Made by a program: the position numbers and the translations under genes. Positions 1-64,000 of a stretch of DNA of 64,000 nt are shown one piece after another (position 1 is the stretch's first letter; every line of letters starts with the position of its first letter). The notes under the pieces were generated by a model that was not told where the DNA came from, did no database searches, and saw nothing but the letters and a program-made list of their open reading frames with translations. The stretch is from contig OX328126.1 in the NCBI GenBank assembly GCA_946811695.1, positions 89,538,785 to 89,602,784 of the forward strand, given 5' to 3'. Source of the stretch: Gonocerus acuteangulatus. Its lineage: Eukaryota > Arthropoda > Insecta > Hemiptera > Coreidae.

Positions 1-410
1 TTTCTATCCCGAGCAATAAGTGTCGACACTTCTATACCGTCAGGTGAATACGCTGATTATAAAGAGAGAAATAAATGTCAGACAGAAATATCTTGGTTTC
101 TAGCTATATTGCCGAAACTTCTATACCAAGCAGAATGGACTACACAGGACACATATGTCTGAGTGTAAACAGGCCGGAAATTTATTGCAAAGCGAGAACC
201 GTCCTATACATATCCATGATATAAATGTCTAGCTATTTCTGTCCGTATGTAAACTTGCAAGAGAATATCTATCCGACACTTATATCGCGACATATATCGT
301 GACATATATTTCCCGCCAGAAATATCAAGTGTAAACGCACCCTTAAACTCGACCGCGCACCGAAAACAACCACTTTTGGTACTAGTGATGAAAATAACTA
401 TTCTGCTATT
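1..410. other. No gene; unassigned AT-rich sequence
   Basis: I see no convincing coding sequence. Bases 341-395 match 5253-5310 (see that entry). The rest shows only short repeated phrases such as GACATATAT near 297-310, and I cannot assign it. Confidence 0.5.
341..395 (+). repeat. Short interspersed repeat shared with 5253-5310
   Basis: The phrase CTCGACCGCGCACCGAAAAC, followed by AACCACTTTTGG, is repeated almost exactly at 5253-5310. Two near-identical copies 5 kb apart indicate a dispersed repeat. Family unknown. Confidence 0.6.
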
Positions 411-536
411 AACAGCACGTGGTCGAATGGGTGACCGACCACGTGCTGTTGGCATTATAAAAGGGCGGCAACCTATAGATAGCCCGGCGCTAATGGCCAA
501 TATGTAGATGCGCCGTAAAAAAAAAAAAAAAAAAAA
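411..536 (+). mobile_element. 5S rRNA-derived SINE, 5'-truncated, with hairpin at its 5' end
   Basis: Bases 430-453 match the 3' part of 5S rRNA (GGGTGACCGACCACGTGCTGTTGGC region). They are followed by the family tail GGCGGCAACC...AGCCCGGCGCTAATGGCC...GTAGATGCGCCGT and an A-run. A fuller copy is at 10808-10995 (minus). The head is truncated; instead the first 15 bases (411-425) are the exact reverse complement of 436-450, making a perfect 15-bp stem with a 10-base loop. SINEs of this type are transcribed by Pol III from the internal 5S promoter; this copy lacks most of it. Confidence 0.8.
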
Positions 537-544
537 ACCTCTTT

Positions 545-624
<80 letters not shown>
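545..624. repeat. (TA)n microsatellite
   Basis: Nearly pure TA dinucleotide run immediately downstream of the SINE A-tail. Confidence 0.95.
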
Positions 625-626
<2 letters not shown>

Positions 627-665
627 TGTTAACACTATAGCGGCCAGAGTTTTTGTTTTTTCGTC
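622..665 (+). repeat. Copy of the leader of the 36379-36965 repeat
   Basis: TGTCTGTTAACACTATAGCGG and the following GCCAGAGTTTTTGTTTTTTC recur after another (TA)n run at 36379. The shared junction (TA)n-TGTCTGTTAACAC suggests one repeat family with a TA-rich edge. Confidence 0.6.
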
Positions 666-825
666 ACAAAAAAAAAAACTATTCTGAACTAAGTGGTCTT
701 ATTTAGATTATTTCTACGCTTTTTATGATATATGTTTTTCGATTTCGAGTTACTGCTAACAGAACAGCTGTTATTGTACTGTATCTATTTCATAGTATTA
801 TTTTGAATTGTGGTTAATTTCAACT

Positions 826-958
826 GGTTCAATTCCCACTAGGGGTGGTGGCTTTTCTTTAGAAAAAAGGAAAAGCATCAGCCCTGTCCTAAGAAAAGAG
901 TGGTAACCTGTAGATAACCCGTCCCTAAATTCGTAGTTAGTAATAAATGGACGTTAAA
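826..958 (+). mobile_element. tRNA(Ser/Leu-like)-derived SINE, 5'-truncated
   Basis: Begins inside the B-box-like GGTTCAATTCCCACT and runs through the family body: TGGTGGCTTTTCTTTAG, AAAAGCATCAGCCCTGTCCT, GGTAACCTGTAGATAACCCG and TAATAAATGGACGTTAA. Fuller copies are at 13735-13935 (minus) and 61765-61955 (plus). The A-box half of the tRNA head is missing. Confidence 0.75.
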
Positions 959-1900
959 GTGTAATTTTTAAATTAATTTCAACTGTGATGGCAGGCCTTG
1001 AATTACTAGAAATGGACTGTGATTTTGTCCCCTATAGAGTTTACGCTATACCTGGTGATGGTCCATCCGAGGTAATAATATCCCGAACCCTTGCACAGCC
1101 TCCTTACCCATCAACATCCCCAGACAGAACACTTGGTAATGCGCGCAAATATAATGGGTGTTTCCAAATGACATCTTGGAAACATAAATTTTAACGTATA
1201 TTTATTATTGAAAACGAATTTTAACCTGTACTGGATAAACAGCTAATACTCCTAACCTGTACATAATAGGTTACCACCACGTTATATGTTTCTTGACACT
1301 GGTCCGAAGTGTCCCAGTGTCAAGAAATATTATACTTGGATTACTTATTAATTGATGAATAACATACTGTATGACGGGAACCGTGCTATAATAAACTGCA
1401 AAAAATTATATAGTAGCGTTAATTTTGATGTTACATTATTTAACGCAATAAAAAAAAAAACTACTTATCTGCCTTCACGAAGCACGGGTATTCAGCTAGC
1501 TTACAATATAATGAAATGCCTCATCTGTTGAATAATTTACACAGAGTATTAAAATATATATATATATATATATATATGTATATGTATATATAAAGAAATG
1601 GATTTCTCGTTGGAATCCTGAATTGCATTACTGCCCTAACTACGAGGAAGGGAAGAAGTATGAATGAACCCATCGGCCATTGATAAGTACGGCGACGTGC
1701 GTGTGCTTGCTCGGCTTCGTTCAGTAATGACTCTATCATCAAGATCCCTGTGAATGGACAGCTGTCGACAGCTGTATGATTTATATCTCTATGCCCACCT
1801 GTTGGATATCTATGCTGGTCGACATGTTCCAATTACTCCTGTATATCACTCCTAGAAACTCGGGTCATTAAAAGGTCCTGCTCAGGCTACGCTTTTAATT
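959..1900. other. No gene; unassigned sequence with small palindromes
   Basis: No recognisable coding sequence; the 69-codon open stretch at 985-1194 resembles nothing I know. It holds a perfect 13-bp inverted repeat at 1289-1327 (TTTCTTGACACTG and its complement), a (TA)n run at about 1551-1577 and an 18-bp perfect palindrome, ACAGCTGTCGACAGCTGT, at 1758-1775 that contains two E-box (CAGCTG) cores. Confidence 0.5.
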
Positions 1901-3212
1901 GAGCTTGTATTCCGTGACCTTAGCGAAATCCTCAGCAAGGTTGTGTAGGAAAGGTAATAGAATTTCTTTCCTATAAACGATTATTTTTATCAGTTTTAAG
2001 GTATATAACTTTTTTCCAACATCGTTTAGTTGAGCTTGTATTCCGTGACCTTAGCGAAATCCTCAGCAAGGTTGTGTAGGAAAGGTAATAGAATTCCTTT
2101 CCTATAAACGATTATTTTTATCAGTTTTAAGGTATATAACTTTTTTCCACACATCGTTTAGTTGAGCTTGTATTCCGTGACCTTAGCGAAATCCTCAGCA
2201 AGGTTGTGTAGGAAAGGTAATAGAATTTCTTTCCTATAAACGATTATTTTTATCAGTTTTAAGGTATATAACTTTTTTCCACACATCGTTTAGTTGAGCT
2301 TGTATTCCGTGACCTTAGCGAAATCCTCAGCAAACCTTATAGGAAAGGTAATAGAATTTCTTTCCTATAAACGATTATTTTTATCAGTTTTAAGGTATAT
2401 AACTTTTTTCCACACATCGTTTAGTTGAGCTTGTATTCCGTGACCTTAGCGAAATCCTCAGCAAGCCTCATAGGAAAGGTAATAGAATTTCTTTCCTATA
2501 AACGATTATTTTTATCAGTTTTAAGGTATCTAACTTTTTTCCACTCATCGTTTAGTTGAGCTTGTATTCCGTGACCTTAGCGAAATCCTCAGCAAACCTT
2601 ATAGGAAAGGTAATAGAATTTCTTTCCTATATACGATTATTTTTATCAGTTTTAAGGTATATAACTTTTTTCCACACATCGTTTAGTTGAGCTTGTATTC
2701 CGTGACCTTAGCGAAATCCTCAGCAAACCTTATAGGAAAGGTAATAGAATTTCCTGCCCATATACGATTATTTTTATCAGTTTTAAGGTATCTAACTTTT
2801 TTCCATACATCGTTTAGTTGAGCTTGTATTCCGTGACCTTAACGAAATCCTCAGCAAACCTTATAGGAAAGGTAATAGAATTTCCTGCCCATATACGATT
2901 ATTTTTATCAGTTTTAAGGTATCTAACTTTTTTCCATACATCGTTTAGTTGAGCTTGTATTCCGTGACCTTAGCGAAATCCTCAGCAAACCTTATAGGAA
3001 AGGTAATAGAATTTCCTGCCCATATACGATTATTTTTATCAGTTTTAAGGTATCTAACTTTTTTCCATACATCGTTTAGTTGAGCTTGTATTCCGTGACC
3101 TTAGCGAAATCCTCAGCAAGCCTTATAGGAAAGGTAATAGAATTTCCTGCCCATATACGATTATTTTTATCAGTTTTAAGGTATCTAACTTTTTTCCATA
3201 CATCGTTTAGTT
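1901..3212. repeat. 131-bp satellite, ten tandem copies
   Basis: The start word GAGCTTGTATTCCGTGACC recurs at 1901, 2032, 2164, 2296, 2427, 2558, 2689, 2820, 2951 and 3082, and the array breaks off at GAGCTGGTGG (3213). Unit length is 131-132 bp. Units fall in two subtypes. Those up to about 2740 mostly carry TTTCTTTCCTATAAACG; the later ones carry TTTCCTGCCCATATACG and TTCCATACATCG. That polarity suggests amplification of a diverged unit at the 3' side. Units show no long ORF. Confidence 0.95.
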
Positions 3213-3409
3213 GAGCTGGTGGTGACAACGTGTACCTAAATTAATATTTTAGTAGATTCTTTAATAATAAATATTTGTTTCCAGTTTATTTCTCCGTATC
3301 TTTTACTGATTACAGGTGGAGACTAGAAAACAACCAATGTGGACCTGGGCTGAATGATCAATTTTGAAGCCCTAAATAAATAAAATAACTTTTTTCCGTT
3401 TTTTTTAAT
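3213..3409. other. No gene; unassigned spacer
   Basis: AT-rich sequence between the satellite and the next interspersed repeat; nothing recognised. Confidence 0.5.
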
Positions 3410-4700
3410 CGTTCATTAAGGGGATATACCACCTTGTTCAATCAAAATCAAAGTAATCTTCTTGAATTTGTAAATAACAATTAAATCAAAAATTTTCAAT
3501 TCTTTATATCAAACGTTTTATATGGGATGTCAAAGTATCCAAAAAAAAAAAAGAGTTTCAATTCTTCGATAAAAAAAATGGCAGCGCTCTGTCTGACGAA
3601 CTGAAGCCCTCTTTTTTACGGGCGAAAGTCTGCAGACGGCAATTTTTATTCTGAAACAACTAAAATTATTCCGAAAGAAAATCATTAAATCTAGTAAAGT
3701 GCGTAGGCTTTTTGAGAAATATTATTTTTTTCGTAAGTGGTGAATAATTATTCATTTTCTATATAAAATCCGTCGAAAATCGGTATTATTTAATAAATAA
3801 ATAAAAAAAAAATTCCTACGAACTTTACAAGAAAATTTCATTAGGAAGCTGTAGTTAAAATTTCAAGTTGATCGGGCAAAAATTTAAAACGCTAGAGTGT
3901 TGACTGATTTGAAACACATAGTTTTGAGAAAACGACTTAAATTTTTAACCCTTTCTCTACCGTGGACTGCTCCAGCAGTCGAGAGCGGTCGGGACCCACA
4001 TACCGTGGACTTGTGTAGAAGTCGAAGGAAGACGGGACCCACGTACCGTGGACTTGTACAGCAGTCGAGAGCTCGGCGTATTTCTCGCATTCCTTATTTT
4101 CTCTTTTCTCGACTTTAGTGCTATCTAGCGTTACGTTATTGTACTTCTAGTATTCCTGTCTATTACTAGATGGCATTTGAATGAAGTTTTTGGTAGTTTT
4201 CAGTCGAATTACAACTCGTTGCCTTCTCCACCCATTTACCCGGTCAACCTTCTTCAAATTATCGTTTGTTTTTATACCTCTGTACATTCCCAACAACTTG
4301 TTATTGCAAAATTAGTTCGCTTTTAGTCTTGAAGTGTTAAGATCTTATATTCGTGTTTTGTTAAATGTAGATAAAAACGTTTTTTTTTATTTTGTGTCCT
4401 CCATTTAAAAATAAAAGTAATATTTAATTGATAAAATTAATATATTACGTATTTAATTGGAATATGACATTAAATTAACTGTAAATATTTTTAATAATTC
4501 TTTTGTTTTTGTAAATACGTTTTATACAAAAAATAAAAATAATGTGCGATTATCCCGTACAGCAGAACACATCTCGTAGAGGTTCTTTGCGTACGGAAAG
4601 GGTTAATGTTCTGAAATATTCATTTTTTCATGCTTTCTTGAAATAAATATTAAAAAATTGGTTTTAATTCTGAAATGTATTGAAGGAGGACCAAAAAAAA
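3410..4700 (+). repeat. Non-coding interspersed repeat, copy A (interrupted)
   Basis: Collinear with 20665-21300. Shared words include TTTATATCAAA-GTTTTATATGG, AGTCTGCAG, AACTAAAATTATT-CGAAAGAA, CATTAGGAAGCTG and GAAATGTATTGAAGGAGGAC. No ORF is visible and the family is unknown. The copy is split by a piggyBac-like element at 3945-4604, which makes it older than that insertion. Confidence 0.7.
3945..4604. mobile_element. piggyBac-like non-autonomous element (MITE) at TTAA
   Basis: The left end is TTAA-CCCTTTCTCTACCGT and the right end CGTACGGAAAGGG-TTAA, giving short inverted ends (CCCTTTC) flanked by TTAA, the piggyBac target. The related repeat at 21165-21180 has an uninterrupted TTTAAATTTTAATGTAC at the same place, that is, a paralogous empty site with one TTAA. 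Inside, TACCGTGGAC recurs every ~43 bp near 3958, 4001 and 4044. No transposase is present, so it would need one in trans. Confidence 0.65.
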
Positions 4701-4898
4701 AAAAACTTAACAATTAACAAGGGACGAAACGTGGATCGCTCAAAAAATCTTCAAATGAGCATCGGATTCACTCGGTATTGGGATTTCAATAGAAAAATCG
4801 TATATTTTGCCCATTTAATAGTTATTTAATAGTTATTTTTATGCTGCATCAAAAAAACATGTGTTTTCAATACTCGGTGTGAGTCCGTAAAATAGTAC

Positions 4899-4920
4899 TT
4901 TTCGGGCCTAGGCCCGAAAA
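4899..4920. other. Perfect 22-bp palindrome
   Basis: The 22 bases are self-complementary (TTTTCGGGCC-TAGGCCCGAAAA). This is GC-rich in an AT-rich setting and could extrude or fold as RNA. Function unknown. Confidence 0.8.
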
Positions 4921-5252
4921 ATCTTTTTGGTGCGCTAAACTTATCTGCTACTAATAAACATGTGTTTGAAGGAGGTTACTTTTAGATACTGTAATTCTTT
5001 CTAATATTTGTTTACTTATAATATGTAGTGTGTTTCTTCTATTATAGGTTAATAAACAGATGTTTTTTTTTCAAATAAAAAAAAGGTGTCAATTTAATTT
5101 CTTTTACTGTATCTTAAAGTTATTAATGAAATATAAAAGACTTTTAATATACTCAAGTATTAGCAGTATAATGAAAAGTATTGTTCATAACACGTACCAA
5201 AAGTGTGTTTTCGGTGCTTGGTCTAATTTCCGCACTCGGCTACGCCTCGCGC
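4921..5252. other. No gene; unassigned AT-rich sequence
   Basis: Low-complexity AT-rich sequence. The 65-codon open stretch at 5060-5257 is lysine/serine-rich and resembles nothing known. A TTTTCGGTGC at about 5209 pairs with GCACCGAAAA of the next entry. Confidence 0.45.
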
Positions 5253-5310
5253 GTTAAGCTCGACCGCGCACCGAAAACAACCACTTTTGGTCCTAGTGAT
5301 GAAAAAAAAA
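5253..5310 (+). repeat. Short interspersed repeat, second copy
   Basis: Matches 341-395 (CTCGACCGCGCACCGAAAAC...TAGTGATGAAAA). The upstream TTTTCGGTGC forms an imperfect inverted repeat with GCACCGAAAA. Confidence 0.6.
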
Positions 5311-5390
5311 TTTCTTCTCATAAATACTCTTGGGTGTCAGGAAGTATTTAGTTAGGGAAGCATTTTATCCCATAAAAAAAATGTAAAAAA

Positions 5391-5547
5391 GAAGTTACAA
5401 GGTAGTATTACCACTTAAGTTACAAGGTAGTATTAAAATAAGTTACAAGGTAGTATTACCACTTAAGTTACAAGGTAGTATTAAAAGAAGTTACAAGGTA
5501 GTATTACCACTTAAGTTACAAGGTAGAATTAAAAGAAGTTACAAGGT

Positions 5548-5583
<36 letters not shown>

Positions 5584-5775
5584 GGCGCATCTACATCTAG
5601 GTCATTAGCGCCGACATCCAGGGTGCAGCGAGGAATTTTACCAGCGAGCCGTGGGATGATAAAATTCCTGCCGGAGGTTGGGAATCGAACCCACCATCTC
5701 CTGCTTATGAATCCAAGGCGCTAGCCATTAGACCACGGGAGACCCCGTTACAAGGTAGTATTACCACTTAAGTTG
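5391..5775. repeat. Short tandem array (GTTACAAGGTAG) split by a SINE
   Basis: AGTTACAAGGTAGTATT alternates with ACCACTTA or AAAAGA spacers, giving a ~25-27-bp unit and a ~52-bp higher-order unit, from 5391 to 5550. One more unit lies at 5747-5775 beyond the inserted SINE. GTTACAAGGTAG is present on both sides of the insertion and could be its target duplication, but the array itself supplies the same word. Confidence 0.85.
5551..5747 (-). mobile_element. tRNA-derived SINE sharing its 3' tail with the 5S SINE
   Basis: On the minus strand the head reads TCCCGTGGTCTAATGGCTAG (A-box-like) with GGTGGGTTCGATTCCCA (B box). The putative anticodon loop is TTCATAA. After a middle part containing a short inverted repeat (AGGAATTTTA/TAAAATTCCT), it ends GGCGCTAATGACC...GTAGATGCGCCGT plus an A-tail. 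That ending is essentially the tail of the 5S-derived SINEs at 411-536 and 10808-10995. Two different Pol III heads on one tail imply modular exchange. Confidence 0.8.
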
Positions 5776-5865
5776 TTCCATATTGTGCGGTTCACGTAGT
5801 GATGGGAATTCTCGAATATGAATAGATCTTTTCAATCGATTCGAATCGAAATGAAAATATCAATC

Positions 5866-5866
<1 letters not shown>

Positions 5867-5907
<41 letters not shown>
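5867..5907 (+). repeat. Poly(A) run
   Basis: About 40 A residues; probably an old retroposon tail, though no body is recognised upstream. Confidence 0.8.
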
Positions 5908-5909
<2 letters not shown>

Positions 5910-7489
5910 CTGGCGGGTTCTGTTCGATTTTAAAATATCGATTTTCTAGGCTCAAAAGATCTATTTACGATATGAATCGATCTCACATATCGACGGTTTC
6001 TGTCGCCTACATAGACTCTACAAGGTGCGTGTGATTTGCAGAATGAATGCACCTTTGGCGAGTCAAAGTCTTAAGAAATATTTAGTTATTTAAAGCACTT
6101 TCCCCTGAAGAGGGACCACAAACTTGAGAAACATGTTTGAAAGTGATGAAATACATTGTGAAGTGAATTTTCACTGACCTTCCACCTATTTCGGTAATTT
6201 CAAAATTATTATAAAGGGTAATTTAATTATTAGTTAGTAATAAAAACAAATTATTTATTTAAATGTTAACGTCCATTTATTATTGACACAGGATTTTAGA
6301 ATGGGTTATCTATAGGTTACCATCCGATAAAAAAAAATAAGAAAAAATATAATAAAATAAAAAAATAAATAAATTACGATTACTAAATGAAGGGTATTAA
6401 TTAATAATACCAAACAGGTGAAGAATAACCCTTCAAAATTTTTTCAAACTTTACATTTATTTCTCCATCACAACGTTTCGGACACACAGGTCCATCCTCA
6501 GGCAATCTACAATAGTATATTAATTTCAGATATTACATCCTCCAAAACCATTTACTAAATTTTATTGTCATAATTTTAAACTCACCATGTCCTGTTCATT
6601 ACTCTAGTTACACTAAAACAGTCATGCAATAAATAAACATGATTCCTGTAAGGAACCAAGTCAAATTACACCAACATCAATTAAACACTCATTATCACAG
6701 CCATATTAGACTTTATCAAGCTGCCTAGGCCTATTATATTTGGTATAACTAAAAATTAAATTAAAACATTAAAATTCAATTAGTCAAAATATATAATAAA
6801 TTATGTATGACATATCACAGACAAATTGTGTAATCTCCACTTAACATTAGTTTTATTACCATATTTAATATACAATACACTGAGGTATGTAACCCAGATA
6901 TTTAAACTGTGAAAGTAATCTATTACACTGTCATCAGAAATTAATTTTATTTAATATGTCAACATAATGTTGTCCTATACCTTTAACGTATGTTTTGAAA
7001 TTAATGGTTCTATTGATATTTTTAGTTATGTAAAAATATAATAAAATTATATAATAAAATAAAAAAAATAAATAAAGTTTAAGTTTTTATTGAACGCTTC
7101 AAAAATTAACTTAGAAATTTGTAGTTAATGTTTAGAACTTCATACAAGATCCCAGTTCTATGAGAAAATTACAGGATTAAAATCACGCTATGAAGCTAAA
7201 GGTCATTCAGATAATTATAACATTAGGCAAATAGTTGCGTGCAAATATCCCGGGATAGAGAACCAACAAGAAACCAGTCCGCAGGAGTAGCGACCACCCG
7301 CGAATTCAATCATTAAATATATCCGGGATAATAGCGGCGTTTTAGGCGAAATTAGTTAGTCATCAGGAAGAGGATTCAGCTTGCGAAACGCAATCTTCAT
7401 TTTAGATTCGAAAATAGATACGAAGTTATGAAGGAAATATTTCACTTTGTATATTTATTAAAAATAAATCATATCATCAAATGTGAATA
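5908..7489. other. No gene; AT-rich sequence with repeat fragments
   Basis: No coding sequence recognised. It contains a minus-strand tail fragment of the tRNA(Ser/Leu-like) SINE at about 6263-6325 (TAACGTCCATTTATTA...GGGTTATCTATAGGTTACCA) and a hammerhead-like motif at 6473-6502 (separate entry). A weaker CTGAAGA...GAGAAACATG resemblance lies at 6105-6135. The remainder is unassigned. Confidence 0.5.
6473..6502 (-). ncRNA. Hammerhead-like core motif (candidate), repeat-associated
   Basis: The minus strand reads CCTGAGGATGGACCTGTGTG then TCCGAAACGTTG. The order CUGAGGA, a hairpin with GGAC pairing GUCC, then GAAA matches the CUGANGA-stem II-GAAA half of a hammerhead core. Hammerhead ribozymes are known in Penelope-like retroelements. 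I do not see a convincing cleavage strand, so this may be a dead remnant or a coincidence. The surrounding repeat family is unidentified. Confidence 0.35.
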
Positions 7490-8027
7490 TATAATTAATT
7501 AATGTAGATGGAGATAGTTAGCCGCTGCAGAGATACGAAGATAGGTATAGTTGGGATTCGGCTAGGAGAAAAACGTCAGACTTTCAAAAAGAAATCTGTA
7601 TTTGGACGTTTCGACTGCACAATGGCAGCCTTCTTCAGCTAAAAAATATATACAACTATAAGTAAAAAAAATATATATGTACAACTAGTAAATAAAAGAC
7701 AGGCAGAAATGAGCGGAGTATATATATCAATACAATAAATTTTAACCAATGTTTTAAAAATTTTAACCAATAAATTTTAACCAGTGTTTTAAAAATAAGA
7801 TTGGTTAAAATTTATTGTATTGATATATATACTCCGCTCATTTCTGCCTGTCTTTTACTTACTAGTTGTACATATATATATTTTTTACTTATAGTTGTAT
7901 ATATTTTTTAGCTGAAGAAGGCTGCCATTGTGCAGTCGAAACGTCCAAATACAGATTTCTTTTTGAAAGTCTGACGTTTTTCTCCTAGCCGAATCCCAAC
8001 TATACCTATCTTCGTATAATTAATTAA
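7490..8027 (-). mobile_element. Foldback element 1 (512 bp) with 13-bp target duplication
   Basis: TATAATTAATTAA flanks the element at 7490-7502 and 8015-8027. Within it, 7536-7750 and 7800-8014 are inverted copies of ~215 bp around a ~49-bp loop. A one-sided tail (7503-7535; minus-strand GCGGCTAACTATCTCCATC) lies outside the inverted repeat, and its relatives are in foldbacks 2 and 3. Each arm carries CTGAAGAAGGCTGC...GCAGTCGAAACGTCC. A variable-length direct duplication with a one-sided tail argues for target-primed retrotransposition, as in Penelope-like elements, more than for cut-and-paste transposition. Confidence 0.75.
7912..7946 (+). ncRNA. Hammerhead-like core in foldback 1 (inverted copy at 7605-7639)
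   Basis: CTGAAGA is followed by A, then GGCTGC-CATTGT-GCAGTC (six pairs with one G-U), then GAAACGTC. Downstream, GACGTTTTT at about 7972-7980 could pair with CGTC as stem III and supply U-U at the cleavage position. This is the best candidate for a full core in the window. The extra A before stem II departs from the textbook core. Activity is unproven. Confidence 0.4.
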
Positions 8028-8470
8028 ATAAGACACAAACAGGGGCAGAGGTTAACAGTGTAGATTATAAAATTGTAAGCTATAACATTGAAATAACATT
8101 TTACTTAATAATCAGGAAAATTCTGATTATTAAGTCAAATGTTATATTATGGTCAACTATACTATATTCCTGATACGAATCTAGTATTTTTACCATGAAT
8201 GTTTGCAGCGACAAAACTATGACTTACCTTACAATATGAATGAATTACTCGGCGATGGAAGCAAATATATAGATGAGATATTGAACTACCTAAACAAGAC
8301 CAACTTACTGACCAGTTTATAACATATACTATAGGGGATTAAAAAAAAAAATAAGCATAAACTATATCTTCTTCGTTCAACTTCATTTCATTACTCAAAC
8401 ATTAATATACTTAATATGTAGGTATGTGCATACATACGTGAAAATAATTTACAGAGCATTTGTTATATAT
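8028..8470. other. No gene; contains a small inverted repeat
   Basis: Bases 8094-8142 form a 21-bp inverted repeat with one mismatch (TTAATAATCAG / CTGATTATTAA) around GAAAATT. Part of this sequence resembles 11340-11440 (TTGTAAGC-ATAA-ATTGAAATA). No coding sequence is seen. Confidence 0.55.
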
Positions 8471-8832
8471 GGGGATGAGGTTAGCTCAGTGGTAGAGCAC
8501 TCGACTAATGAACTGGAGGACCAGGTTCAAAACCCGAGCGCGCACTAAAGATTTTTTCTTCTAGTGCTGCCGTTCGAGGGTTGGATTTGTGGTCCCAGAT
8601 CGTCCCTAGGCTCACCCAGCCTAGGTACCCATTATTAATTAAATTAATTGATTTAATTAACAATGGGTACCTTGGGTGCTAATGATTCTAGCAGTCGAAG
8701 CAGACAAGGGGAAAATCAGGCGGCCGGAGCATAGTGTTGACCACACTATCTCCCTAGTGTGCCGGATGGTCAAGAATCAGATACCTCTACAGTAGCTGCC
8801 CCTCTGGGCCATTGTGGCCTGTTACGGGACTG

Positions 8833-8837
<5 letters not shown>
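8471..8837 (+). mobile_element. tRNA(Ile-like)-derived SINE, near full length
   Basis: The tRNA-like head is GAGGTTAGCTCAGTGGTAGA (A box) and GGTTCAAAACCCG (B box). The family body follows: CACTAAAGATTTTTTCTTCT, AATGGGTACCTTGGGTGCTA, AGGCGGCCGGAGCATAG, and the end CCTGTTACGGGACTGATTTT. The loop CTAATGA/CTAATAA resembles tRNA-Ile(AAT). The element ends in T-rich sequence rather than poly(A). Other copies are at 17214, 27023, 34590, 50594 and 58580. Confidence 0.85.

Positions 8838-8898
<61 letters not shown>
8838..8898. repeat. (TA)n microsatellite at a SINE 3' end
   Basis: Pure TA run starting directly after GGGACTGATTTT. Confidence 0.95.
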
Positions 8899-8900
<2 letters not shown>

Positions 8901-9232
8901 ATTAATGACTTAAAAAAAATATATTATGACTAAACATCTGTTCTTTACAACCATGACTGACACACAAAACAATGCAAATTAAACACTAACCCACATCTTA
9001 TCACAAAACGTCACAATACAAAACTAGCAAAGTTAAAATCTGCTAAATTGTTACTTTATATAATTTGTTAGCATATTTGTATACTTGAAGATATAAGTAA
9101 AATGGTACTCTCCTATATCTAGATGTAAAATGAACTATATAAATACAGTGTAATGTATATTTATATACTGTGATGTACATATTCAATAATGTTTTTTTTA
9201 TGCACGCATGTAATAATATAATTTTATGAATA
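8899..9232. other. No gene; unassigned AT-rich sequence
   Basis: Nothing recognised between the microsatellite and the Tigger-like element. Confidence 0.5.
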
Positions 9233-10163
9233 CAGTAGAACTTGGATAATTCGAACCCCTAGGGACCGACAAAAAAGTTCGAATTATCCAAAATTCGAAT
9301 TACAAAAGTTTTTGAAAACAAAGGGGTAAAAAATCGAACTTCATATTTTTAAATATTTTAATTTAAAAAAATACATACATTTTATTTAAACAATAACAAA
9401 CGTTTTATAAATTGGTGATTACGTACATAAGTAATAAATAATTTATCAAAAAAGTCAAAATAAAAGTCTATTGTTTTGAAAAAAAAGTTTTTTTCATGGG
9501 GAAGAATTTTTTCTTTATTTTTTAGGTCAGTTGATAAAGTGTTAGGAGGAATTCCAAAGTCCTTAGCAATTTCAGATTTTTTCTTTATTCCTTTTTCAAC
9601 TTCTTTAATTGCAGCTATTTTCTCTGACAAGTTTAAAGATAACTTCTAGGCTTTGACATCTTAAATCAACAACACACTGAGCTGCACTGTACACCAGAAA
9701 TTCGAGGCACAAGCAATACAACAGATCTAGGCGCTGACTGACTTAACAGCTGAATAAGAAATGAAGATTGGAGGCAATTCTAGGATAGAACGACAGGATG
9801 GTGTATGTAACAACAACCCCTGAAAGTGAGGAAGCACGACTCACCACTTTGCAGAACTCCTAGAGTCCAAGAACTAGACTATGAGACCGCCGCGCTTCTT
9901 CTCCCGGAACCCCATCATCCGTATCTTACTATCCTTCTTACCCAAGGGAAGAATATTTTGACAAGATTTAAGATCGATCGCCTCACTGTCCACTACCCAA
10001 TGGAGGTACAGGCTCGTGAAAAATTCGAATTATCCAAAATTTTATTCGAATTAACCACGATTTTTTTTACATTGTTTTTGCCCTAAATTCCAGGGACCGA
10101 GAGAAATATTCGAATTAAAGACGATTTCGAATTATCGAAGTTCGAATTATCCATGTTCCACTG
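9233..10163 (-). mobile_element. Tigger/pogo-like DNA transposon, internally deleted
   Basis: The ends are CAGTAGAACTTGGATAATTC (left) and the complement of CAGTGGAACATGGATAATTC (right), each bordered by TA. This fits the Tc1/mariner superfamily target and the Tigger end consensus CAGTRGAACC. Additional internal copies of TTCGAATTATCCAAAAT lie near both ends. The length, ~930 bp, is far below an autonomous Tigger (~2.5 kb). Only the N-terminal helix-turn-helix remains (9505-9659). Confidence 0.8.
9505..9659 (-). pseudogene. Tigger/pogo transposase N-terminal HTH fragment (frameshifted)
   Basis: From ATG at 9657-9659 the sequence reads MSKP, shifts frame by one base, and continues KLSLNLSEKIAAIKEVEKG-IKKKSEIAKDFGIPPNTLS. 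This matches the CENP-B/Tigger N-terminal DNA-binding domain, which binds the element's own ends. After about NKEKI the resemblance stops, so the second HTH and the DDE catalytic domain are absent. An in-frame start at 9630 gives an 82-codon ORF, but its C-terminal half is not transposase-like. Non-functional as a transposase. Confidence 0.75.
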
Positions 10164-10217
10164 TATATGTAATGATTGTTCTGAGCAAGTCGCTAATGTT
10201 ACGGATGCTCATAAAAT

Positions 10218-10560
10218 AAATATATATTTCAAGACGTAAAGAAAGGAAATTGACTAACCTAGTCTATATTTTACTCTTTTTTTTATTTTAAGGGTTCAAA
10301 CGCAAGAAAAATAAACAGCCTCAGAGGTTCATAATGTCCAATAAAATATCTTAAAACGCATTATCGAGTATTTTTGACCGTAATATAATATTCTGAGACG
10401 TAAAGAAGGAAATTGACTGACGTAGTCAATATTTTACTCCAGAAGTTTTTTTATTCTTTAACATAAGTAAAACAAAAAACCTCAGAAGTTCATAATATCA
10501 AATAAAATATTTTAAGAAATCATTTTGAGTATTTTTGTCTATAATTTAATATATTGATAC
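10218..10560. repeat. ~163-bp direct repeat, two copies
   Basis: GAGACGTAAAGAAGGAAATTGACTG...TAGTC...ATTTTACTC...CCTCAGAAGTTCATAAT...GAGTATTTTT occurs at about 10235 and again at about 10398. Related fragments (ACGTAAAGAAA-GAAATTGA-GAACCTAGTC) reappear at 11318 and weakly at 11456. Family unknown; no ORF. Confidence 0.7.
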
Positions 10561-10561
10561 A

Positions 10562-10640
10562 ATCAATCAATCAATTTATTTGCTTTTGAGTTACAACTCA
10601 TAGCGCTTATATAATTTCGTTAGTAATATTATTGTTGTTA
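10562..10640 (-). mobile_element. Probable 3' end of a non-LTR retrotransposon, (TTGA)n tail
   Basis: The minus strand reads GAGTTGTAACTCAAAAGCAAATAAATTGATTGATTGATTG, a 3'UTR-like end with a TTGA-repeat tail typical of several insect non-LTR elements. It may be the 3' end of the element whose C-terminal coding remnant lies at 11058-11310, separated by a (TA)n run and a 5S SINE. Confidence 0.45.
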
Positions 10641-10734
10641 TTCATAGGTGAGGTTACAAAAATAAAACACTAATATAAAACATTAACACAATGTAAGTTC
10701 TCTACTTCATATAATTATGTGAAAAAAATATAAA

Positions 10735-10740
<6 letters not shown>

Positions 10741-10788
<48 letters not shown>
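10741..10788. repeat. (TA)n microsatellite
   Basis: Pure TA run between the retrotransposon tail and the 5S SINE. Confidence 0.95.
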
Positions 10789-10789
<1 letters not shown>

Positions 10790-10807
10790 CTATTCTTAGC
10801 TCTTATT

Positions 10808-10995
10808 TTTTTTTTTTTTTTTTACGGCGCATCTACAACTTGGCCATTAGCGCCGGGCTATCTACAGGTTGCCACCCTTTTATAATGCCAACATTACGTG
10901 GTCGGTCACCCATTCAGGTATTGACCACGCCCGACGTTGCTTAACTTCGGTGATCTACGGGAACCGGTGTATTCTACGTGGCCATGGCCGTTGGC
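10808..10995 (-). mobile_element. 5S rRNA-derived SINE, best copy
   Basis: The minus strand begins GCCAACGGCCATGGCCACGT, continues through GATCACCGAAGTTAAGCAAC (box A), GGGCGTGGTC, and CCTGAATGGGTGACCGACCA (intermediate element/box C) to TGTTGGC. That is most of 5S rRNA with a short rearranged stretch near base 20. The tail is GGTGGCAACCTGTAGATAGC-CCGGCGCTAATGGCC-AGATGCGCCGTA plus an A-run of ~20. The internal Pol III promoter appears intact. The reading is not a functional 5S gene, because the tail follows the 5S end directly. Confidence 0.9.
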
Positions 10996-11057
10996 AATAT
11001 TTAATAGTAATAGGCTTTTATTTATTATATTACAATTATTACTATATTATTCTTTAT

Positions 11058-11310
11058 TTACATTTTAATCAGTGTCAGTATTTCTGACCTTAGTTTTAAT
11101 ATCTTCAAAATAAAGCTGACAAATCTGACAAACGTTTCTTTGCTATTACTATTGAGAATTGCAAGAAATGTATTCTCCTCAGTGGGTGGAATGGTAGGTA
11201 GGAATAATGGTTGTCGGATGTTGTTATAAGCAGGACAGTAGAGTAGGATGTGGTATGATTTCTTCAGCTGTATTATTACATAGAGTGCACAAGAGTCTGG
11301 GGTTATTAAT
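11058..11310 (-). pseudogene. Non-LTR retrotransposon ORF2 C-terminus, frameshifted
   Basis: The minus strand reads LCTLCNNTAEEI, shifts frame, then HILLYCPAYNNIRQPLF and LAILNSNSKETFVRFVSFIL, and stops at TAA (11058-11060). C-x2-C...H-x4-C followed by a basic/aromatic helix and a hydrophobic final helix is the C-terminal zinc-knuckle region of I/R1/Jockey-type ORF2. RT and RNase H are not present here, so this is a 5'-truncated dead copy. Confidence 0.65.
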
Positions 11311-12612
11311 ATATTGATACGTAAAGAAAAGAAATTGATGAACCTAGTCTGTTAATCGTTAGTAATTACCATAATAATATTGTAAGCCATAATATTGAAA
11401 TATCATTAAGCCAGTAGTCAGGAATAAATTATTTTAAACAGTATTATAATATTTTGAGACGTGAAGGAGGGGAATTAATGAAGAAAAAGCGTGAATGTGT
11501 GCTTTATGTATAAACGGTGAAAGTTGAAACTTACCGCTGAAGTAACCGATGAATTGCACGTTGATATAAAGGATTAGAAAATTTTCTCCGGAATAGATAA
11601 TTTATTCGAAATTATGAACAAGAATTCGAAAGCAAAAAGGAAAAATGTCCTCAAGAAAATATCAGAAATTTTATTAATGGCTCCTTTTAAAATGCCACCG
11701 GTTTCCAGATTAACGGAGCAGACGTCAGCGGAGAACGGCACTTGGTTCGCGAAGCTAGTGAAAGTGGTTCCTGCGCAGACTCCGACGCGAGTCCTCCTCA
11801 GCCACACACTAACACCAACACACTCTGCCGAGGTCGTGGCAATGTAAAGGTCAGCTTGAGCAAGTACGTTCCGGGAACGGCCCCGACTTGGCACACATTT
11901 CACGGGTTTTATCGGACCTAGGAACTCTTCGCCGGCGATACTGGTTGCTTCTACGTCCGGGAGGTCAAATTTATCAAGATAAAACACGAGTGGATATTTA
12001 CCGCCTGAACGAATAATTTGACCGATTCGTTTCGCTTTTTAGAACAACTTATTCCTTAAGGAACCGCTTTCGCTCGACATGATATTCACATCAAGACGCT
12101 TTCGGGGATCCATGAATCAGAGCTTGGAGAATTCGTGATTTTATCTACATTACATTTGTTTATGTTTTGCAAAAAAAAAAGATGTTCTATTTATTCGGGT
12201 CACGTTTGGACAGTATCCGGGCCTGTTGGAAAGTATGCCTTCGGAATGAAGATCTCTTGTCCATCTGCTATCTTGGAAGTTTTAAACATATGTTGTACAT
12301 CTTCGCAAAACTTTCGCTTACCTCTAGAGGTTTTCAAGATGTAAAAATATAATGGACAGAAATCGATGAAGTAGCAGGTTTAGGTTATATTGTGCTTGAC
12401 ATATTGTTGTGAGGGTTCCGATCAGACTTACCAACATAGAAAGACCAACTCACAGGAAATGCGTCATCTTAGATTCCTTAGGAGGGTGCCAGGGGACACG
12501 ATTTCCAAACAGAGCTACCAACTAAAATTCCAACGCGCAAGAACTTCCTCATCATAGTGTTTTTTTCATACAATGCTTATATCAGATGTGAATCAAAGCT
12601 TACAATATAAAC
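11311..12612. other. No confirmed gene; contains a GC-richer open stretch
   Basis: Repeat fragments of the 163-bp family sit at 11318-11480. The segment 11690-11970 is clearly richer in GC than its surroundings and open on the minus strand as part of a 137-codon frame (11574-11987; ...CVPSRGRSRNVLAQADLYIA...). I recognise no domain, and the plus strand is also partly open. It could be a host exon, a promoter-proximal region or an unknown repeat. 12000-12600 is unassigned. Confidence 0.35.
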
Positions 12613-13511
12613 TAATAGTCCGAGAGCCAGCAACGCACTTTTCATGAAGTGTTTTATGCACCTTGAAATTTTGCTATAATGTACATCTTGGATATATAAG
12701 AGGGTATATATGTGTTTCCTGGACATAGCTTGGAACACCAGGTACTGCGCATAGGGGAAAGGTGCAAAACAATATTGCCCAAAAATAGAGTTTTTTCAGA
12801 AGCCAACTATATTTAATGTAAAATTAAGACAATTTTCAACGAATAATTAATATGGCAGACACTTTTAAGGGGTATAACACGTAAAAAAAAAAAAAAAAAA
12901 TAATTGTTTTTATTCTAATATTAAACGAGAGTTTTATTCGAGCTGCCATTTAAACCGGAACAGCTGTACAAGATCCAATGAGAGCGCAGAGAATAACTGA
13001 ACTGCGCGGTGCTGTCATTCACTCTTACGGTTACGCGCAGTGTATTGCAGTCTATCATATTCAAAATTTATTTTTATGTTTCCTGACAATTAAACCCCAC
13101 AAAAGTGGCTGCCCTTTTGTAATTATTTTCAAATATGTTTATTGAAGACGCTGTTTAAATCGCAGCGTGAATAAAGCACTTCATTTAATATTAAAAATAA
13201 AAACTAGGTACTTAGTTTTTTTTATTATTATCATTTTAACCCCCTTAAATGTGCCTGCCTTATTTATTATTAATTTGAAAATTGCCTTAATTTGCCTTTT
13301 TTTTCATTAATAATAGTTGGCTTCTGAATAAAACTCTACTTTTGGGCAATATTGTTTCGCACCTTTCCCCTATGTGCAGTACCTGGTGTTCCAAGGTATG
13401 TCCAGGAAACACATATATACCTTCTTATCTACCTAAGAGGTATATTATAGCAAAATTTCAGGGTGCATAAAACACTTCATGAAAAGTGCGTTGACAGCTC
13501 TCGGTCTATTA
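12613..13511. mobile_element. Element with ~200-bp terminal inverted repeats (0.9 kb)
   Basis: 12613-12811 (TAATAGTCCGAGAGCCAGCA...AGCCAACTAT) is the inverted counterpart of 13307-13511 (ATAGTTGGCTTCTG...GCTCTCGGTCTATTA). Matching blocks include AGTGTTTTATGCACC, GTGTTTCCTGGACAT and GGGGAAAGGTGC. The middle is AT-rich, with an A-run at 12884 and no ORF. Superfamily unknown; long TIRs with no coding content suggest a non-autonomous DNA element. Confidence 0.75.
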
Positions 13512-13734
13512 ATATTTCGCAATAAACCTTCACTTCCGAAATGCCAATCATCATTTTATCTAACTTCGTGCGTTCTTAACGAAATTTATGTCTCAAGATA
13601 TATTTAGGAGGTTCATTAATTTTTGAAATGGTCATTGTCCACTTTAACACGATTTTGACAGAATTATGTAAATTAAACAAAATATGCGCAAGGTCAAAAA
13701 CTCTATACGAATGTAAAGATAATATTCTATTATT
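13512..13734. other. No gene; unassigned spacer
   Basis: Nothing recognised. Confidence 0.5.
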
Positions 13735-13935
13735 TATTTAAATATTAACGTCCATTCGTAATTAACTCAGAATTTTAGGACGGGTTATCTATAGGTTACC
13801 ACCCTTTTCTAGCCAGGATAGGGCTGATGCTTTTTCGTTTTTCTAAAGAAAAGCCACCACCCCATAGTGGGAATCGAACCCACGACTCCTGGCACGGAGT
13901 ATTAAGTGCTCACGCCTTAACACTGAATGCTTCCT
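13735..13935 (-). mobile_element. tRNA(Ser/Leu-like)-derived SINE, near full length
   Basis: The minus strand reads GTGTTAAGGCGTGAGCACTTA (class II A-box region), then GTGCCAGGAGTCGTGGGTTC-GATTCCCAC (B box), GGTGGTGGCTTTTCTTTAG, CATCAGCCCTATCCTGGC, GGTAACCTATAGATAACCCG and ATGGACGTTAAT. TTAAGGCG next to the A box is typical of tRNA-Ser/Leu. Other copies are at 826, 19508 (head only) and 61765. Confidence 0.85.
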
Positions 13936-14356
13936 ATTGTGATTAAATTCTCCGCCGGATTTGAGCACCAGATCTAAACTTTTTTGCTTTCCATTTTTTT
14001 TTTTTTCGAAAAAAAAGTTTGAGATATCGCCTTCGTATTTTTTTTATAGATTCCCCTTGTCAAATTCTAAAAAAAATATACGCAAAATATAAATAATTAC
14101 AAAAACAATTAACGCAAAATTGAATACACTATAAATATTTTAACTCGATTTTTACAAACTACCGATAATTACATGTTATATTTAATTAACTCATTTTTTA
14201 ACACTTTTTCAATGCAATGGTTTAAAGTAACGGACAACACAGATCTGTGTTAGCTGAAGTAGCTTACAACCTTTTTTCGAATCTGCGTAGAAAAGTGAAA
14301 TAAATAAATCACCGATTGCCAGATTTTTGGGAACCAAGTTGATATTTCCAGAAAAA
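13936..14356. other. No gene; AT-rich flank of the 30-bp array
   Basis: No ORF of its own. It contains an A/T hairpin-like stretch TTTTTTTTCGAAAAAAAAG at about 14000. Confidence 0.5.
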
Positions 14357-16006
14357 ATGATAGATTCCATGTGCAGATTATTGCCAATGATAGATTCCAT
14401 GTACAGATTATTGCCAATGATAGATTCCATGTACAGATTATTGCCAATGATAGATTCCATGTATAGATTGTTGCCAATGATAGATTCCATGTATAGATTA
14501 TTGCCAATGATAGATTCCATGTATAGATTATTGCCAATGATAGATTCCATGTATAGATTATTGCCAATGATAGATTCCATGTACAGATTATGGCCAATGA
14601 TAGATTCCATGTATAGATTATTGCCAATGTTAGATTCCATGTATAGATTATTGCCAATGATAGATTCCATGTATAGATTATTGCCAATGATAGATTCCAT
14701 GTATAGCTTATTGCCAATGATAGATTCCATGTATAGATTATTGCCAATGATAGATTCCATGTATAGATTATTGCCAATGATAGATTCCATGTACAGATTA
14801 TCGCCAATGATAGATTCCATGTATAGATTATTGCCAATGATAGATTCCATGTACACATTATTGCCAATGATAGATTCCATGTATAGATTATTGCCAATGA
14901 TAGATTCCATGTATAGATTATTGCCAATGATAGATTCCATGTACAGATTATTGCCAATGATAGATTCCATGTATAGATTATTGCCAATGATAGATTCCAT
15001 GTACACATTATTGCCAATGATAGATTCCATGTTTAGATTATTGCCAATGATAGATTCCATGTATAGATTATTGCCAATGATAGATTCCATGTATAGATTA
15101 TTGCCAATGATAGATTCCATGTACAGATTATTGCCAATGATAGATTCCATGTACAGATTATTGCCAATGATAGATTCCATGTACACATTATTGCCAATGA
15201 TAGATTCCATGTATAGATTATTGCCAATGATAGATTCCATGTATAGATTATTACCAATGATAGATTTCATGTACAGATTATGGCCAATGATAGATTCCAT
15301 GTACAGATTATGGCCAATGATAGATTCCATGTATAGATTATTGCCAATGATAGATTCCATGTATAGATTATTACCAATGATAGATTCCATGTACAGATTA
15401 TGGCCAATGATAGATTCCATGTATAGATTATTGCCAATGATAGATTCCATGTACAGATTATGGCCAATGATAGATTCCATGTATAGATTATTGCCAATGA
15501 TAGATTCCATGTATAGATTATTGCCAATGATAGATTCCATGTACAGATTATTGCCAATGATAGATTCCATGTATAGATTATTGCCAATGATAGATTCCAT
15601 GTATAGATTATTGCCAATGATAGATTCCATGTACAGATTATTGCCAATGATAGATTCCATGTACAGATTATTGCCAATGATAGATTCCATGTACAGATTA
15701 TTGCCAATGATAGATTCCATGTATAGATTATTGCCAATGATAGATTCCATGTATAGATTATTACCAATGATAGATTCCATGTACAGATTATGGCCAATGA
15801 TAGATTCCATGTATAGATTATTGCCAATGATAGATTCCATGTACAGATTATGGCCAATGATAGATTCCATGTATAGATTATTGCCAATGATAGATTCCAT
15901 GTACAGATTATTGCCAATGATAGATTCCATGTATAGATTATTGCCAATGATAGATTCCATGTACAGATTATTGCCAATGATAGATTCCATGTATAGATTA
16001 TTGCCA
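14357..16006. repeat. 30-bp minisatellite, 55 exact-length copies
   Basis: The unit is ATGATAGATTCCATGTATAG + ATTATTGCCA. The array is 1650 bp, exactly 55 units with no length change. The main variable site is the C/T in GTAYAG; others are TTG/TGG/TAC before CCA and scattered single changes. Because 30 is divisible by 3 and the unit has few stops, long ORFs appear in three frames: plus IDSMYRLLPM, minus GNNLYMESII, minus AIIYTWNLSL. I take these as by-products of periodicity. No signal peptide, promoter or splice context supports translation. Confidence 0.95.
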
Positions 16007-17213
16007 ATCTGCACTGCCAACAACCCACCCATATGGGTAAATGCAGAATAATTCAAATAATAATAAATGAACAATCTTATTTTGAGATATTCTATAGGAA
16101 TAACATATTTTCGTAACTTTTGTTGTTATGTTACCTTCTGTAAAAAAAAAAAAAAGCTTCTTCCATGCTATAAATATGACTGCGTTCCTCCTGGCATCTT
16201 GCGACCATCTTCCAACTAGCTCAATATCTTGAATATCTCACGATCGCGAGATTCAGAAAAGAAAACCCCAAGCCGAGAAGCTTTAGAACCTCCTTAAGTG
16301 TTTTCCACCTTTTAATTGACTCCTTAGAAACCTTTGCGCCAAAGAGAAGCACGCGCGGCGTGGATTTCTCGCGCCTTTTAACCGTCTACAATAGCATTGT
16401 CCACATGTCGACATTGAACCCTAGGCATCTAATGACAGCTGGCTAATTCTACAGACCACTTCATAGAGGACTTTCTTCGTTTCCTTATCCGTCCAAAAGA
16501 GTCTTGACCAATCCTGGAGAACGGCTACTGTCCGATGATAACGGTTAAGTCCTGATGATGCCTCCTTAGTCGGCCATTACCTGATGATGCGGCCTTTATC
16601 AACACATTTTCTCTTCAAATCCTTCTCTATTTTCTTCAAATGGCTTTTCTAGCAGGATTACCATTTCTCATATGGTAACTCTCCCTATTTTAAGCATAAA
16701 ATGGATAATTCACACTTCATAGCTTTGTTAGAAGTCTTTCAATTCGCTAACATCAAACGGAATGCTTCGCTTTAAAAAGGACAAACTAATATAATCCTTT
16801 ACTCAATATTTTTTAACAAATTCCAAGCTAAGAGTAAAGGTTACAACCAATCAACAACAAATCGATTAAATGTTACTTAAGGATGTTATTGTATTTACAT
16901 ATTTTTTTCTTATTCTTAAATCGCAATTGTTGATGAAATTCTGTGCGTTTTAAGTGATTTGAAAGCATTTAAACAGGTTTTTTACTTGAAATATTTTTAC
17001 ATATTTCGTCAAACACCCATATTACATATTCTGTCATAAATACATATTTTGATATTCTTTTTATTTTGTAATGGAAAAAAGAAAGGATAAACCAAGAAAG
17101 GAAAGAATGCTTGATCCATTGAATCTAGATCACTGTGTCTTTTCTAATTGCAAGAAACAAAGGTGGCTGGCTGCCATGCTTCCCCGGCGGTAATGGTCTA
17201 TATAAATGTACAT
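16007..17213. other. No gene recognised; apparently unique sequence
   Basis: About 1.2 kb with moderate complexity, without an ORF, SINE or inverted-repeat structure that I can identify. 16150-16560 is somewhat richer in GC and could be host unique sequence. Confidence 0.45.
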
Positions 17214-17573
17214 AAAAAAAAAAAAAAAAAAAAAATCAGTCCCGTAACAGGCCACGAGGGACCTGAGGGGCAGATACTATAGAGGTATCTGATTTATGAC
17301 CTTACGGCACACTAGGGAGATAGTATGGTCAGTACTATGCTCCGGCCGCCTGATTTTCGCCTTGGCCGCTTCGACTGCTAGAGTCATTAGCACCCAAGGT
17401 TCCCATTATTAAATTAATTAAAGGCTGGGTCGGCCTAGGGACGGTCAGGGAGGCCGAATCTAACCCATGAACGAAGACACTAGAAGAAAAAATCTTTAGT
17501 GCTTGCTCGGGATTTGAACTCAGGTCTCCAGCTTATTAATCCAGTGCTCTACCACTGAGCTAACCTCGCCCCC
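17214..17573 (-). mobile_element. tRNA(Ile-like)-derived SINE, full length, poly(T)-type 3' end
   Basis: The minus strand runs from GGGGGCGAGGTTAGCTCAGT to CCTGTTACGGGACTGATTTT, followed by ~20 T (seen as A on plus). The A box, B box (GAGTTCAAATCCCGAGCAAG) and body blocks are well preserved. This copy defines the family best. The T-run at the 3' end is a Pol III terminator-like end rather than the poly(A) usual for LINE1-type SINEs. Confidence 0.9.
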
Positions 17574-18400
17574 ATATATATGTACAAATTTTGACTTTTA
17601 TTTTACATGAACGTCCGTTTCTTACTTATGACTAATCAATGGAAGGACAAAATATTATCAGATTTAGCCACGATTAAATTATTCTCATTAATCATTAGTC
17701 ATAGGTCATATTAAGCATTAATCAAATGTGAAATTAGTCATCAATCTCTCCGTTAGTCGTCAATCATTGAAAGTCTGTAGTAATGATTGACACGACTAAC
17801 GTTTTAAATACTTTCTGTATTAGGCTAAAATCTACTTCTTTACACATAAACATTGGGGATTCGAATTACTCCATGAAGCACTTCTGTTTTATCTTTTGAA
17901 CAGACTTCAAAAAATAGAATTGTTTTGGACAGTGATCGAGGAAAATTTTGAGCGTTGTGCTTTAAAAATGTGATTGTTGGTGTAATTATGATTACTATTA
18001 CCCTCAATACTGAAAATATCAGTCAAAAACTTTCTTATAATAATCATTTCGAACTTTTATAAAGTTATCAATCATAAATCCAGTTTGTTTAATCATGAAT
18101 CTGCGTAAGTTTAGTCATTATTCATTAGACAAGGATGTTTTAATCACAAATCACTGATATAGAAGTAGTTAGTCATTAATCATGGAAGAATACGATTTAT
18201 CAATCATCAATCGTTACTCACATCCCGTTTACTCATTCAATCATTAGTCATTAGTTACAAATGTATGTTACATTTATTTACATGTACAGTTTGCCCTACT
18301 CTGATAGAATATAAATGAAAAAAATCTGAGCCATTAGCTCCCCTATTTTGATCGGCTGAATATTAAGCCTCTTAATCAGATGATATATATTTTGAGGCGA
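17574..18400. other. No gene; cryptically repetitive AT-rich sequence
   Basis: The words AATCATTAGTCAT, TTAGTCATCAATC and AATCATTGA recur irregularly from 17625 to 18260. This cryptic simplicity has no clear period. No ORF. Confidence 0.5.
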
Positions 18401-18620
18401 ATTTCTGTAATTCGCGTAGTCAGGGTCCGAGGCAGATCACAAAGCACTATCCGTTTTACCAGCTGATCTTCAAGGAGTTCGCATCCAAGCTAACGACGAA
18501 GCAGCCGCCAAATGCAATCAGACGGACCTCTCTGGAAAATATGTTGCACATAGGAAGATCAACACATTACTGTCTGTTGTGAATCCCTAAATCAGGAAGA
18601 GAGGGAAAAGTGGGACCCGT
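18401..18620 (+). pseudogene. Possible degenerate RNase H / ORF2 fragment
   Basis: The plus strand reads ...GVRIQANDEAAAKCNQTDLS..., which loosely resembles the H-x-G-I-x-x-N-E-x-A-D segment of retrotransposon RNase H. The His is not evident and no flanking domain is seen. Low confidence; it may be chance. Confidence 0.25.
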
Positions 18621-19092
18621 CACCTCAGGGTTTTGCGGGGAGGTGCCAAAAAACTATCTCGTGGTCTTTGAGATCCAGTTCCAGCCCCAGAATGATACAT
18701 TCTTCCCATTTATTTTCTGATAATTATGATATTTCTCCAAAGCTACTCCCCAGGAATGCCACCAACATCCCTCGCCCATAGGACTGCCAGGCCACCAACA
18801 ACCCTGGATCGATAACGGTCTCCAGTAGAGACGGACGGACAGCCAGACCGGAGGAGAACCACTGACCTGTTTCCTAGAGATGACGAGGAAAGCGCGGGGT
18901 TTTGACGCGCGGGAAAAGTGAAACCTAACGGCCTGCCATCTAGCGGCATCTAGTGAAAACACTATTCACCTTCACTAGCTTCTAGTCGACACTGGCTAGT
19001 CACTCACACTGCCTTTTCTCCCCATATCTTCGGCTTCTTCCTTTCAGTGTCATCCAAGCTTTCCACGTGTCAATATCCTGGTCTGGTAAACA
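18621..19092. other. GC-richer unassigned segment before the assembly gap
   Basis: 18740-19045 is richer in GC and contains CCATCTAGCGGCATCTAGTG, but no product is recognised on either strand. The open frame at 18654-18962 (minus) has no familiar motif. Confidence 0.35.
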
Positions 19093-19292
19093 NNNNNNNN
19101 NNNNNNNNNNNNNNNNNNNNNNNNNNNNNNNNNNNNNNNNNNNNNNNNNNNNNNNNNNNNNNNNNNNNNNNNNNNNNNNNNNNNNNNNNNNNNNNNNNNN
19201 NNNNNNNNNNNNNNNNNNNNNNNNNNNNNNNNNNNNNNNNNNNNNNNNNNNNNNNNNNNNNNNNNNNNNNNNNNNNNNNNNNNNNNNNNNNN
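19093..19292. other. Assembly gap (200 N)
   Basis: Exactly 200 N. The bases on the two sides are nearly the same: ATCCTGGTCTGGTAAACA before and ATCCTGTCTGGTAAACA after. This suggests the two contig ends overlap or lie in a tandem duplication rather than flanking truly missing unique sequence. Confidence 0.95.
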
Positions 19293-19347
19293 ATCCTGTC
19301 TGGTAAACATGCTTTTCCTTTAAGGCATCCTGGGTATTTCTCACTAG

Positions 19348-19350
<3 letters not shown>

Positions 19351-19435
<85 letters not shown>
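19351..19435. repeat. Compound (TC)n(TA)n microsatellite
   Basis: CT repeats at 19351-19385 pass directly into TA repeats to 19435. Confidence 0.95.
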
Positions 19436-19439
<4 letters not shown>

Positions 19440-19507
19440 AAAACATAAATAATAGTAACAATTAGCAATTCTCAGTCATTAATATATTTTCCATTATTTG
19501 GCTATAT

Positions 19508-19548
19508 ATTTTGGAGGCCAAGTGGCCGTAAGCGTTAAGGCGTGAGCA

Positions 19549-19549
<1 letters not shown>
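19508..19549 (+). mobile_element. Head fragment of the tRNA(Ser/Leu-like) SINE
   Basis: GGAGGCCAAGTGGCCGTAAG-CGTTAAGGCGTGAGCACTTA is the first ~40 bases of the family. It then runs straight into (TA)n, so the body is missing. Confidence 0.7.
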
Positions 19550-19604
<55 letters not shown>

Positions 19605-19633
19605 CATATATATACATATATATATATATATAC

Positions 19634-19691
<58 letters not shown>
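19550..19691. repeat. (TA)n microsatellite with CATA interruptions
   Basis: ~140 bp of TA with regularly spaced single C interruptions (TATACATATA). Confidence 0.95.
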
Positions 19692-19694
<3 letters not shown>

Positions 19695-19781
19695 TATGTA
19701 GATTACATACGAATATTAAAAATCAGATCTCTGATTTGTTCGTTGGAACTGCCTCGGTACAATTGTACTGTCATTCAAATA

Positions 19782-20245
19782 TCAGGTCAACCCATAAGTA
19801 ATGTCGGTTTTTAATATTCTGTTGTTTATGTCTCCTCCATTTCAATATATTTTTAATTACATTATTATCATGTTTTGGTAGGTGAAACTTATTTATTTTT
19901 TGCTGAAATTTCATTTGAAATGGATCTCCCAAGACAACACTTACGGCATGTTTTGCTTTGGGGGATAAAGGAGGAAACGCTGATTCAGCTTATCGAAAAC
20001 TTGTACAAATATATGGCGATGTCATTAGTGAGCGAGGAGTGCGGCGGTGGTTTGAACGATTTCGAGCTGAAAACCGCAAATTTGAAGACGTGCCTCGTAC
20101 AGGTCAACAGAGCTTGACCAAATCCTGCAGGCTACTGTAGAAGAAAATCCTGTTGTAACAGTCCAAGAGCTAGCAGAAAAACTTGGATCGACTCATTCTA
20201 CAGTCCACCGACATAAACCGACAGTATTTATGGGATGTACCATAT
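19782..20245 (+). mobile_element. mariner element, 5' portion only
   Basis: After TA (19780-19781) the sequence TCAGGTCAACCCATAAGTAA resembles a mariner terminal inverted repeat. The transposase N-terminal half follows (19920-20222). The copy is broken off before a (TC)n microsatellite, and no 3' inverted repeat is visible. Confidence 0.75.
19920..20222 (+). pseudogene. mariner transposase N-terminal fragment, at least two frameshifts
   Basis: From ATG 19920 the frame reads MDLPRQHLRHVLLWGIK. It shifts to ...IYGDVISERGVRRWFERFRA / NRKFEDVPRTGQQS, then shifts again near 20113 to LDQILQATVEENPVVTVQEL / AEKLGSTHSTVHRH. These are the two helix-turn-helix motifs and linker of mariner transposases (the WFERF and DxPRxGxxS signatures are visible). 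The DDE catalytic domain is absent. A dead copy. Confidence 0.85.
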
Positions 20246-20330
20246 GTTGACGAGAGGACAACCTAACACGAAGTTACCATGATGAAATGCTAAAAGGAAC
20301 GAAACATGTCGGACACATTCAGTATTATTT

Positions 20331-20362
20331 CTCTCTTTCTCTCTCTCCCTCTCTCACTCTCA

Positions 20363-20448
<86 letters not shown>

Positions 20449-20519
20449 CTCCCTCTCTCACTCTCTCTCTCTATCTCTCTCTCACTCTCTCTCTCCCTCT
20501 CCCTCTCTCACTCTCTCTC

Positions 20520-20559
<40 letters not shown>

Positions 20560-20566
20560 TCTGTCT
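20331..20566. repeat. (TC)n microsatellite with TCAC/TATC interruptions
   Basis: ~235 bp of CT repeats interspersed with CTCAC, CTCCC and CTATC. The serine/leucine ORFs across it are artefacts. Confidence 0.95.
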
Positions 20567-20664
20567 CTTTAGAAATAGAAACACTGAACTTTCTCATGAT
20601 CGTTGCAATTAAAGCAATTACAATATAATGAAAAATTTACAGTTCCATAATTCTTTAATGAACA

Positions 20665-21300
20665 GTTTAAGGGGTCAAACCCCCTGGGGGTTGTTGGGGG
20701 GGGGGGACCTTCTGCGGTCAAAATCCAAGTCATTTTCTTGAATTTATAAATAAATCAATATTTTCAATTATTTATATCAAATGTTTTATATGGTATAATA
20801 AATAATCAAAAAAAAAAAGTTTCAATTTTTTTCACGGGTGACAGTCTGCAGGCGGAAAAATTCAATCTAGAGCGAAAAACTAAAATTATTTCGAAAGAAG
20901 ATGGTTAAATCTTCTAAAGTACGTAGAAACGCCAATAAATATTAATTTTTCGGAAGTGGTGAACAGTTCTTCATTTTCGATTAAAAACCCATTCAAAATC
21001 GGCCATAAAAACGTTACAATTCAATGAATCGAAACAATCCTACGTAAATTACAAGCAAATATCATTAGGAAGCTGCAGTTATAAAATTTGAAGTTTATTG
21101 GGTGACAATTAAAAGCGCTAGCGTTTCGCTCGATTTCGAAAACAAAGTTTTGACAAAAACGACTTTAAATTTTAATGTACGGAAATTCTTCTTTCTTTCT
21201 TCTTCTTTCTTTCTGAATTTCTTTTTAATTCTTTTTTATAATTTTTTGTAATAAAACCAAAATGGTTTTTTATTTTTGAAATGTATTGAAGGAGGACTGG
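20665..21300 (+). repeat. Non-coding interspersed repeat, copy B (uninterrupted)
   Basis: Collinear with 3410-4700 but lacking the piggyBac-like insertion: TTTAAATTTTAATGTACGG at ~21167 marks the empty site. It includes a G-run at ~20695-20706. No ORF. Confidence 0.7.
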
Positions 21301-22160
21301 TGGCATTGAGTGTAAAGGCACATTTTAAGCGCAAAATAAACGCTTTTGGATATCATTTTTGATTATATAAGGAAGCCTTTAAGCCTATAAATAAAAGTTC
21401 CAAGGTACTATTATTCCTTTAATGTTTATTACATTATAGTAATTTTTTTTATTTTTATTTATTTCTTTATTTTTTTATTTTTTTTTGTATTTTTTATTAT
21501 TTTTGTTTTGTGTAAATTTTATATCATTTAAATAGTTTATTATAATCTAATTTTTACTCTTTTATTTTGTAATGTTTTATATTAATTTTGTTTTCTTAAC
21601 CATTTACGTGAGCAAATAGCCTTGCTGTGGTGGAGCTCCGTAAATATATAAATAATAGTAATGTACATTATGGATTTTACAGAACGCTACTTGTCCACCA
21701 ACGTGTGAATCACTACTTGTCACTTGTCACTAAGCGTTGCGTCAGAGACAATCACTAAGTGCTAAGTGCTAAGGTCGTGTAAACTAGACCTGTTACAGTA
21801 ATGATTGGCTCACCTTATCGGCTTTCGATTACCGAAGATTCAAATTCCCGCACACTTTCGATTTCCAACTCCGCCGTAGCGTGTAACCGGGTTAGATAAG
21901 CGAGTTTTTACCTCCCGTTTCGCTTCATTTTCTAGTATTCGCCGCCAGCGTGTGGACGCGCCAAGAAAGCTGCTCTCCTTTCAGGCGTACAATGTCAAGG
22001 ATGGAGTCAACCAAGGCTTTCTACTTAGTCCAACATTACTCATACTCTTCGCAAATCAGATATGCTCTTTTAGTGAATATCATATTCCACAGAAATCAGA
22101 TTAGCAACGGGATCTGTTTATTATTATTATAATAGCAACACAAAAATTAAGAATAGCGCC
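21301..22160. other. No gene; possible retrotransposon 3'UTR and unassigned sequence
   Basis: 21430-21540 is T-rich. GTGAGCAAATAGCCTTGCTG then TGGTGGAGCTCCGTAAATAT at about 21610 resembles the 3'UTR end of some non-LTR elements, but there is no coding remnant beside it. The remainder is unassigned. Confidence 0.35.
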
Positions 22161-22620
22161 CCCCCCCCAAAAAAAACACTAATGTTCAAAAAAAGAGGCC
22201 AGGTTCCAGGCCCCTCTCAAAAACATTCACCCTATGAAAATTACGATATCATAGTATTGTATCATTGATACCATCTCACTATTGAAAACCTATTAATACC
22301 GTATCAATAGGTTTTTGGGAGGAGCATGAAACTTGGACAATTTTTATCAACGTTAGTTTTTTTGGGGAATATCAATACTTTTTGATAATCTGGGCGCACG
22401 GTAGTGCGCCAGGCCAAGTTCCGGCCTAAGCATACTGTGTGTATATTACAGGCGGTCTTAGAGCCGATTTTTACCCTCTCATAACTTTCAACCAGGTAAA
22501 GATAAAGTTATGAAATTTTACACAGGTATTATACTACTAGATGTGAGTAAAACTGGAAATTTTCATAATTCTACATCGAATAGTTTCTGAGATAGAAGCG
22601 ATCGAAAATCGGGATTTACA

Positions 22621-22672
22621 GGACTCACTCACTCACTCACTCACTCACTCACTCACTCACTCACTCACTGAC
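22621..22672. repeat. (CACT)n microsatellite
   Basis: About a dozen CACT tetramers just inside the left inverted end. Confidence 0.95.
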
Positions 22673-22938
22673 TCATCAAAATTATTAGGCACTTCCCATG
22701 ATGCTAGGGACTTGAAATTTTGCATGAAGATAGATATGAAGACGTTATTAAAGGAAAAAATCGAAAAATCGCGAAAAGTTGTGTTTGACTCCGCTTCCGG
22801 GGCGGGGCGTGCCAGTTTTGTACTTCCTTCGGAAACCCATCATTCCGTCCGAAACCCATGATGTGGGGTATCAAATGAATTTTCTCGGCATGAAGAACCT
22901 ATATTTGATGTTTTAAGAAACAATTAGACTCATATAGG

Positions 22939-23450
22939 CTCGGTAAAAATCTTATACCAGCTGTCTGTCTGTATGTTTGTTCCTCTTACAAATCCGTACC
23001 GTTTGACCGATTTTGACCAAACCTGGGACACAAATGGGTCTTGATACGGGGAGAATCATAAGCTAGGTTAAATTGTCTATCACCTGTCTGTCTGTTTGTT
23101 CCTTATACAAATACACACCGTTTGACCGATTTTGACAAAATTTGACACACATGTCGGTCATTCTCCGGTTAGTTTCATAGGCCAGTCAAAATCGTCTATC
23201 AGCTGTCTGTCTGCATGTTTGTTCCTTACACAAATTCACTCCATTTGACCGATTTTGACCAAACTTGGCACACAGGTAGGCCTTGGTCCGGGGAATGCAC
23301 TAGGCTAGGTAAAAAAGGTCTTTCAGCTGTCTGTCTGTATGTTTGTTCCTTATACAAATTCACACCGTTTGGCCTATTTTGACCAAACTTGGCACGCAGG
23401 TAGGTCTTGATACGGGAGTGTCATATTACCTATGACGTTTTCTACTTTTG
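22939..23450 (-). repeat. ~122-bp tandem module, four units (minus orientation)
   Basis: Each unit contains CAGCTGTCTGTCTGTATGTT, TTCCTTATACAAAT, CACACCGTTTGACCGATTTT and TTGGCACACAGGTAGG. The word TTCCT...ACAAA recurs at about 22980, 23099, 23222 and 23346. Its complement is the unit of the arrays at 51860-52520 and 59440-60340, so one module is used in both orientations within different elements. Confidence 0.8.
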
Positions 23451-24039
23451 TTCCATCGAAATGCCATCATTCCTTCTGAAACCCATCATGTGGGCTATCA
23501 AATGAATCGTCTTGGTAAGGAGAACCTATATTTGATGTTTAAAAAACATTTCGACGCATCTTAACAAAAACAGTTGTGACTTCTTTCTTAAATGTATTAA
23601 AAAAAGTCGTAGGGGTTCACTGCATAATATACTTCAAAGCAGATACTAAGTTTTTCAAAGTCGAGCCATCTAAATTACAAAGTTTAGGATTACAAACCCA
23701 AAATGTATCGTCTTTTGTTTCTTATATTTTTCTTGAAGGCCTTCTGCACTTTCCCTATTGTGATCTTTATCCTCGGGATAAGGTTCCTGTGTTTTACAGT
23801 GTAATAGTTTAGTTAAGAGAGCAATCAATTTTTCCTCTAGAGTAATGTCATCTGGAGGAGCTTCTAACTTTTCTAGTCTAGTGATTAGATGTATGTAGGT
23901 TGATAATTGGTATCAAATATCAAGCAGTAAGGAGAACCTTATGCAGAATCCAAAGACCCTGGTTTTATATAAAGTACAAAAGCCAGTAGGTGTGCGGCAA
24001 CTAAATTCTATTTAATACTTAGAAAAAAGTAATGAGATC

Positions 24040-24377
24040 CAAAAAAAAAATATAAATGTGAAATAAAGGCCAAGTTCCTGCCCCACAAAGAAACACTCCC
24101 TTCCTCAAAAATATCCCCTCCTAAAACCCCCCAAAAACTCCTTACCATTCTACACTCCAAAAAAGTAGTATGAGTTGGTGTATTAATTCAACCAAAAATA
24201 TTTGCCAATACAAGAGATGATACAAGAAAGAAATGTCCAAGTTCATTACTTGGAAGACCTCATAGTTACTTACTAAGAACAGTAAAGACACTTCAACTGA
24301 CCTTTAAAAACAACAATAAAAATACTTATATCCAGTTGGAACTTGGCCTCTATTTCACATTTATGTTTTTTTTTTGG
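24040..24377. mobile_element. MITE with ~36-bp inverted ends, nested
   Basis: The left end TATAAATGTGAAATAAAGGC-CAAGTTCC and the right end complement CATAAATGTGAAATAGAGGC-CAAGTTCC form inverted repeats bordered by A/T runs. The element is ~338 bp with no ORF. A related left end (GAGGCCAGGTTCCAGGCCCC) is present at about 22195. Confidence 0.65.
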
Positions 24378-24667
24378 GATGAATTTTAAATTGGCGCCGT
24401 CGACGTTTGGCTTGAGGAGGATGACGTGGGGACATGATGCTTGGCAGTGCTTCGAGCTCTTTCCGATATCCCTTCACATATATCTTAGAAACGCTTCAAT
24501 GTAAAATTATAAAACTTTCCAATTTTACTTACATCTAATAGTATAATACCTGTGTAAAATTTCATAAGTTTATCTTTAACTGGTTCAAAGTTATGAGAGG
24601 GTGAAAATCGGCTCTAATTCTTCGGAACATGACCTGGCGCAGTACTGTGCATCTAGATAAGATACAA

Positions 24668-24705
24668 TACGAGTTTTCTACAGGTTACCACCCTTTCTGC
24701 ATAAA
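24668..24705 (-). mobile_element. Tail fragment of the tRNA(Ser/Leu-like) SINE
   Basis: The minus strand reads AAAGGGTGGTAACCTGTAGA then AAACTCGTATT, similar to the family body GGTGGTAACCTATAGATAACCCGTCC. Only this segment remains. Confidence 0.4.
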
Positions 24706-24983
24706 GAAGAAAAAATATTAAGATTTTGGGTCACCATTTAGTTAGTGTTTGTCCCGCCTACATATTTGTTCTCATCAGAGATTAAGTCTCTCATGTTGTC
24801 GGGTGTCACATTCCGTCAATATGTTTTTAACAGTTATACATAATTAGATTGTCTTTATACCATCGTAAAGTACAAAAATTATTCTGGTAGTGACTTGTCT
24901 GTTGGTTTCAGGATTTGGTTTGTAGATGTTTTGTAATGTGTTTAGTGAATGCTGTTTATCATTTACTCCTTAAAATGGTGTTG

Positions 24984-25019
<36 letters not shown>

Positions 25020-26290
25020 ATAAATAAAAATGAAATGAATTTTTGAATATAATAACACCCAGCTTCACGAATAATTGCTTATGTAAATTGGCGTAATGAG
25101 AAACACAAAATAAAAAGAAGTCCACAATCTCCGGGCAGTAATATTTTTTCTTTTTACGTCTAGCGGTTTTGGCATCCGGTCCCGATGGAATAATTGTTCT
25201 GTGAATGGTCGTAACCTGCTGTAATTGCAGGTGCATGATCTGCAGAATGCTGTTAGGAGATGTAAATACATGAACATATGTATGGAACATACCTAGGAGG
25301 AAGTGGAGACTCGCTTTACAGCCTAAGGGCGCTTTACTTAAGGGGCGCTGGTGGAATTGTTCAAGTCCTGTAACAAAAGAAAATCCTAATTAGTCAAATC
25401 ATTAGTTAGTCAAGTAACATTTTAGTCAATTAGAGGAAAGTTATTACTGACGCAATGTAGTGATAACCGTTATCTTTACTTTATTGTCTGCAATGTTTAA
25501 TAATGTTAAGAGTTATTAGATTAGATTACCGTGTGAATTATACCCTCAAAATAGAGATTGGCGATCTGAATCGATCTTTTAAAAGATCGATCGTTTTAAC
25601 GCGATATATAGATTTTTTTTAATCGATCTCCAAGGGCCGATCATTTTAAAGAATCGACCTGCAAGGGCTGATCTTTTAATCAATCGATCTGCCTAGAATG
25701 CTGTAAAATAAAGTGTTTTCCTAATGCAAGTATTCAATCACCGATTCTCGGCCGTTCAAACTTGTTTGTTTTTAGACCGATTTTGGACCGACGAAGCAAA
25801 ATGGCGCCAAACCACATATTGTGTTTCAAAAAGGTCAACAGCCTCTACATCTTAGCTGACTTCAATGCACATTTTTTGAAATGAAAGCTAATAAAAACAA
25901 CTTTGTCAATTCACATTTTCGTTTTTTTAAATTCCTTGTTTACTAAATATCTTGGAAATATGTTTATAACCATCCAATGTCTATAACCATCCAATATCTA
26001 TAACCTTCCAATATTTATAACCTTCCAATGCTTATAACTTACTTGTAGCTACCTTTTTTATAAATCGTTTTAAAATATGAATAGTAATGGTTCTCTTTTC
26101 GTAGTGTAGCATTTAAAAATTAGCTATTATTTTATAATTTATTTTTTCGGGACTGATATACTTCCAGAAGATTGATTGGTCTCCCAACTCCTCCTTCATA
26201 CCTCCAATATTCAACCTTATCTTATTCTTCTATGCTTATTAGGTAGTATTTCTTAAATTAATCACTAATTTTCACTTCACTACTAGTTCA
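24706..26290. other. No gene recognised; AT-rich
   Basis: Contains an A-run (24990-25016) and a cryptic repeat of AATCGATCT(CC/GC)AAGGGC-GATC at 25570-25690. The minus-strand frames at 24970-25290 have no recognised motif. From 25975 to 26040 TATAACC-TCCAAT recurs four times. Confidence 0.45.
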
Positions 26291-26792
26291 TTACCGACGA
26301 GCTGTGACTAAATCGGATCGGGTCGGGACCAATGTAGGCACTCACGTCGGCCGTTTTCGGTCAAACGAAATCGAAATATCGGGAGAAATACGAGTCCAAT
26401 GTAGGTGCAGTCTAACGCGAAAACGTAACGACAACAGCGACAACACTTCTCACCACAACGTAAACTCTGGGCCACTTCCTTCCGCCTTCCTGTACACTTC
26501 CGGTTCAACAATCCGGACGATGCTAATCTCTAAGATCTCAAGGATATGGACAAGGACTGTGGACATGAGAGTTCCTTTCTTAATGAAGTTGTTAAAGATT
26601 AAAAAAAACCACCCGAGTAAATTGTAGCTCGGCAATCAGAGCAGCTTAAGGCCTAAGAGAATTTCCCCGTGTAATATCCCCAGAGAAAAACTCCAGCCTC
26701 TCTAATAACAATGGTGAAATCTCTATCGCTTTGCCGCCAAGATTTTTTTCCGCGGGGAAGTTTTTTGGCGCGAATCAGCCGCCCACGCCAGA

Positions 26793-26798
<6 letters not shown>
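26291..26798. other. GC-richer island, candidate host regulatory/exonic sequence
   Basis: 26300-26540 is markedly richer in CG dinucleotides than its neighbours. 26763-26774 reads TTTTGGCGCGAA, a textbook E2F-type site. Open frames (26304-26627 plus; 26308-26511 minus) show no domain. A promoter or 5' exon is possible, but no gene can be named. Confidence 0.35.

Positions 26799-26827
<29 letters not shown>
26799..26827. repeat. (TC)n microsatellite
   Basis: About 28 bp of CT repeats. Confidence 0.9.
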
Positions 26828-26830
<3 letters not shown>

Positions 26831-27022
26831 TAAACAGCTGTCCTTGAACTGTTTTCATTAGTATCGGCTCTGATGGTTACCTGCTCCAGGAAGATGTGCG
26901 TTCTCTGAAATACTATCCGGTCATTACTTGGATCACTGGACCAGCGGTTCCGTTCCTTTAGAGGGCCTGCGTATTACTAGTTGGGAAACGGTTTTGGCAA
27001 TAAAAAAAAGCGCGAGAAAAAC

Positions 27023-27247
27023 GGGGCGAGGTTAGCTCAGTGGTAGAGCACTGGACTAATAAGTTGGAGGACCTGAGTTCAAATCCCGGACAAGCACTAA
27101 AGTTCTTTCTTCTAGTGTCTTCGTTCATGGGTTGAATTCGGCCTCCCTGGCCGTCCCAAGGCCACCCCAGCCTTTAATTAATTTATTAATGGGTACCAGG
27201 GTGCTAGAGACTCTAACAGTCGAAGCAGCAAAGGGGAAAAACAGTTA
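27023..27247 (+). mobile_element. tRNA(Ile-like)-derived SINE, 3'-truncated
   Basis: Excellent head (GGGGCGAGGTTAGCTCAGTG; GAGTTCAAATCCCGGACAAG) and body to GTCGAAGCAGCAAAGGGGAA. The final ~100 bases with the GGGACTGATTTT end are missing. Confidence 0.85.
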
Positions 27248-27861
27248 CCGACAAATATAGAAGCGGTTTAGGCAAAGTAGAGAAAGTATTATTTTTTAAA
27301 ACAATTTACACATATTGCCTAGGTATTGCATTCCATAGAATGTCTGTAGCTTATTTCACACTGTATACGATTTAAACGATTTTTGAATTTTCTCTATACA
27401 CATTAACTAGATAATTTGAATAACTTTAAAATTTGTTAAAGCTAGCTAATAAAGTGAGATTGTATTTACATACTTGGAGCTAATTGTTGCTGAGAATTGT
27501 GACACTTAGAATTGCATTATCTTTGTTCTTTTACACATTTACACATTTACACTTTTTACTCAGACACTTAGTCTTGTTGCCTACAAATCCTGTCTTTCAT
27601 ACTTTGTCAAACTCGCAGTAGGCATTCTATATAATGCCTGGGGAAAGTATGAAAGTAAGTACCTATTTAATACTTTGCTGCCTGAAATTAGGTAATGTAT
27701 ATAATGCCTAGACTTTCTATACATTTCCTGCTTTTATACTTTGCCGGTAACATATATTTGTGTGTATATATTTAAAAATTATATGTGTGTAAGTGTATAT
27801 CTTTTATTAATAAATACTTTAGTATGGAGGACCGATTACAATTTGACATTATCTTGACAGA

Positions 27862-27865
<4 letters not shown>
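27248..27865. other. No gene; unassigned AT-rich sequence
   Basis: Nothing recognised; AGAAT/CTATATAATGCC-type words recur at 27620 and 27695. Confidence 0.45.

Positions 27866-27920
<55 letters not shown>
27866..27920. repeat. (TA)n microsatellite
   Basis: Pure TA run. Confidence 0.95.
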
Positions 27921-27924
<4 letters not shown>

Positions 27925-28262
27925 TGTCCTCAAAAAACGACCATGCTTCAGGAATCGACGCAGAATGAAAAAACAAAGAAAATTACTTCGTTTAGAGCCT
28001 TCTGCTCAAATTCAGGAACATAAATATGCTTTAGGTCTACCCGAAAATCCTAAGTAATGTACTCTATAACATTCAGTCTTCTATTTTGTACATGGCCACT
28101 GCGCATGCGCGAACGCCAGAGGACCCTTCTTTGTGACACCTTTTTAGTAACGCTAGCTCCACTCGATAAACCTATGTAATGTACTCTATAACTTACAGTC
28201 TTCTTTTTCGTACATAGCCACTGCACATGCGCGAACGCCAGCAGACACTTTTTTGTACGTTT
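27925..28262 (-). mobile_element. Partial copy of the GCGCATGCGC-bearing element at 38478-39135
   Basis: Shares, in inverse orientation, CATAAATATGCTTTAGG, TATGTAATGTACT-TATAA, AGTCTTCTTTTTCGTACATA and CACTGCGCATGCGCGAACGC with 38800-39120. Its end GTGTGTCCTC may be the second terminus of the family. It is cut off at the 5S SINE. Confidence 0.6.
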
Positions 28263-28263
28263 T

Positions 28264-28388
28264 TTTCAGTTAAGTGGCCAGTACCTGAATGGGCGACCGA
28301 CCTCGTGCTGTTGGCATAATAATAGGATGGCAACCTGTAGATAGTCCGGCACTAATAGCCAAATAGTTGATGCGCCGTTAAAAACGAA
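28264..28388 (+). mobile_element. 5S rRNA-derived SINE, 5'-truncated
   Basis: 5S-like CAGTACCTGAATGGGCGACC-GACCTCGTGCTGTTGGC, then tail GGATGGCAACCTGTAGATAG...CTAATAGCC...TGATGCGCCGT and an A-rich end. Confidence 0.8.
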
Positions 28389-28501
28389 AAAATAAAATAT
28401 AATAAATAAATAAAAAAATAATGAGTAACAGGATCGTCCGTGCTGTGGAATGAGCATCCTCAGACAAGCAAGCTTAGAAAAGTCAAACCCACAACAAAGC
28501 T

Positions 28502-28647
28502 ATGGAAGAGTGGAGAAGGAGGAAACCGAAGGGAGGAAGTGGAATCGTGTTATTAACACGATTTCGAATAGGCCATAGTCATATGACACATAGCCATCTC
28601 ATTAAAAGAGAACCTCCACCTCTATCTGATTCATGCTCTTATATTTT
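28502..28647 (+). pseudogene. Non-LTR retrotransposon ORF2, segment just before the C-terminal knuckle
   Basis: The frame reads SGIVLLTRFRIGHSHMTHSH then LIKREPPPLSDSC-SYI and runs directly into the 57-bp repeat array. The motif (V)LxRxRIGHxxxTHxxLxxxxPPxxxxC is the conserved segment between RNase H and the C-terminal zinc knuckle of I/Jockey-type ORF2. The intact copy in this window (55864-58218, minus) has VVLCRLRIGHCLLSHEHLFL at the same place. Upstream RT and RNase H are absent, so this is a 5'-truncated copy. Confidence 0.8.
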
Positions 28648-30201
28648 AACGATAAGCCATATAATAGAGGAAAGCCCGGAACATGAAAACAGGTTCCAAG
28701 TTTTAACGATAAGCCATATAATAGAGGAAAGCCCGGAACATGAAACCAGATTCCAAGTTTTAACGATAAGCCATATAATAGAGGTAAGCCCGGAACATGA
28801 AAACAGGTTCCAAGTTTTAACGATAAGCCATATAATAGAGGAAAGCCCGGAACATGAAAACAGGTTCCAAGTTTTAACGATAAGCCATATAATAGAGGAA
28901 AGCCCGGAACATGAAAACAGGTTCCAAGTTTTAACGATAAGCCATATAATAGAGGAAAGCCCGGAACATGAAAACAGGTTCCAAGTTTTAACGATAAGCC
29001 ATATAATAGAGGAAAGCCCGGAACATGAAAACAGATTCCAAGTTTTAACGATAAGCCATATAATAGAGGAAAGCCCGGAACATGAAAACAGATTCCAAGT
29101 TTTAACGATAAGCCATATAATAGAGGAAAGCCCGGAACATGAAAACAGATTCCAAGTTTTAACGATAAGCCATATAATAGAGGAAAGCCCGGAACATGAA
29201 AACAGATTCCAAGTTTTAACGATAAGCCATATAATAGAGGAAAGCCCGGAACATGAAAACAGATTCCAAGTTTTAACGATAAGCCATATAATAGAGGAAA
29301 GCCCGGAACATGAAAACAGATTCCAAGTTTTAACGATAAGCCATATAATAGAGGAAAGCCCGGAACATGAAAACAGATTCCAAGTTTTAACGATAAGCCA
29401 TATAATAGAGGAAAGCCCGGAACATGAAAACAGATTCCAAGTTTTAACGATAAGCCATATAATAGAGGAAAGCCCGGAACATGAAAACAGATTCCAAGTT
29501 TTAACGATAAGCCATATAATAGAGGTAAGCCCGGAACATGAAAACAGGTTCCAAGTTTTAACGATAAGCCATATAATAGAGGAAAGCCCGGAACATGAAA
29601 ACAGATTCCAAGTTTTAACGATAAGCCATATAATAGAGGTAAGCCCGGAACATGAAAACAGGTTCCAAGTTTTAACGATAAGCCATATAATAGAGGAAAG
29701 CCCGGAACATGAAAACAGATTCCAAGTTTTAACGATAAGCCATATAATAGAGGTAAGCCCGGAACATGAAAACAGATTCCAAGTTTTAACGATAAGCCAT
29801 ATAATAGAGGAATGCCCGGAACATGAAAACAGATTCCAAGTTTTAACGATAAGCCATATAATAGAGGAAAGCCCGGAACATGAAAACAGATTCCAAGTTT
29901 TAACGATAAGCCATATAATAGAGGAATGCCCGGAACATGAAAACAGATTCCAAGTTTTAACGATAAGCCATATAATAGAGGTAAGCCCGGAACATGAAAC
30001 CAGATTCCAAGTTTTAACGATAAGCCATATAATAGAGGTAAGCCCGGAACATGAAAACAGGTTCCAAGTTTTAACGATAAGCCATATAATAGAGGAAAGC
30101 CCGGAACATGAAAACAGATTCCAAGTTTTAACGATAAGCCATATAATAGAGGAATGCCCGGAACATGAAAACAGATTCCAAGTTTTAACGATAAGCCATA
30201 T
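28648..30201 (+). repeat. 57-bp coding minisatellite, block 1 (27 full units)
   Basis: Unit starts fall every 57 bp from 28648 to 30187 (27.0 periods). The plus-strand frame gives LTISHIIEESPEHENRFQV per unit (EC, VS and ES variants). It aligns with WTVEHFLISCRNYTSLRKS in the intact ORF2 of this window: T-(V/I)-x-H-(F/I)-x-x-x-C/S, then a basic helix. The His and the last Cys of the knuckle are kept in some units; the Cys is Ser in most. The frame is open through block 1 and ends in the MITE. The minus-strand frame (546 codons) is a periodicity artefact. Confidence 0.95.
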
Positions 30202-30451
30202 CGTCGATACAAAAGCAAACTAAGGAATATGAAAATCAACACTTTTCAGTGTGGAAAAGTATTTATTCATAACTTTTTTTTGGACAGTCAAATATTCGGT
30301 AGATTTGACCTTTTGATAGTGGAATACTTTCCCTTTAATAGAGTGAAGTCAGATTGAAGAATTTGCTGTAAATAAGTCCAGCAGAAATTATTAAAGATGG
30401 ACAATGAAAGATGCATTTTTTCATATTCGTTAGTTTGCTTTTGTATCGACG
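30202..30451. mobile_element. 250-bp MITE inserted in the 57-bp array, copy 1
   Basis: The ends CGTCGATACAAAAGCAAACT and AGTTTGCTTTTGTATCGACG are inverted; the inverted repeat continues for ~34 bp with one mismatch. The unit word CC-ATAT-AATAG is interrupted with ATAT duplicated on both sides (30198-30201, 30452-30455). So this is a 4-bp target duplication, or alternatively an AT-ended TIR. No ORF of its own. Confidence 0.8.
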
Positions 30452-32165
30452 ATATAATAGAGGAATGCCCGGAACATGAAAACAGATTCCAAGTTTTAAC
30501 GATAAGCCATATAATAGAGGTAAGCCCGGAACATGAAAACAGGTTCCAAGTTTTAACGATAAGCCATATAATAGAGGTAAGCCCGGAACATGAAAACAGG
30601 TTCCAAGTTTTAACGATAAGCCATATAATAGAGGAAAGCCCGGAACATGAAAACAGATTCCAAGTTTTAACGATAAGCCATATAATAGAGGAATGCCCGG
30701 AACATGAAAACAGATTCCAAGTTTTAACGATAAGCCATATAATAGAGGTAAGCCCGGAACATGAAAACAGATTCCAAGTTTTAACGATAAGCCATATAAT
30801 AGAGGTAAGCCCGGAACATGAAAACAGGTTCCAAGTTTTAACGATAAGCCATATAATAGAGGTAAGCCCGGAACATGAAAACAGGTTCCAAGTTTTAACG
30901 ATAAGCCATATAAAAGAGGAATGCCCGGAACATGAAACCAGATTCCAAGTTTTAATGATAAGCCATATAATAGAGGTAAGCCCGGAACATGAAAACAGGT
31001 TCCAAGTTTTAACGATAAGCCATATAATAGAGGAAAGCCCGGAACATGAAAACAGATTCCAAGTTTTAACGATAAGCCATATAATAGAGGAATGCCCGGA
31101 ACATGAAAACAGATTCCAAGTTTTAACGATAAGCCATATAATAGAGGTAAGCCCGGAACATGAAAACAGATTCCAAGTTTTAACGATAAGCCATATAATA
31201 GAGGTAAGCCCGGAACATGAAAACAGGTTCCAAGTTTTAACGATAAGCCATATAATAGAGGTAAGCCCGGAACATGAAAACAGGTTCCAAGTTTTAACGA
31301 TAAGCCATATAAAAGAGGAATGCCCGGAACATGAAACCAGATTCCAAGTTTTAATGATAAGCCATATAATAGAGGTAAGCCCGGAACATGAAAACAGGTT
31401 CCAAGTTTTAACGATAAGCCATATAATAGAGGTAAGCCCGGAACATGAAAACAGGTTCTAAGTTTTAACGATAAGCCATATAAAAGAGGAATGCCCGGAA
31501 CATGAAACCAGATTCCAAGTTTTAATGATAAGCCATATAATAGAGGTAAGCCCGGAACATGAAAACAGGTTCCAAGTTTTAACGATAAGCCATATAAAAG
31601 AGGAATGCCCGGAACATGAAACCAGATTCCAAGTTTTAATGATAAGCCATATAATAGAGGTAAGCCCGGAACATGAAAACAGGTTCCAAGTTTTAACGAT
31701 AAGCCATATAATAGAGATAAGCCCGGAACATGAAAACAGGTTCCAAGTTTTAACGATAAGCCATATAATAGAGATAAGCCCGGAACACGAAAACAGGTTC
31801 CAAGTTTTAATGATAAGCCATATAATAGAGATAAGCCCGGAACATGAAACCAGATTCCAAGTTTTAATGATAAGCCATATAATAGAGGTAAGCCCGGAAC
31901 ATGAAAACAGGTTCCAAGTTTTAACGATAAGCCATATAATAGAGATAAGCCCGGAACATGAAAACAGGTTCCAAGTTTTAACGATAAGCCATATAATAGA
32001 GGAAAGCCCGGAACATGAAACCAGGTTCCAAGTTTTAACGATAAGCCATATAATAGAGGAAAGCCCGGAACATGAAAACAGATTCCAAGTTTTAACGATA
32101 AGCCATATAATAGAGGAATGCCCGGAACATGAAAACAGATTCCAAGTTTTAACGATAAGCCATAT
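30452..32165 (+). repeat. 57-bp coding minisatellite, block 2 (29 full units)
   Basis: Full units run from 30498 to 32150 (29.0 periods) with part-units at both edges next to the MITEs. The reading frame is open except at 31460, where TTCCAAG has become TTCTAAG (stop). Several units carry IKEECPEHETRFQVLM, a variant seen only here and in block 3. Confidence 0.95.
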
Positions 32166-32415
32166 CGTCGATACAAAAGCAAACTAAGGAATATGAAAAT
32201 CAACACTTTTCAGTGTGGAAAAGTATTTATTCATAACTTTTTTTTGGACAGTCAAATATTCGGTAGATTTGACCTTTTGATAGTGGAATACTTTCCCTTT
32301 AATAGAGTGAAGTCAGATTGAAGAATTTGCCGTAAATAAGTCCAGCAGAAATTATTAAAGATGGACAATGAAAGATGCATTTTTTCATATTCGTTAGTTT
32401 GCTTTTGTATCGACG
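32166..32415. mobile_element. 250-bp MITE, copy 2 (duplicated with the array)
   Basis: Same length as copy 1 and almost identical (TTTGCTGTAAAT vs TTTGCCGTAAAT). It lies exactly 1964 bp downstream and has the same insertion point within the unit. Segmental duplication explains this better than a second insertion. Confidence 0.85.
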
Positions 32416-33878
32416 ATATAATAGAGGAATGCCCGGAACATGAAAACAGATTCCAAGTTTTAACGATAAGCCATATAATAGAGGTAAGCCCGGAACATGA
32501 AAACAGGTTCCAAGTTTTAACGATAAGCCATATAATAGAGGTAAGCCCGGAACATGAAAACAGGTTCCAAGTTTTAACGATAAGCCATATAATAGAGGAA
32601 AGCCCGGAACATGAAAACAGATTCCAAGTTTTAACGATAAGCCATATAATAGAGGAATGCCCGGAACATGAAAACAGATTCCAAGTTTTAACGATAAGCC
32701 ATATAATAGAGGTAAGCCCGGAACATGAAAACAGATTCCAAGTTTTAACGATAAGCCATATAATAGAGGTAAGCCCGGAACATGAAAACAGGTTCCAAGT
32801 TTTAACGATAAGCCATATAATAGAGGTAAGCCCGGAACATGAAAACAGGTTCCAAGTTTTAACGATAAGCCATATAAAAGAGGAATGCCCGGAACATGAA
32901 ACCAGATTCCAAGTTTTAATGATAAGCCATATAATAGAGGTAAGCCCGGAACATGAAAACAGGTTCCAAGTTTTAACGATAAGCCATATAATAGAGGAAA
33001 GCCCGGAACATGAAAACAGATTCCAAGTTTTAACGATAAGCCATATAATAGAGGAATGCCCGGAACATGAAAACAGATTCCAAGTTTTAACGATAAGCCA
33101 TATAATAGAGGTAAGCCCGGAACATGAAAACAGATTCCAAGTTTTAACGATAAGCCATATAATAGAGGTAAGCCCGGAACATGAAAACAGGTTCCAAGTT
33201 TTAACGATAAGCCATATAATAGAGGTAAGCCCGGAACATGAAACCAGATTCCAAGTTTTAATGATAAGCCATATAATAGAGGTAAGCCCGGAACATGAAA
33301 ACAGGTTCCAAGTTTTAACGATTAGCCATATAATAGAGGTAAGCCCGGAACATGAAACCAGATTCCAAGTTTTAACGATAAGCCATATAATAGAGGTAAG
33401 CCCGGAACATGAAACCAGATTCCAAGTTTTAACGATAAGCCATATAATAGAGGAAAGCCCGGAACATGAAAACAGATTCCAAGTTTTAACGATAAGCCAT
33501 ATAATAGAGGTAAGCCCGGAACATGAAACCAGATTCCAAGATTTAACGATAAGCCATATAATAGAGGAAAGCCCGGAACATGAAAACAGATTCCAAGTTT
33601 TAACGATAAGCCATATAATAGAGGAAAGCCCGGAACATGAAAACAGGTTCCAAGTTTTAACGATAAGCCATATAATAGAGGTAAGCCCGGAACATGAAAA
33701 CAGGTTCCAAGTTTTAACGATAAGCCATATAATAGAGGTAAGCCCGGAACATGAAACCAGATTCCAAGTTTTAACGATAAGCCATATAATAGAGGTAAGC
33801 CCGGAACATGAAACCAGATTCCAAGTTTTAACGATAAGCCATATAATAGAGGAATGCCCGGAACATGAAACCAGATTC
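32416..33878 (+). repeat. 57-bp coding minisatellite, block 3 (24 full units plus part)
   Basis: Full units run from 32462 to 33829, then a part-unit ends GAAACCAGATTC-AGACAG. The order of variant units in the first ~15 units matches block 2 unit for unit, then diverges. The 519-codon frame is uninterrupted from within the MITE to 33918. Confidence 0.95.
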
Positions 33879-33990
33879 AGACAGCTAAATATACCCCGGA
33901 ATGTGCACACAGGCTCTTAAAAATTGTCAGCATGCTATGGACAATGTGATCAAACTCCTAAAAATCTGTGGTATATATAAACTGCTGTAA
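33879..33990 (+). pseudogene. Non-LTR retrotransposon ORF2, extreme C-terminus (frameshifted)
   Basis: Immediately after the array the frame continues FRQLNIPRNVHTGS and stops; one frame over it resumes LKNCQHAMDNVIKLLKICGI-YKLL and a stop codon (TAA ~33988). The final pattern NVIKLLKxxxxYxxx matches DIQKLFIFLKNSNMYSKF, the last residues of the intact ORF2. So the array lies between two pieces of one C-terminal domain. Confidence 0.7.
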
Positions 33991-34589
33991 ACTATCATAA
34001 AGAAATAACAAATAATATAAAGAGAAAATATAAAAAGTAATAAAAAAGAATACAGACATAAATAAATTCTAGGGAATAAAAACCTCACAGTTTCTCGCCC
34101 AAATAAATTTGCAGCCTCGTCCGTAGTAGTGAATTGAGTCAATAGATTTTTTTGTACCTATAAAAAAGGTTAGTTATGAGCGTAATCGAATGAAATCTCT
34201 TGGAAAGTCAAGACTTTAGACGTTTTTAGTAAAAGTAGACCAACGAAAATTTTAGGTTTGGATACTTTGAAGCAACGGATTTCAAAACAAACCAGATCTG
34301 AGAATTATAAGACAACGCGCTAAGATGACGATGAAACAACATTAAAACTGGTAGTCATACTATGTAAAACAGGATATATATAAGAGTAAATGACAAAGAA
34401 AGGAGGTCAGTAAAAGCGAATCTTCCCAGAAGACAGGATAGAACGACGAGAGGATCACACGTGTGAGTGACAGTGACCTGATCCCACGGTCTCTCTGGGA
34501 TACAGGTCTTTGTGTGGTCCACGGTCCTGTTTGTATAATATTTAAGAAAAAAATGCTATTCATCAACAACATAATATATATATATATAC
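33991..34589. other. No gene; unassigned
   Basis: AT-rich, possibly the 3'UTR of the retrotransposon remnant for the first ~100 bp (AAATATAAAAAGTAATAAAA). Nothing else recognised. Confidence 0.45.
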
Positions 34590-34849
34590 GGGGGCGAGAT
34601 TAGCTCAGGTAAAAAACACTTGACTAATATACCGTAGGATCTGATTTCAAAACTCGGTTTTAGTGTATAGTCGATCTATTCGGGATTTCCCTGACCGTCC
34701 CTTGAACCACACAGACTTTAATTAATTGATTAATGGGTACCCAAAAAGGGGGAAATCAGGCAGCAGGAGCATATCACTGTCCGAGCTATGTCGCGTATGG
34801 TCAAGAATCAAATACCTCTACAGTATGTGACATGTTACAGGACACAGGA

Positions 34850-34854
<5 letters not shown>
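34590..34854 (+). mobile_element. tRNA(Ile-like)-derived SINE, diverged
   Basis: GGGGCGAGATTAGCTCAGGT head, AATTGATTAATGGGTACCCA, AAATCAGGCAGCAGGAGCAT, CAAATACCTCTACAGTATGT and end GGACTGATATA. Many substitutions and small deletions; an old copy. Confidence 0.75.

Positions 34855-34883
<29 letters not shown>
34855..34883. repeat. (TA)n microsatellite
   Basis: TA run at the SINE 3' end. Confidence 0.9.
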
Positions 34884-34886
<3 letters not shown>

Positions 34887-34899
34887 GAACTCGAACGCA

Positions 34900-35053
34900 C
34901 CCTGAGGGTTCCATATTGTCGGGCCGAATTTGGGGTGCCAACTAATCCCTAGGCTTAGCCAACCTTACGGGTACCTTAAATGAGAAAATCAGTAGGCCGG
35001 AGCATAATACTGACCAAACTTCCTAGTCTACTATATGATCAAGAATCAGGGGG
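34900..35053 (+). mobile_element. Second partial tRNA(Ile-like) SINE body
   Basis: CCGAATTTGG...TAATCCCTAGGCTTAGCCAA, GGGTACCTTAAATGAGAAAA-TCAGTAGGCCGGAGCATAAT and ATGATCAAGAATCAG match the family body. No head. Confidence 0.6.
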
Positions 35054-35069
35054 CTAAATATACATACTC

Positions 35070-35071
<2 letters not shown>

Positions 35072-35127
<56 letters not shown>
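35072..35127. repeat. (TA)n microsatellite
   Basis: Pure TA run. Confidence 0.95.
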
Positions 35128-35129
<2 letters not shown>

Positions 35130-35159
35130 TAGATGTTATTATTTATTATTTGAATCACT

Positions 35160-35394
35160 AGGAATATTTAGTGGTCATACAAGGCTCCCCACCTGATTTT
35201 CACCTTTTGGTGAATCCATAAAATGCCTGGTGATCTTTGTAACCCCGAATCTTACGGTCAAACTGTGATTCTTGAAGACAAAACATCTAGTTTGCCCCAG
35301 AGTTTCCAGGCCTCCAGAACATGAATCTAGGGACTTACCACTGAACAAATAGCCACAGACTGAGCTAGCTGTCTAAAAAAAAAAAAAAAAAAAA
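35160..35394 (-). mobile_element. Possible tRNA-derived retroposon
   Basis: The minus strand after a T-run reads GCTAGCTCAGTCTGTGGC (A-box-like), GTTCAGTGGTAAG and GATTCATGTTCTGGAGG (weakly B-box-like), and ends in GTGAAAATCAGGTGGGGAGCC, which echoes the Ile-SINE body word GAAAATCAGGCGGCCGGAGC. The A-run on the plus strand at the head end does not fit a normal tail. Weak call. Confidence 0.3.
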
Positions 35395-35579
35395 AGGCAA
35401 AACTCTCTTCGATACATTTGCCTTTACTTGCTTGACCTGGGTTTGGTCATTGTGTCCGCACAGTAACAGGTAACTTTCATGATAACACGCATTTTACATT
35501 TAAATGGCAAAAAAAAAATTAGAATTTTCAGAGGAAATTATCATTCTATTTAATTCAATTAAGATTAAACGTTTGCGTT
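35395..35579. other. No gene; unassigned
   Basis: Nothing recognised. Confidence 0.45.
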
Positions 35580-35820
35580 CTTTAGAATAGTAACTACAAA
35601 GAATGTAGCCTGTTATTTGCTGATGGTATTCAAGAAACGATGCTCGGTGAGAACTGTTAAGTCACATAATAGTGGTAATAGATACGTGCCTTGAGGAACA
35701 CCTTATGAATAGATTGCTGAAGTAGACATGGCTCCATTCCAACAAGCTACCACTCCTCCTGTCGTGAGAACCAGTGTATCTCCTCACATAGCATCAAGGA
35801 ATTCCAAGCATTTAGACCAA
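35580..35820 (-). pseudogene. Possible reverse-transcriptase fragment (GVPQG region)
   Basis: The minus strand contains GGTGTTCCTCAAGG (GVPQG), preceded by a stop and SAIYS and followed by TYLLPLL. This resembles the conserved GxPQGS-x-L(S/G)PLL motif of non-LTR RT just upstream of YADD. No other RT motif is visible nearby. It could be a short dead fragment or chance. Confidence 0.35.
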
Positions 35821-36263
35821 ATATATATATATATATATATATACATTGTATACAGTTAGCAAATATTCCCCATACATAAATCTCATGTAGGATGAGAAGA
35901 TTGTATAATTATATCAGATAAGGAATCTACTCAGATTGTAATATTTCTTAGACAAACATATATATGTACATATACAAATAAATTTATATATGTACATAAT
36001 ATTTTTCAAAATGATTTATTGTATTTGCGATATGTTTGATTTTTATTTACATTTCCTTTGAGTTAGTATTTTAATTTTATTTATTTATTTTTTTTTGTAA
36101 AATCATTTATTTGATATTCTTTTCTTTTCTCTCGATTTTTAGCTCTTTCCTCCGAAGGAAAGTAGCTATTGAGGTTGCACTCATGACGGAATTTTTGAAA
36201 AATTTCTTCATATCTTTATCGATCCTACCTAGTAGACACCGAAAATGACCTCCGTTAAAATTT
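35821..36263. other. No gene; AT-rich, with a copy of the GGAA hairpin family
   Basis: A (TA) run at 35821-35842. At 36140-36200 AGCTCTTTCCTCCGAAGGAA-AGTAGC...ACTCATGACGGAA resembles 37342-37430 and 61437-61525. Confidence 0.4.
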
Positions 36264-36313
36264 ATATATATCTATATATCTATATATCTATATATATATA
36301 TATATATTTATGC

Positions 36314-36378
<65 letters not shown>
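36264..36378. repeat. (TA)n microsatellite
   Basis: TA with TATC and GCG interruptions. Confidence 0.95.
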
Positions 36379-36379
<1 letters not shown>

Positions 36380-36965
36380 GTCTGTTAACACGATAGCGGC
36401 CAGAATTTTTGTTTTTTCTTCACGAAACGAAGTATATAGCGTTCAATTAGCAAACGATTGAACGAGTTCGTTAACCACCAAAATCGGTCCACCGGGAGGG
36501 GGGGTTTACCCCGAACCCAAAACACTAATTTGACCATGCCAGCCGTAGTTTTTGTTATATTTCAACGACACTTGGTATTCGTTATGTTGATCTAAAGAGG
36601 GAAATACTTTGTAAAAATAAACTGAATCGGTTCATTATGGGGGGGGGTTTACTCCAGACCCCCATTACCAATTTGCCACTACCAGCCGTAATTTTTGTTA
36701 CATTTCAACGAAAATCGGTATTTGTGGTGGCAATCAACAGAGAAAAATTGGTTGTAAAAATAAACTAAATCGGTTTATTTGGGAGGGGGGGGGGTTTACT
36801 CCGGACCTAAATTACTAATGTACTCATACCGGTCGTAATTTCTACTGTATTGTAGCGAAACGCGGTATACGTCGTCGGTATCTCATGAGAAAGAAGTGTT
36901 GTAAAAATGAAGTAAATCGGTCTATTGGAAAGGAGGGTTTACTTTAAACTGTTTCATTAGAATTA
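36379..36965 (+). repeat. ~143-bp tandem repeat, four diverged units with G-runs
   Basis: Units start with CCAG-CGTA-TTTTTGT at about 36410, 36539, 36681 and 36828. Each contains GTAAAAATAAACT-AATCGG, a G-run (7-10 G) followed by TTTAC, and CGAACC/CGGACC. The leader TGTCTGTTAACACGATAGCG recurs at 622. Diverged units mean an old array. Confidence 0.8.
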
Positions 36966-37639
36966 GCCCGCCAGACGTAGGTTCCCAGAGCCGCCACGAG
37001 GAGCGCTATCTCCCACTAGGGGGACTGTATCCTGTTCCTGCGTCAGATCAAAAGACGGAATGTGAAGTTTTTGTGTATTTATTAAGTAGTACAGTATCAT
37101 GTATTAACATAACTCTGGAAGCCAATTATTTACAAAATTAATAATTGAACAGTTCTCATAACAAATATAAATGAGCAGAACACTTCACCTTTTTATTTTA
37201 TTTATAAAGGTTATTTAAAGCAAATTATTCAGTAATGTAGTCTACACTACAAATATTCTGAGGAAAGTGCTTATTTATGCATCTCCTGCGTGACGGACAT
37301 TTTTTTTTTTTATGTGGAACTATTTGCTATATTTTTCGAGCGGTTCCTCCCTCCCTTCATAAGGAGGAACCCCACTTATAAGGTTGTCCTCATGACACAA
37401 TCCGGAAGTGCCGACTAGAACACTTTTCTTATCAGAACCTATAGATAAGGAGAATTACTCAGTTGGACTCAGGGACCTCTTATCTTTTCAGATTTTTTCT
37501 ACCTTTTTTTCTCTATTAGACCTTCAAATAACTTTGAATCTGATGTGATGAAGGTTAACCAACCCGCTAATCGTAATCAGCGACCCCCAAAAATCCCATA
37601 AGAACAATACTACTCTGATTGTTTTTCTTTAGATCAAAT
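36966..37639. other. No gene; includes a hairpin-bearing repeat fragment
   Basis: 37342-37371 forms GGTTCCTCC/GGAGGAACC. The following CTCATGACACAATCCGGAAG-TGCCGACTAG is the reverse complement of 61437-61470, so this is an inverted copy of that repeat. The rest is unassigned. Confidence 0.5.
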
Positions 37640-37805
37640 GTTGACCTGTGTTATTCTCTTTTGTAATTTCGTATTTTTATTGTTTAGCTGAAGAAGGCTT
37701 TTAAAAAGCGTGTCGAAACGTCGAAAATCTCACGTTTTCGCTTAGCCGAATCCCAACCATCCCTTGACTTCTTATCACCACAACGGCTTACTAACTCCAT
37801 CTCAT
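37640..37805 (+). mobile_element. Solo half of the foldback-element family, with hammerhead-like core
   Basis: TTTAGCTGAAGAAGGCTT...AGCGTGTCGAAACGTCG is followed by CGCTTAGCCGAATCCCAACC and the tail CTTATCACCACAACGGCTTA-CTAACTCCATC. This is the right arm plus tail of the foldbacks at 46533 and 47349, without an inverted partner upstream. CTGAAGA is at 37688-37694 and GAAA at 37715-37718. ACGT-CGAAAATCTC-ACGTTTT could make a short stem III followed by U-U. Confidence 0.65.
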
Positions 37806-38477
37806 TAAATGTTTTAGTGTTTGAAAATATCTTAAGAACCCTTTTTTCCATCTGTAAACGTTTTAATGATTTTCTCTATTGTCTAGACGACGAAAAATGC
37901 TCATAAAATATCTTCTTACGATTTCAGAGCCGCAATCAAACCACGTTCCCATTTGCTTAATTATTCTGGGTCAATTAAACTCGATAAAAGTGTATTTTTT
38001 TTTTTTTTGCATACTCGAAATGTTAGCATAATAAAAGCCGCAGTTAACCTAAATTTCTCGAAGATCTACATTTGTGGGAAAGATGAAAAGAAAACAGATG
38101 TTTATGACTAGCTATTAACATCTTTAAGTCTTATTATTAGAAAACACACCAAAAAGAAAGTGAATGAATACAAATTAATTTTCTTTGATGTATTCCGAAT
38201 TAGCATTCTCTTATTTAGATAATCTTGTGTTTGTATATAAAATGTTTATTTCTATTGAACTTTTTAATTAATTTATCTGTCTGTCTTAATGAATGGAATG
38301 TAGATTACCCACAAAGAATGGTTGCTTGCTCTACTTTTTGCGAATTCCTCTGCAATGAAATTAATATAGGAATTCTCGTAATAAACTTCACTGTACACTT
38401 TCACAAACAAGGAACCTATCCCATTTGTAAGTGGTAATTGGTTCGACCTACTAAAGTACTTATAGTTTTTTATAATA
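37806..38477. other. No gene; unassigned AT-rich sequence
   Basis: The 70-codon frame at 38225-38437 has no recognised motif. Confidence 0.45.
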
Positions 38478-39135
38478 TACAGGGTGTCCCAGTATATGTG
38501 TCCACCCCCTTTTCCTCCTAGAGTTGTTGGAATTTCGAAATGAAACTTGGTAGGTCTTAGTTATGTTGCATGAGGTTTCTTTTAAAAATTTAGTTGACTT
38601 AGTAACATTCTCCAGTTTTTCTCCAGCGCATCTAACTCTTGATTTTCCAATGGCGGCAGGTATTTTTTATGACGAATTCTGATAGAAAATTTAATTTTAA
38701 GACTAATTTATTCCGAGACATCTTTTGATCCGACGCACCGTTTGCGCGTAAAACGCAAAAAAACTGAAAAATATCGCCCTTTTGTAGACAAATTCCTGGT
38801 CACGAAAGAAGCGTTCGCGCATGCGCAGTGGCGTTCGCGCATGCCTAGTGGCTATATACGAAAAATAAGACTGCATGTGTCACAAAAAAAGCGTTTGCTG
38901 GTGTCCGCGCATGCGTAGTGGGGTTCGCGATGCTCAGTGGCGTTCGCGCATGCGTAGTGGCTATGTACGAAAAAGAAGACTGCATGTGTCACAAAAAAAG
39001 CGTTTACTGGCGTCCGCGCATGCGCAGGGTATATTATACAGTACATTACATAGGTTTGTCGGCTGGTCCTAAAGCATATTTATGTTTTAGCATAAAGCAG
39101 CTGAATTTGAGCAGAGGGCTCTAAACGATTTTTTT
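38478..39135 (+). mobile_element. ACAGGGTGTCCC element with a cluster of GCGCATGCGY motifs
   Basis: The left end is ACAGGGTGTCCCAGTATATG. From 38810 to 39030 there is a ~110-bp tandem duplication (GTGGCTATGTACGAAAAAGA-AGACTGCATGTGTCAC). GCGCATGCGC/T occurs at 38817-38826, 38907-38916, 38946-38955 and 39016-39025. The inverse partial copy is at 27925-28262. The small ORFs across the motifs are artefacts of the repeat. Confidence 0.65.
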
Positions 39136-39851
39136 TTCTATTATAGTCCTCAAGGTCACTTAAATATCACTAAGTGTTCCTATAAAAAATGCAAAAATAC
39201 GATAATCTGGCTTCATAGAACTATAAAACTACGTTAATCAATTCTGGGGCTGCTAACATTCAATGCTTTCTTTTTAATCTGCGCTTATTATTCACTATGT
39301 CTACTAAAGGTTTCATACTCCTCCAATTTAAGGAAAACTTGTCCGTTTAATAACCTTTAATTACCTAATAAGGAATTGGACAACCTTTAATTACCTAATA
39401 AGGAATTGGACAGTTGGTTGGTTATTAAGGCTGAAATGCCTCTTGATACTTGAATAAATGTTTAGAAAAATTATTTTTTCTTCCAAATAAGTAGGTTATT
39501 TCTCTTTTCATTTCTTTAAGCGAATGAGATTACCAGAAATGGAGCTCAAATAAATTATTAGAATATTTTTTTTAAGTTTTTAGGAATTCACAAATTTTAT
39601 TTAATAATTTTACTATATTTTGTTATCTACTCCCCAAGGCCCCACCATTAAGGTCAGTGAAACTCCTTTAGATTTCTGCATTTCATTTTCATCTCGTTAA
39701 TGTCCCAAGTCGTTAGAATTGCATTTTCAGAGTTTTACCGTTAATATTTTCAAAGATGGAAACTCCCGAATCAGTGCGTTTACTCCCATAGGTTTGAATC
39801 GATTCGCCATACAGTTCGGCAACTTTTACGAGTTTTTAAAATATAATTTCT
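39136..39851. other. No gene; unassigned
   Basis: AACCTTTAATTACCTAATAA-GGAATTGGACA is tandemly duplicated at about 39351-39412. Otherwise nothing recognised. Confidence 0.45.
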
Positions 39852-40080
39852 CATGAATACCTGATGACCAAAACTGAAAAACCAACCTGTACAATATGTA
39901 ACAGTGACCTAACCGTACAACATATCTTAACTGACTGTCAATCACGACTTAATTTGGACATTCCTCACGACATGACAGAACTCCTTGGAGATGGCTGCCC
40001 TCATATTGACAAGATACACCTAAAAGACACCAACATATTTGACAAAATATAAAATAAAATAAAATAGAAAGAACATCAAG
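39852..40080 (+). pseudogene. Non-LTR retrotransposon ORF2 C-terminus and 3' tail
   Basis: HEYLMTKTEKPTCTICNSDL then TVQHILTDCQSRLNLDIPHD, ending NIFDKI and TAA at ~40049. CTIC...H-x4-C is a complete C-x2-C-x7-H-x4-C knuckle. It ends with (AAAAT)n-type sequence ATAAAATAAAATAAAATAG, a retrotransposon tail. 5'-truncated; no RT. Same lineage as 45091-45358. Confidence 0.8.
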
Positions 40081-40526
40081 GTGGACCAAACAGCTCTTCC
40101 AAAAGAAGAAATTTTTCCCCCTCCCAACTGACTGCACCATTTCTAAAGCCAGCTTAATTTTTTGAATCGGCATTGCTTTGATGAAGCACAACTAACCTTG
40201 AATTAGACCAGCTGGCTGTATAATTAGTTTTATACCTAGAAATTCCTAGGATTGTATATATGTACTAATTAACATAACTGTATATGTATATACTATTTAT
40301 TGTACAATTGTAATAATAATTGTATTAGGCCTTAGTTATATAGAATGTACATATATAGACAAGAACGTAATATAATGTAGTAATATATACATGATGTAAG
40401 TATAGACAATTATGTAATTTAATATAATGTAATAATATATATATAAACGATATAAATATAAAGACAATAATATAATATAATATAATGTAATGATATATAC
40501 ACAATGTTAACATGTAGAAAATAATG

Positions 40527-40587
<61 letters not shown>

Positions 40588-40654
40588 TAAGGTGTACATC
40601 GCTATAAAGTGTTAACACAAAAAAAAAAATTTAAAAAATATAATTTTTTCTTTC
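40081..40654. other. No gene; AT-rich with ~70-bp degenerate repeats
   Basis: ATATATA-ACAATGT-AGTATAGACAATAATGTAAT-type words recur from 40350 to 40530 and grade into (TA)n at 40531-40582. Confidence 0.5.
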
Positions 40655-40715
40655 CAAAAAAGAAGAGGCGTCAGCCCCGTCAAACATTAAGAGGGTGTGT
40701 CTGTAGAAAACTCGT
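40655..40715 (+). mobile_element. Diverged body fragment of the tRNA(Ser/Leu-like) SINE
   Basis: AGAAGAGGCGTCAGCCCCGT...GAGGGTGTGTCTGTAGAAAA-CTCGTCC parallels AAAGCATCAGCCCTGTCC...GGTAACCTGTAGATAACCCGTCC. Confidence 0.45.
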
Positions 40716-40780
40716 CCAAAAAAGATGTTATACAAAAATATAAGCTGACCAAAAAATAGAGATAACAATTGAATAAATAA

Positions 40781-41490
40781 TATACAGGGTGTATCAGCTA
40801 GTTAATGACAATCCTCAGGGGGTAAAACTAGACGAAAAATGAAGTTCAACACCACCAACCACACATTTCTATCTTACTCCGTTCCAGACATACGCCATTC
40901 TTAAGGTTCTTTAGAAAAAAAAAAACTGTGTTTTTTCTAGTACGAATCCAATTTTCTCAGCTTGTACACATTTGTTTTCAACATTTCATCACATTATTGA
41001 AATCAGCATTAAATTTACCTTAAGGCTGTAGGCTTTAATAATCCTAGGCTTGTAAGTACTCGTTTTATAGGCTTCTCGGGCTAGGAAAACGAATGAAACC
41101 ATTTTCAAGGCGATAGCATTAACCGTTTTCGAGGAAATTGGAAAAATTGTTGTTGAATACTGTTTTTGGTTTGGGTACTTAGAATCATGGGATTCAGTTG
41201 AAACATTTTCTGTATGTTCTACTTTCATTGAAACTAATATGTTGAAATTTTTGTTACGTTTGGAGTTAATGAAGGGTTAGAATAAAATATTTTATTAACA
41301 GACATAAAAAGTTTTGGTAACTTTGTATACTTTCCTTGATATCTCGAAAAAGGTAGAGAATGTTGGTAAACAGAAGATTACCATTAGAAAGCTTACTAAA
41401 TGCTCTATAAAAAAGGTTCTGAAGAAAGTTTTATTTTGTCTAGTTTCACTCTCTGGAGTGTTGCACATAACTTGCGATGTACCCTGTATA
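40781..41490. mobile_element. TATACAGGGTG element, ~710 bp, TIR-bounded
   Basis: The left end TATACAGGGTGTATCAGCTA and the right-end complement TATACAGGGTACATCGCAAG are inverted. No transposase; frames inside (40989-41522) are not recognised. A second copy starts at 46416 and shares TACTCCGTTCCAGACATA and AAGGTTCTTTAGAAAAAA. Confidence 0.65.
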
Positions 41491-42600
41491 TCAAAATCAT
41501 ATTTTATGTTTATTGTAGTCATTGCTTTGTTTATTGTAGTGGAATGTGCTTAGGGAACGCAGACCCTATTGTGCTTATGTTTTAGCGCGGTTTTTCTTGT
41601 GCACCCTCTCCAGGGCCTTATAAAGTAAGACGTCCTCATCTATTGGTCCAAGTGCAGTTTTAAGTCAAGCTGCACTTGCTTGCAATCATTGCAAACAAGC
41701 AGATGTGAAAAAACCTTCCTGACCACGGTGCACTATTTACTCGAAGGACTTTCATATAAAAACTCGCGGCCTTCATAGAAGCAAGAAACTCAAATGAGGA
41801 GGATAATAAACGAAGCAGTAAAATGCTTCTTTCTAACATTCTTATGTTCGGCTGAGCATTTGCTTTGAACGTTTCTGACTCGGTGACGTTATTACTCAGT
41901 CTTAAAGAATTTCATATAAATGTCAAAACTCCACCAACCTTAAAATTGTTTATTTTGCGCTGTGTGCATTCAGTAAAACATCCCGGGAATGCGGGAAATG
42001 TCAAGGGACTGCGTCATCTTGGCGCGGTTCCTATTGTTATCCCTAGTGACGTTTGTAGTGGAATAGAAACAGCTATTGGTTGTTTTGATCATTCGTCAAA
42101 AACTAACTTGAATAAAAGAAATATTTTAGGTGTCACAAGGCTCAGGAAACTTGCAGCATCCAATTTACATAGAAGGCTCTATAAGTCAATAGAAAACTAG
42201 AATACATACTCATTTCACTGTTCAATGAATTTTAAGAAAACAAAGAATTAAAATGTGATGTAAATAGAGAAAACCACTTTCTTAAGAACGCAACCAACAG
42301 CAGTATAGCAGTAGAAAATATTCACAAGGCATCTTTGAATTCCGCTCGGAAAGCTCACCAACAAGAAAAAATTGTTTCTAATTTTTCTTGAAATATTGAA
42401 TTATTGACAAATACATTTTTCTACTATAAGCAATTGCAAAAATAAATAAAAAGAAGAGAAACAAACAAAGAGAACCGTTCAAAGAAACGAAATCAACTAC
42501 TTCAAAGTTTTCAGCGCTTATTTCTCCAAATTTACCTCTATTAAACAGGTAATAGTGGGTCCGTACATGTATATTTTTCAAACAAGAAAATATATTTGGT
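41491..42600 (+). repeat. Old interspersed repeat with CTGCGTCATCTT, copy 1
   Basis: Shares GGACTGCGTCATCTTGGCGC-GGTTCC, the later AGGAAACTTGCAGC-TCCAATTTACA-AGAGG and AGTTTTCAGCGCTTATTTCTCC with 54230-54900 and 60620-60940. The 111-codon frame at 41865-42200 spans the conserved block but is not open in the other copies, so I do not call it coding. Confidence 0.55.
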
Positions 42601-42690
42601 GCTAAACACCTCAGCAGTCGGTGTAACCAAAAATTGGGTTATTATATTAACTAACACCATACACATTAACAACTAATAACTGAGCCAGTG

Positions 42691-42797
42691 ACCCCCGGTT
42701 TCCGTTGATCATCGAAGTTAAGCAACGTTGGGTGTGGTCAGTACCTGGATGGGTGACCGACTACCTGTAGATTGCCCAGGTATAATAGCAAAATGGT

Positions 42798-42800
<3 letters not shown>
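42691..42800 (+). mobile_element. 5S rRNA-derived SINE, diverged
   Basis: GATCATCGAAGTTAAGCAAC-GTTGGGTGTGGTCAGTACCT-GGATGGGTGACCGACTACC is 5S rRNA bases ~38-100. The last part of the 5S and the start of the tail are deleted. It then reads CTGTAGATTGCCCAGG...GGTTGATATA and runs into (TA)n. Confidence 0.85.

Positions 42801-42851
<51 letters not shown>
42801..42851. repeat. (TA)n microsatellite
   Basis: Pure TA run at the SINE 3' end. Confidence 0.95.
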
Positions 42852-42852
<1 letters not shown>

Positions 42853-42853
<1 letters not shown>

Positions 42854-43493
42854 TAGCTGACCCGGCAAACGTTGTTTTGCCATATAAATAATTTCCTAGG
42901 TTATAAAATCCCAGGTTATAAAATCACTTGATTAACTAATCGTGCAAAATACACTCAAAATTGATAATTTAATTATTATTGATAAAATAGGAATGATTAA
43001 AAGTTAATATGAGAGTTACACTGAGATAGCAAAATAATAATTGTCAACGTTACTACTACACTTGATGCATAAACAATAATGATGGCCGACAACTGTGTAG
43101 GGAGTGAGAAAGAAAGGAGACCGGCTTCGTTCTCATCCCTACTCCGTGCTGTTTACTGGGTCAGAAGTGACACCTGTAGTAATTAAATAATTTTATTTAA
43201 ATAATTAAATAAGGGTTGATCGTAGAAGGGTGAAAATTGAGGATTGTATGTATTTTTGTATGTTGTATCATAAAAAAATAGAAATTAAAAATTTTGTCTA
43301 AAAAATAAAAAAAAAAAATTTAGGGGTGGACTACCCCTAACATTTAGGGGGATGAAAAATAGATGTTGGCCGATTCTCATAGATACCGGATAAGCACAAA
43401 AAATTTCATCAAAATCGGTCAAGCCGTTTCGGAGGAGTATGGCAACGAAAACTGTGACACGAGAATTTTATATATTAGATTTATATATATATG
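42853..43493 (+). mobile_element. CTAGCTGACCCGGC element (probable retroposon)
   Basis: Begins ACTAGCTGACCCGGCAAACG-TTGTTTTGCC and ends TTTCATCAAAATCGGTCAAG-CCGTTTCGGAGGAGTA...TTTTATATATTAGAT. This start/end pair is common in arthropod genomes, and relatives begin at 51659, 59253 and 62811. No ORF; classification (LINE- or SINE-related) uncertain. Confidence 0.55.
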
Positions 43494-44715
43494 TATATAT
43501 TATTTGCAGAATATTAAAATCTACAATTCAACTGTATTTTGCAATTTGATAATAGTTACTTGCCAACGCCTCAGGTGCCACCAGTTGTCAGCCGAATACC
43601 TTCCTTGTTAGGAAGGATTCTAGGATGACTTGAAGTTACCTTACGCCATCCAACCACACCCTGCTACTAGCAGGGAGGATTGGAGGCGAATGATACGTGG
43701 CCTGTGATATCATGAGGAGAGAAAATATCCATCGATATCACTCTCACTTATTATAATTTCACTGATTTTATCACTCCACGACACTACACTACCTTAGTAG
43801 ATCCCGGGGCCACTTTCTATTAAGACGTCTAGGTGGAGAGGAAGGATGATTGGTGCTGGATAAGGATTGGGCTGAAGGATTAGGATGATTGATTAATAAA
43901 CACACACTAATAACTGATTTCAATTACGTTGTTCATTATATTGTTCAGTAATTCTACGACCATATGCCAGTTTTTGTCTAATGAATTCGAAAATATTGCA
44001 ACCCTTTTTAACATTAAAATGTCATATGGTTGGAGTTCTACAAAATGTGCTTTTTGGTGATGTAACAGTGTAACTGGTGTGTCGTCATCGGTCACTTGAA
44101 CTAGAATTGCCTTAGGAACGAAATTAAATTAAATTTGGTGGTAATCGTGCTGAGTAATGTGTACTTGCAAAAAATGGTCAATTTACTACAATAAAAGAAT
44201 GATAAATTTTTATTTAGTTCTCAAAAGAAATTTACATGATCATGAGTTTATGATAAAGTGATGCAATAAACATTATCTTTGATTTGTAAACCGATTTTTT
44301 TAAATATTTGTTCTACTTCTTTGTGATTGTATGGGGAAAAACACCCGTAAAATAAACAAAACTTAAAAAAAATTTAGATTTGTAACGAAATATCTGAAGG
44401 CATAAAATTACTCGTTAGAACAAAATAACTCAAACGGAAAGGTGGAATGTAAGCATTGTACGAACCATTACAGAGAGCTGTAATTTACAAACAGTTTTTC
44501 TATAAAACCCGATCTCCTTGTAAGGAAAGAGAGCAGGGCCATACGGGTACCGAGTGTCTCCGAAGAAGCGGGTTCAAGGGAAATGAAGTTATTGCTGCTT
44601 ATCACAACACCGGGTACACCATGGTGGACGAATCATTACATCCGTGATATAACAACCGAAATCTATGTTTCGCTAGCAATGGTGGAGAAATCGAATTCAC
44701 AAGATGGTGGATAGT
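43494..44715. other. No gene recognised
   Basis: 43560-43890 is moderately GC-rich (GCCACCAGTTGTCAGCCGAA; GGATGATTGGTGCTGGATAA), possibly an unidentified retroelement piece. The 62-codon minus frame at 43907-44095 and the 63-codon plus frame at 44456-44647 have no motif I can name. Confidence 0.4.
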
Positions 44716-45090
44716 GAATTCATTCGGTCTATTGGCGAAACGTGTAAATACCGCGTGTCCAGAAAACCAATTTCTTCACCACATGTCACATGTTTATGTA
44801 TTAATTTATTATATTTGCTTCGCTGGTCATCATCGTACAGGAATTCATTCGGACTATTGGCGAAACGTGTAAATACAGCGTGTCCAGAAAACCAATTTCT
44901 TCACCACATGTCACATGTTTATGTATTAATTTATTATATTTGCTTCGCTGGTCATCATCGTACAGGAATTCATTCGGACTATTGGCGAAACGTGTAAATA
45001 CAGCGTGTCCAGAAAACCAATTTCTTCACCATATGTCACATGTTTATTTATTAATTTATTATATTTACTTCGCTGGTCATCATCGTACAG
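44716..45090 (+). repeat. 125-bp tandem repeat, three copies
   Basis: GAATTCATTCGG starts at 44716, 44841 and 44966, with a fourth part-start at 45091; spacing is exactly 125 bp. Units differ at only a few bases, so amplification is recent. It abuts the 5' edge of a retrotransposon remnant. Confidence 0.95.
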
Positions 45091-45358
45091 GAATTCACTC
45101 CGAGAAGAAGTAGTCCTTGCGAGACTAAGAATCGGCCATACACGCATAACCCATGAGTACCTAATGACAAAGACTGACTAACCAAAATTTAAACATTGTA
45201 ACACAGACCTTACTGTAAAACATATATTAACAGACTGTCGGTTACGGACTAACTTGGACATTCCACATGACCTGACAGATATACTTTCTGAAGGCAGCCA
45301 ACATTTTGATACAATACTGACCTATTTGAAAAACAATAACATATTCCACAAAATATAG
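45091..45358 (+). pseudogene. Non-LTR retrotransposon ORF2 C-terminus, with stop
   Basis: Reads VVLARLRIGHTRITHEYLMT-KTD-stop-PKFKHCNTDLTVKHILTDC-RLRTNLDIPHDLTDIL...NIFHKI and TAG (~45357). The lineage is that of 39852-40080. The first knuckle Cys is Phe, and an in-frame stop follows KTD. A dead 5'-truncated copy whose upstream flank is the 125-bp repeat. Confidence 0.8.
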
Positions 45359-45759
45359 ACTTCACATACAACCTGGGGCAAATGGTCACATAATCATGAG
45401 AATTACAATTCACTTCTTCTTACAATAAAATCACAGCGATACAAAATGATTTATGCTTTTATTATTTATGATTCAGTTCATCTGACAAATATTTTTTCTT
45501 TCCTTGATATAACCAATTTGAAAAACAAAATTTAGTTCTGACTTTAGCGATTCTTAATTGTAAAGTAACATCTTTTACCCAATCAACACCTATTATAAAC
45601 AGTATTGGCCTCTAGAATATATTTCGATAAAAATTTCATCTCAAACTCACTTAACAGTAAATGTAAAACATATTAGTCCCTTAAAAATTGTATAAGCCAT
45701 GGTTAATTGATATAATTCAAATTATTAAGACATTTACTTAGGAAATCTTTGTTATAATT
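45359..45759. other. No gene; unassigned AT-rich sequence
   Basis: Nothing recognised. Confidence 0.45.
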
Positions 45760-46105
45760 ACTTTTTATCTTTGACCGTTGGTGGCGTTCGGGGCGGAGGC
45801 GGGGCGCGTGGGTCGGCGGGAGCGATGGGCTTGGCTAGGGTTGGGGACGAGCCCCCCCACATGCGGTCTGTGAAGGTTTGGTTGCCCTGGCACCAGCAAG
45901 CACACCTTCTATCATAGACATAGCAGCCAGTCACCAGATCACCAGAGCAGCCACTAAGGTAGGACTGGCACGGGGACTCTACTCGACCTTGGCTAGGTCC
46001 GCCTCCCGCTGGCCGTCGGGCTCTGTCTCTGCGTTCGATGCTACCAATGGACCGACCAAGAGGCACAAATGACCCAATAGTGGTTGAGTGGTCTTTAAAA
46101 ACCAA
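45760..46105. other. GC-rich island, possible coding or exon-like segment
   Basis: The segment is far richer in GC than its surroundings. The minus-strand frame (115 codons) has GCYVYDRRCACWCQGNQTF and a Pro/Ala-rich C-terminus, PIAPADPRAPPPPRTPP. The plus strand is partly open too. I recognise no family. An exon of a host gene or a GC-rich repeat are both possible. Confidence 0.35.
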
Positions 46106-46415
46106 GAAAAAAAAAAGAAAAAGAAAGATTTATGCTTTACATTTTATTACAATCTTCTTTTAATAACAACATTTTTATTTTTTTTATGGATATATATGTA
46201 TAATTATTTCTTGTATTTCTCATTTATTTTTAACCTATTTGTTTTTATATCCATCTAACTTAACATACCTACTCACATGGATGATTTTTTGGAGTGGTAT
46301 CGATTGGTGCAGCGCCTACATCGGCTCACACTGAGGATTGTATGCTTTTCACCATAGAGGCTGAGCATTAACAAAATGAATATTTGCTTCACAGGTTTTC
46401 CCAGGAGTTCGGCTT
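46106..46415. other. No gene; unassigned
   Basis: AT-rich; nothing recognised. Confidence 0.45.
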
Positions 46416-46520
46416 ATACAGGTTGTATCGCAAGTAAATGACAATACACTCCAGGGGTTGAAATTAGACAATAAATGTAGTTCAACACCACAAACCACAC
46501 ATTATTATCTCACTCCGTTC

Positions 46521-46945
46521 CAGACATATGCTAAGTAAAGATGGAATGGTTTGGATTCGGCTAAAAAAACCTCAATATGATTTTTGTTAAAAAAATCTAT
46601 ATTTTGGACGTTTCGGCTACTCATCGGTAGCCTTCGTCAGCAATGGAAATGCCTGGAGGCAGAGGAAGACCAATGTTGACAGTTAAGTAACCATTGTGAT
46701 AGTGTCTGACCATTGTGATGCTGTGTGACACTATCACAATGGTCACTTAACTGTCAACATTGGTCTTCCTCTGCCTCCAGGCATTTCCATTGCTGACGAA
46801 GACTACCAATGAGTAGCCGAAACGTCCAAAATATAGATTTTTTTAACAAAAATCATATTGAGGTTTTTTTAGCCGAATCCCAACCATTCCATTTTTACTT
46901 ATCATCTCGACGGCTAACTATCTAATCATCACGCAGACATATGCT
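46521..46945 (+). mobile_element. Foldback element 2 (401 bp) with 12-bp target duplication
   Basis: CAGACATATGCT stands at both edges (46521-46532, 46934-46945). The arms are inverted from GATGGAATGG-TTGGATTCGG to CCGAATCCCAACCATTCCAT, with an additional inner arm AATGGAAATGCCTGGAGGCA. The tail ATCTCGACGGCTAACTATCT-AATCATC lies on one side only. The inner-arm sequence is unrelated to foldbacks 1 and 3, while the outer ~110 bp are shared. Confidence 0.8.
46793..46827 (+). ncRNA. Hammerhead-like core in foldback 2 (inverted copy 46606-46641)
   Basis: CTGACGA-A-GACTAC-CAATGA-GTAGCC-GAAACGTCC on the plus strand. The inverted arm gives GGCTAC/GTAGCC, a perfect stem II. The plus copy has one G-to-A change in the stem. 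No clear cleavage strand follows. Confidence 0.35.
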
Positions 46946-47336
46946 GTTCTAAAGGTTCTTTAGAAAAAACCCGGATTTTTTGTGTAAAACTCCAAATCCA
47001 GTTAACATTTTTTTTTTTCCAAAAAGTCATTACATTTTTTAGATCAGAATTAAATTTTCTTTAAGACTAATGCACATTAAATGTTCATAATTATCTCATT
47101 CAAACTTTTATAACAATTCAAATAGTAGAAATTAACAAAAGCTTCTCGTTAGCGACAATTTTTTGAAAATCACTGTTCCTCCAAAAAATAATCCTGCAGA
47201 CTGCCGAATCGCACAAAAGTTGTGAAATTTAATGAGTTTTTGAACGGTATACTGAGAACTGTGATTATCTCTCATTTTCATAATGTAATTGCAATTCTAG
47301 AGTAAAAAAAAACATCAAATAAATAAAAGTAATATC

Positions 47337-48145
47337 ATGTTTATTTTCAGTATAGATGGAAGAATGGTTGGGATTCGGCTAAATAAACCTCAATATGATT
47401 TTGTTTTAAAAAATCTATATTTCGGACGTTTCGGCTACTCATTGGTAGCCTTCGTCAGCTAAAATGACAAAAAAAGAAATTAATACAAAAACAAAAAAAA
47501 ATATGATTGTGATAGGTAACAGAGCTATAGATACAATTAACTTATAAAAGAACATATCGTCTTAAATTCTTAGAATGAAAAAGTTAATAGGTACAATAAT
47601 TGATTTTAATAGTAATTAGTAACTTTAATTGATTTTACAAAGAAATAAGAAACTACAAACCAATGACAAATATAGTAGCTAATAGTAACATTAATTAATC
47701 CTCTGCCGATCGGCATTTCTATTGGTATGTAGTATCTTATTTCTTTGTAAAATTAATTAATGTTACTATTAGCTACTATATTTGTCATTGGTTTTTAGTT
47801 TCTTATTTCTTTGTAAAATCAATTAAAGTTACTAATTACTATTAAAATCAATTATTGTACCTATTAACTTTTTCATTCTAAGAATTTAAGACGATATGTT
47901 CTTTTATAAGTTAATTGTATCTATAGCTCTGTTAACTATCACAATCATAATTTTTTTTGTTTTTGTATTAATTTCTTTTTTTGTCATTTTAGCTGACGAA
48001 GGCTACCAATGAGTAGCCGAAACGTCCGAAATATGGATTTTTTAAAACAAAATCATATTGAGGTTTATTTAGCCGAATCCCAACCATTCCATCTTTACTT
48101 ATCACCTCGACGGCTAACTATCTAATCATCATGATGTTTATTTTC
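47337..48145 (+). mobile_element. Foldback element 3 (785 bp) with 12-bp target duplication
   Basis: ATGTTTATTTTC flanks at 47337-47348 and 48134-48145. The arms (47356-~47700 and ~47735-48098) are near-identical inverted copies, e.g. TAGCTAATAGTAACATTAAT vs its complement, around a short loop near CCTCTGCCGATCGGCATTTC. The one-sided tail is ACCTCGACGGCTAACTATCT-AATCATC. It lies ~400 bp from foldback 2. Confidence 0.8.
47993..48027 (+). ncRNA. Hammerhead-like core in foldback 3 (inverted copy 47424-47459)
   Basis: CTGACGA-A-GGCTAC-CAATGA-GTAGCC-GAAACGTCC: six perfect stem II pairs. Compared with foldback 1 (GGCTGC/GCAGTC), the fifth pair changes G-C to A-U on both sides. That covariation supports an RNA structure. 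The stem III/cleavage strand is not evident. Confidence 0.4.
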
Positions 48146-48530
48146 GTGATATTATCAGAAATACATGAAATTAAATCTTGATGAAATTGATAATTAATGA
48201 TTATAGTGAGTTTTACATAAAAGTCGAATAAAAAAATATACATAGAAAATGTTAAACGTTCTAAAACTGGCCTTCTTGCAGAAAACACTGACGACATCTG
48301 GTTGTAGTCTTTTCAATCTCATTATGGCTAGCTCTCATTTCCACAATGTGTGGAATTTCTATTATTGACTACTACTTGCCTATTAAATAATATATAATTA
48401 AATAATTTCCATTAAAAAAATAACCATAAAATTAAAATAGAAAACAAATTTAAATTTACTAATTAATTTAATTATTTAAAACAACAAAAATCCGAAGAAT
48501 ACAATTTCCATTCTCGTTCAACTCAGCACA
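48146..48530. other. No gene; unassigned AT-rich sequence
   Basis: Nothing recognised. Confidence 0.45.
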
Positions 48531-48925
48531 ACAGAATGCTGTATAAATTATACCGTAATCAGAAATATTAATGTCCCTACAGGTTTTTTTCCCCCAAAAA
48601 CACAGCTTCCACTTTGCGGACTCTTCGTAAACATCCCTCGCGGTTGTGACAATTTTTTGAATGGGCCTATATAAGAAAAAAAATCAGCCTGCTCCAAGCG
48701 AGACTCCAACCCGCAGCTCAGTAGGAACAGAATGTTTTATAAATTATACCGTAATCAGAAATATTAATGTCCTTACAGGTTTTTCCCCCCAAAACCACAG
48801 CTACCACTTTGCGGACTCTTCGTAAACATCCCTCGCGGTTGTGAAAATTTTTTGAATGGGCCTATATAAGAAAAAAAATCAGCCTGCTCCAAGCGAGACT
48901 CCAACCCGCAGCTCAGTAGGAACAG
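48531..48925. repeat. ~196-bp tandem duplication
   Basis: ACAGAATG...TATAAATTATACCGTAATCA...CGGACTCTTCGTAAACATCC...GGCCTATATAAGAAAAAAAA-TCAGCCTGCTCCAAGCGAGA occurs at 48531 and 48727; a third start lies at 48922. The minus strand of the junction reads GCTGCGGGTTGGAGTCTCGC, which is B-box-like, so a tRNA-derived origin is possible but unproven. Confidence 0.85.
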
Positions 48926-50139
48926 AATGCTCTATCTATCCTACCATGGAGAGACCCAGAATTGCAATTCTGTACCCAGGAGGTATAGGACGCCATGTCA
49001 CATATTTGAAATTGTTCAGAAGAGCCAATTTTCCATAACTTTGAACTATCAAAATTTGTTTCTTCGTTACTTATAGAAATAGTTTAAAGGACATTGTGCA
49101 CATTGTTATTGGCATTGATAGGTAATTGTAAGTATTGATCATAGTCAAAGAAAACTAAGTTCTGCACATGGTGTCTTCTACCTCTAATGAAAACGGACAT
49201 GATATTATTTTTCACTGTCTTATCTTTGTAACAGGATATAGTGTCCTATACCATTATATGGATAAAAAATGAAGAACGTATTGTTAATTCAATTTAATAA
49301 AAAAATGGTGTCCTTTACATCCGGGATACAGAATTTATTTAAAACTTTGTACATCCTTAGGAATAATATTATTTATTATTTTATACAAACTCTTCTACTA
49401 TGTAAAAAAAAAAAAAAATGCCTAGAATAACCTAATTAGCGGAACAAATTGTAGAATAAAAACATGATGTAGGGACCTTGTCAGAAACGAAAAGAAACTA
49501 GAAGGACTCGTGAAGGTTGATTGAAGAAATGAAAAATCCGAATAACTACTGATAATTTTTCAATCCAAGTAAGAAATCCCCATGAAAAGTGATTGGTCCC
49601 ATTATGAAGAAATAAAACGAAAAGACTACAAGAAAATACGGTTCAATTATCCACCAAGACGCGGCCATCTTCTTTTTCCCTCGTCCTTTTTCCCTGAGAT
49701 GATTTAGAAACAATCGGTGTCATGTCTTCGGAGATAAAAAAAGATAGATAGAATTGTTAAAAAGAAAAGAAGACTCTTGACAACTTCTTTTAGAGGTTTT
49801 GTGATCAATGAGTATAACAAAAATAAAGAATGTTATAAACTCCTTCAGGTTATCCGTAGATCACATACCCGGCCTTGAAGAGGCTGTTAGAAGGTCGTGT
49901 CCTAGAAGCCGATCTATTCCAGCAGCGAAAAACCGCACTTTTTCTCAAGGCGTGACTTAACTATCTACAGATTCCGGGTCGGCTTCGCTACCTTTATGAA
50001 GAGGCACGTATTTATAATTCTTTGAAATTCGCAAGGCCGAATCAAATTAATAAGCTTCCTTCACCGAGTAATTTAGTCATTCACACATTTATATATATAT
50101 ATATATATATGAAAAGTTGAATTATGAAACAATTACTCA
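48926..50139. other. No gene recognised
   Basis: About 1.2 kb without a recognisable ORF or repeat structure. 49870-50020 is somewhat GC-richer. A short (TA)n lies at 50090-50110. Confidence 0.45.
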
Positions 50140-50570
50140 GGTGTGTTGTACCTTTGTACCTTTGACCAGGTCAAAGGTACAACAACTAGTCGTGGTCAGA
50201 GGTACAACACCCTGGTAGTGCAAATTAAAAAGCATGCTAAACATTTTAGGGTTAAGATAAATGAATTTCAGAAGCTACACCATGCTTCCTATTGTAATAG
50301 CTACTTTGTCAAATGATTTTCATCTAAAAAGACATAATACAAAAAATATGATGAGGCAAAACGTCATCAATAAATAACTTACATTTTTATGTTAGAAATG
50401 GATAAGTATTTTTTGCAAGAATCCTCTTTGACTTGAATAATCCAAAGTAGGTTACACAAGCCCTCTAGTGAAGGAGCTAAACACTAATTACACCAAAATT
50501 TATAAAATGTTGCTACATGTCGCCACAGCCTCGGTGATCAAAGGTACAATATGGTCAGAGGTACAACACC
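50140..50570. mobile_element. MITE-like element with GGTGTTGTACCTYTGACCA ends
   Basis: The left part contains GGTGTGTTGTACCTTTGTAC, the right end is GGTCAGAGGTACAACACC, and internal copies include GGTCAAAGGTACAAC and GGTCAGAGGTACAACACC at ~50195. The repeated motif is inverted between the two ends. ~430 bp, no ORF; superfamily unknown. Confidence 0.6.
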
Positions 50571-50593
50571 TTCCCCATATATATATATATCCA

Positions 50594-50925
50594 GGGGCGA
50601 GGTTAGGCCAGTGGTAGAGCACTGGACTCATAAGCTGGAGGACATGAGTTTAAATCCCGAGCAAGCACTAAAGATTTTTTCTTCTAGTGTCTTCGCTCAA
50701 GGGTTGAATCCGGCCTCCCTGACCGTCCCTAGGCCAACCCAGCCTTTAATTATTTTAATAATGGGTACCTTTGTGCTAATGAATCTAGCAGTCGAAGCAC
50801 ATAGGGGTAAATCAGGCGGCCGGAGCATAGTACTGACCATACTATCTCTTTAGCGGGCCGTATGGTCATGAATCAGATACCTCTACAGTATCTGCTCCTC
50901 AAGGCCCTCGTGGCCTGTTACGGGA

Positions 50926-50930
<5 letters not shown>
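50594..50930 (+). mobile_element. tRNA(Ile-like)-derived SINE, near full length
   Basis: GGGGCGAGGTTAGGCCAGTG head, GAGTTTAAATCCCGAGCAAG B box, all body blocks and the end CCTGTTACGGGACTGAT, which runs into (TA)n. The A box has GGCC for GCTC, so it is probably inactive. Confidence 0.85.

Positions 50931-50982
<52 letters not shown>
50931..50982. repeat. (TA)n microsatellite
   Basis: TA run at the SINE 3' end. Confidence 0.95.
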
Positions 50983-50985
<3 letters not shown>

Positions 50986-51117
50986 CATCATAAGCTGAGT
51001 ATCACTCAGTATAAGATAACTGCCAATGCTTAAGTATACTCCATATAAAGTAAAATAAAAGCTAGCAAAGATTAAATAATAGCAAATAATTTATTTTTAT
51101 TATATACGTACTCTCAA

Positions 51118-51198
51118 ACAAAACCCTTCACAATGACCTTAACCCTTCACAATGACCTTAACCCTTCACAATGACCTTAACCCTTCACAATGACCTTA
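51118..51198 (+). repeat. 19-bp tandem repeat, about four copies
   Basis: AACCCTTCACAATGACCTT repeats four times directly upstream of a Jockey remnant. The last copy merges into its coding sequence (CACAATGACCTTAAC-ATTCC). Confidence 0.9.
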
Positions 51199-51365
51199 AC
51201 ATTCCATTTGTCCTTGACCTTGTTAAAACCGGTTTCCAAATGTTCCACTCCAAATTGTCCTACCATCCTAATCTCGAAGGTCATTCCTTATCTTCCAAAT
51301 CCCATCCAGACAATCCTCCCAGGCGGCTCAAGAGACAGTGGCCCCTAGACAATTTACTTACCTGA
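51171..51365 (+). pseudogene. Jockey-type retrotransposon ORF2 C-terminus
   Basis: Reads HNDLNIPFVLDLVKTGFQMF then HSKLSYHPNLEGHSLSSKSH and ends PPRRLKRQWPLDNLLT with stop TGA. The pattern (N)DLxxPxV...F-x-x-KL-x-x-HPN...RRLKRxxPxDL is the conserved C-terminal tail of Jockey-clade ORF2 downstream of RT. The 3'UTR follows to an AATAAAAAAATAAAAAAAAA tail at ~51540-51560. 5'-truncated. Confidence 0.7.
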
Positions 51366-51560
51366 TCTTATCGTGACCATCAAAATATTTACTGCGTCAT
51401 CTCTGGAAGTGCCAACAGTGGTGGTTTCCTTCCATATTTTGTATATTTTATTTTGCTTTTACCGTTTTTGTCAACTTGTACATAATATCTGCATCAACAA
51501 ACTTAATCATTGTACTGTTTATAATTTGTACAGATTTCAAATAAAAAAATAAAAAAAAAC
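51366..51560 (+). mobile_element. 3'UTR and A-tail of the Jockey-type element
   Basis: T-rich UTR ending TTTCAAATAAAAAAATAAAA. It continues the ORF2 remnant just upstream. Confidence 0.6.
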
Positions 51561-51658
51561 ATATATACGTACAGTATGTTAATTTTGTGCTTATTTTTCT
51601 TTAATACCCCAATATTGATAAATTTATGTGAGTCAAGCATCTTTTTTACATTTAATAT

Positions 51659-52552
51659 ACTAGCCGTTACCCGGCGTGCCATGCTACACCTACTGTCTGC
51701 ATATAGAAAAGCCTAAATAAATTAGAAACCAAATAAGTATTATTAAAATCTAATAACACGAATCTGTAACTGTTATGAAACCGTGGCCTCCCAACAGAGA
51801 GTCCTAGACGACTTTCACCTAACCTATAACGCCCCCTGTATCAAGACATACCAAGTTTCCTAAAAATTGGTCTAACGGTGTGGATTTGTATAAGCGACAA
51901 ACATACAGACAAACAGCTGGTAGATTTTTTTGACCAAGCCTACGGCACCTGTAAGATCTACCTGTGTACCGAGTTTAGTCAAAATCGGAAGAACGGTGTG
52001 GATTTGTATAAGGGACAAGCATACAGACAGCTAAAAGACGTTTTTGACTTAGCCTACGACACTCCCCAGATTAAGATCTACATGTGTTCCGAGTTTAGTC
52101 AAAATCGGACGAACGGTGTGGATTTGTATAAGGGACAAACATACAGACAGACAGCTGGTAGACGTTTTTGACTTAGCCTACGACACTCCTCAGATTAAGA
52201 TCCACCTGTGTACCGAGTTTAGTCAAAATCGGACGAACGGTGTGGATTTGTATAAGGGACAAGTATACAGACAGACAGCTAAAAGACGTTTTTGACTTAG
52301 CCTACGACACTCCCCAGATTAAGATCTACATGTGTACCGAGTTTAGTCAAAATCGGACGAACGGTGTGTATTTGTATAAGGGACAAACATACAGACAGAC
52401 AGCTGGTAGATTTTTTTGACCTAGCCTAGGCGATTTCTCGTATCAAGACCTATTTTTATTCCAAGTTTGGTCAAACGGTGTAGATTTGTATAAGGCACAA
52501 ACAAACAGAAAAACAGACAGACAGACACGTGATTTTTATATATATAGATTTA
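51659..52552 (+). mobile_element. CTAGCCGTTACCCGGC element with ~121-bp tandem module
   Basis: Starts ACTAGCCGTTACCCGGCGTG and ends CACGTGATTTTTATATATAT-AGATTT. The inside carries about five units, each with CGAGTTTAGTCAAAATCGGA, GAACGGTGTGGATTTGTATA, AGGGACAAACATACAGACAG and TTTTTGACTTAGCCTACGAC. Same design as 59253-60382. No coding frame persists across units. Confidence 0.75.
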
Positions 52553-52933
52553 ATTTAGTATCACAGCCATGCCAAAAACATATAAATTATATATTATTTC
52601 AATATAAGTCAATTGTTTCCAACTCTATTTTATTTACTCTGAACCTTTCTCCTGGTATATAATATGGTCTCAACACATAAAACGACAGATGGTAAGAAGT
52701 AGTTATAATTTAATATTTCCCATGCCTTTTATTTCAGGAAATTTTATTACATTAAAGTAGTTACTCACACTAAAAAAATAATAGTTTTATTTACAAATCC
52801 GTATGTGGTGAATTTGGTAATATTTAAATGAACCCTGAGATATAATGAAAATATAATAAGAACTTTTCTAGCCACTTTTTCTCTAATCATTTTAATTCCT
52901 TTTCTTTTTAAATCTTCAATACACCACAATATG

Positions 52934-52934
<1 letters not shown>
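52553..52934. other. No gene; unassigned AT-rich sequence
   Basis: Nothing recognised. Confidence 0.45.

Positions 52935-52978
<44 letters not shown>
52935..52978. repeat. (TA)n microsatellite
   Basis: TA run abutting the left end of the next element. Confidence 0.95.
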
Positions 52979-52983
<5 letters not shown>

Positions 52984-53237
52984 AACCTCCCTTAACGGAC
53001 ACCTCCCTACAGCGGACACCTCTATTAACGGACATTTTCTCGCAGTCCCGAATTTTTCTATAGGTAAAATAAACCTCTATATTGCGTACACCTCTGTACA
53101 ACGGACACGGACAGAGAAATCTGATTTTTTACCTCGTTACTACGGATAAGTACAGCTAATGTAAGTTATCGAAGCGTTCCCATCGGTGTAGGTTTCCAGT
53201 AAAATGCGTTAACAATAACAAACTCTTTGTGAGAATA

Positions 53238-53290
<53 letters not shown>

Positions 53291-53919
53291 AGTGACTAGT
53301 AATATCTTCCTAGGAATTTCACAACAGGAACCTCTTCCTTTTCAGCAGAAGCATATGATTTTCCCGCTGGCAGATTACTATTGTTTTGCCTACGAGGTAT
53401 CACGGTTCCGGGAATATTCCAAAACTCTCATTCCGTTCACATTCCCTCTCTTCAATTTTCAGTTGGTTTTTAGCTTTTGTTGAGTAAATATAGTACTTTC
53501 TCTTCAATAAGTCTAATCTGAAATCTCTGACACTTAAAGAACAAATTGACGCGATAAAATTTTCTAATCGCGAAAAATGTGGTGTGCGTAAAGTTGAGAG
53601 CCATTTGTGGAGAATCGGCATCGGTGAATGTGGAAACAGTTACTCAGAAGGAATCCACGCTTCCATCATTACTCTTTGGATATAAGCCTGAAAATATTTT
53701 TAATTTTTTTTTTTTTTTTTAAGTTTATACTTATTGAACTTCTTTCTATATACTTAAAAAAAACTTGTGATGGGTAATTATTAAATGGTTAATTAAAACA
53801 TGAATTAAATGTACAAATTCGGTACGTATCCATCTCGATCAACCCCTCTGTATAGCGGACACCTCTCTATAGTGGACAACTTTGGTTCTCCCAGAGGTGT
53901 CCGCTATAGGGAGGTTTCA

Positions 53920-53922
<3 letters not shown>
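52979..53922. mobile_element. pogo/Tigger-like non-autonomous element (~940 bp)
   Basis: The left end AGTGAAACCTCCCTTAACGG-ACACC and the right-end complement CAGTGAAACCTCCCTATAGC-GGACACC are inverted and flanked by TA. The CAGTGAAACCTC..(A)GCGGACACC end is typical of pogo/Tigger-type elements. Subterminal ACAGCGGACACCTCT and GTATAGCGGACACCTCTCT copies are present. No transposase remnant is seen; a (TA)n at 53240-53286 lies inside. Confidence 0.75.

Positions 53923-53954
<32 letters not shown>
53923..53954. repeat. (TA)n microsatellite
   Basis: TA run at the right end of the element. Confidence 0.9.
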
Positions 53955-53958
<4 letters not shown>

Positions 53959-54229
53959 CAGGATGATTCAGGTCTAAGTAGCAAAACTCTAGGAGGTGAT
54001 TCTAGACATTTCCAACAAAAAATTTCTTTTGAATTATGTTCCGATTCAAAAGGGAAAAAGAGTAATGTCCAATTTTCTGTTTTTTTTAAGGCAGATTTTT
54101 TATTGAATAAGAAAAGTTTGCTCAAAACCTGTTCAAGACAACTTCTCTTTAAGCCGTCATAAAATAAATAAAATTTCCTTAAAAAAAAAAAAAAAAAAAA
54201 AAAATTTACAATAATTTAATTCGCTAAGC
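53955..54229. other. No gene; poly(A) run at 54180-54203
   Basis: Bases before the A-run may be an unidentified retroposon; the frame 53809-54162 has no known motif. Confidence 0.4.
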
Positions 54230-55538
54230 CCATGATAAAAGATATTTTCTGGACGTCCAATAACGCACTTATGTTTTTCTCTATAAAAAGTCCGACTGCG
54301 TAAAAAGGAACTGCGTCAAAAGGAACTGCGTCATCTTAACGCGGTTACAAACATCTCGAAGAAATGGAATAGATTGGCATCACAAATCACAGGAAACTGA
54401 CAGTAGCCAACTTACACAGAGGCGGATAATTCTTAATCTGTATAAGGCAATACAATTATGTACAGAAAACGTACTTACTCTTCGACTACTGCTGAGAAGG
54501 CTCTATTCTAAACAACCAAAAAATCGTTCTCATTGTTTTACTAGCAAATTCGTTTTACTGTTATAATCAACTGTAAATATGTGCTTCAGTAACGATAACT
54601 TCAGTTGGAGGATATAGATAGGAGAATTCAAAACAAAGTACGCATACGTCATCATGATTAGCCACAGCCACTCCAAACTTATTACCACTTTTCACCATTC
54701 CTTAGCTCATTTTACTACAATACTAATTTTACTGATAAATACAATTTAAAACAAGAAACAACCAATTAAAAAGTGAGATAAACAAAGAGAAAAACCCTTT
54801 CAAAACAACAAAACAAACACTTTTTAAGTTTTAAGCGCTTATATCCCTGATTGACGTTGCCCCATCGAATATTGCTTCAGAACCTTTTTTTTTAGAGAAT
54901 TTAGTAAGCATTCGAATGGTCACCTTCCACTTACTACGAATTCCCAACCGTTATCGAGATATTTACGAAAATTGTGTGAAGATCCACACTTGACTTTTCA
55001 TGTCTATTAATAAAATAATTTTTTTCGCATAGTTCCTTAACTCCAAATATAACCAAAATTTAAACATCTTAGTTGGGATTAATTTCCAAGATGTAGAAAA
55101 TATTTCAATTGAATCCCGCGATTCTAAGTACTCACAAAAAAATAATGACTTATAAAAACATTGATTCCACATTTCTCAGAAACGGTTACAGATATCGCCA
55201 TAAAAATGGTTTCATTCGTTTTCCTATGTTAAGAAACTTATAAAACAAATACCTGCAAGCATATAAACTCAAAAACGTAAGCGTTACGATTTTTTCTGCG
55301 CGCGAATTTCGCCCCAAACACTATCTTCCCGTGAGCGAATTCTGCTGGTTAACGAACTCGACCTTTCAAATTAGAAGACAGATTTTTGTCTATTTCCCTA
55401 TAGAAATAGGGAGTAACCGCGCTAAAAAGAGGTTTCTCGTGAATTTTTTCCTCCCCCCCCCATTGGACTACAGATTCACTACTTACAGGAAAATTTCTGC
55501 ATTTAGTAAGCATTAAATCTATGGAAATGAAGTGGAAG
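54230..55538 (+). repeat. Old interspersed repeat with CTGCGTCATCTT, copy 2
   Basis: GGAACTGCGTCATCTTAACG-CGGTT, AGTTTTAAGCGCTTATATCC-CTGATTGACGTTGCCCCATC, CCAACCGTTATCGAGATATT and AAAATGGTTTCATTCGTTTT-CCTA recur in 41990-42540, 60620-61270 and 63000-63310. Long (~1.3 kb), non-coding, diverged. Confidence 0.6.
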
Positions 55539-58230
55539 TTTATTTATTTATTTATTTATTTAATTTTCATTTTGCCTCTATCCTGTAGGATCATTGGCGA
55601 TTGCATGGTAAGAAAATAAATAAAAAACATATTTTATACTAAAGTGGTAATGAACATACAATAATAATATATGAAAATGTGATAATTGTAAGCAGTGAAT
55701 TGATGTATGAATAAATGAAAATAATATTACATAAATAACTTATAATAATAATTATGATAAATGATTCAAATATAAGTTAAGAAATGTTAATAATACATGA
55801 TTATAAATAATTACAATTTTAGTGGATTTGTTTTTTAAAACAAATAATAATAAAAAATAAAAATTAAAATTTTGAATACATATTTGAATTTTTTAAAAAA
55901 ATAAAAAGTTTTTGTATGTCTTCTTCTTTGTCGCCAAGAATTTTTGCAAGAGAAGATCCAATTCCAATGGATTTTCTCAAGGAAGTGTAGTTTCTGCATG
56001 ATATCAAGAAATGCTCCACCGTCCATTGTTGTCCTATATCACAGCTGCATGTAGGTGGATGTAGGTTAAGGAAGAGATGTTCATGGCTGAGGAGACAGTG
56101 GCCGATTCTTAATCTGCACAGGACAACTTCTTCTCTCCTTGAAGAACGTTCACTTGTCTGCCATCGCTTCGGAATGTCCTTTATTTTCCTGAGTCCTTTC
56201 TCCTCCATTTCAAGCCACTTATTGGTCCAGAGTCTGTAGAGGTTTTCTTTTACCAGGGTTTTCCAGTCTAAATAGGTTATTCTATCAATTACTTCATCAT
56301 TGGCTGATAATGATGATGCAAGTTTGTCGACTTCTTCATTACCTCTTATGCCGCTGTGTGATGGAACCCACGTGAATGCCACCGTTTGATTTGCCTTCTT
56401 TGCTTTATTTAAAAGATACTTGCATGAACGAATAAGACCTTCAGTGGATTCCCTTTCTTGCAGGGTACTTAAGACACTCAATGAGTCTGATATTATGACA
56501 GTTTTTGGAATTTTATTAGTCGTTACATAATTGATCGCTTCATAGATAGCAACTGCTTCAGCAGTAAACGAGCTGCATTCCATTCGTAGAGCAGTGACTT
56601 TTTGAGTTGATCTTGTTATAAAGGCAGATCTTACTCCATTTGAAGACTTGGATCCATCTGTGTAGATTGGTTCATAGCCCAAATAGTTTGTAAGGTGTGC
56701 TAAAAACTCAGCAATGATATTTGGTGGGTTCTCTTTTTTATTTAAATTTAGCATTTCTTTGTCAATATGTACTTTATCAGTGTCCCACGGAGGCTGTACT
56801 GTTTGATTGGATTGCCAAAACTTAGGAAGTTCTAATTCTAGGGAATTTAAAGTTTTCCTCATCCTACAACAGAAACTATTACTTGCCGGTAGTTGTTGAG
56901 TTTTTATGGTTTCACAAAGAAGTCTATGTGTTCCTCTTGAAAGAAGTTTGCCTAGGAAACAAAGTCCCAAGAAATATCTCCTATTGTATAGAGAAGGTTC
57001 TGCACATTCCATTTGAAGACTTTCGATCGGTGATGTTCGGAATGCTCCGGTACTTATCCTCATTGCTTCATTATGTACAACATCGAGCATCCGGAGAGCT
57101 TTTTGATTACCGGAGGAATAGATGAACGACCCGTAATCGAGTTCCGATCTTATGAGGACTCTGTATATTCGTAAAAGGGTTGCTCGATCGGCACCCCAAT
57201 TGGAATGCGCTAAACACTTTAGAAGAAAAAGCTTTTTTGAACATTTGTTTCTCAAATCTTTGATGTGCTCGATCCAGTTTAACTTCTTGTCGAAGGTCAA
57301 ACCCAAGAACTTCATTTTGTCCACATAATGGATTGGCTGATCGAATATACATATTGGTGGATTGTAGTGGCAAACTTTTCTGCAGAAATGTAGAGCTCGG
57401 GTTTTCGTAGTTGAGAAAGAGAAGCCTGTTTGTCGGGTCCATCTTTCAAATCGGAATATAGTTTCTTGGAGCCTCCATTTTATGAATTCCAATGAAGAGG
57501 ATCTCACAAAAATAACTAGATCATCTGCGTACAATGTATATCCGACAGGTCGGCTTATTAATTCTGATACAGAATTGATAGCTATCAGAAAGAGAGTTAC
57601 ACTTAGTGTTGACCCTTGGGGTATTCCATTTTCTTGAATGAATTTCGCAGAGAGTCGATTTTCTACTCGAACTTGGAAGGTTCGGTTTGTCAAGAATTCT
57701 TTCAAGAAGGACCAGATTCTGCCTTTAATACCCCACTTCAGAAGAGTTTGTAGCACCAGGTATCTCCAAATTCGGTCGTAAGCCTTTTCAATGTCCATGA
57801 AAACGGCAATTAGGTGTTCATTTTTCGAAAATGCTATTTGTATTTCGTTTTCAAGGGTTACTAAATGATCTAAAGTTGAATGCCCTTTTCTGAAGCCACA
57901 TTGATTAGCACATATCAACCCGCGATTTTCAAGGAGATAGTAAAGCCTTCTATTTATTATCTTTTCTAAAATTTTTGATGCACAATTTATGAGGGAAATC
58001 GGGCGAAAGTCTTCCGGCCTTGAGCTAAATAGTTTTTTGGGAATAGGAATGACAATCGAATTTTTCCATGAATCTGGAAAGACCTTTTCTTTCCAAATTG
58101 TATTATAAATTGATAATAAGAATATTTTTCCTTCTTTGGGGAGTTTTTTAATCAAAATATAAGGAATTCGATCAGGCAAATTGTCAAAAAATGTGGAATA
58201 TAATTTTGTTACTTTCAAGCACTTTGTATG
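55539..58230 (-). mobile_element. I/R1-type non-LTR retrotransposon, 5'-truncated
   Basis: The minus strand carries the ORF2 fragment (55864-58218), a ~300-bp AT-rich 3'UTR and an (AAAT)n tail (TTTATTTATTTATTTATTTA on plus at 55540-55562). The 5' end is lost within the N-terminal part of RT, so no ORF1 or endonuclease is present. An obvious target duplication was not found (a short ATGAAG occurs on both sides). It is the youngest-looking coding element in the window because the frame is intact. Confidence 0.85.
55864..58218 (-). CDS. Reverse transcriptase / RNase H polyprotein ORF2 (partial)
   Basis: 784 uninterrupted codons. The first codon is TTG, not ATG, with a stop 8 codons upstream, so the frame is simply truncated. 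RT spans residues ~15-270: FRPISL (71-76), FMDIEKAYDR with catalytic Asp ~142, GIPQGS (198-203) and YADD (230-233). RNase H lies at ~515-640: YTDGS (Asp ~521), Glu ~554, SDS (Asp ~578) and WVPSHSGIRGNEEVD (His ~621, Asp ~631). RLRIGH follows at ~702-707, then the C-terminal knuckle Cys724, Cys726, His736, Cys741. All catalytic residues are present. It would normally copy element RNA at a nicked target site, but without the N-terminal endonuclease this copy is not autonomous. RNase H places it in the I/R1 group rather than core Jockey. Confidence 0.92.
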   Translation of the reverse strand: MKVTKLYSTFFDNLPDRIPYILIKKLPKEGKIFLLSIYNTIWKEKVFPDSWKNSIVIPIPKKLFSSRPEDFRPISLINCASKILEKIINRRLYYLLENRGLICANQCGFRKGHSTLDHLVTLENEIQIAFSKNEHLIAVFMDIEKAYDRIWRYLVLQTLLKWGIKGRIWSFLKEFLTNRTFQVRVENRLSAKFIQENGIPQGSTLSVTLFLIAINSVSELISRPVGYTLYADDLVIFVRSSSLEFIKWRLQETIFRFERWTRQTGFSFSTTKTRALHFCRKVCHYNPPICIFDQPIHYVDKMKFLGLTFDKKLNWIEHIKDLRNKCSKKLFLLKCLAHSNWGADRATLLRIYRVLIRSELDYGSFIYSSGNQKALRMLDVVHNEAMRISTGAFRTSPIESLQMECAEPSLYNRRYFLGLCFLGKLLSRGTHRLLCETIKTQQLPASNSFCCRMRKTLNSLELELPKFWQSNQTVQPPWDTDKVHIDKEMLNLNKKENPPNIIAEFLAHLTNYLGYEPIYTDGSKSSNGVRSAFITRSTQKVTALRMECSSFTAEAVAIYEAINYVTTNKIPKTVIISDSLSVLSTLQERESTEGLIRSCKYLLNKAKKANQTVAFTWVPSHSGIRGNEEVDKLASSLSANDEVIDRITYLDWKTLVKENLYRLWTNKWLEMEEKGLRKIKDIPKRWQTSERSSRREEVVLCRLRIGHCLLSHEHLFLNLHPPTCSCDIGQQWTVEHFLISCRNYTSLRKSIGIGSSLAKILGDKEEDIQKLFIFLKNSNMYSKF

Positions 58231-58568
58231 AAGAAATTATGGATTACTGATGTTTTATTTGCTAAAGTGTGTCAATCCATTGTCCAGTCCGGAAGCAATA
58301 AAAAATTAACTGGAAGAAATTGTTGGAAAAATTGTTTATTTGAGACATATGTGACAGTTTGCGTTTTCCAAATGTTCATTGCTTTTGTTATTTTTTTCAA
58401 TCTTTACTAACATCAAACTGACAGAGGATACTTAGGTTTTATAAACTTAACAATCAATTATGCTTTGAATTTATTTTATTTTTTATGAAGTTCGTTATTT
58501 TGCCATTTTCCAATGACTCATGTAGAATAATGATAACTGAAAATCCGACGAATGTTTTCGTAAATTCC
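58231..58568. other. No gene; unassigned AT-rich sequence
   Basis: Nothing recognised; small frames only. Confidence 0.45.
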
Positions 58569-58894
58569 CCAATGTTATCATAAAATCAGTCCCGTAACTA
58601 GTCACAAAGGGCCAGATGGGCAACTGTATAGGTATCTTATTCTTTATCAAACGGCAATGTTGGGAGATAATATGGTCAGTACTATGCTTCGAAGTCTTGA
58701 TTTACTCCTTTCTAGGTATCTGTTAATAAATTATTAGTACTTAGGGACGGGCTGGGTTCCCGAATCTAAACATCGACCAAGGACATTCGAACATCAAATC
58801 TTCAGTGCGACCCCCCAGAGTTTTGAAGTCAGGTCCTCCAGCATATTAGTCTTGTGCTCTACCACTCAGCTTACCTCGTCCCTCCAATGTTATC
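58569..58894 (-). mobile_element. tRNA(Ile-like)-derived SINE with 11-bp target duplication
   Basis: CCAATGTTATC flanks at 58569-58579 and 58884-58894. The element is 58580-58883: the minus strand starts AGGGACGAGGTAAGCTGAGT and ends AGTTACGGGACTGATTTTAT. This fixes both boundaries of the family: 5' at the tRNA-like GGGACGAGG, 3' at GGGACTGATTTTA, with no poly(A). The body is diverged. Confidence 0.85.
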
Positions 58895-59252
58895 GATAAC
58901 ATTGTGTGATAACAGTTCGAGGGCTGCGTACCTGTCGAGAAACCCCCCAATGGTTGAAGAACTACAGGAGAGCAGAGATGACCAGATCTAACAGACCCGA
59001 CAGCTGGGTACAACACGTCTCCAGTGAAAGGTGAATATCTGGGGAAAAAACAAGCGGGGTATTGTAGCCATGAAGAAACAGAAGCTGCAAGAAAAACTAA
59101 TATAGGTCAGGAGACGAGAAGGTACGCTAGTGGAACGACTGGAAAAATTGGTGAAACTCACACAAGGAAGGAATCTTCAAATATTGTAGCAGACGTAGAC
59201 AATTCAACAGTTTCCTTCTTTAATATATAGGCAACGATCCATAAATATTATA
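58895..59252. other. No gene recognised
   Basis: The 68-codon frame at 59024-59230 has no known motif. Confidence 0.4.
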
Positions 59253-60382
59253 AACTAGCTGTTACCCGGCGTGACATGCTACACCTACTTTATGCATATA
59301 GAAAAGCCTAAAAAAATTAGAAACCAAATAACTATTATTAAAATCTAATAACACGAATCTGTAACTGTTTTCAACCCGTTACCTCACAAATGTGAGTCCT
59401 AGACGACTTTGACCTAACCTATAACCCCCCCCCCGTATCAAGACATACATGTATACCAAGTTTAGTGAAAATCGGACGAACGGTGTGGATTTGTATAAGG
59501 GACAAATATACAGACAGACAGCTGGTAGACGTTTTTGACTTAGCCTGCGACACTTCCCAAATTAAGATCTATATGTGTACCGAGTTTAGTCAAAATCGGA
59601 CGAACAGTGTGGATTTGTATAAGGTACAAACATACGGACAGACAGCTAGAAGACGTTTTTGACTTAGCCTACGACACTCCCCAGATTAAGATCTACATGT
59701 TTACCGAGTTTAGTCAAAATCGGTCGAACGGTGTGGATTTATATAAGGGACAAACATAAAGACAGACAGCTGGTAGATTTTTTTGACCTAGCTTAGGAGA
59801 TTTCCCGTATCAAGACCTACCTTTGTGCCAAGTTTGGTCAAAATAGGTCAAACGGTGTGGATTTGTATAAGGAACAAACATACAGACAGACAGTTATTAG
59901 ACCTTATTGACTTAGCCTACGACACTCCCTAGATTAAGATCTACATGTGTACCGAGTTTAGTCAAAATCGGACGAACGGTGTGGATTTGTATAAGGGACA
60001 AACATACGGACAGACAGCTGGGAGACGTTTTTGACTTAGCCTACGACAGTCCCCAGATTAAGATCTACATGTCTACCGAGTTTAGTAAAAATCGGACGAA
60101 CGGTGTGGAGACGGTACCGAGTTTATTCAAAATCGGACGAACGGTGTGGAGACGGTACCGAGTTTATTCAAAATCGGACGAACGATGTGGATTTGTATAA
60201 GGGACAAAACATACAGACAGACAGCTGGTAGATTTTTTTTGACCTAGCCTAGGAGATTTCCCGTATCAAGACCTACCTTTGTGCCAAGTTTGGTCAAAAT
60301 CGGTCAAACGGTGTGGATTTGTATAAGAAACAAACAAACAGACAGAAAAACAAACAGACACGTGATTTTTATATATATAGAT
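59253..60382 (+). mobile_element. CTAGCTGTTACCCGGC element with ~121-bp tandem module, longer copy
   Basis: Starts ACTAGCTGTTACCCGGCGTG-ACATGCTACACC and ends GACACGTGATTTTTATATAT-ATAGATT. Inside are about seven module units (CGAGTTTAGTCAAAATCGGA, GGACAAACATACAGACAGAC). A short 37-bp triplication GAACGGTGTGGAGACGGTAC-CGAGTTTATTC lies at ~60095-60180. Same family as 51659-52552. Confidence 0.75.
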
Positions 60383-60600
60383 TAATATTAATATAAGGTC
60401 TAATCCCATAAATGCTAGTTAGAAAATTATAGGCTTAAAAATGTATTTATTGAACCATAATCTAAAAGGATCGATTTTTTAAAAATTCTCTAGCTAGATT
60501 TAGCAAAAAAGGCTTTATTTGTGATCAAATTTAACAACCTAATAGTTATAAAAACCATGGAACAAATACACAACAAATGATGTATTTTAGAATTGGCAGA
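60383..60600. other. No gene; unassigned
   Basis: Nothing recognised. Confidence 0.45.
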
Positions 60601-61325
60601 AGGTTGTATATTATAAAAGTCTGACTCGCAGGAACTGCGTCATCTTAGCTCGGTTTCGTTCATATCCCTAGTGTCATTAGCAAAGGGGTAGAAGCAGTTA
60701 TTGGTAGGGTTTGATATTTCGTCAAAAATATAAATGTCAAAGAGAAGAAGGATTTAAGGCTCGAAAAGAGGAAACTGATAGTACTCTAAGCGAACCCTCC
60801 CCCCAGCTAATCCTAATTTTACTATTAAATGCAATAAAAAAAACAATTAAAACGTTAAGTAAACAGTGACAGAACCCTGTTGAAAAGAACAAAACTAACA
60901 ATTTTAAAGTTTCAGGCACTTATTTCTCGGATTGACATCGCCCCATCGAAAATTACACCCAAACCTTTTTTGTTTACCGCGATATCCCAACCGTTTTCGA
61001 GATATTTTAGAAAATATACTAAAATCCCGAAACTTTTCATGACTGTTCATGAAATATTTCATTTATAGTACTTCTTAAACTCGAAACGGAACCAAAATTT
61101 ATTTATCTTAGTTTAGTTGAATATTAAACGTCTGGAACAAGTTTCGACTGAATTAATCGTTTCTGAATACCCAAACTGAAAATTAGTTTGGAAAAGTAGG
61201 TGTTTCAATGTTTCTGGAAAACGGTTACAGATGTCACTTCAAAAATGGTTTCATTTCTTTTGCTACGTTAAACCTATAAAACGAGAACCTACAATATCTG
61301 CCTTATCAAAATCAGACCATTATTC

Positions 61326-61330
<5 letters not shown>
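60601..61330 (+). repeat. Old interspersed repeat with CTGCGTCATCTT, copy 3
   Basis: GGAACTGCGTCATCTTAGCT-CGGTT, CACTTATTTCTCGGATTGAC-ATCGCCCCATCGAAAATTAC, CCCAACCGTTTTCGAGATAT-TTTAGAAAATATACT and AAAATGGTTTCATTTCTTTT-GCTACG. Non-coding. Confidence 0.6.

Positions 61331-61381
<51 letters not shown>
61331..61381. repeat. (TA)n microsatellite
   Basis: Pure TA run. Confidence 0.95.
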
Positions 61382-61383
<2 letters not shown>

Positions 61384-61436
61384 AATTTGAAACTCTGTCA
61401 TTTTCATTCTCTAGGGATTCTGAAACGTCAATTTTT

Positions 61437-61525
61437 CTAGTCGGCACTTCCGGATTGCGTCATGTGGTCAAGCTTATAAGCGCGGTTCCTTCCTCCCAAA
61501 GGAAAGAGGAAGGAACCGCGCTAAA
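61437..61525. repeat. Repeat fragment with 17-bp perfect hairpin
   Basis: AGCGCGGTTCCTTCCTC (61479-61495) is the exact complement of 61506-61522 around a 10-base loop. The preceding TAGTCGGCACTTCCGGATTG-CGTCATG occurs inverted at 37385-37430. The hairpin stem begins with GCGCGGTTCC, the word that follows CTGCGTCATCTT in the old repeat family, so it may be its terminus. Confidence 0.7.
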
Positions 61526-61764
61526 AATCCTTTCTTCGATAAAATAAGTTCTTTTATTTATTAGAGCAGCTCAAGTTGGAGAATGGTCTTAAAAAAAGGA
61601 CTAGAGAAGACAGCTGTAACCTCGTTCCAATATCACCCAACCCGTTCATCTGGAGTTCCGCTCCGCTGGGTTCTGCTTTACTGGAACATCACCTTGACAA
61701 CCGAGGGGTTTCTGACACATTTATTAATTTTCTCATTTTAAAGTACTTGTATTACCTTAAGCAG
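61526..61764. other. No gene recognised
   Basis: The 67-codon frame at 61576-61779 has no known motif. Confidence 0.4.
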
Positions 61765-61955
61765 GCCTGGTGTCCGTGAGTGTTAAGGCGTGAGAACTTA
61801 AAAGTCCGTGCCAAGGGTCCTGGGTTCGATTCCCACTATGGGATGGAGGCTTTTCTTTAGAAAAAAGAAAAGGCAACAGCCCTATCCTGGCTAGAAAATG
61901 GTGGTAATCTATAGATAACCCGTCCAAAATTCTTAGTTAATAATAATGGACTGTA
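61765..61955 (+). mobile_element. tRNA(Ser/Leu-like)-derived SINE, near full length
   Basis: GGCCTGGTGTCCGTGAGTGT-TAAGGCGTGAGAAC head, GTGCCAAGGGTCCTGGGTTC-GATTCCCAC B box, GGCTTTTCTTTAGAAAAAAG, CAACAGCCCTATCCTGGCTA, GGTAATCTATAGATAACCCG and end TTAGTTAATAATAATGGAC. It abuts the next element. Confidence 0.85.
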
Positions 61956-61963
61956 TAAATTAT

Positions 61964-62682
61964 TATACAGGGTGTCCCACATTGACATGTCATAACTTTA
62001 GGGGTTCATTCTGCACCTCATTTGTAGTTCAGTGGCGCAAAAATGAGCGTTCTATCTGAACATGTAGCTGAGCTATTCAAAGTTTTGTCTATTTTAAAAC
62101 TATAGGGGTTTTCTATGGAAAACTGTGTTTTCCGGATTTCTGAATAATGTTTTGTTAATAACAACCACATTTTTAGAATCTGCATTAAATTTCCAATAAG
62201 AAATTCCCGGTATTGAAATATTTCCCACGTAAATCAATTGCTTTAATAAATGTTAGCTATTGATATTAGCGTTTTCATAAATTATTCTTTTCTGAATCAG
62301 CTGTTTGTAGACTTAGAGCTTTGCATCCACCGCAAAAGTTGCATTATTTAATAAGCTTTAAGATGGTACCTCGTTGTTTTAGAAAAAAAAATTGAATTTA
62401 CTTATTTTTTTCTGATTTCTAAGTCAAAACCAATAAATGTGCTATAGCGTGAAGGATCCATTCTGTACACATCCTTTAATTTCACAAGATAATGGTTATG
62501 TCCCATCCTTCCCACTCTAGGTACACACAATTTATGTTCTGGTTAATTAAGGGTGGAAGGACACTTCAGAATTAAGGACGAAAGAAGACAGAAGAACTTG
62601 TTTACTCTGTTCTGAGAACTTCAGATGAGGTGCAGAATAAACCCCTAAAGTCATGTCATTTGAATGCGGGACACCCTGTATG
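61964..62682. mobile_element. TATACAGGGTGTCCC element, ~720 bp, with ~55-bp inverted ends
   Basis: The left end TATACAGGGTGTCCCACATT-GACATGTCATAACTTTAGGG-GTTCATTCTGCACCTCAT is mirrored at 62630-62682 (complement CATACAGGGTGTCCCGCATT...GACTTTAGGGGTTTATTCTG). No transposase; the inside is AT-rich. Same terminal word as 38478 and 40781 but a different interior. Confidence 0.8.
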
Positions 62683-62810
62683 TATTAGAGAATCTTTCCT
62701 GAAAATAAAGGCCACATCCCTTTTCCCGCTACTACGCCATCTACTTATGCAGGCTATGTATTATATCGTTTTCAGCCTTAGCTTTGGCTAAGTATTAATA
62801 AATATTAAAC
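62683..62810. other. No gene; short spacer
   Basis: Nothing recognised. Confidence 0.5.
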
Positions 62811-64000
62811 ACTAGCTGAATACCCGTGCTTCACTACGGCCGATAAGTATTTCTTATATTGAGTTGAATAAGATATGATCAAAATTAACGCTGCTACATA
62901 ATTTTTTACAGCTTATTATTGCACGGACTTTAAAGTTACCCAGGAAACGCCATGTGGAGGTAACCGTGCTTGTTTCCGTTAATAAAACTAACAAATTTGA
63001 AGTTTTAAGCACGTATCTCTTCGATTGACATCCCACCGAACATTACAACAGAATCTTATTGTAGAGAATTTAGTAACCTTTCGAATAGCCGCCTTCCACG
63101 TACTACGAGTTCCCAACCGTTTTCGAGATATTTTAGAAAATATACTGAGATCCGAAAACTTTGTATCACCATTCATACAACTTTTTCCCCATATACTTCG
63201 TTTCTGAATAGCCAAACAGAAAATTAGTTTTGAAAAGTATTTCTATCAATTTCTCTGGTCAATGGCTAAAGAACTCGCTTTAAAAATGGTTTCATTCGTT
63301 TTCCTACGTCAAGGAATGTTTCGCACAAATTTTGCTCCTAAAACCATGTTCCAGTAAACGGATTCTACTGGTTAATGAACTTGACCTTTTATATGAGAAG
63401 AAAGATTTTTGTACCAAATGTTATCAAAATCGGACCATTTTTGAGCCGATGAGGAACTTCTTAATAATTCAAACCCCCCTAAAAGTACTTAAACATTTGA
63501 ATATAAAAAAAAAAAAAACTTTCTTAGCGAGTGTTTACACTCTAAACGTATTGGCCGTGCAAAATTTCAAATTTTTGTGTCAAGTGGTTCGGGATATTAT
63601 ACCTCGGATGGGCCATCACCAGGGCGTAAACTCTATGAGGAACAAAGTCACATTTTATTTCTAGTAATTCAAGGACTGTCATCATAGTGGAAATTAACCT
63701 CAATTAAAAATAATACTATGAAATAGATAATGTACGGCAACAGCTGTTCTGTTATCGTCCTAGCAACGCATGCTGCCTAGGCTTGCCTGCTCTAACCAAC
63801 TAAAACTTTAAACCGCTCAAAAAATACTTAAAAATTCGAATATCGAAAAATCCTTTCTTAGCGAGCGTCTACGGTCTATAGGGAGTGTCCATGCAAAATT
63901 TCAAGTTTTTCTGTCAAGCAGTTTGGGCTGGGGGATGATAGGTCAGTCAGTCAGTGAGTGGTATTTGACAAATATATAGTAGACTAGAATTAGAGTTATT
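62811..64000 (+). repeat. CTAGCTGAATACCCG element / old interspersed repeat, runs off the window
   Basis: Begins ACTAGCTGAATACCCGTGCT-TCACTACGGC. The middle (63000-63310) is the CACGTATCTCTTCGATTGAC / CCCAACCGTTTTCGAGATAT block of the CTGCGTCATCTT family. 63485-63590 and 63815-63935 are related (ACTTTCTTAGCGAGTGTTTACA...GTGCAAAATTTCAAATTTTT), a ~330-bp direct repeat. It ends with CAGTCAGTCAGTGAGTGGTA near ATATATAGTAGA. The CTAGCTG start and this old repeat are therefore parts of one element here. Confidence 0.55.

Follow-up and report, generated by a model that had tools for sequence, protein, structure and literature searches.

For many satellites, hardly any record of how they arose survives. 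Among those whose source has been described, PROsat of Phodopus roborovskii and Pvc 20 of Phoca vitulina are listed as LINE-1 ORF2-derived satellites (PMC9659126), and the chicken HinfI (SCR1) satellite is listed as originating from the CR1 3' UTR together with part of ORF2 (PMC9659126; HinfI also in PMC6947457). PMC6947457 also covers minisatellites that arose within copies of Alu, B1 or LTR elements, for which slippage or unequal exchange is proposed, and the Haber and Louis model, as cited in the same source, uses flanking direct repeats of 5-10 bp. Since LINE ORF2 satellites and minisatellites born in transposable elements are both on record, the array of Gonocerus acuteangulatus analyzed here belongs to a kind that is already known, and apparently illustrates, in clean form, one of the recognised routes to a new repeat array.

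To the extent that these sources describe them, PROsat and Pvc 20 resemble the present array in having a tandem monomer that comes from, or resembles, LINE ORF2, whereas the array here has an I-like source of 53 nt, a single known locus and both single-copy source flanks still in place. The likeness to HinfI, as that satellite is listed, lies in the tandem amplification of a 3' LINE part with partial ORF2; however, its source combines the 3' UTR with part of ORF2, while only ~17 ORF2 codons, from another clade, were amplified here. The minisatellites of Alu, B1 and LTR elements, as outlined in PMC6947457, share with it a short unit expanded within a transposable element copy. In contrast to the Haber and Louis model in its cited form, the array here lacks a direct repeat longer than 3 bases and has a 4-nt join. 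What stands out is that the source flanks, the join and the growth steps are all legible at one locus. A literature search by general terms found no published report of this array. We consider it very probable that a decayed I-like ORF2 tail underwent a 53-nt duplication with a CAAG join and grew to a minisatellite of ~83 units, with an insert landing in it and blocks of it being duplicated.

The window, that is, the whole 64-kb stretch of DNA analyzed, was searched with Tandem Repeats Finder, and a 57-bp tandem array was located at 28644-33878. The array and its surroundings comprise the following features.

28443..28541, plus strand: upstream ORF2 remnant (SKLRKVKPTTKLWKSGEGGNRREEV), in another frame than the RIGH segment, from tblastn and profile
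28547..28643, plus strand: left flank, an ORF2 tail with the RFRIGH motif and the first half of the knuckle, where Ser replaces the first Cys of CxxC, up to the array edge, from profile and tblastn
28644..30200, plus strand: array block 1, units 1-27 and the first part of unit 28, phase 1
30201..30452, no strand assigned: MITE-like insert of 252 bp with ~35-bp terminal inverted repeats and a TA target duplication
30453..32164, plus strand: array block 2, the rest of unit 28, units 29-57 and the first part of unit 58, phase 0
32165..32416, no strand assigned: second copy of the 252-bp insert, 1,964 bp further on and differing at one base
32417..33878, plus strand: array block 3, the rest of unit 58, units 59-82 and the 53-bp last unit (33826-33878), phase 2
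33879..33920, plus strand: right flank RQLNIPRNVHTGS followed by a stop, the collinear continuation of ORF2, from profile and the gapless joined alignment
33901..33990, plus strand: likely remnant of the ORF2 C-terminal helix (MCTQALKNCQHAMDNVIKLLKICGIYKLL, then a stop) in another frame, from hmm 125-151 and its position in order

An anchor scan identified 83 unit starts, corresponding to 80 full units, two units split by inserts and one terminal unit of 53 bp, in agreement with the ~80 full units plus part-units counted in the preliminary description. The spacing between starts was constant at 57 save for two gaps of 311, each containing 254 extra bases. The 80 full units form a homogeneous head-to-tail array with a mean pairwise identity of 96.4% and at most seven differences, and fall into 16 sequence types. 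As had been described from the letters, the unit peptide is LTISHIIEE(S/C)PEHENRFQV with variants, and RFRIGHSHMTHSH, LNIPRN and VIKLLKICGIYKLL are all found flanking the array, although LNIPRN and VIKLLKICGIYKLL lie in different frames. The earlier observation that most units have Ser instead of the knuckle Cys was likewise borne out, with Ser (AGC) in 67 and Cys (TGC) in 13 of the full units. RNA folding of three units was unremarkable (z -1.07), and Rfam gave no match within the array. The exact unit pattern had 0 matches in a viral contig collection and a genome contig collection, both of which are unlikely to include the host. Elsewhere in the window, a 131-bp array of 10 copies (97% match) occupies 1894-3217, and three arrays with a period of ~124 bp lie at 22934-23416, 51849-52428 and 59446-60109; for those at 51849 and 59446, the printed parts of the consensus are alike apart from phase.

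Other repeats were recorded around the array. A 5S rRNA-like sequence was found at 10886-10995 on the minus strand (Rfam RF00001, 50.9 bits), and a repeat overlapping it (10804-10928) is ~84-85% identical to 425-535 and to 28274-28399, just left of the array. Given this identity, the left neighbour of the array is probably a 5S-derived SINE. Sequences resembling tRNA occur at 17500-17569 and 27031-27091 (Rfam, just above threshold), and a third at 34570-34657 matches both at ~74% (BLAST); all three are possibly tRNA-derived SINEs.

To trace the source of the unit, the ORF2 present in the window (55864-58236, minus strand; RT and RNase H) served as a reference. At least 1198 significant relatives of this protein were obtained among 7970 candidates scored, and none in the viral contig collection; its last 131 residues, used as a protein query, returned 130 candidates, none significant. 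A profile of the ORF2 tail (152 positions) was built from 89 sequences, namely the window ORF2 and 88 RIGH-bearing tails from the 120 relatives listed, the other 32 being dropped when the RIGH pattern was not found in their last 180 residues. Such a selection biases the profile towards RIGH-bearing tails; tblastn with all 121 database proteins, made without any choice by motif, agreed with it. The profile was scanned in six frames over the whole window, and tblastn was run with 122 proteins (the 121 from the database plus the window ORF2) at E up to 0.01.

The left flank and first units matched the profile at 28460-28735, running into unit 2 (E 3e-17), and the last units and right flank matched at 33807-33908 (hmm 93-126, E 0.0018). 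An upstream piece in another frame matched at 28404-28541 (hmm 23-67, E 2.8e-4). By tblastn, the left flank region was matched by 120 of the 122 ORF2-type proteins (best E 5.6e-14), often as two pieces; in the best case these were 28443-28541 and 28547-28711, contiguous in the query and in different frames. A frameshift between 28541 and 28547 separates the SKLRKVKPTTKLWKSGEGGNRREEV piece from the RIGH segment. The right end of the array was matched by two of the 122 proteins (best E 0.001). Between 22 and 28.4 kb no tblastn match was obtained with these proteins at E up to 0.01, the matches beginning at ~28443, near the C-terminus of the query; RT and RNase H are therefore missing here, and the copy is a remnant, not an element.

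When the left flank, the last unit and the right flank were joined, 89 residues aligned to 89 profile positions (hmm 38-126) with no gap and a score of 70.7 bits. The first third of this alignment precedes the frameshift and fits better in another frame, so it was discounted and the gapless match counts from about hmm 68; both edges of the array fall within the part that counts. The C-x2-C..H-x4-C knuckle is present in 85 of the 89 profile sequences, and the joined remnant preserves the succession of RIGH, knuckle and likely final helix, with the first knuckle Cys changed to Ser and the helix frame-shifted and weak. The final helix segment scored only 1.2 bits at hmm 125-151 and 5.5 bits alone, where 1 of 500 shuffles was as good.

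Shuffle controls were applied to the 60-residue core of the joined alignment, which scored 63.8 bits against the ORF2 tail profile. Shuffling the 17-residue unit within the core gave 0 of 500 as good (best 54.2), as did shuffling the left flank (best 28.3) and the right flank (best 63.0, a margin of only 0.8 bits). For the unit alone the score was 12.1 bits, while its 500 shuffles reached at most 6.8. Shuffles for which no score was reported (90 of 500 for the unit, 39 of 500 for the tail) were entered as -10. The right flank scored -2.8 bits alone and added only ~5 bits to the joined score, and since it lies below zero by itself and its shuffles come within 0.8 bits, it is taken as supporting evidence only. 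That an unrelated satellite resembles an ORF2 tail by chance might be entertained on account of the shortness of the unit, with its 17 original residues. However, the joined score and that of the unit by itself were each beyond the reach of all 500 unit shuffles, and the same protein runs on gaplessly in both flanks, which leaves this explanation with a negligible probability.

The proposal that the repeat originated from the C-terminal tail of a retrotransposon ORF2 is thus upheld by the profile, tblastn and shuffles: the two flanks and the unit line up with such a tail gaplessly and in the proper order, and the proposal thereby survived the refutation test set for it beforehand, a failure of the flanks to match the retrotransposon family of the unit. 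The assignment to an I/Jockey-type element can be narrowed. A non-LTR ORF2 tail is indeed present, but to our knowledge Jockey proper lacks RNase H, and because the window ORF2 carries this domain, the source is better read as I-like.

The profile also detected ORF2 tails at 45071-45355 (E 3e-29), at 39846-40049 (E 1.4e-12), weakly at 8206-8316 (E 0.002), and at 55870-56310 in the window ORF2 itself. All of these are free of the 57-bp array, which speaks against growth in a mobile parent, where a retrotransposon family would carry the array internally and the locus would be one inserted copy. No other copy of the array's own ORF2 subfamily was seen, a circumstance in keeping with such a parent; nevertheless, such a parent would require more than 5 kb of repeats to have been copied into a remnant with a shifted frame and neither RT nor RNase H, which is less simple. 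We regard a mobile parent as very unlikely and favour amplification at the locus. As a separate observation, a 125-bp array (3.1 copies, 44716-45097) adjoins the ORF2 tail remnant at 45071-45355 and represents a second tandem array beside an ORF2 relic in the window.

The breakpoints of the array are visible on both sides. The first unit begins at TTTTAACG, directly from the collinear left flank, and the last unit runs from TTTTAACG to AGATTC, 53 nt, and passes directly into the collinear right flank. The four nucleotides preceding the 83 unit starts are CAAG in 81 cases, TAAG in one (after unit 45) and the flank's TATA in one (the first). Accordingly, of the earlier statement that a 19-codon segment was amplified in place, the amplification in place stands and the 19 original codons do not: with a last unit of 53 nt and CAAG before 81 of 83 starts, the preferred reading of the unit is 53 nt of ORF2 to which a 4-nt CAAG join was added, the whole being amplified in a copy reduced to its ORF2 tail. 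Chance alone, with a probability of one in three, may have made the resulting period a multiple of three. At the breakpoints (offsets 47 to 61) direct repeats do not exceed 3 bases, and the short-direct-repeat model of the first duplication therefore finds no visible trace here. In the proposed history, a decayed copy of an I-like non-LTR retrotransposon, reduced to the ORF2 tail, would have gained a 53-nt tandem duplication with CAAG at the join, possibly as filler. The enzymatic route, and whether the frameshifts came before or after the amplification, are matters of inference.

Expansion of the 57-bp repeat by unequal exchange or replication slippage would then have produced the minisatellite of ~83 units. 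The order of unit types records how it grew. Units 26-41 reappear 1,964 bp further along as units 56-71 (16 positions, one of them insert-split), and the seven-unit block DFECCHI recurs. In 5000 shuffles of the order, no shuffle attained the values seen at lags 5, 7 and 30 (p 0.0002). The signal was weaker at lags 1 (p 0.015) and 4 (p 0.01), and between lags 2 and 40 the 35 others failed p 0.02. The longest repeated block in 300 order shuffles was six. The repeated 7-unit and ~30-unit blocks show that the array grew by block duplication, a pattern that unequal exchange or slippage in blocks would be expected to leave. Furthermore, the knuckle Cys occurs in 85 of 89 profile sequences and Ser in 67 of 80 units, and hence Ser would be the derived state, spread through the array by homogenisation.

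Two MITE-like inserts provide an internal time mark. Their inverted ends match at 34 of 35 positions (35 of 36 by BLAST) and the target duplication is TA, although a 4-bp ATAT with slightly shorter ends fits the letters equally well. The insert landed before the duplication that carries its second copy. We propose that an inverted-repeat transposon of this type landed in one unit, that a stretch of ~30 units carrying it was later duplicated, and that 7-unit blocks were duplicated as well. It might instead be suspected that the assembly duplicated some of the array, in particular the stretch containing the second insert, by placing two alleles in tandem, since a single base separates the two insert copies and 16 unit positions in a row, including the insert-split one, are identical. 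However, the offset spans 30 positions, of which the identical block covers only 16, and the remaining order of units differs. We hold such an artefact to be unlikely, and it would affect the copy number rather than the origin of the array. Duplication of the insert-bearing stretch in the genome remains the preferred reading.

Each insert adds 254 bp to the spacing of the array, and as 254 is not a multiple of three, the units fall into three phases (1, 0 and 2 mod 3 along the array). The plus-strand frame closes inside each insert, and in unit 45 (31406-31462) a CAA to TAA change introduces a stop. There are four plus-strand open stretches of at least 120 aa (28478-30223, 30376-31461, 31462-32187 and 32340-33920). 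The description of almost all units as open in one plus-strand frame consequently does not hold, in view of the three phases, the stop in unit 45 and the four open stretches.

To assess what the open frame means, the unit was compared with other repeats. It is open in three of six frames, two of them on the minus strand, and when its bases were shuffled (20,000 shuffles), ~25% of the sequences had three or more open frames and 8% had none. A 30-bp array at 14356-16008 (55 copies, 95% match, longest stop-free stretch 638 codons) is a good control for open frames in arrays, and its unit is open in four of six frames. Seven other arrays were tested: three have a period divisible by three and show 4, 1 and 0 open frames, and the remaining four show none. 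The open frames of other arrays and of shuffled units make an open frame weak evidence here. Substitutions among the 80 units comprise 11 types, three synonymous, seven nonsynonymous and one stop. The synonymous share expected without constraint is 17.5-20.6%, so that three of 11 is unremarkable (P of three or more, 0.30 to 0.40) at a low power of the comparison; these 11 types in 80 units gave no sign of purifying selection on the unit frame.

Protein searches with the array were also conducted. Pfam reported six families on a 581-aa repeat stretch (Rep-A_N, Trypsin and others), two of them above the curated whole-protein cut-off; because no single stretch passes in any family, the whole-protein scores are read as sums over repeats and these candidates were rejected. 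The first open stretch of the array matched a single one of the 7995 candidates scored: P0121, a metagenome protein of 524 aa that has RNase H and a tail of this type, at 52% identity over 8% of the query.

An ATG at 28502 starts a 573-codon frame that extends to 30223 and includes 27 full copies of the 19-aa unit. The existence of this frame, in which units 1-27 are open, is what could recommend the idea of a selected repeat protein, for instance the 573-aa product of 28502 to 30223. Against it, the two minus-strand unit frames are open too, at least three open frames occur in ~25% of composition-kept shuffles, and the unit of the 30-bp array at 14356 does better still. Moreover, seven of 11 substitution types are nonsynonymous and one is a stop (again at low power), later array blocks lie in other phases, and the flanking ORF2 is frameshifted upstream and apparently downstream as well. 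A selected protein is in our judgement highly improbable. We assign a similarly slight chance to a weaker version, in which units 1-27 would be transcribed and translated from the ATG at 28502 into a 573-aa protein of 19-aa repeats derived from a transposon knuckle, born by satellite expansion and not yet under detectable constraint. The sequence gives no sign that the array makes a useful protein. Whether the frame is kept by selection or by periodicity had been left open, and the three phases, the stop, the spectrum free of any sign of constraint and the three open frames of six, set against ~25% of shuffles, favour periodicity; the frame is open mainly because 57 is a multiple of three and the source frame had no stop.

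These results caution against taking a long open frame as coding when it lies in an array with a period divisible by three. The source, the 4-nt join, the breakpoints on both sides and the unit variants are all readable at one locus, as is an insert that was later duplicated. The locus could therefore serve to test models in which an initial tandem duplication arises in the absence of direct repeats and expands block by block.
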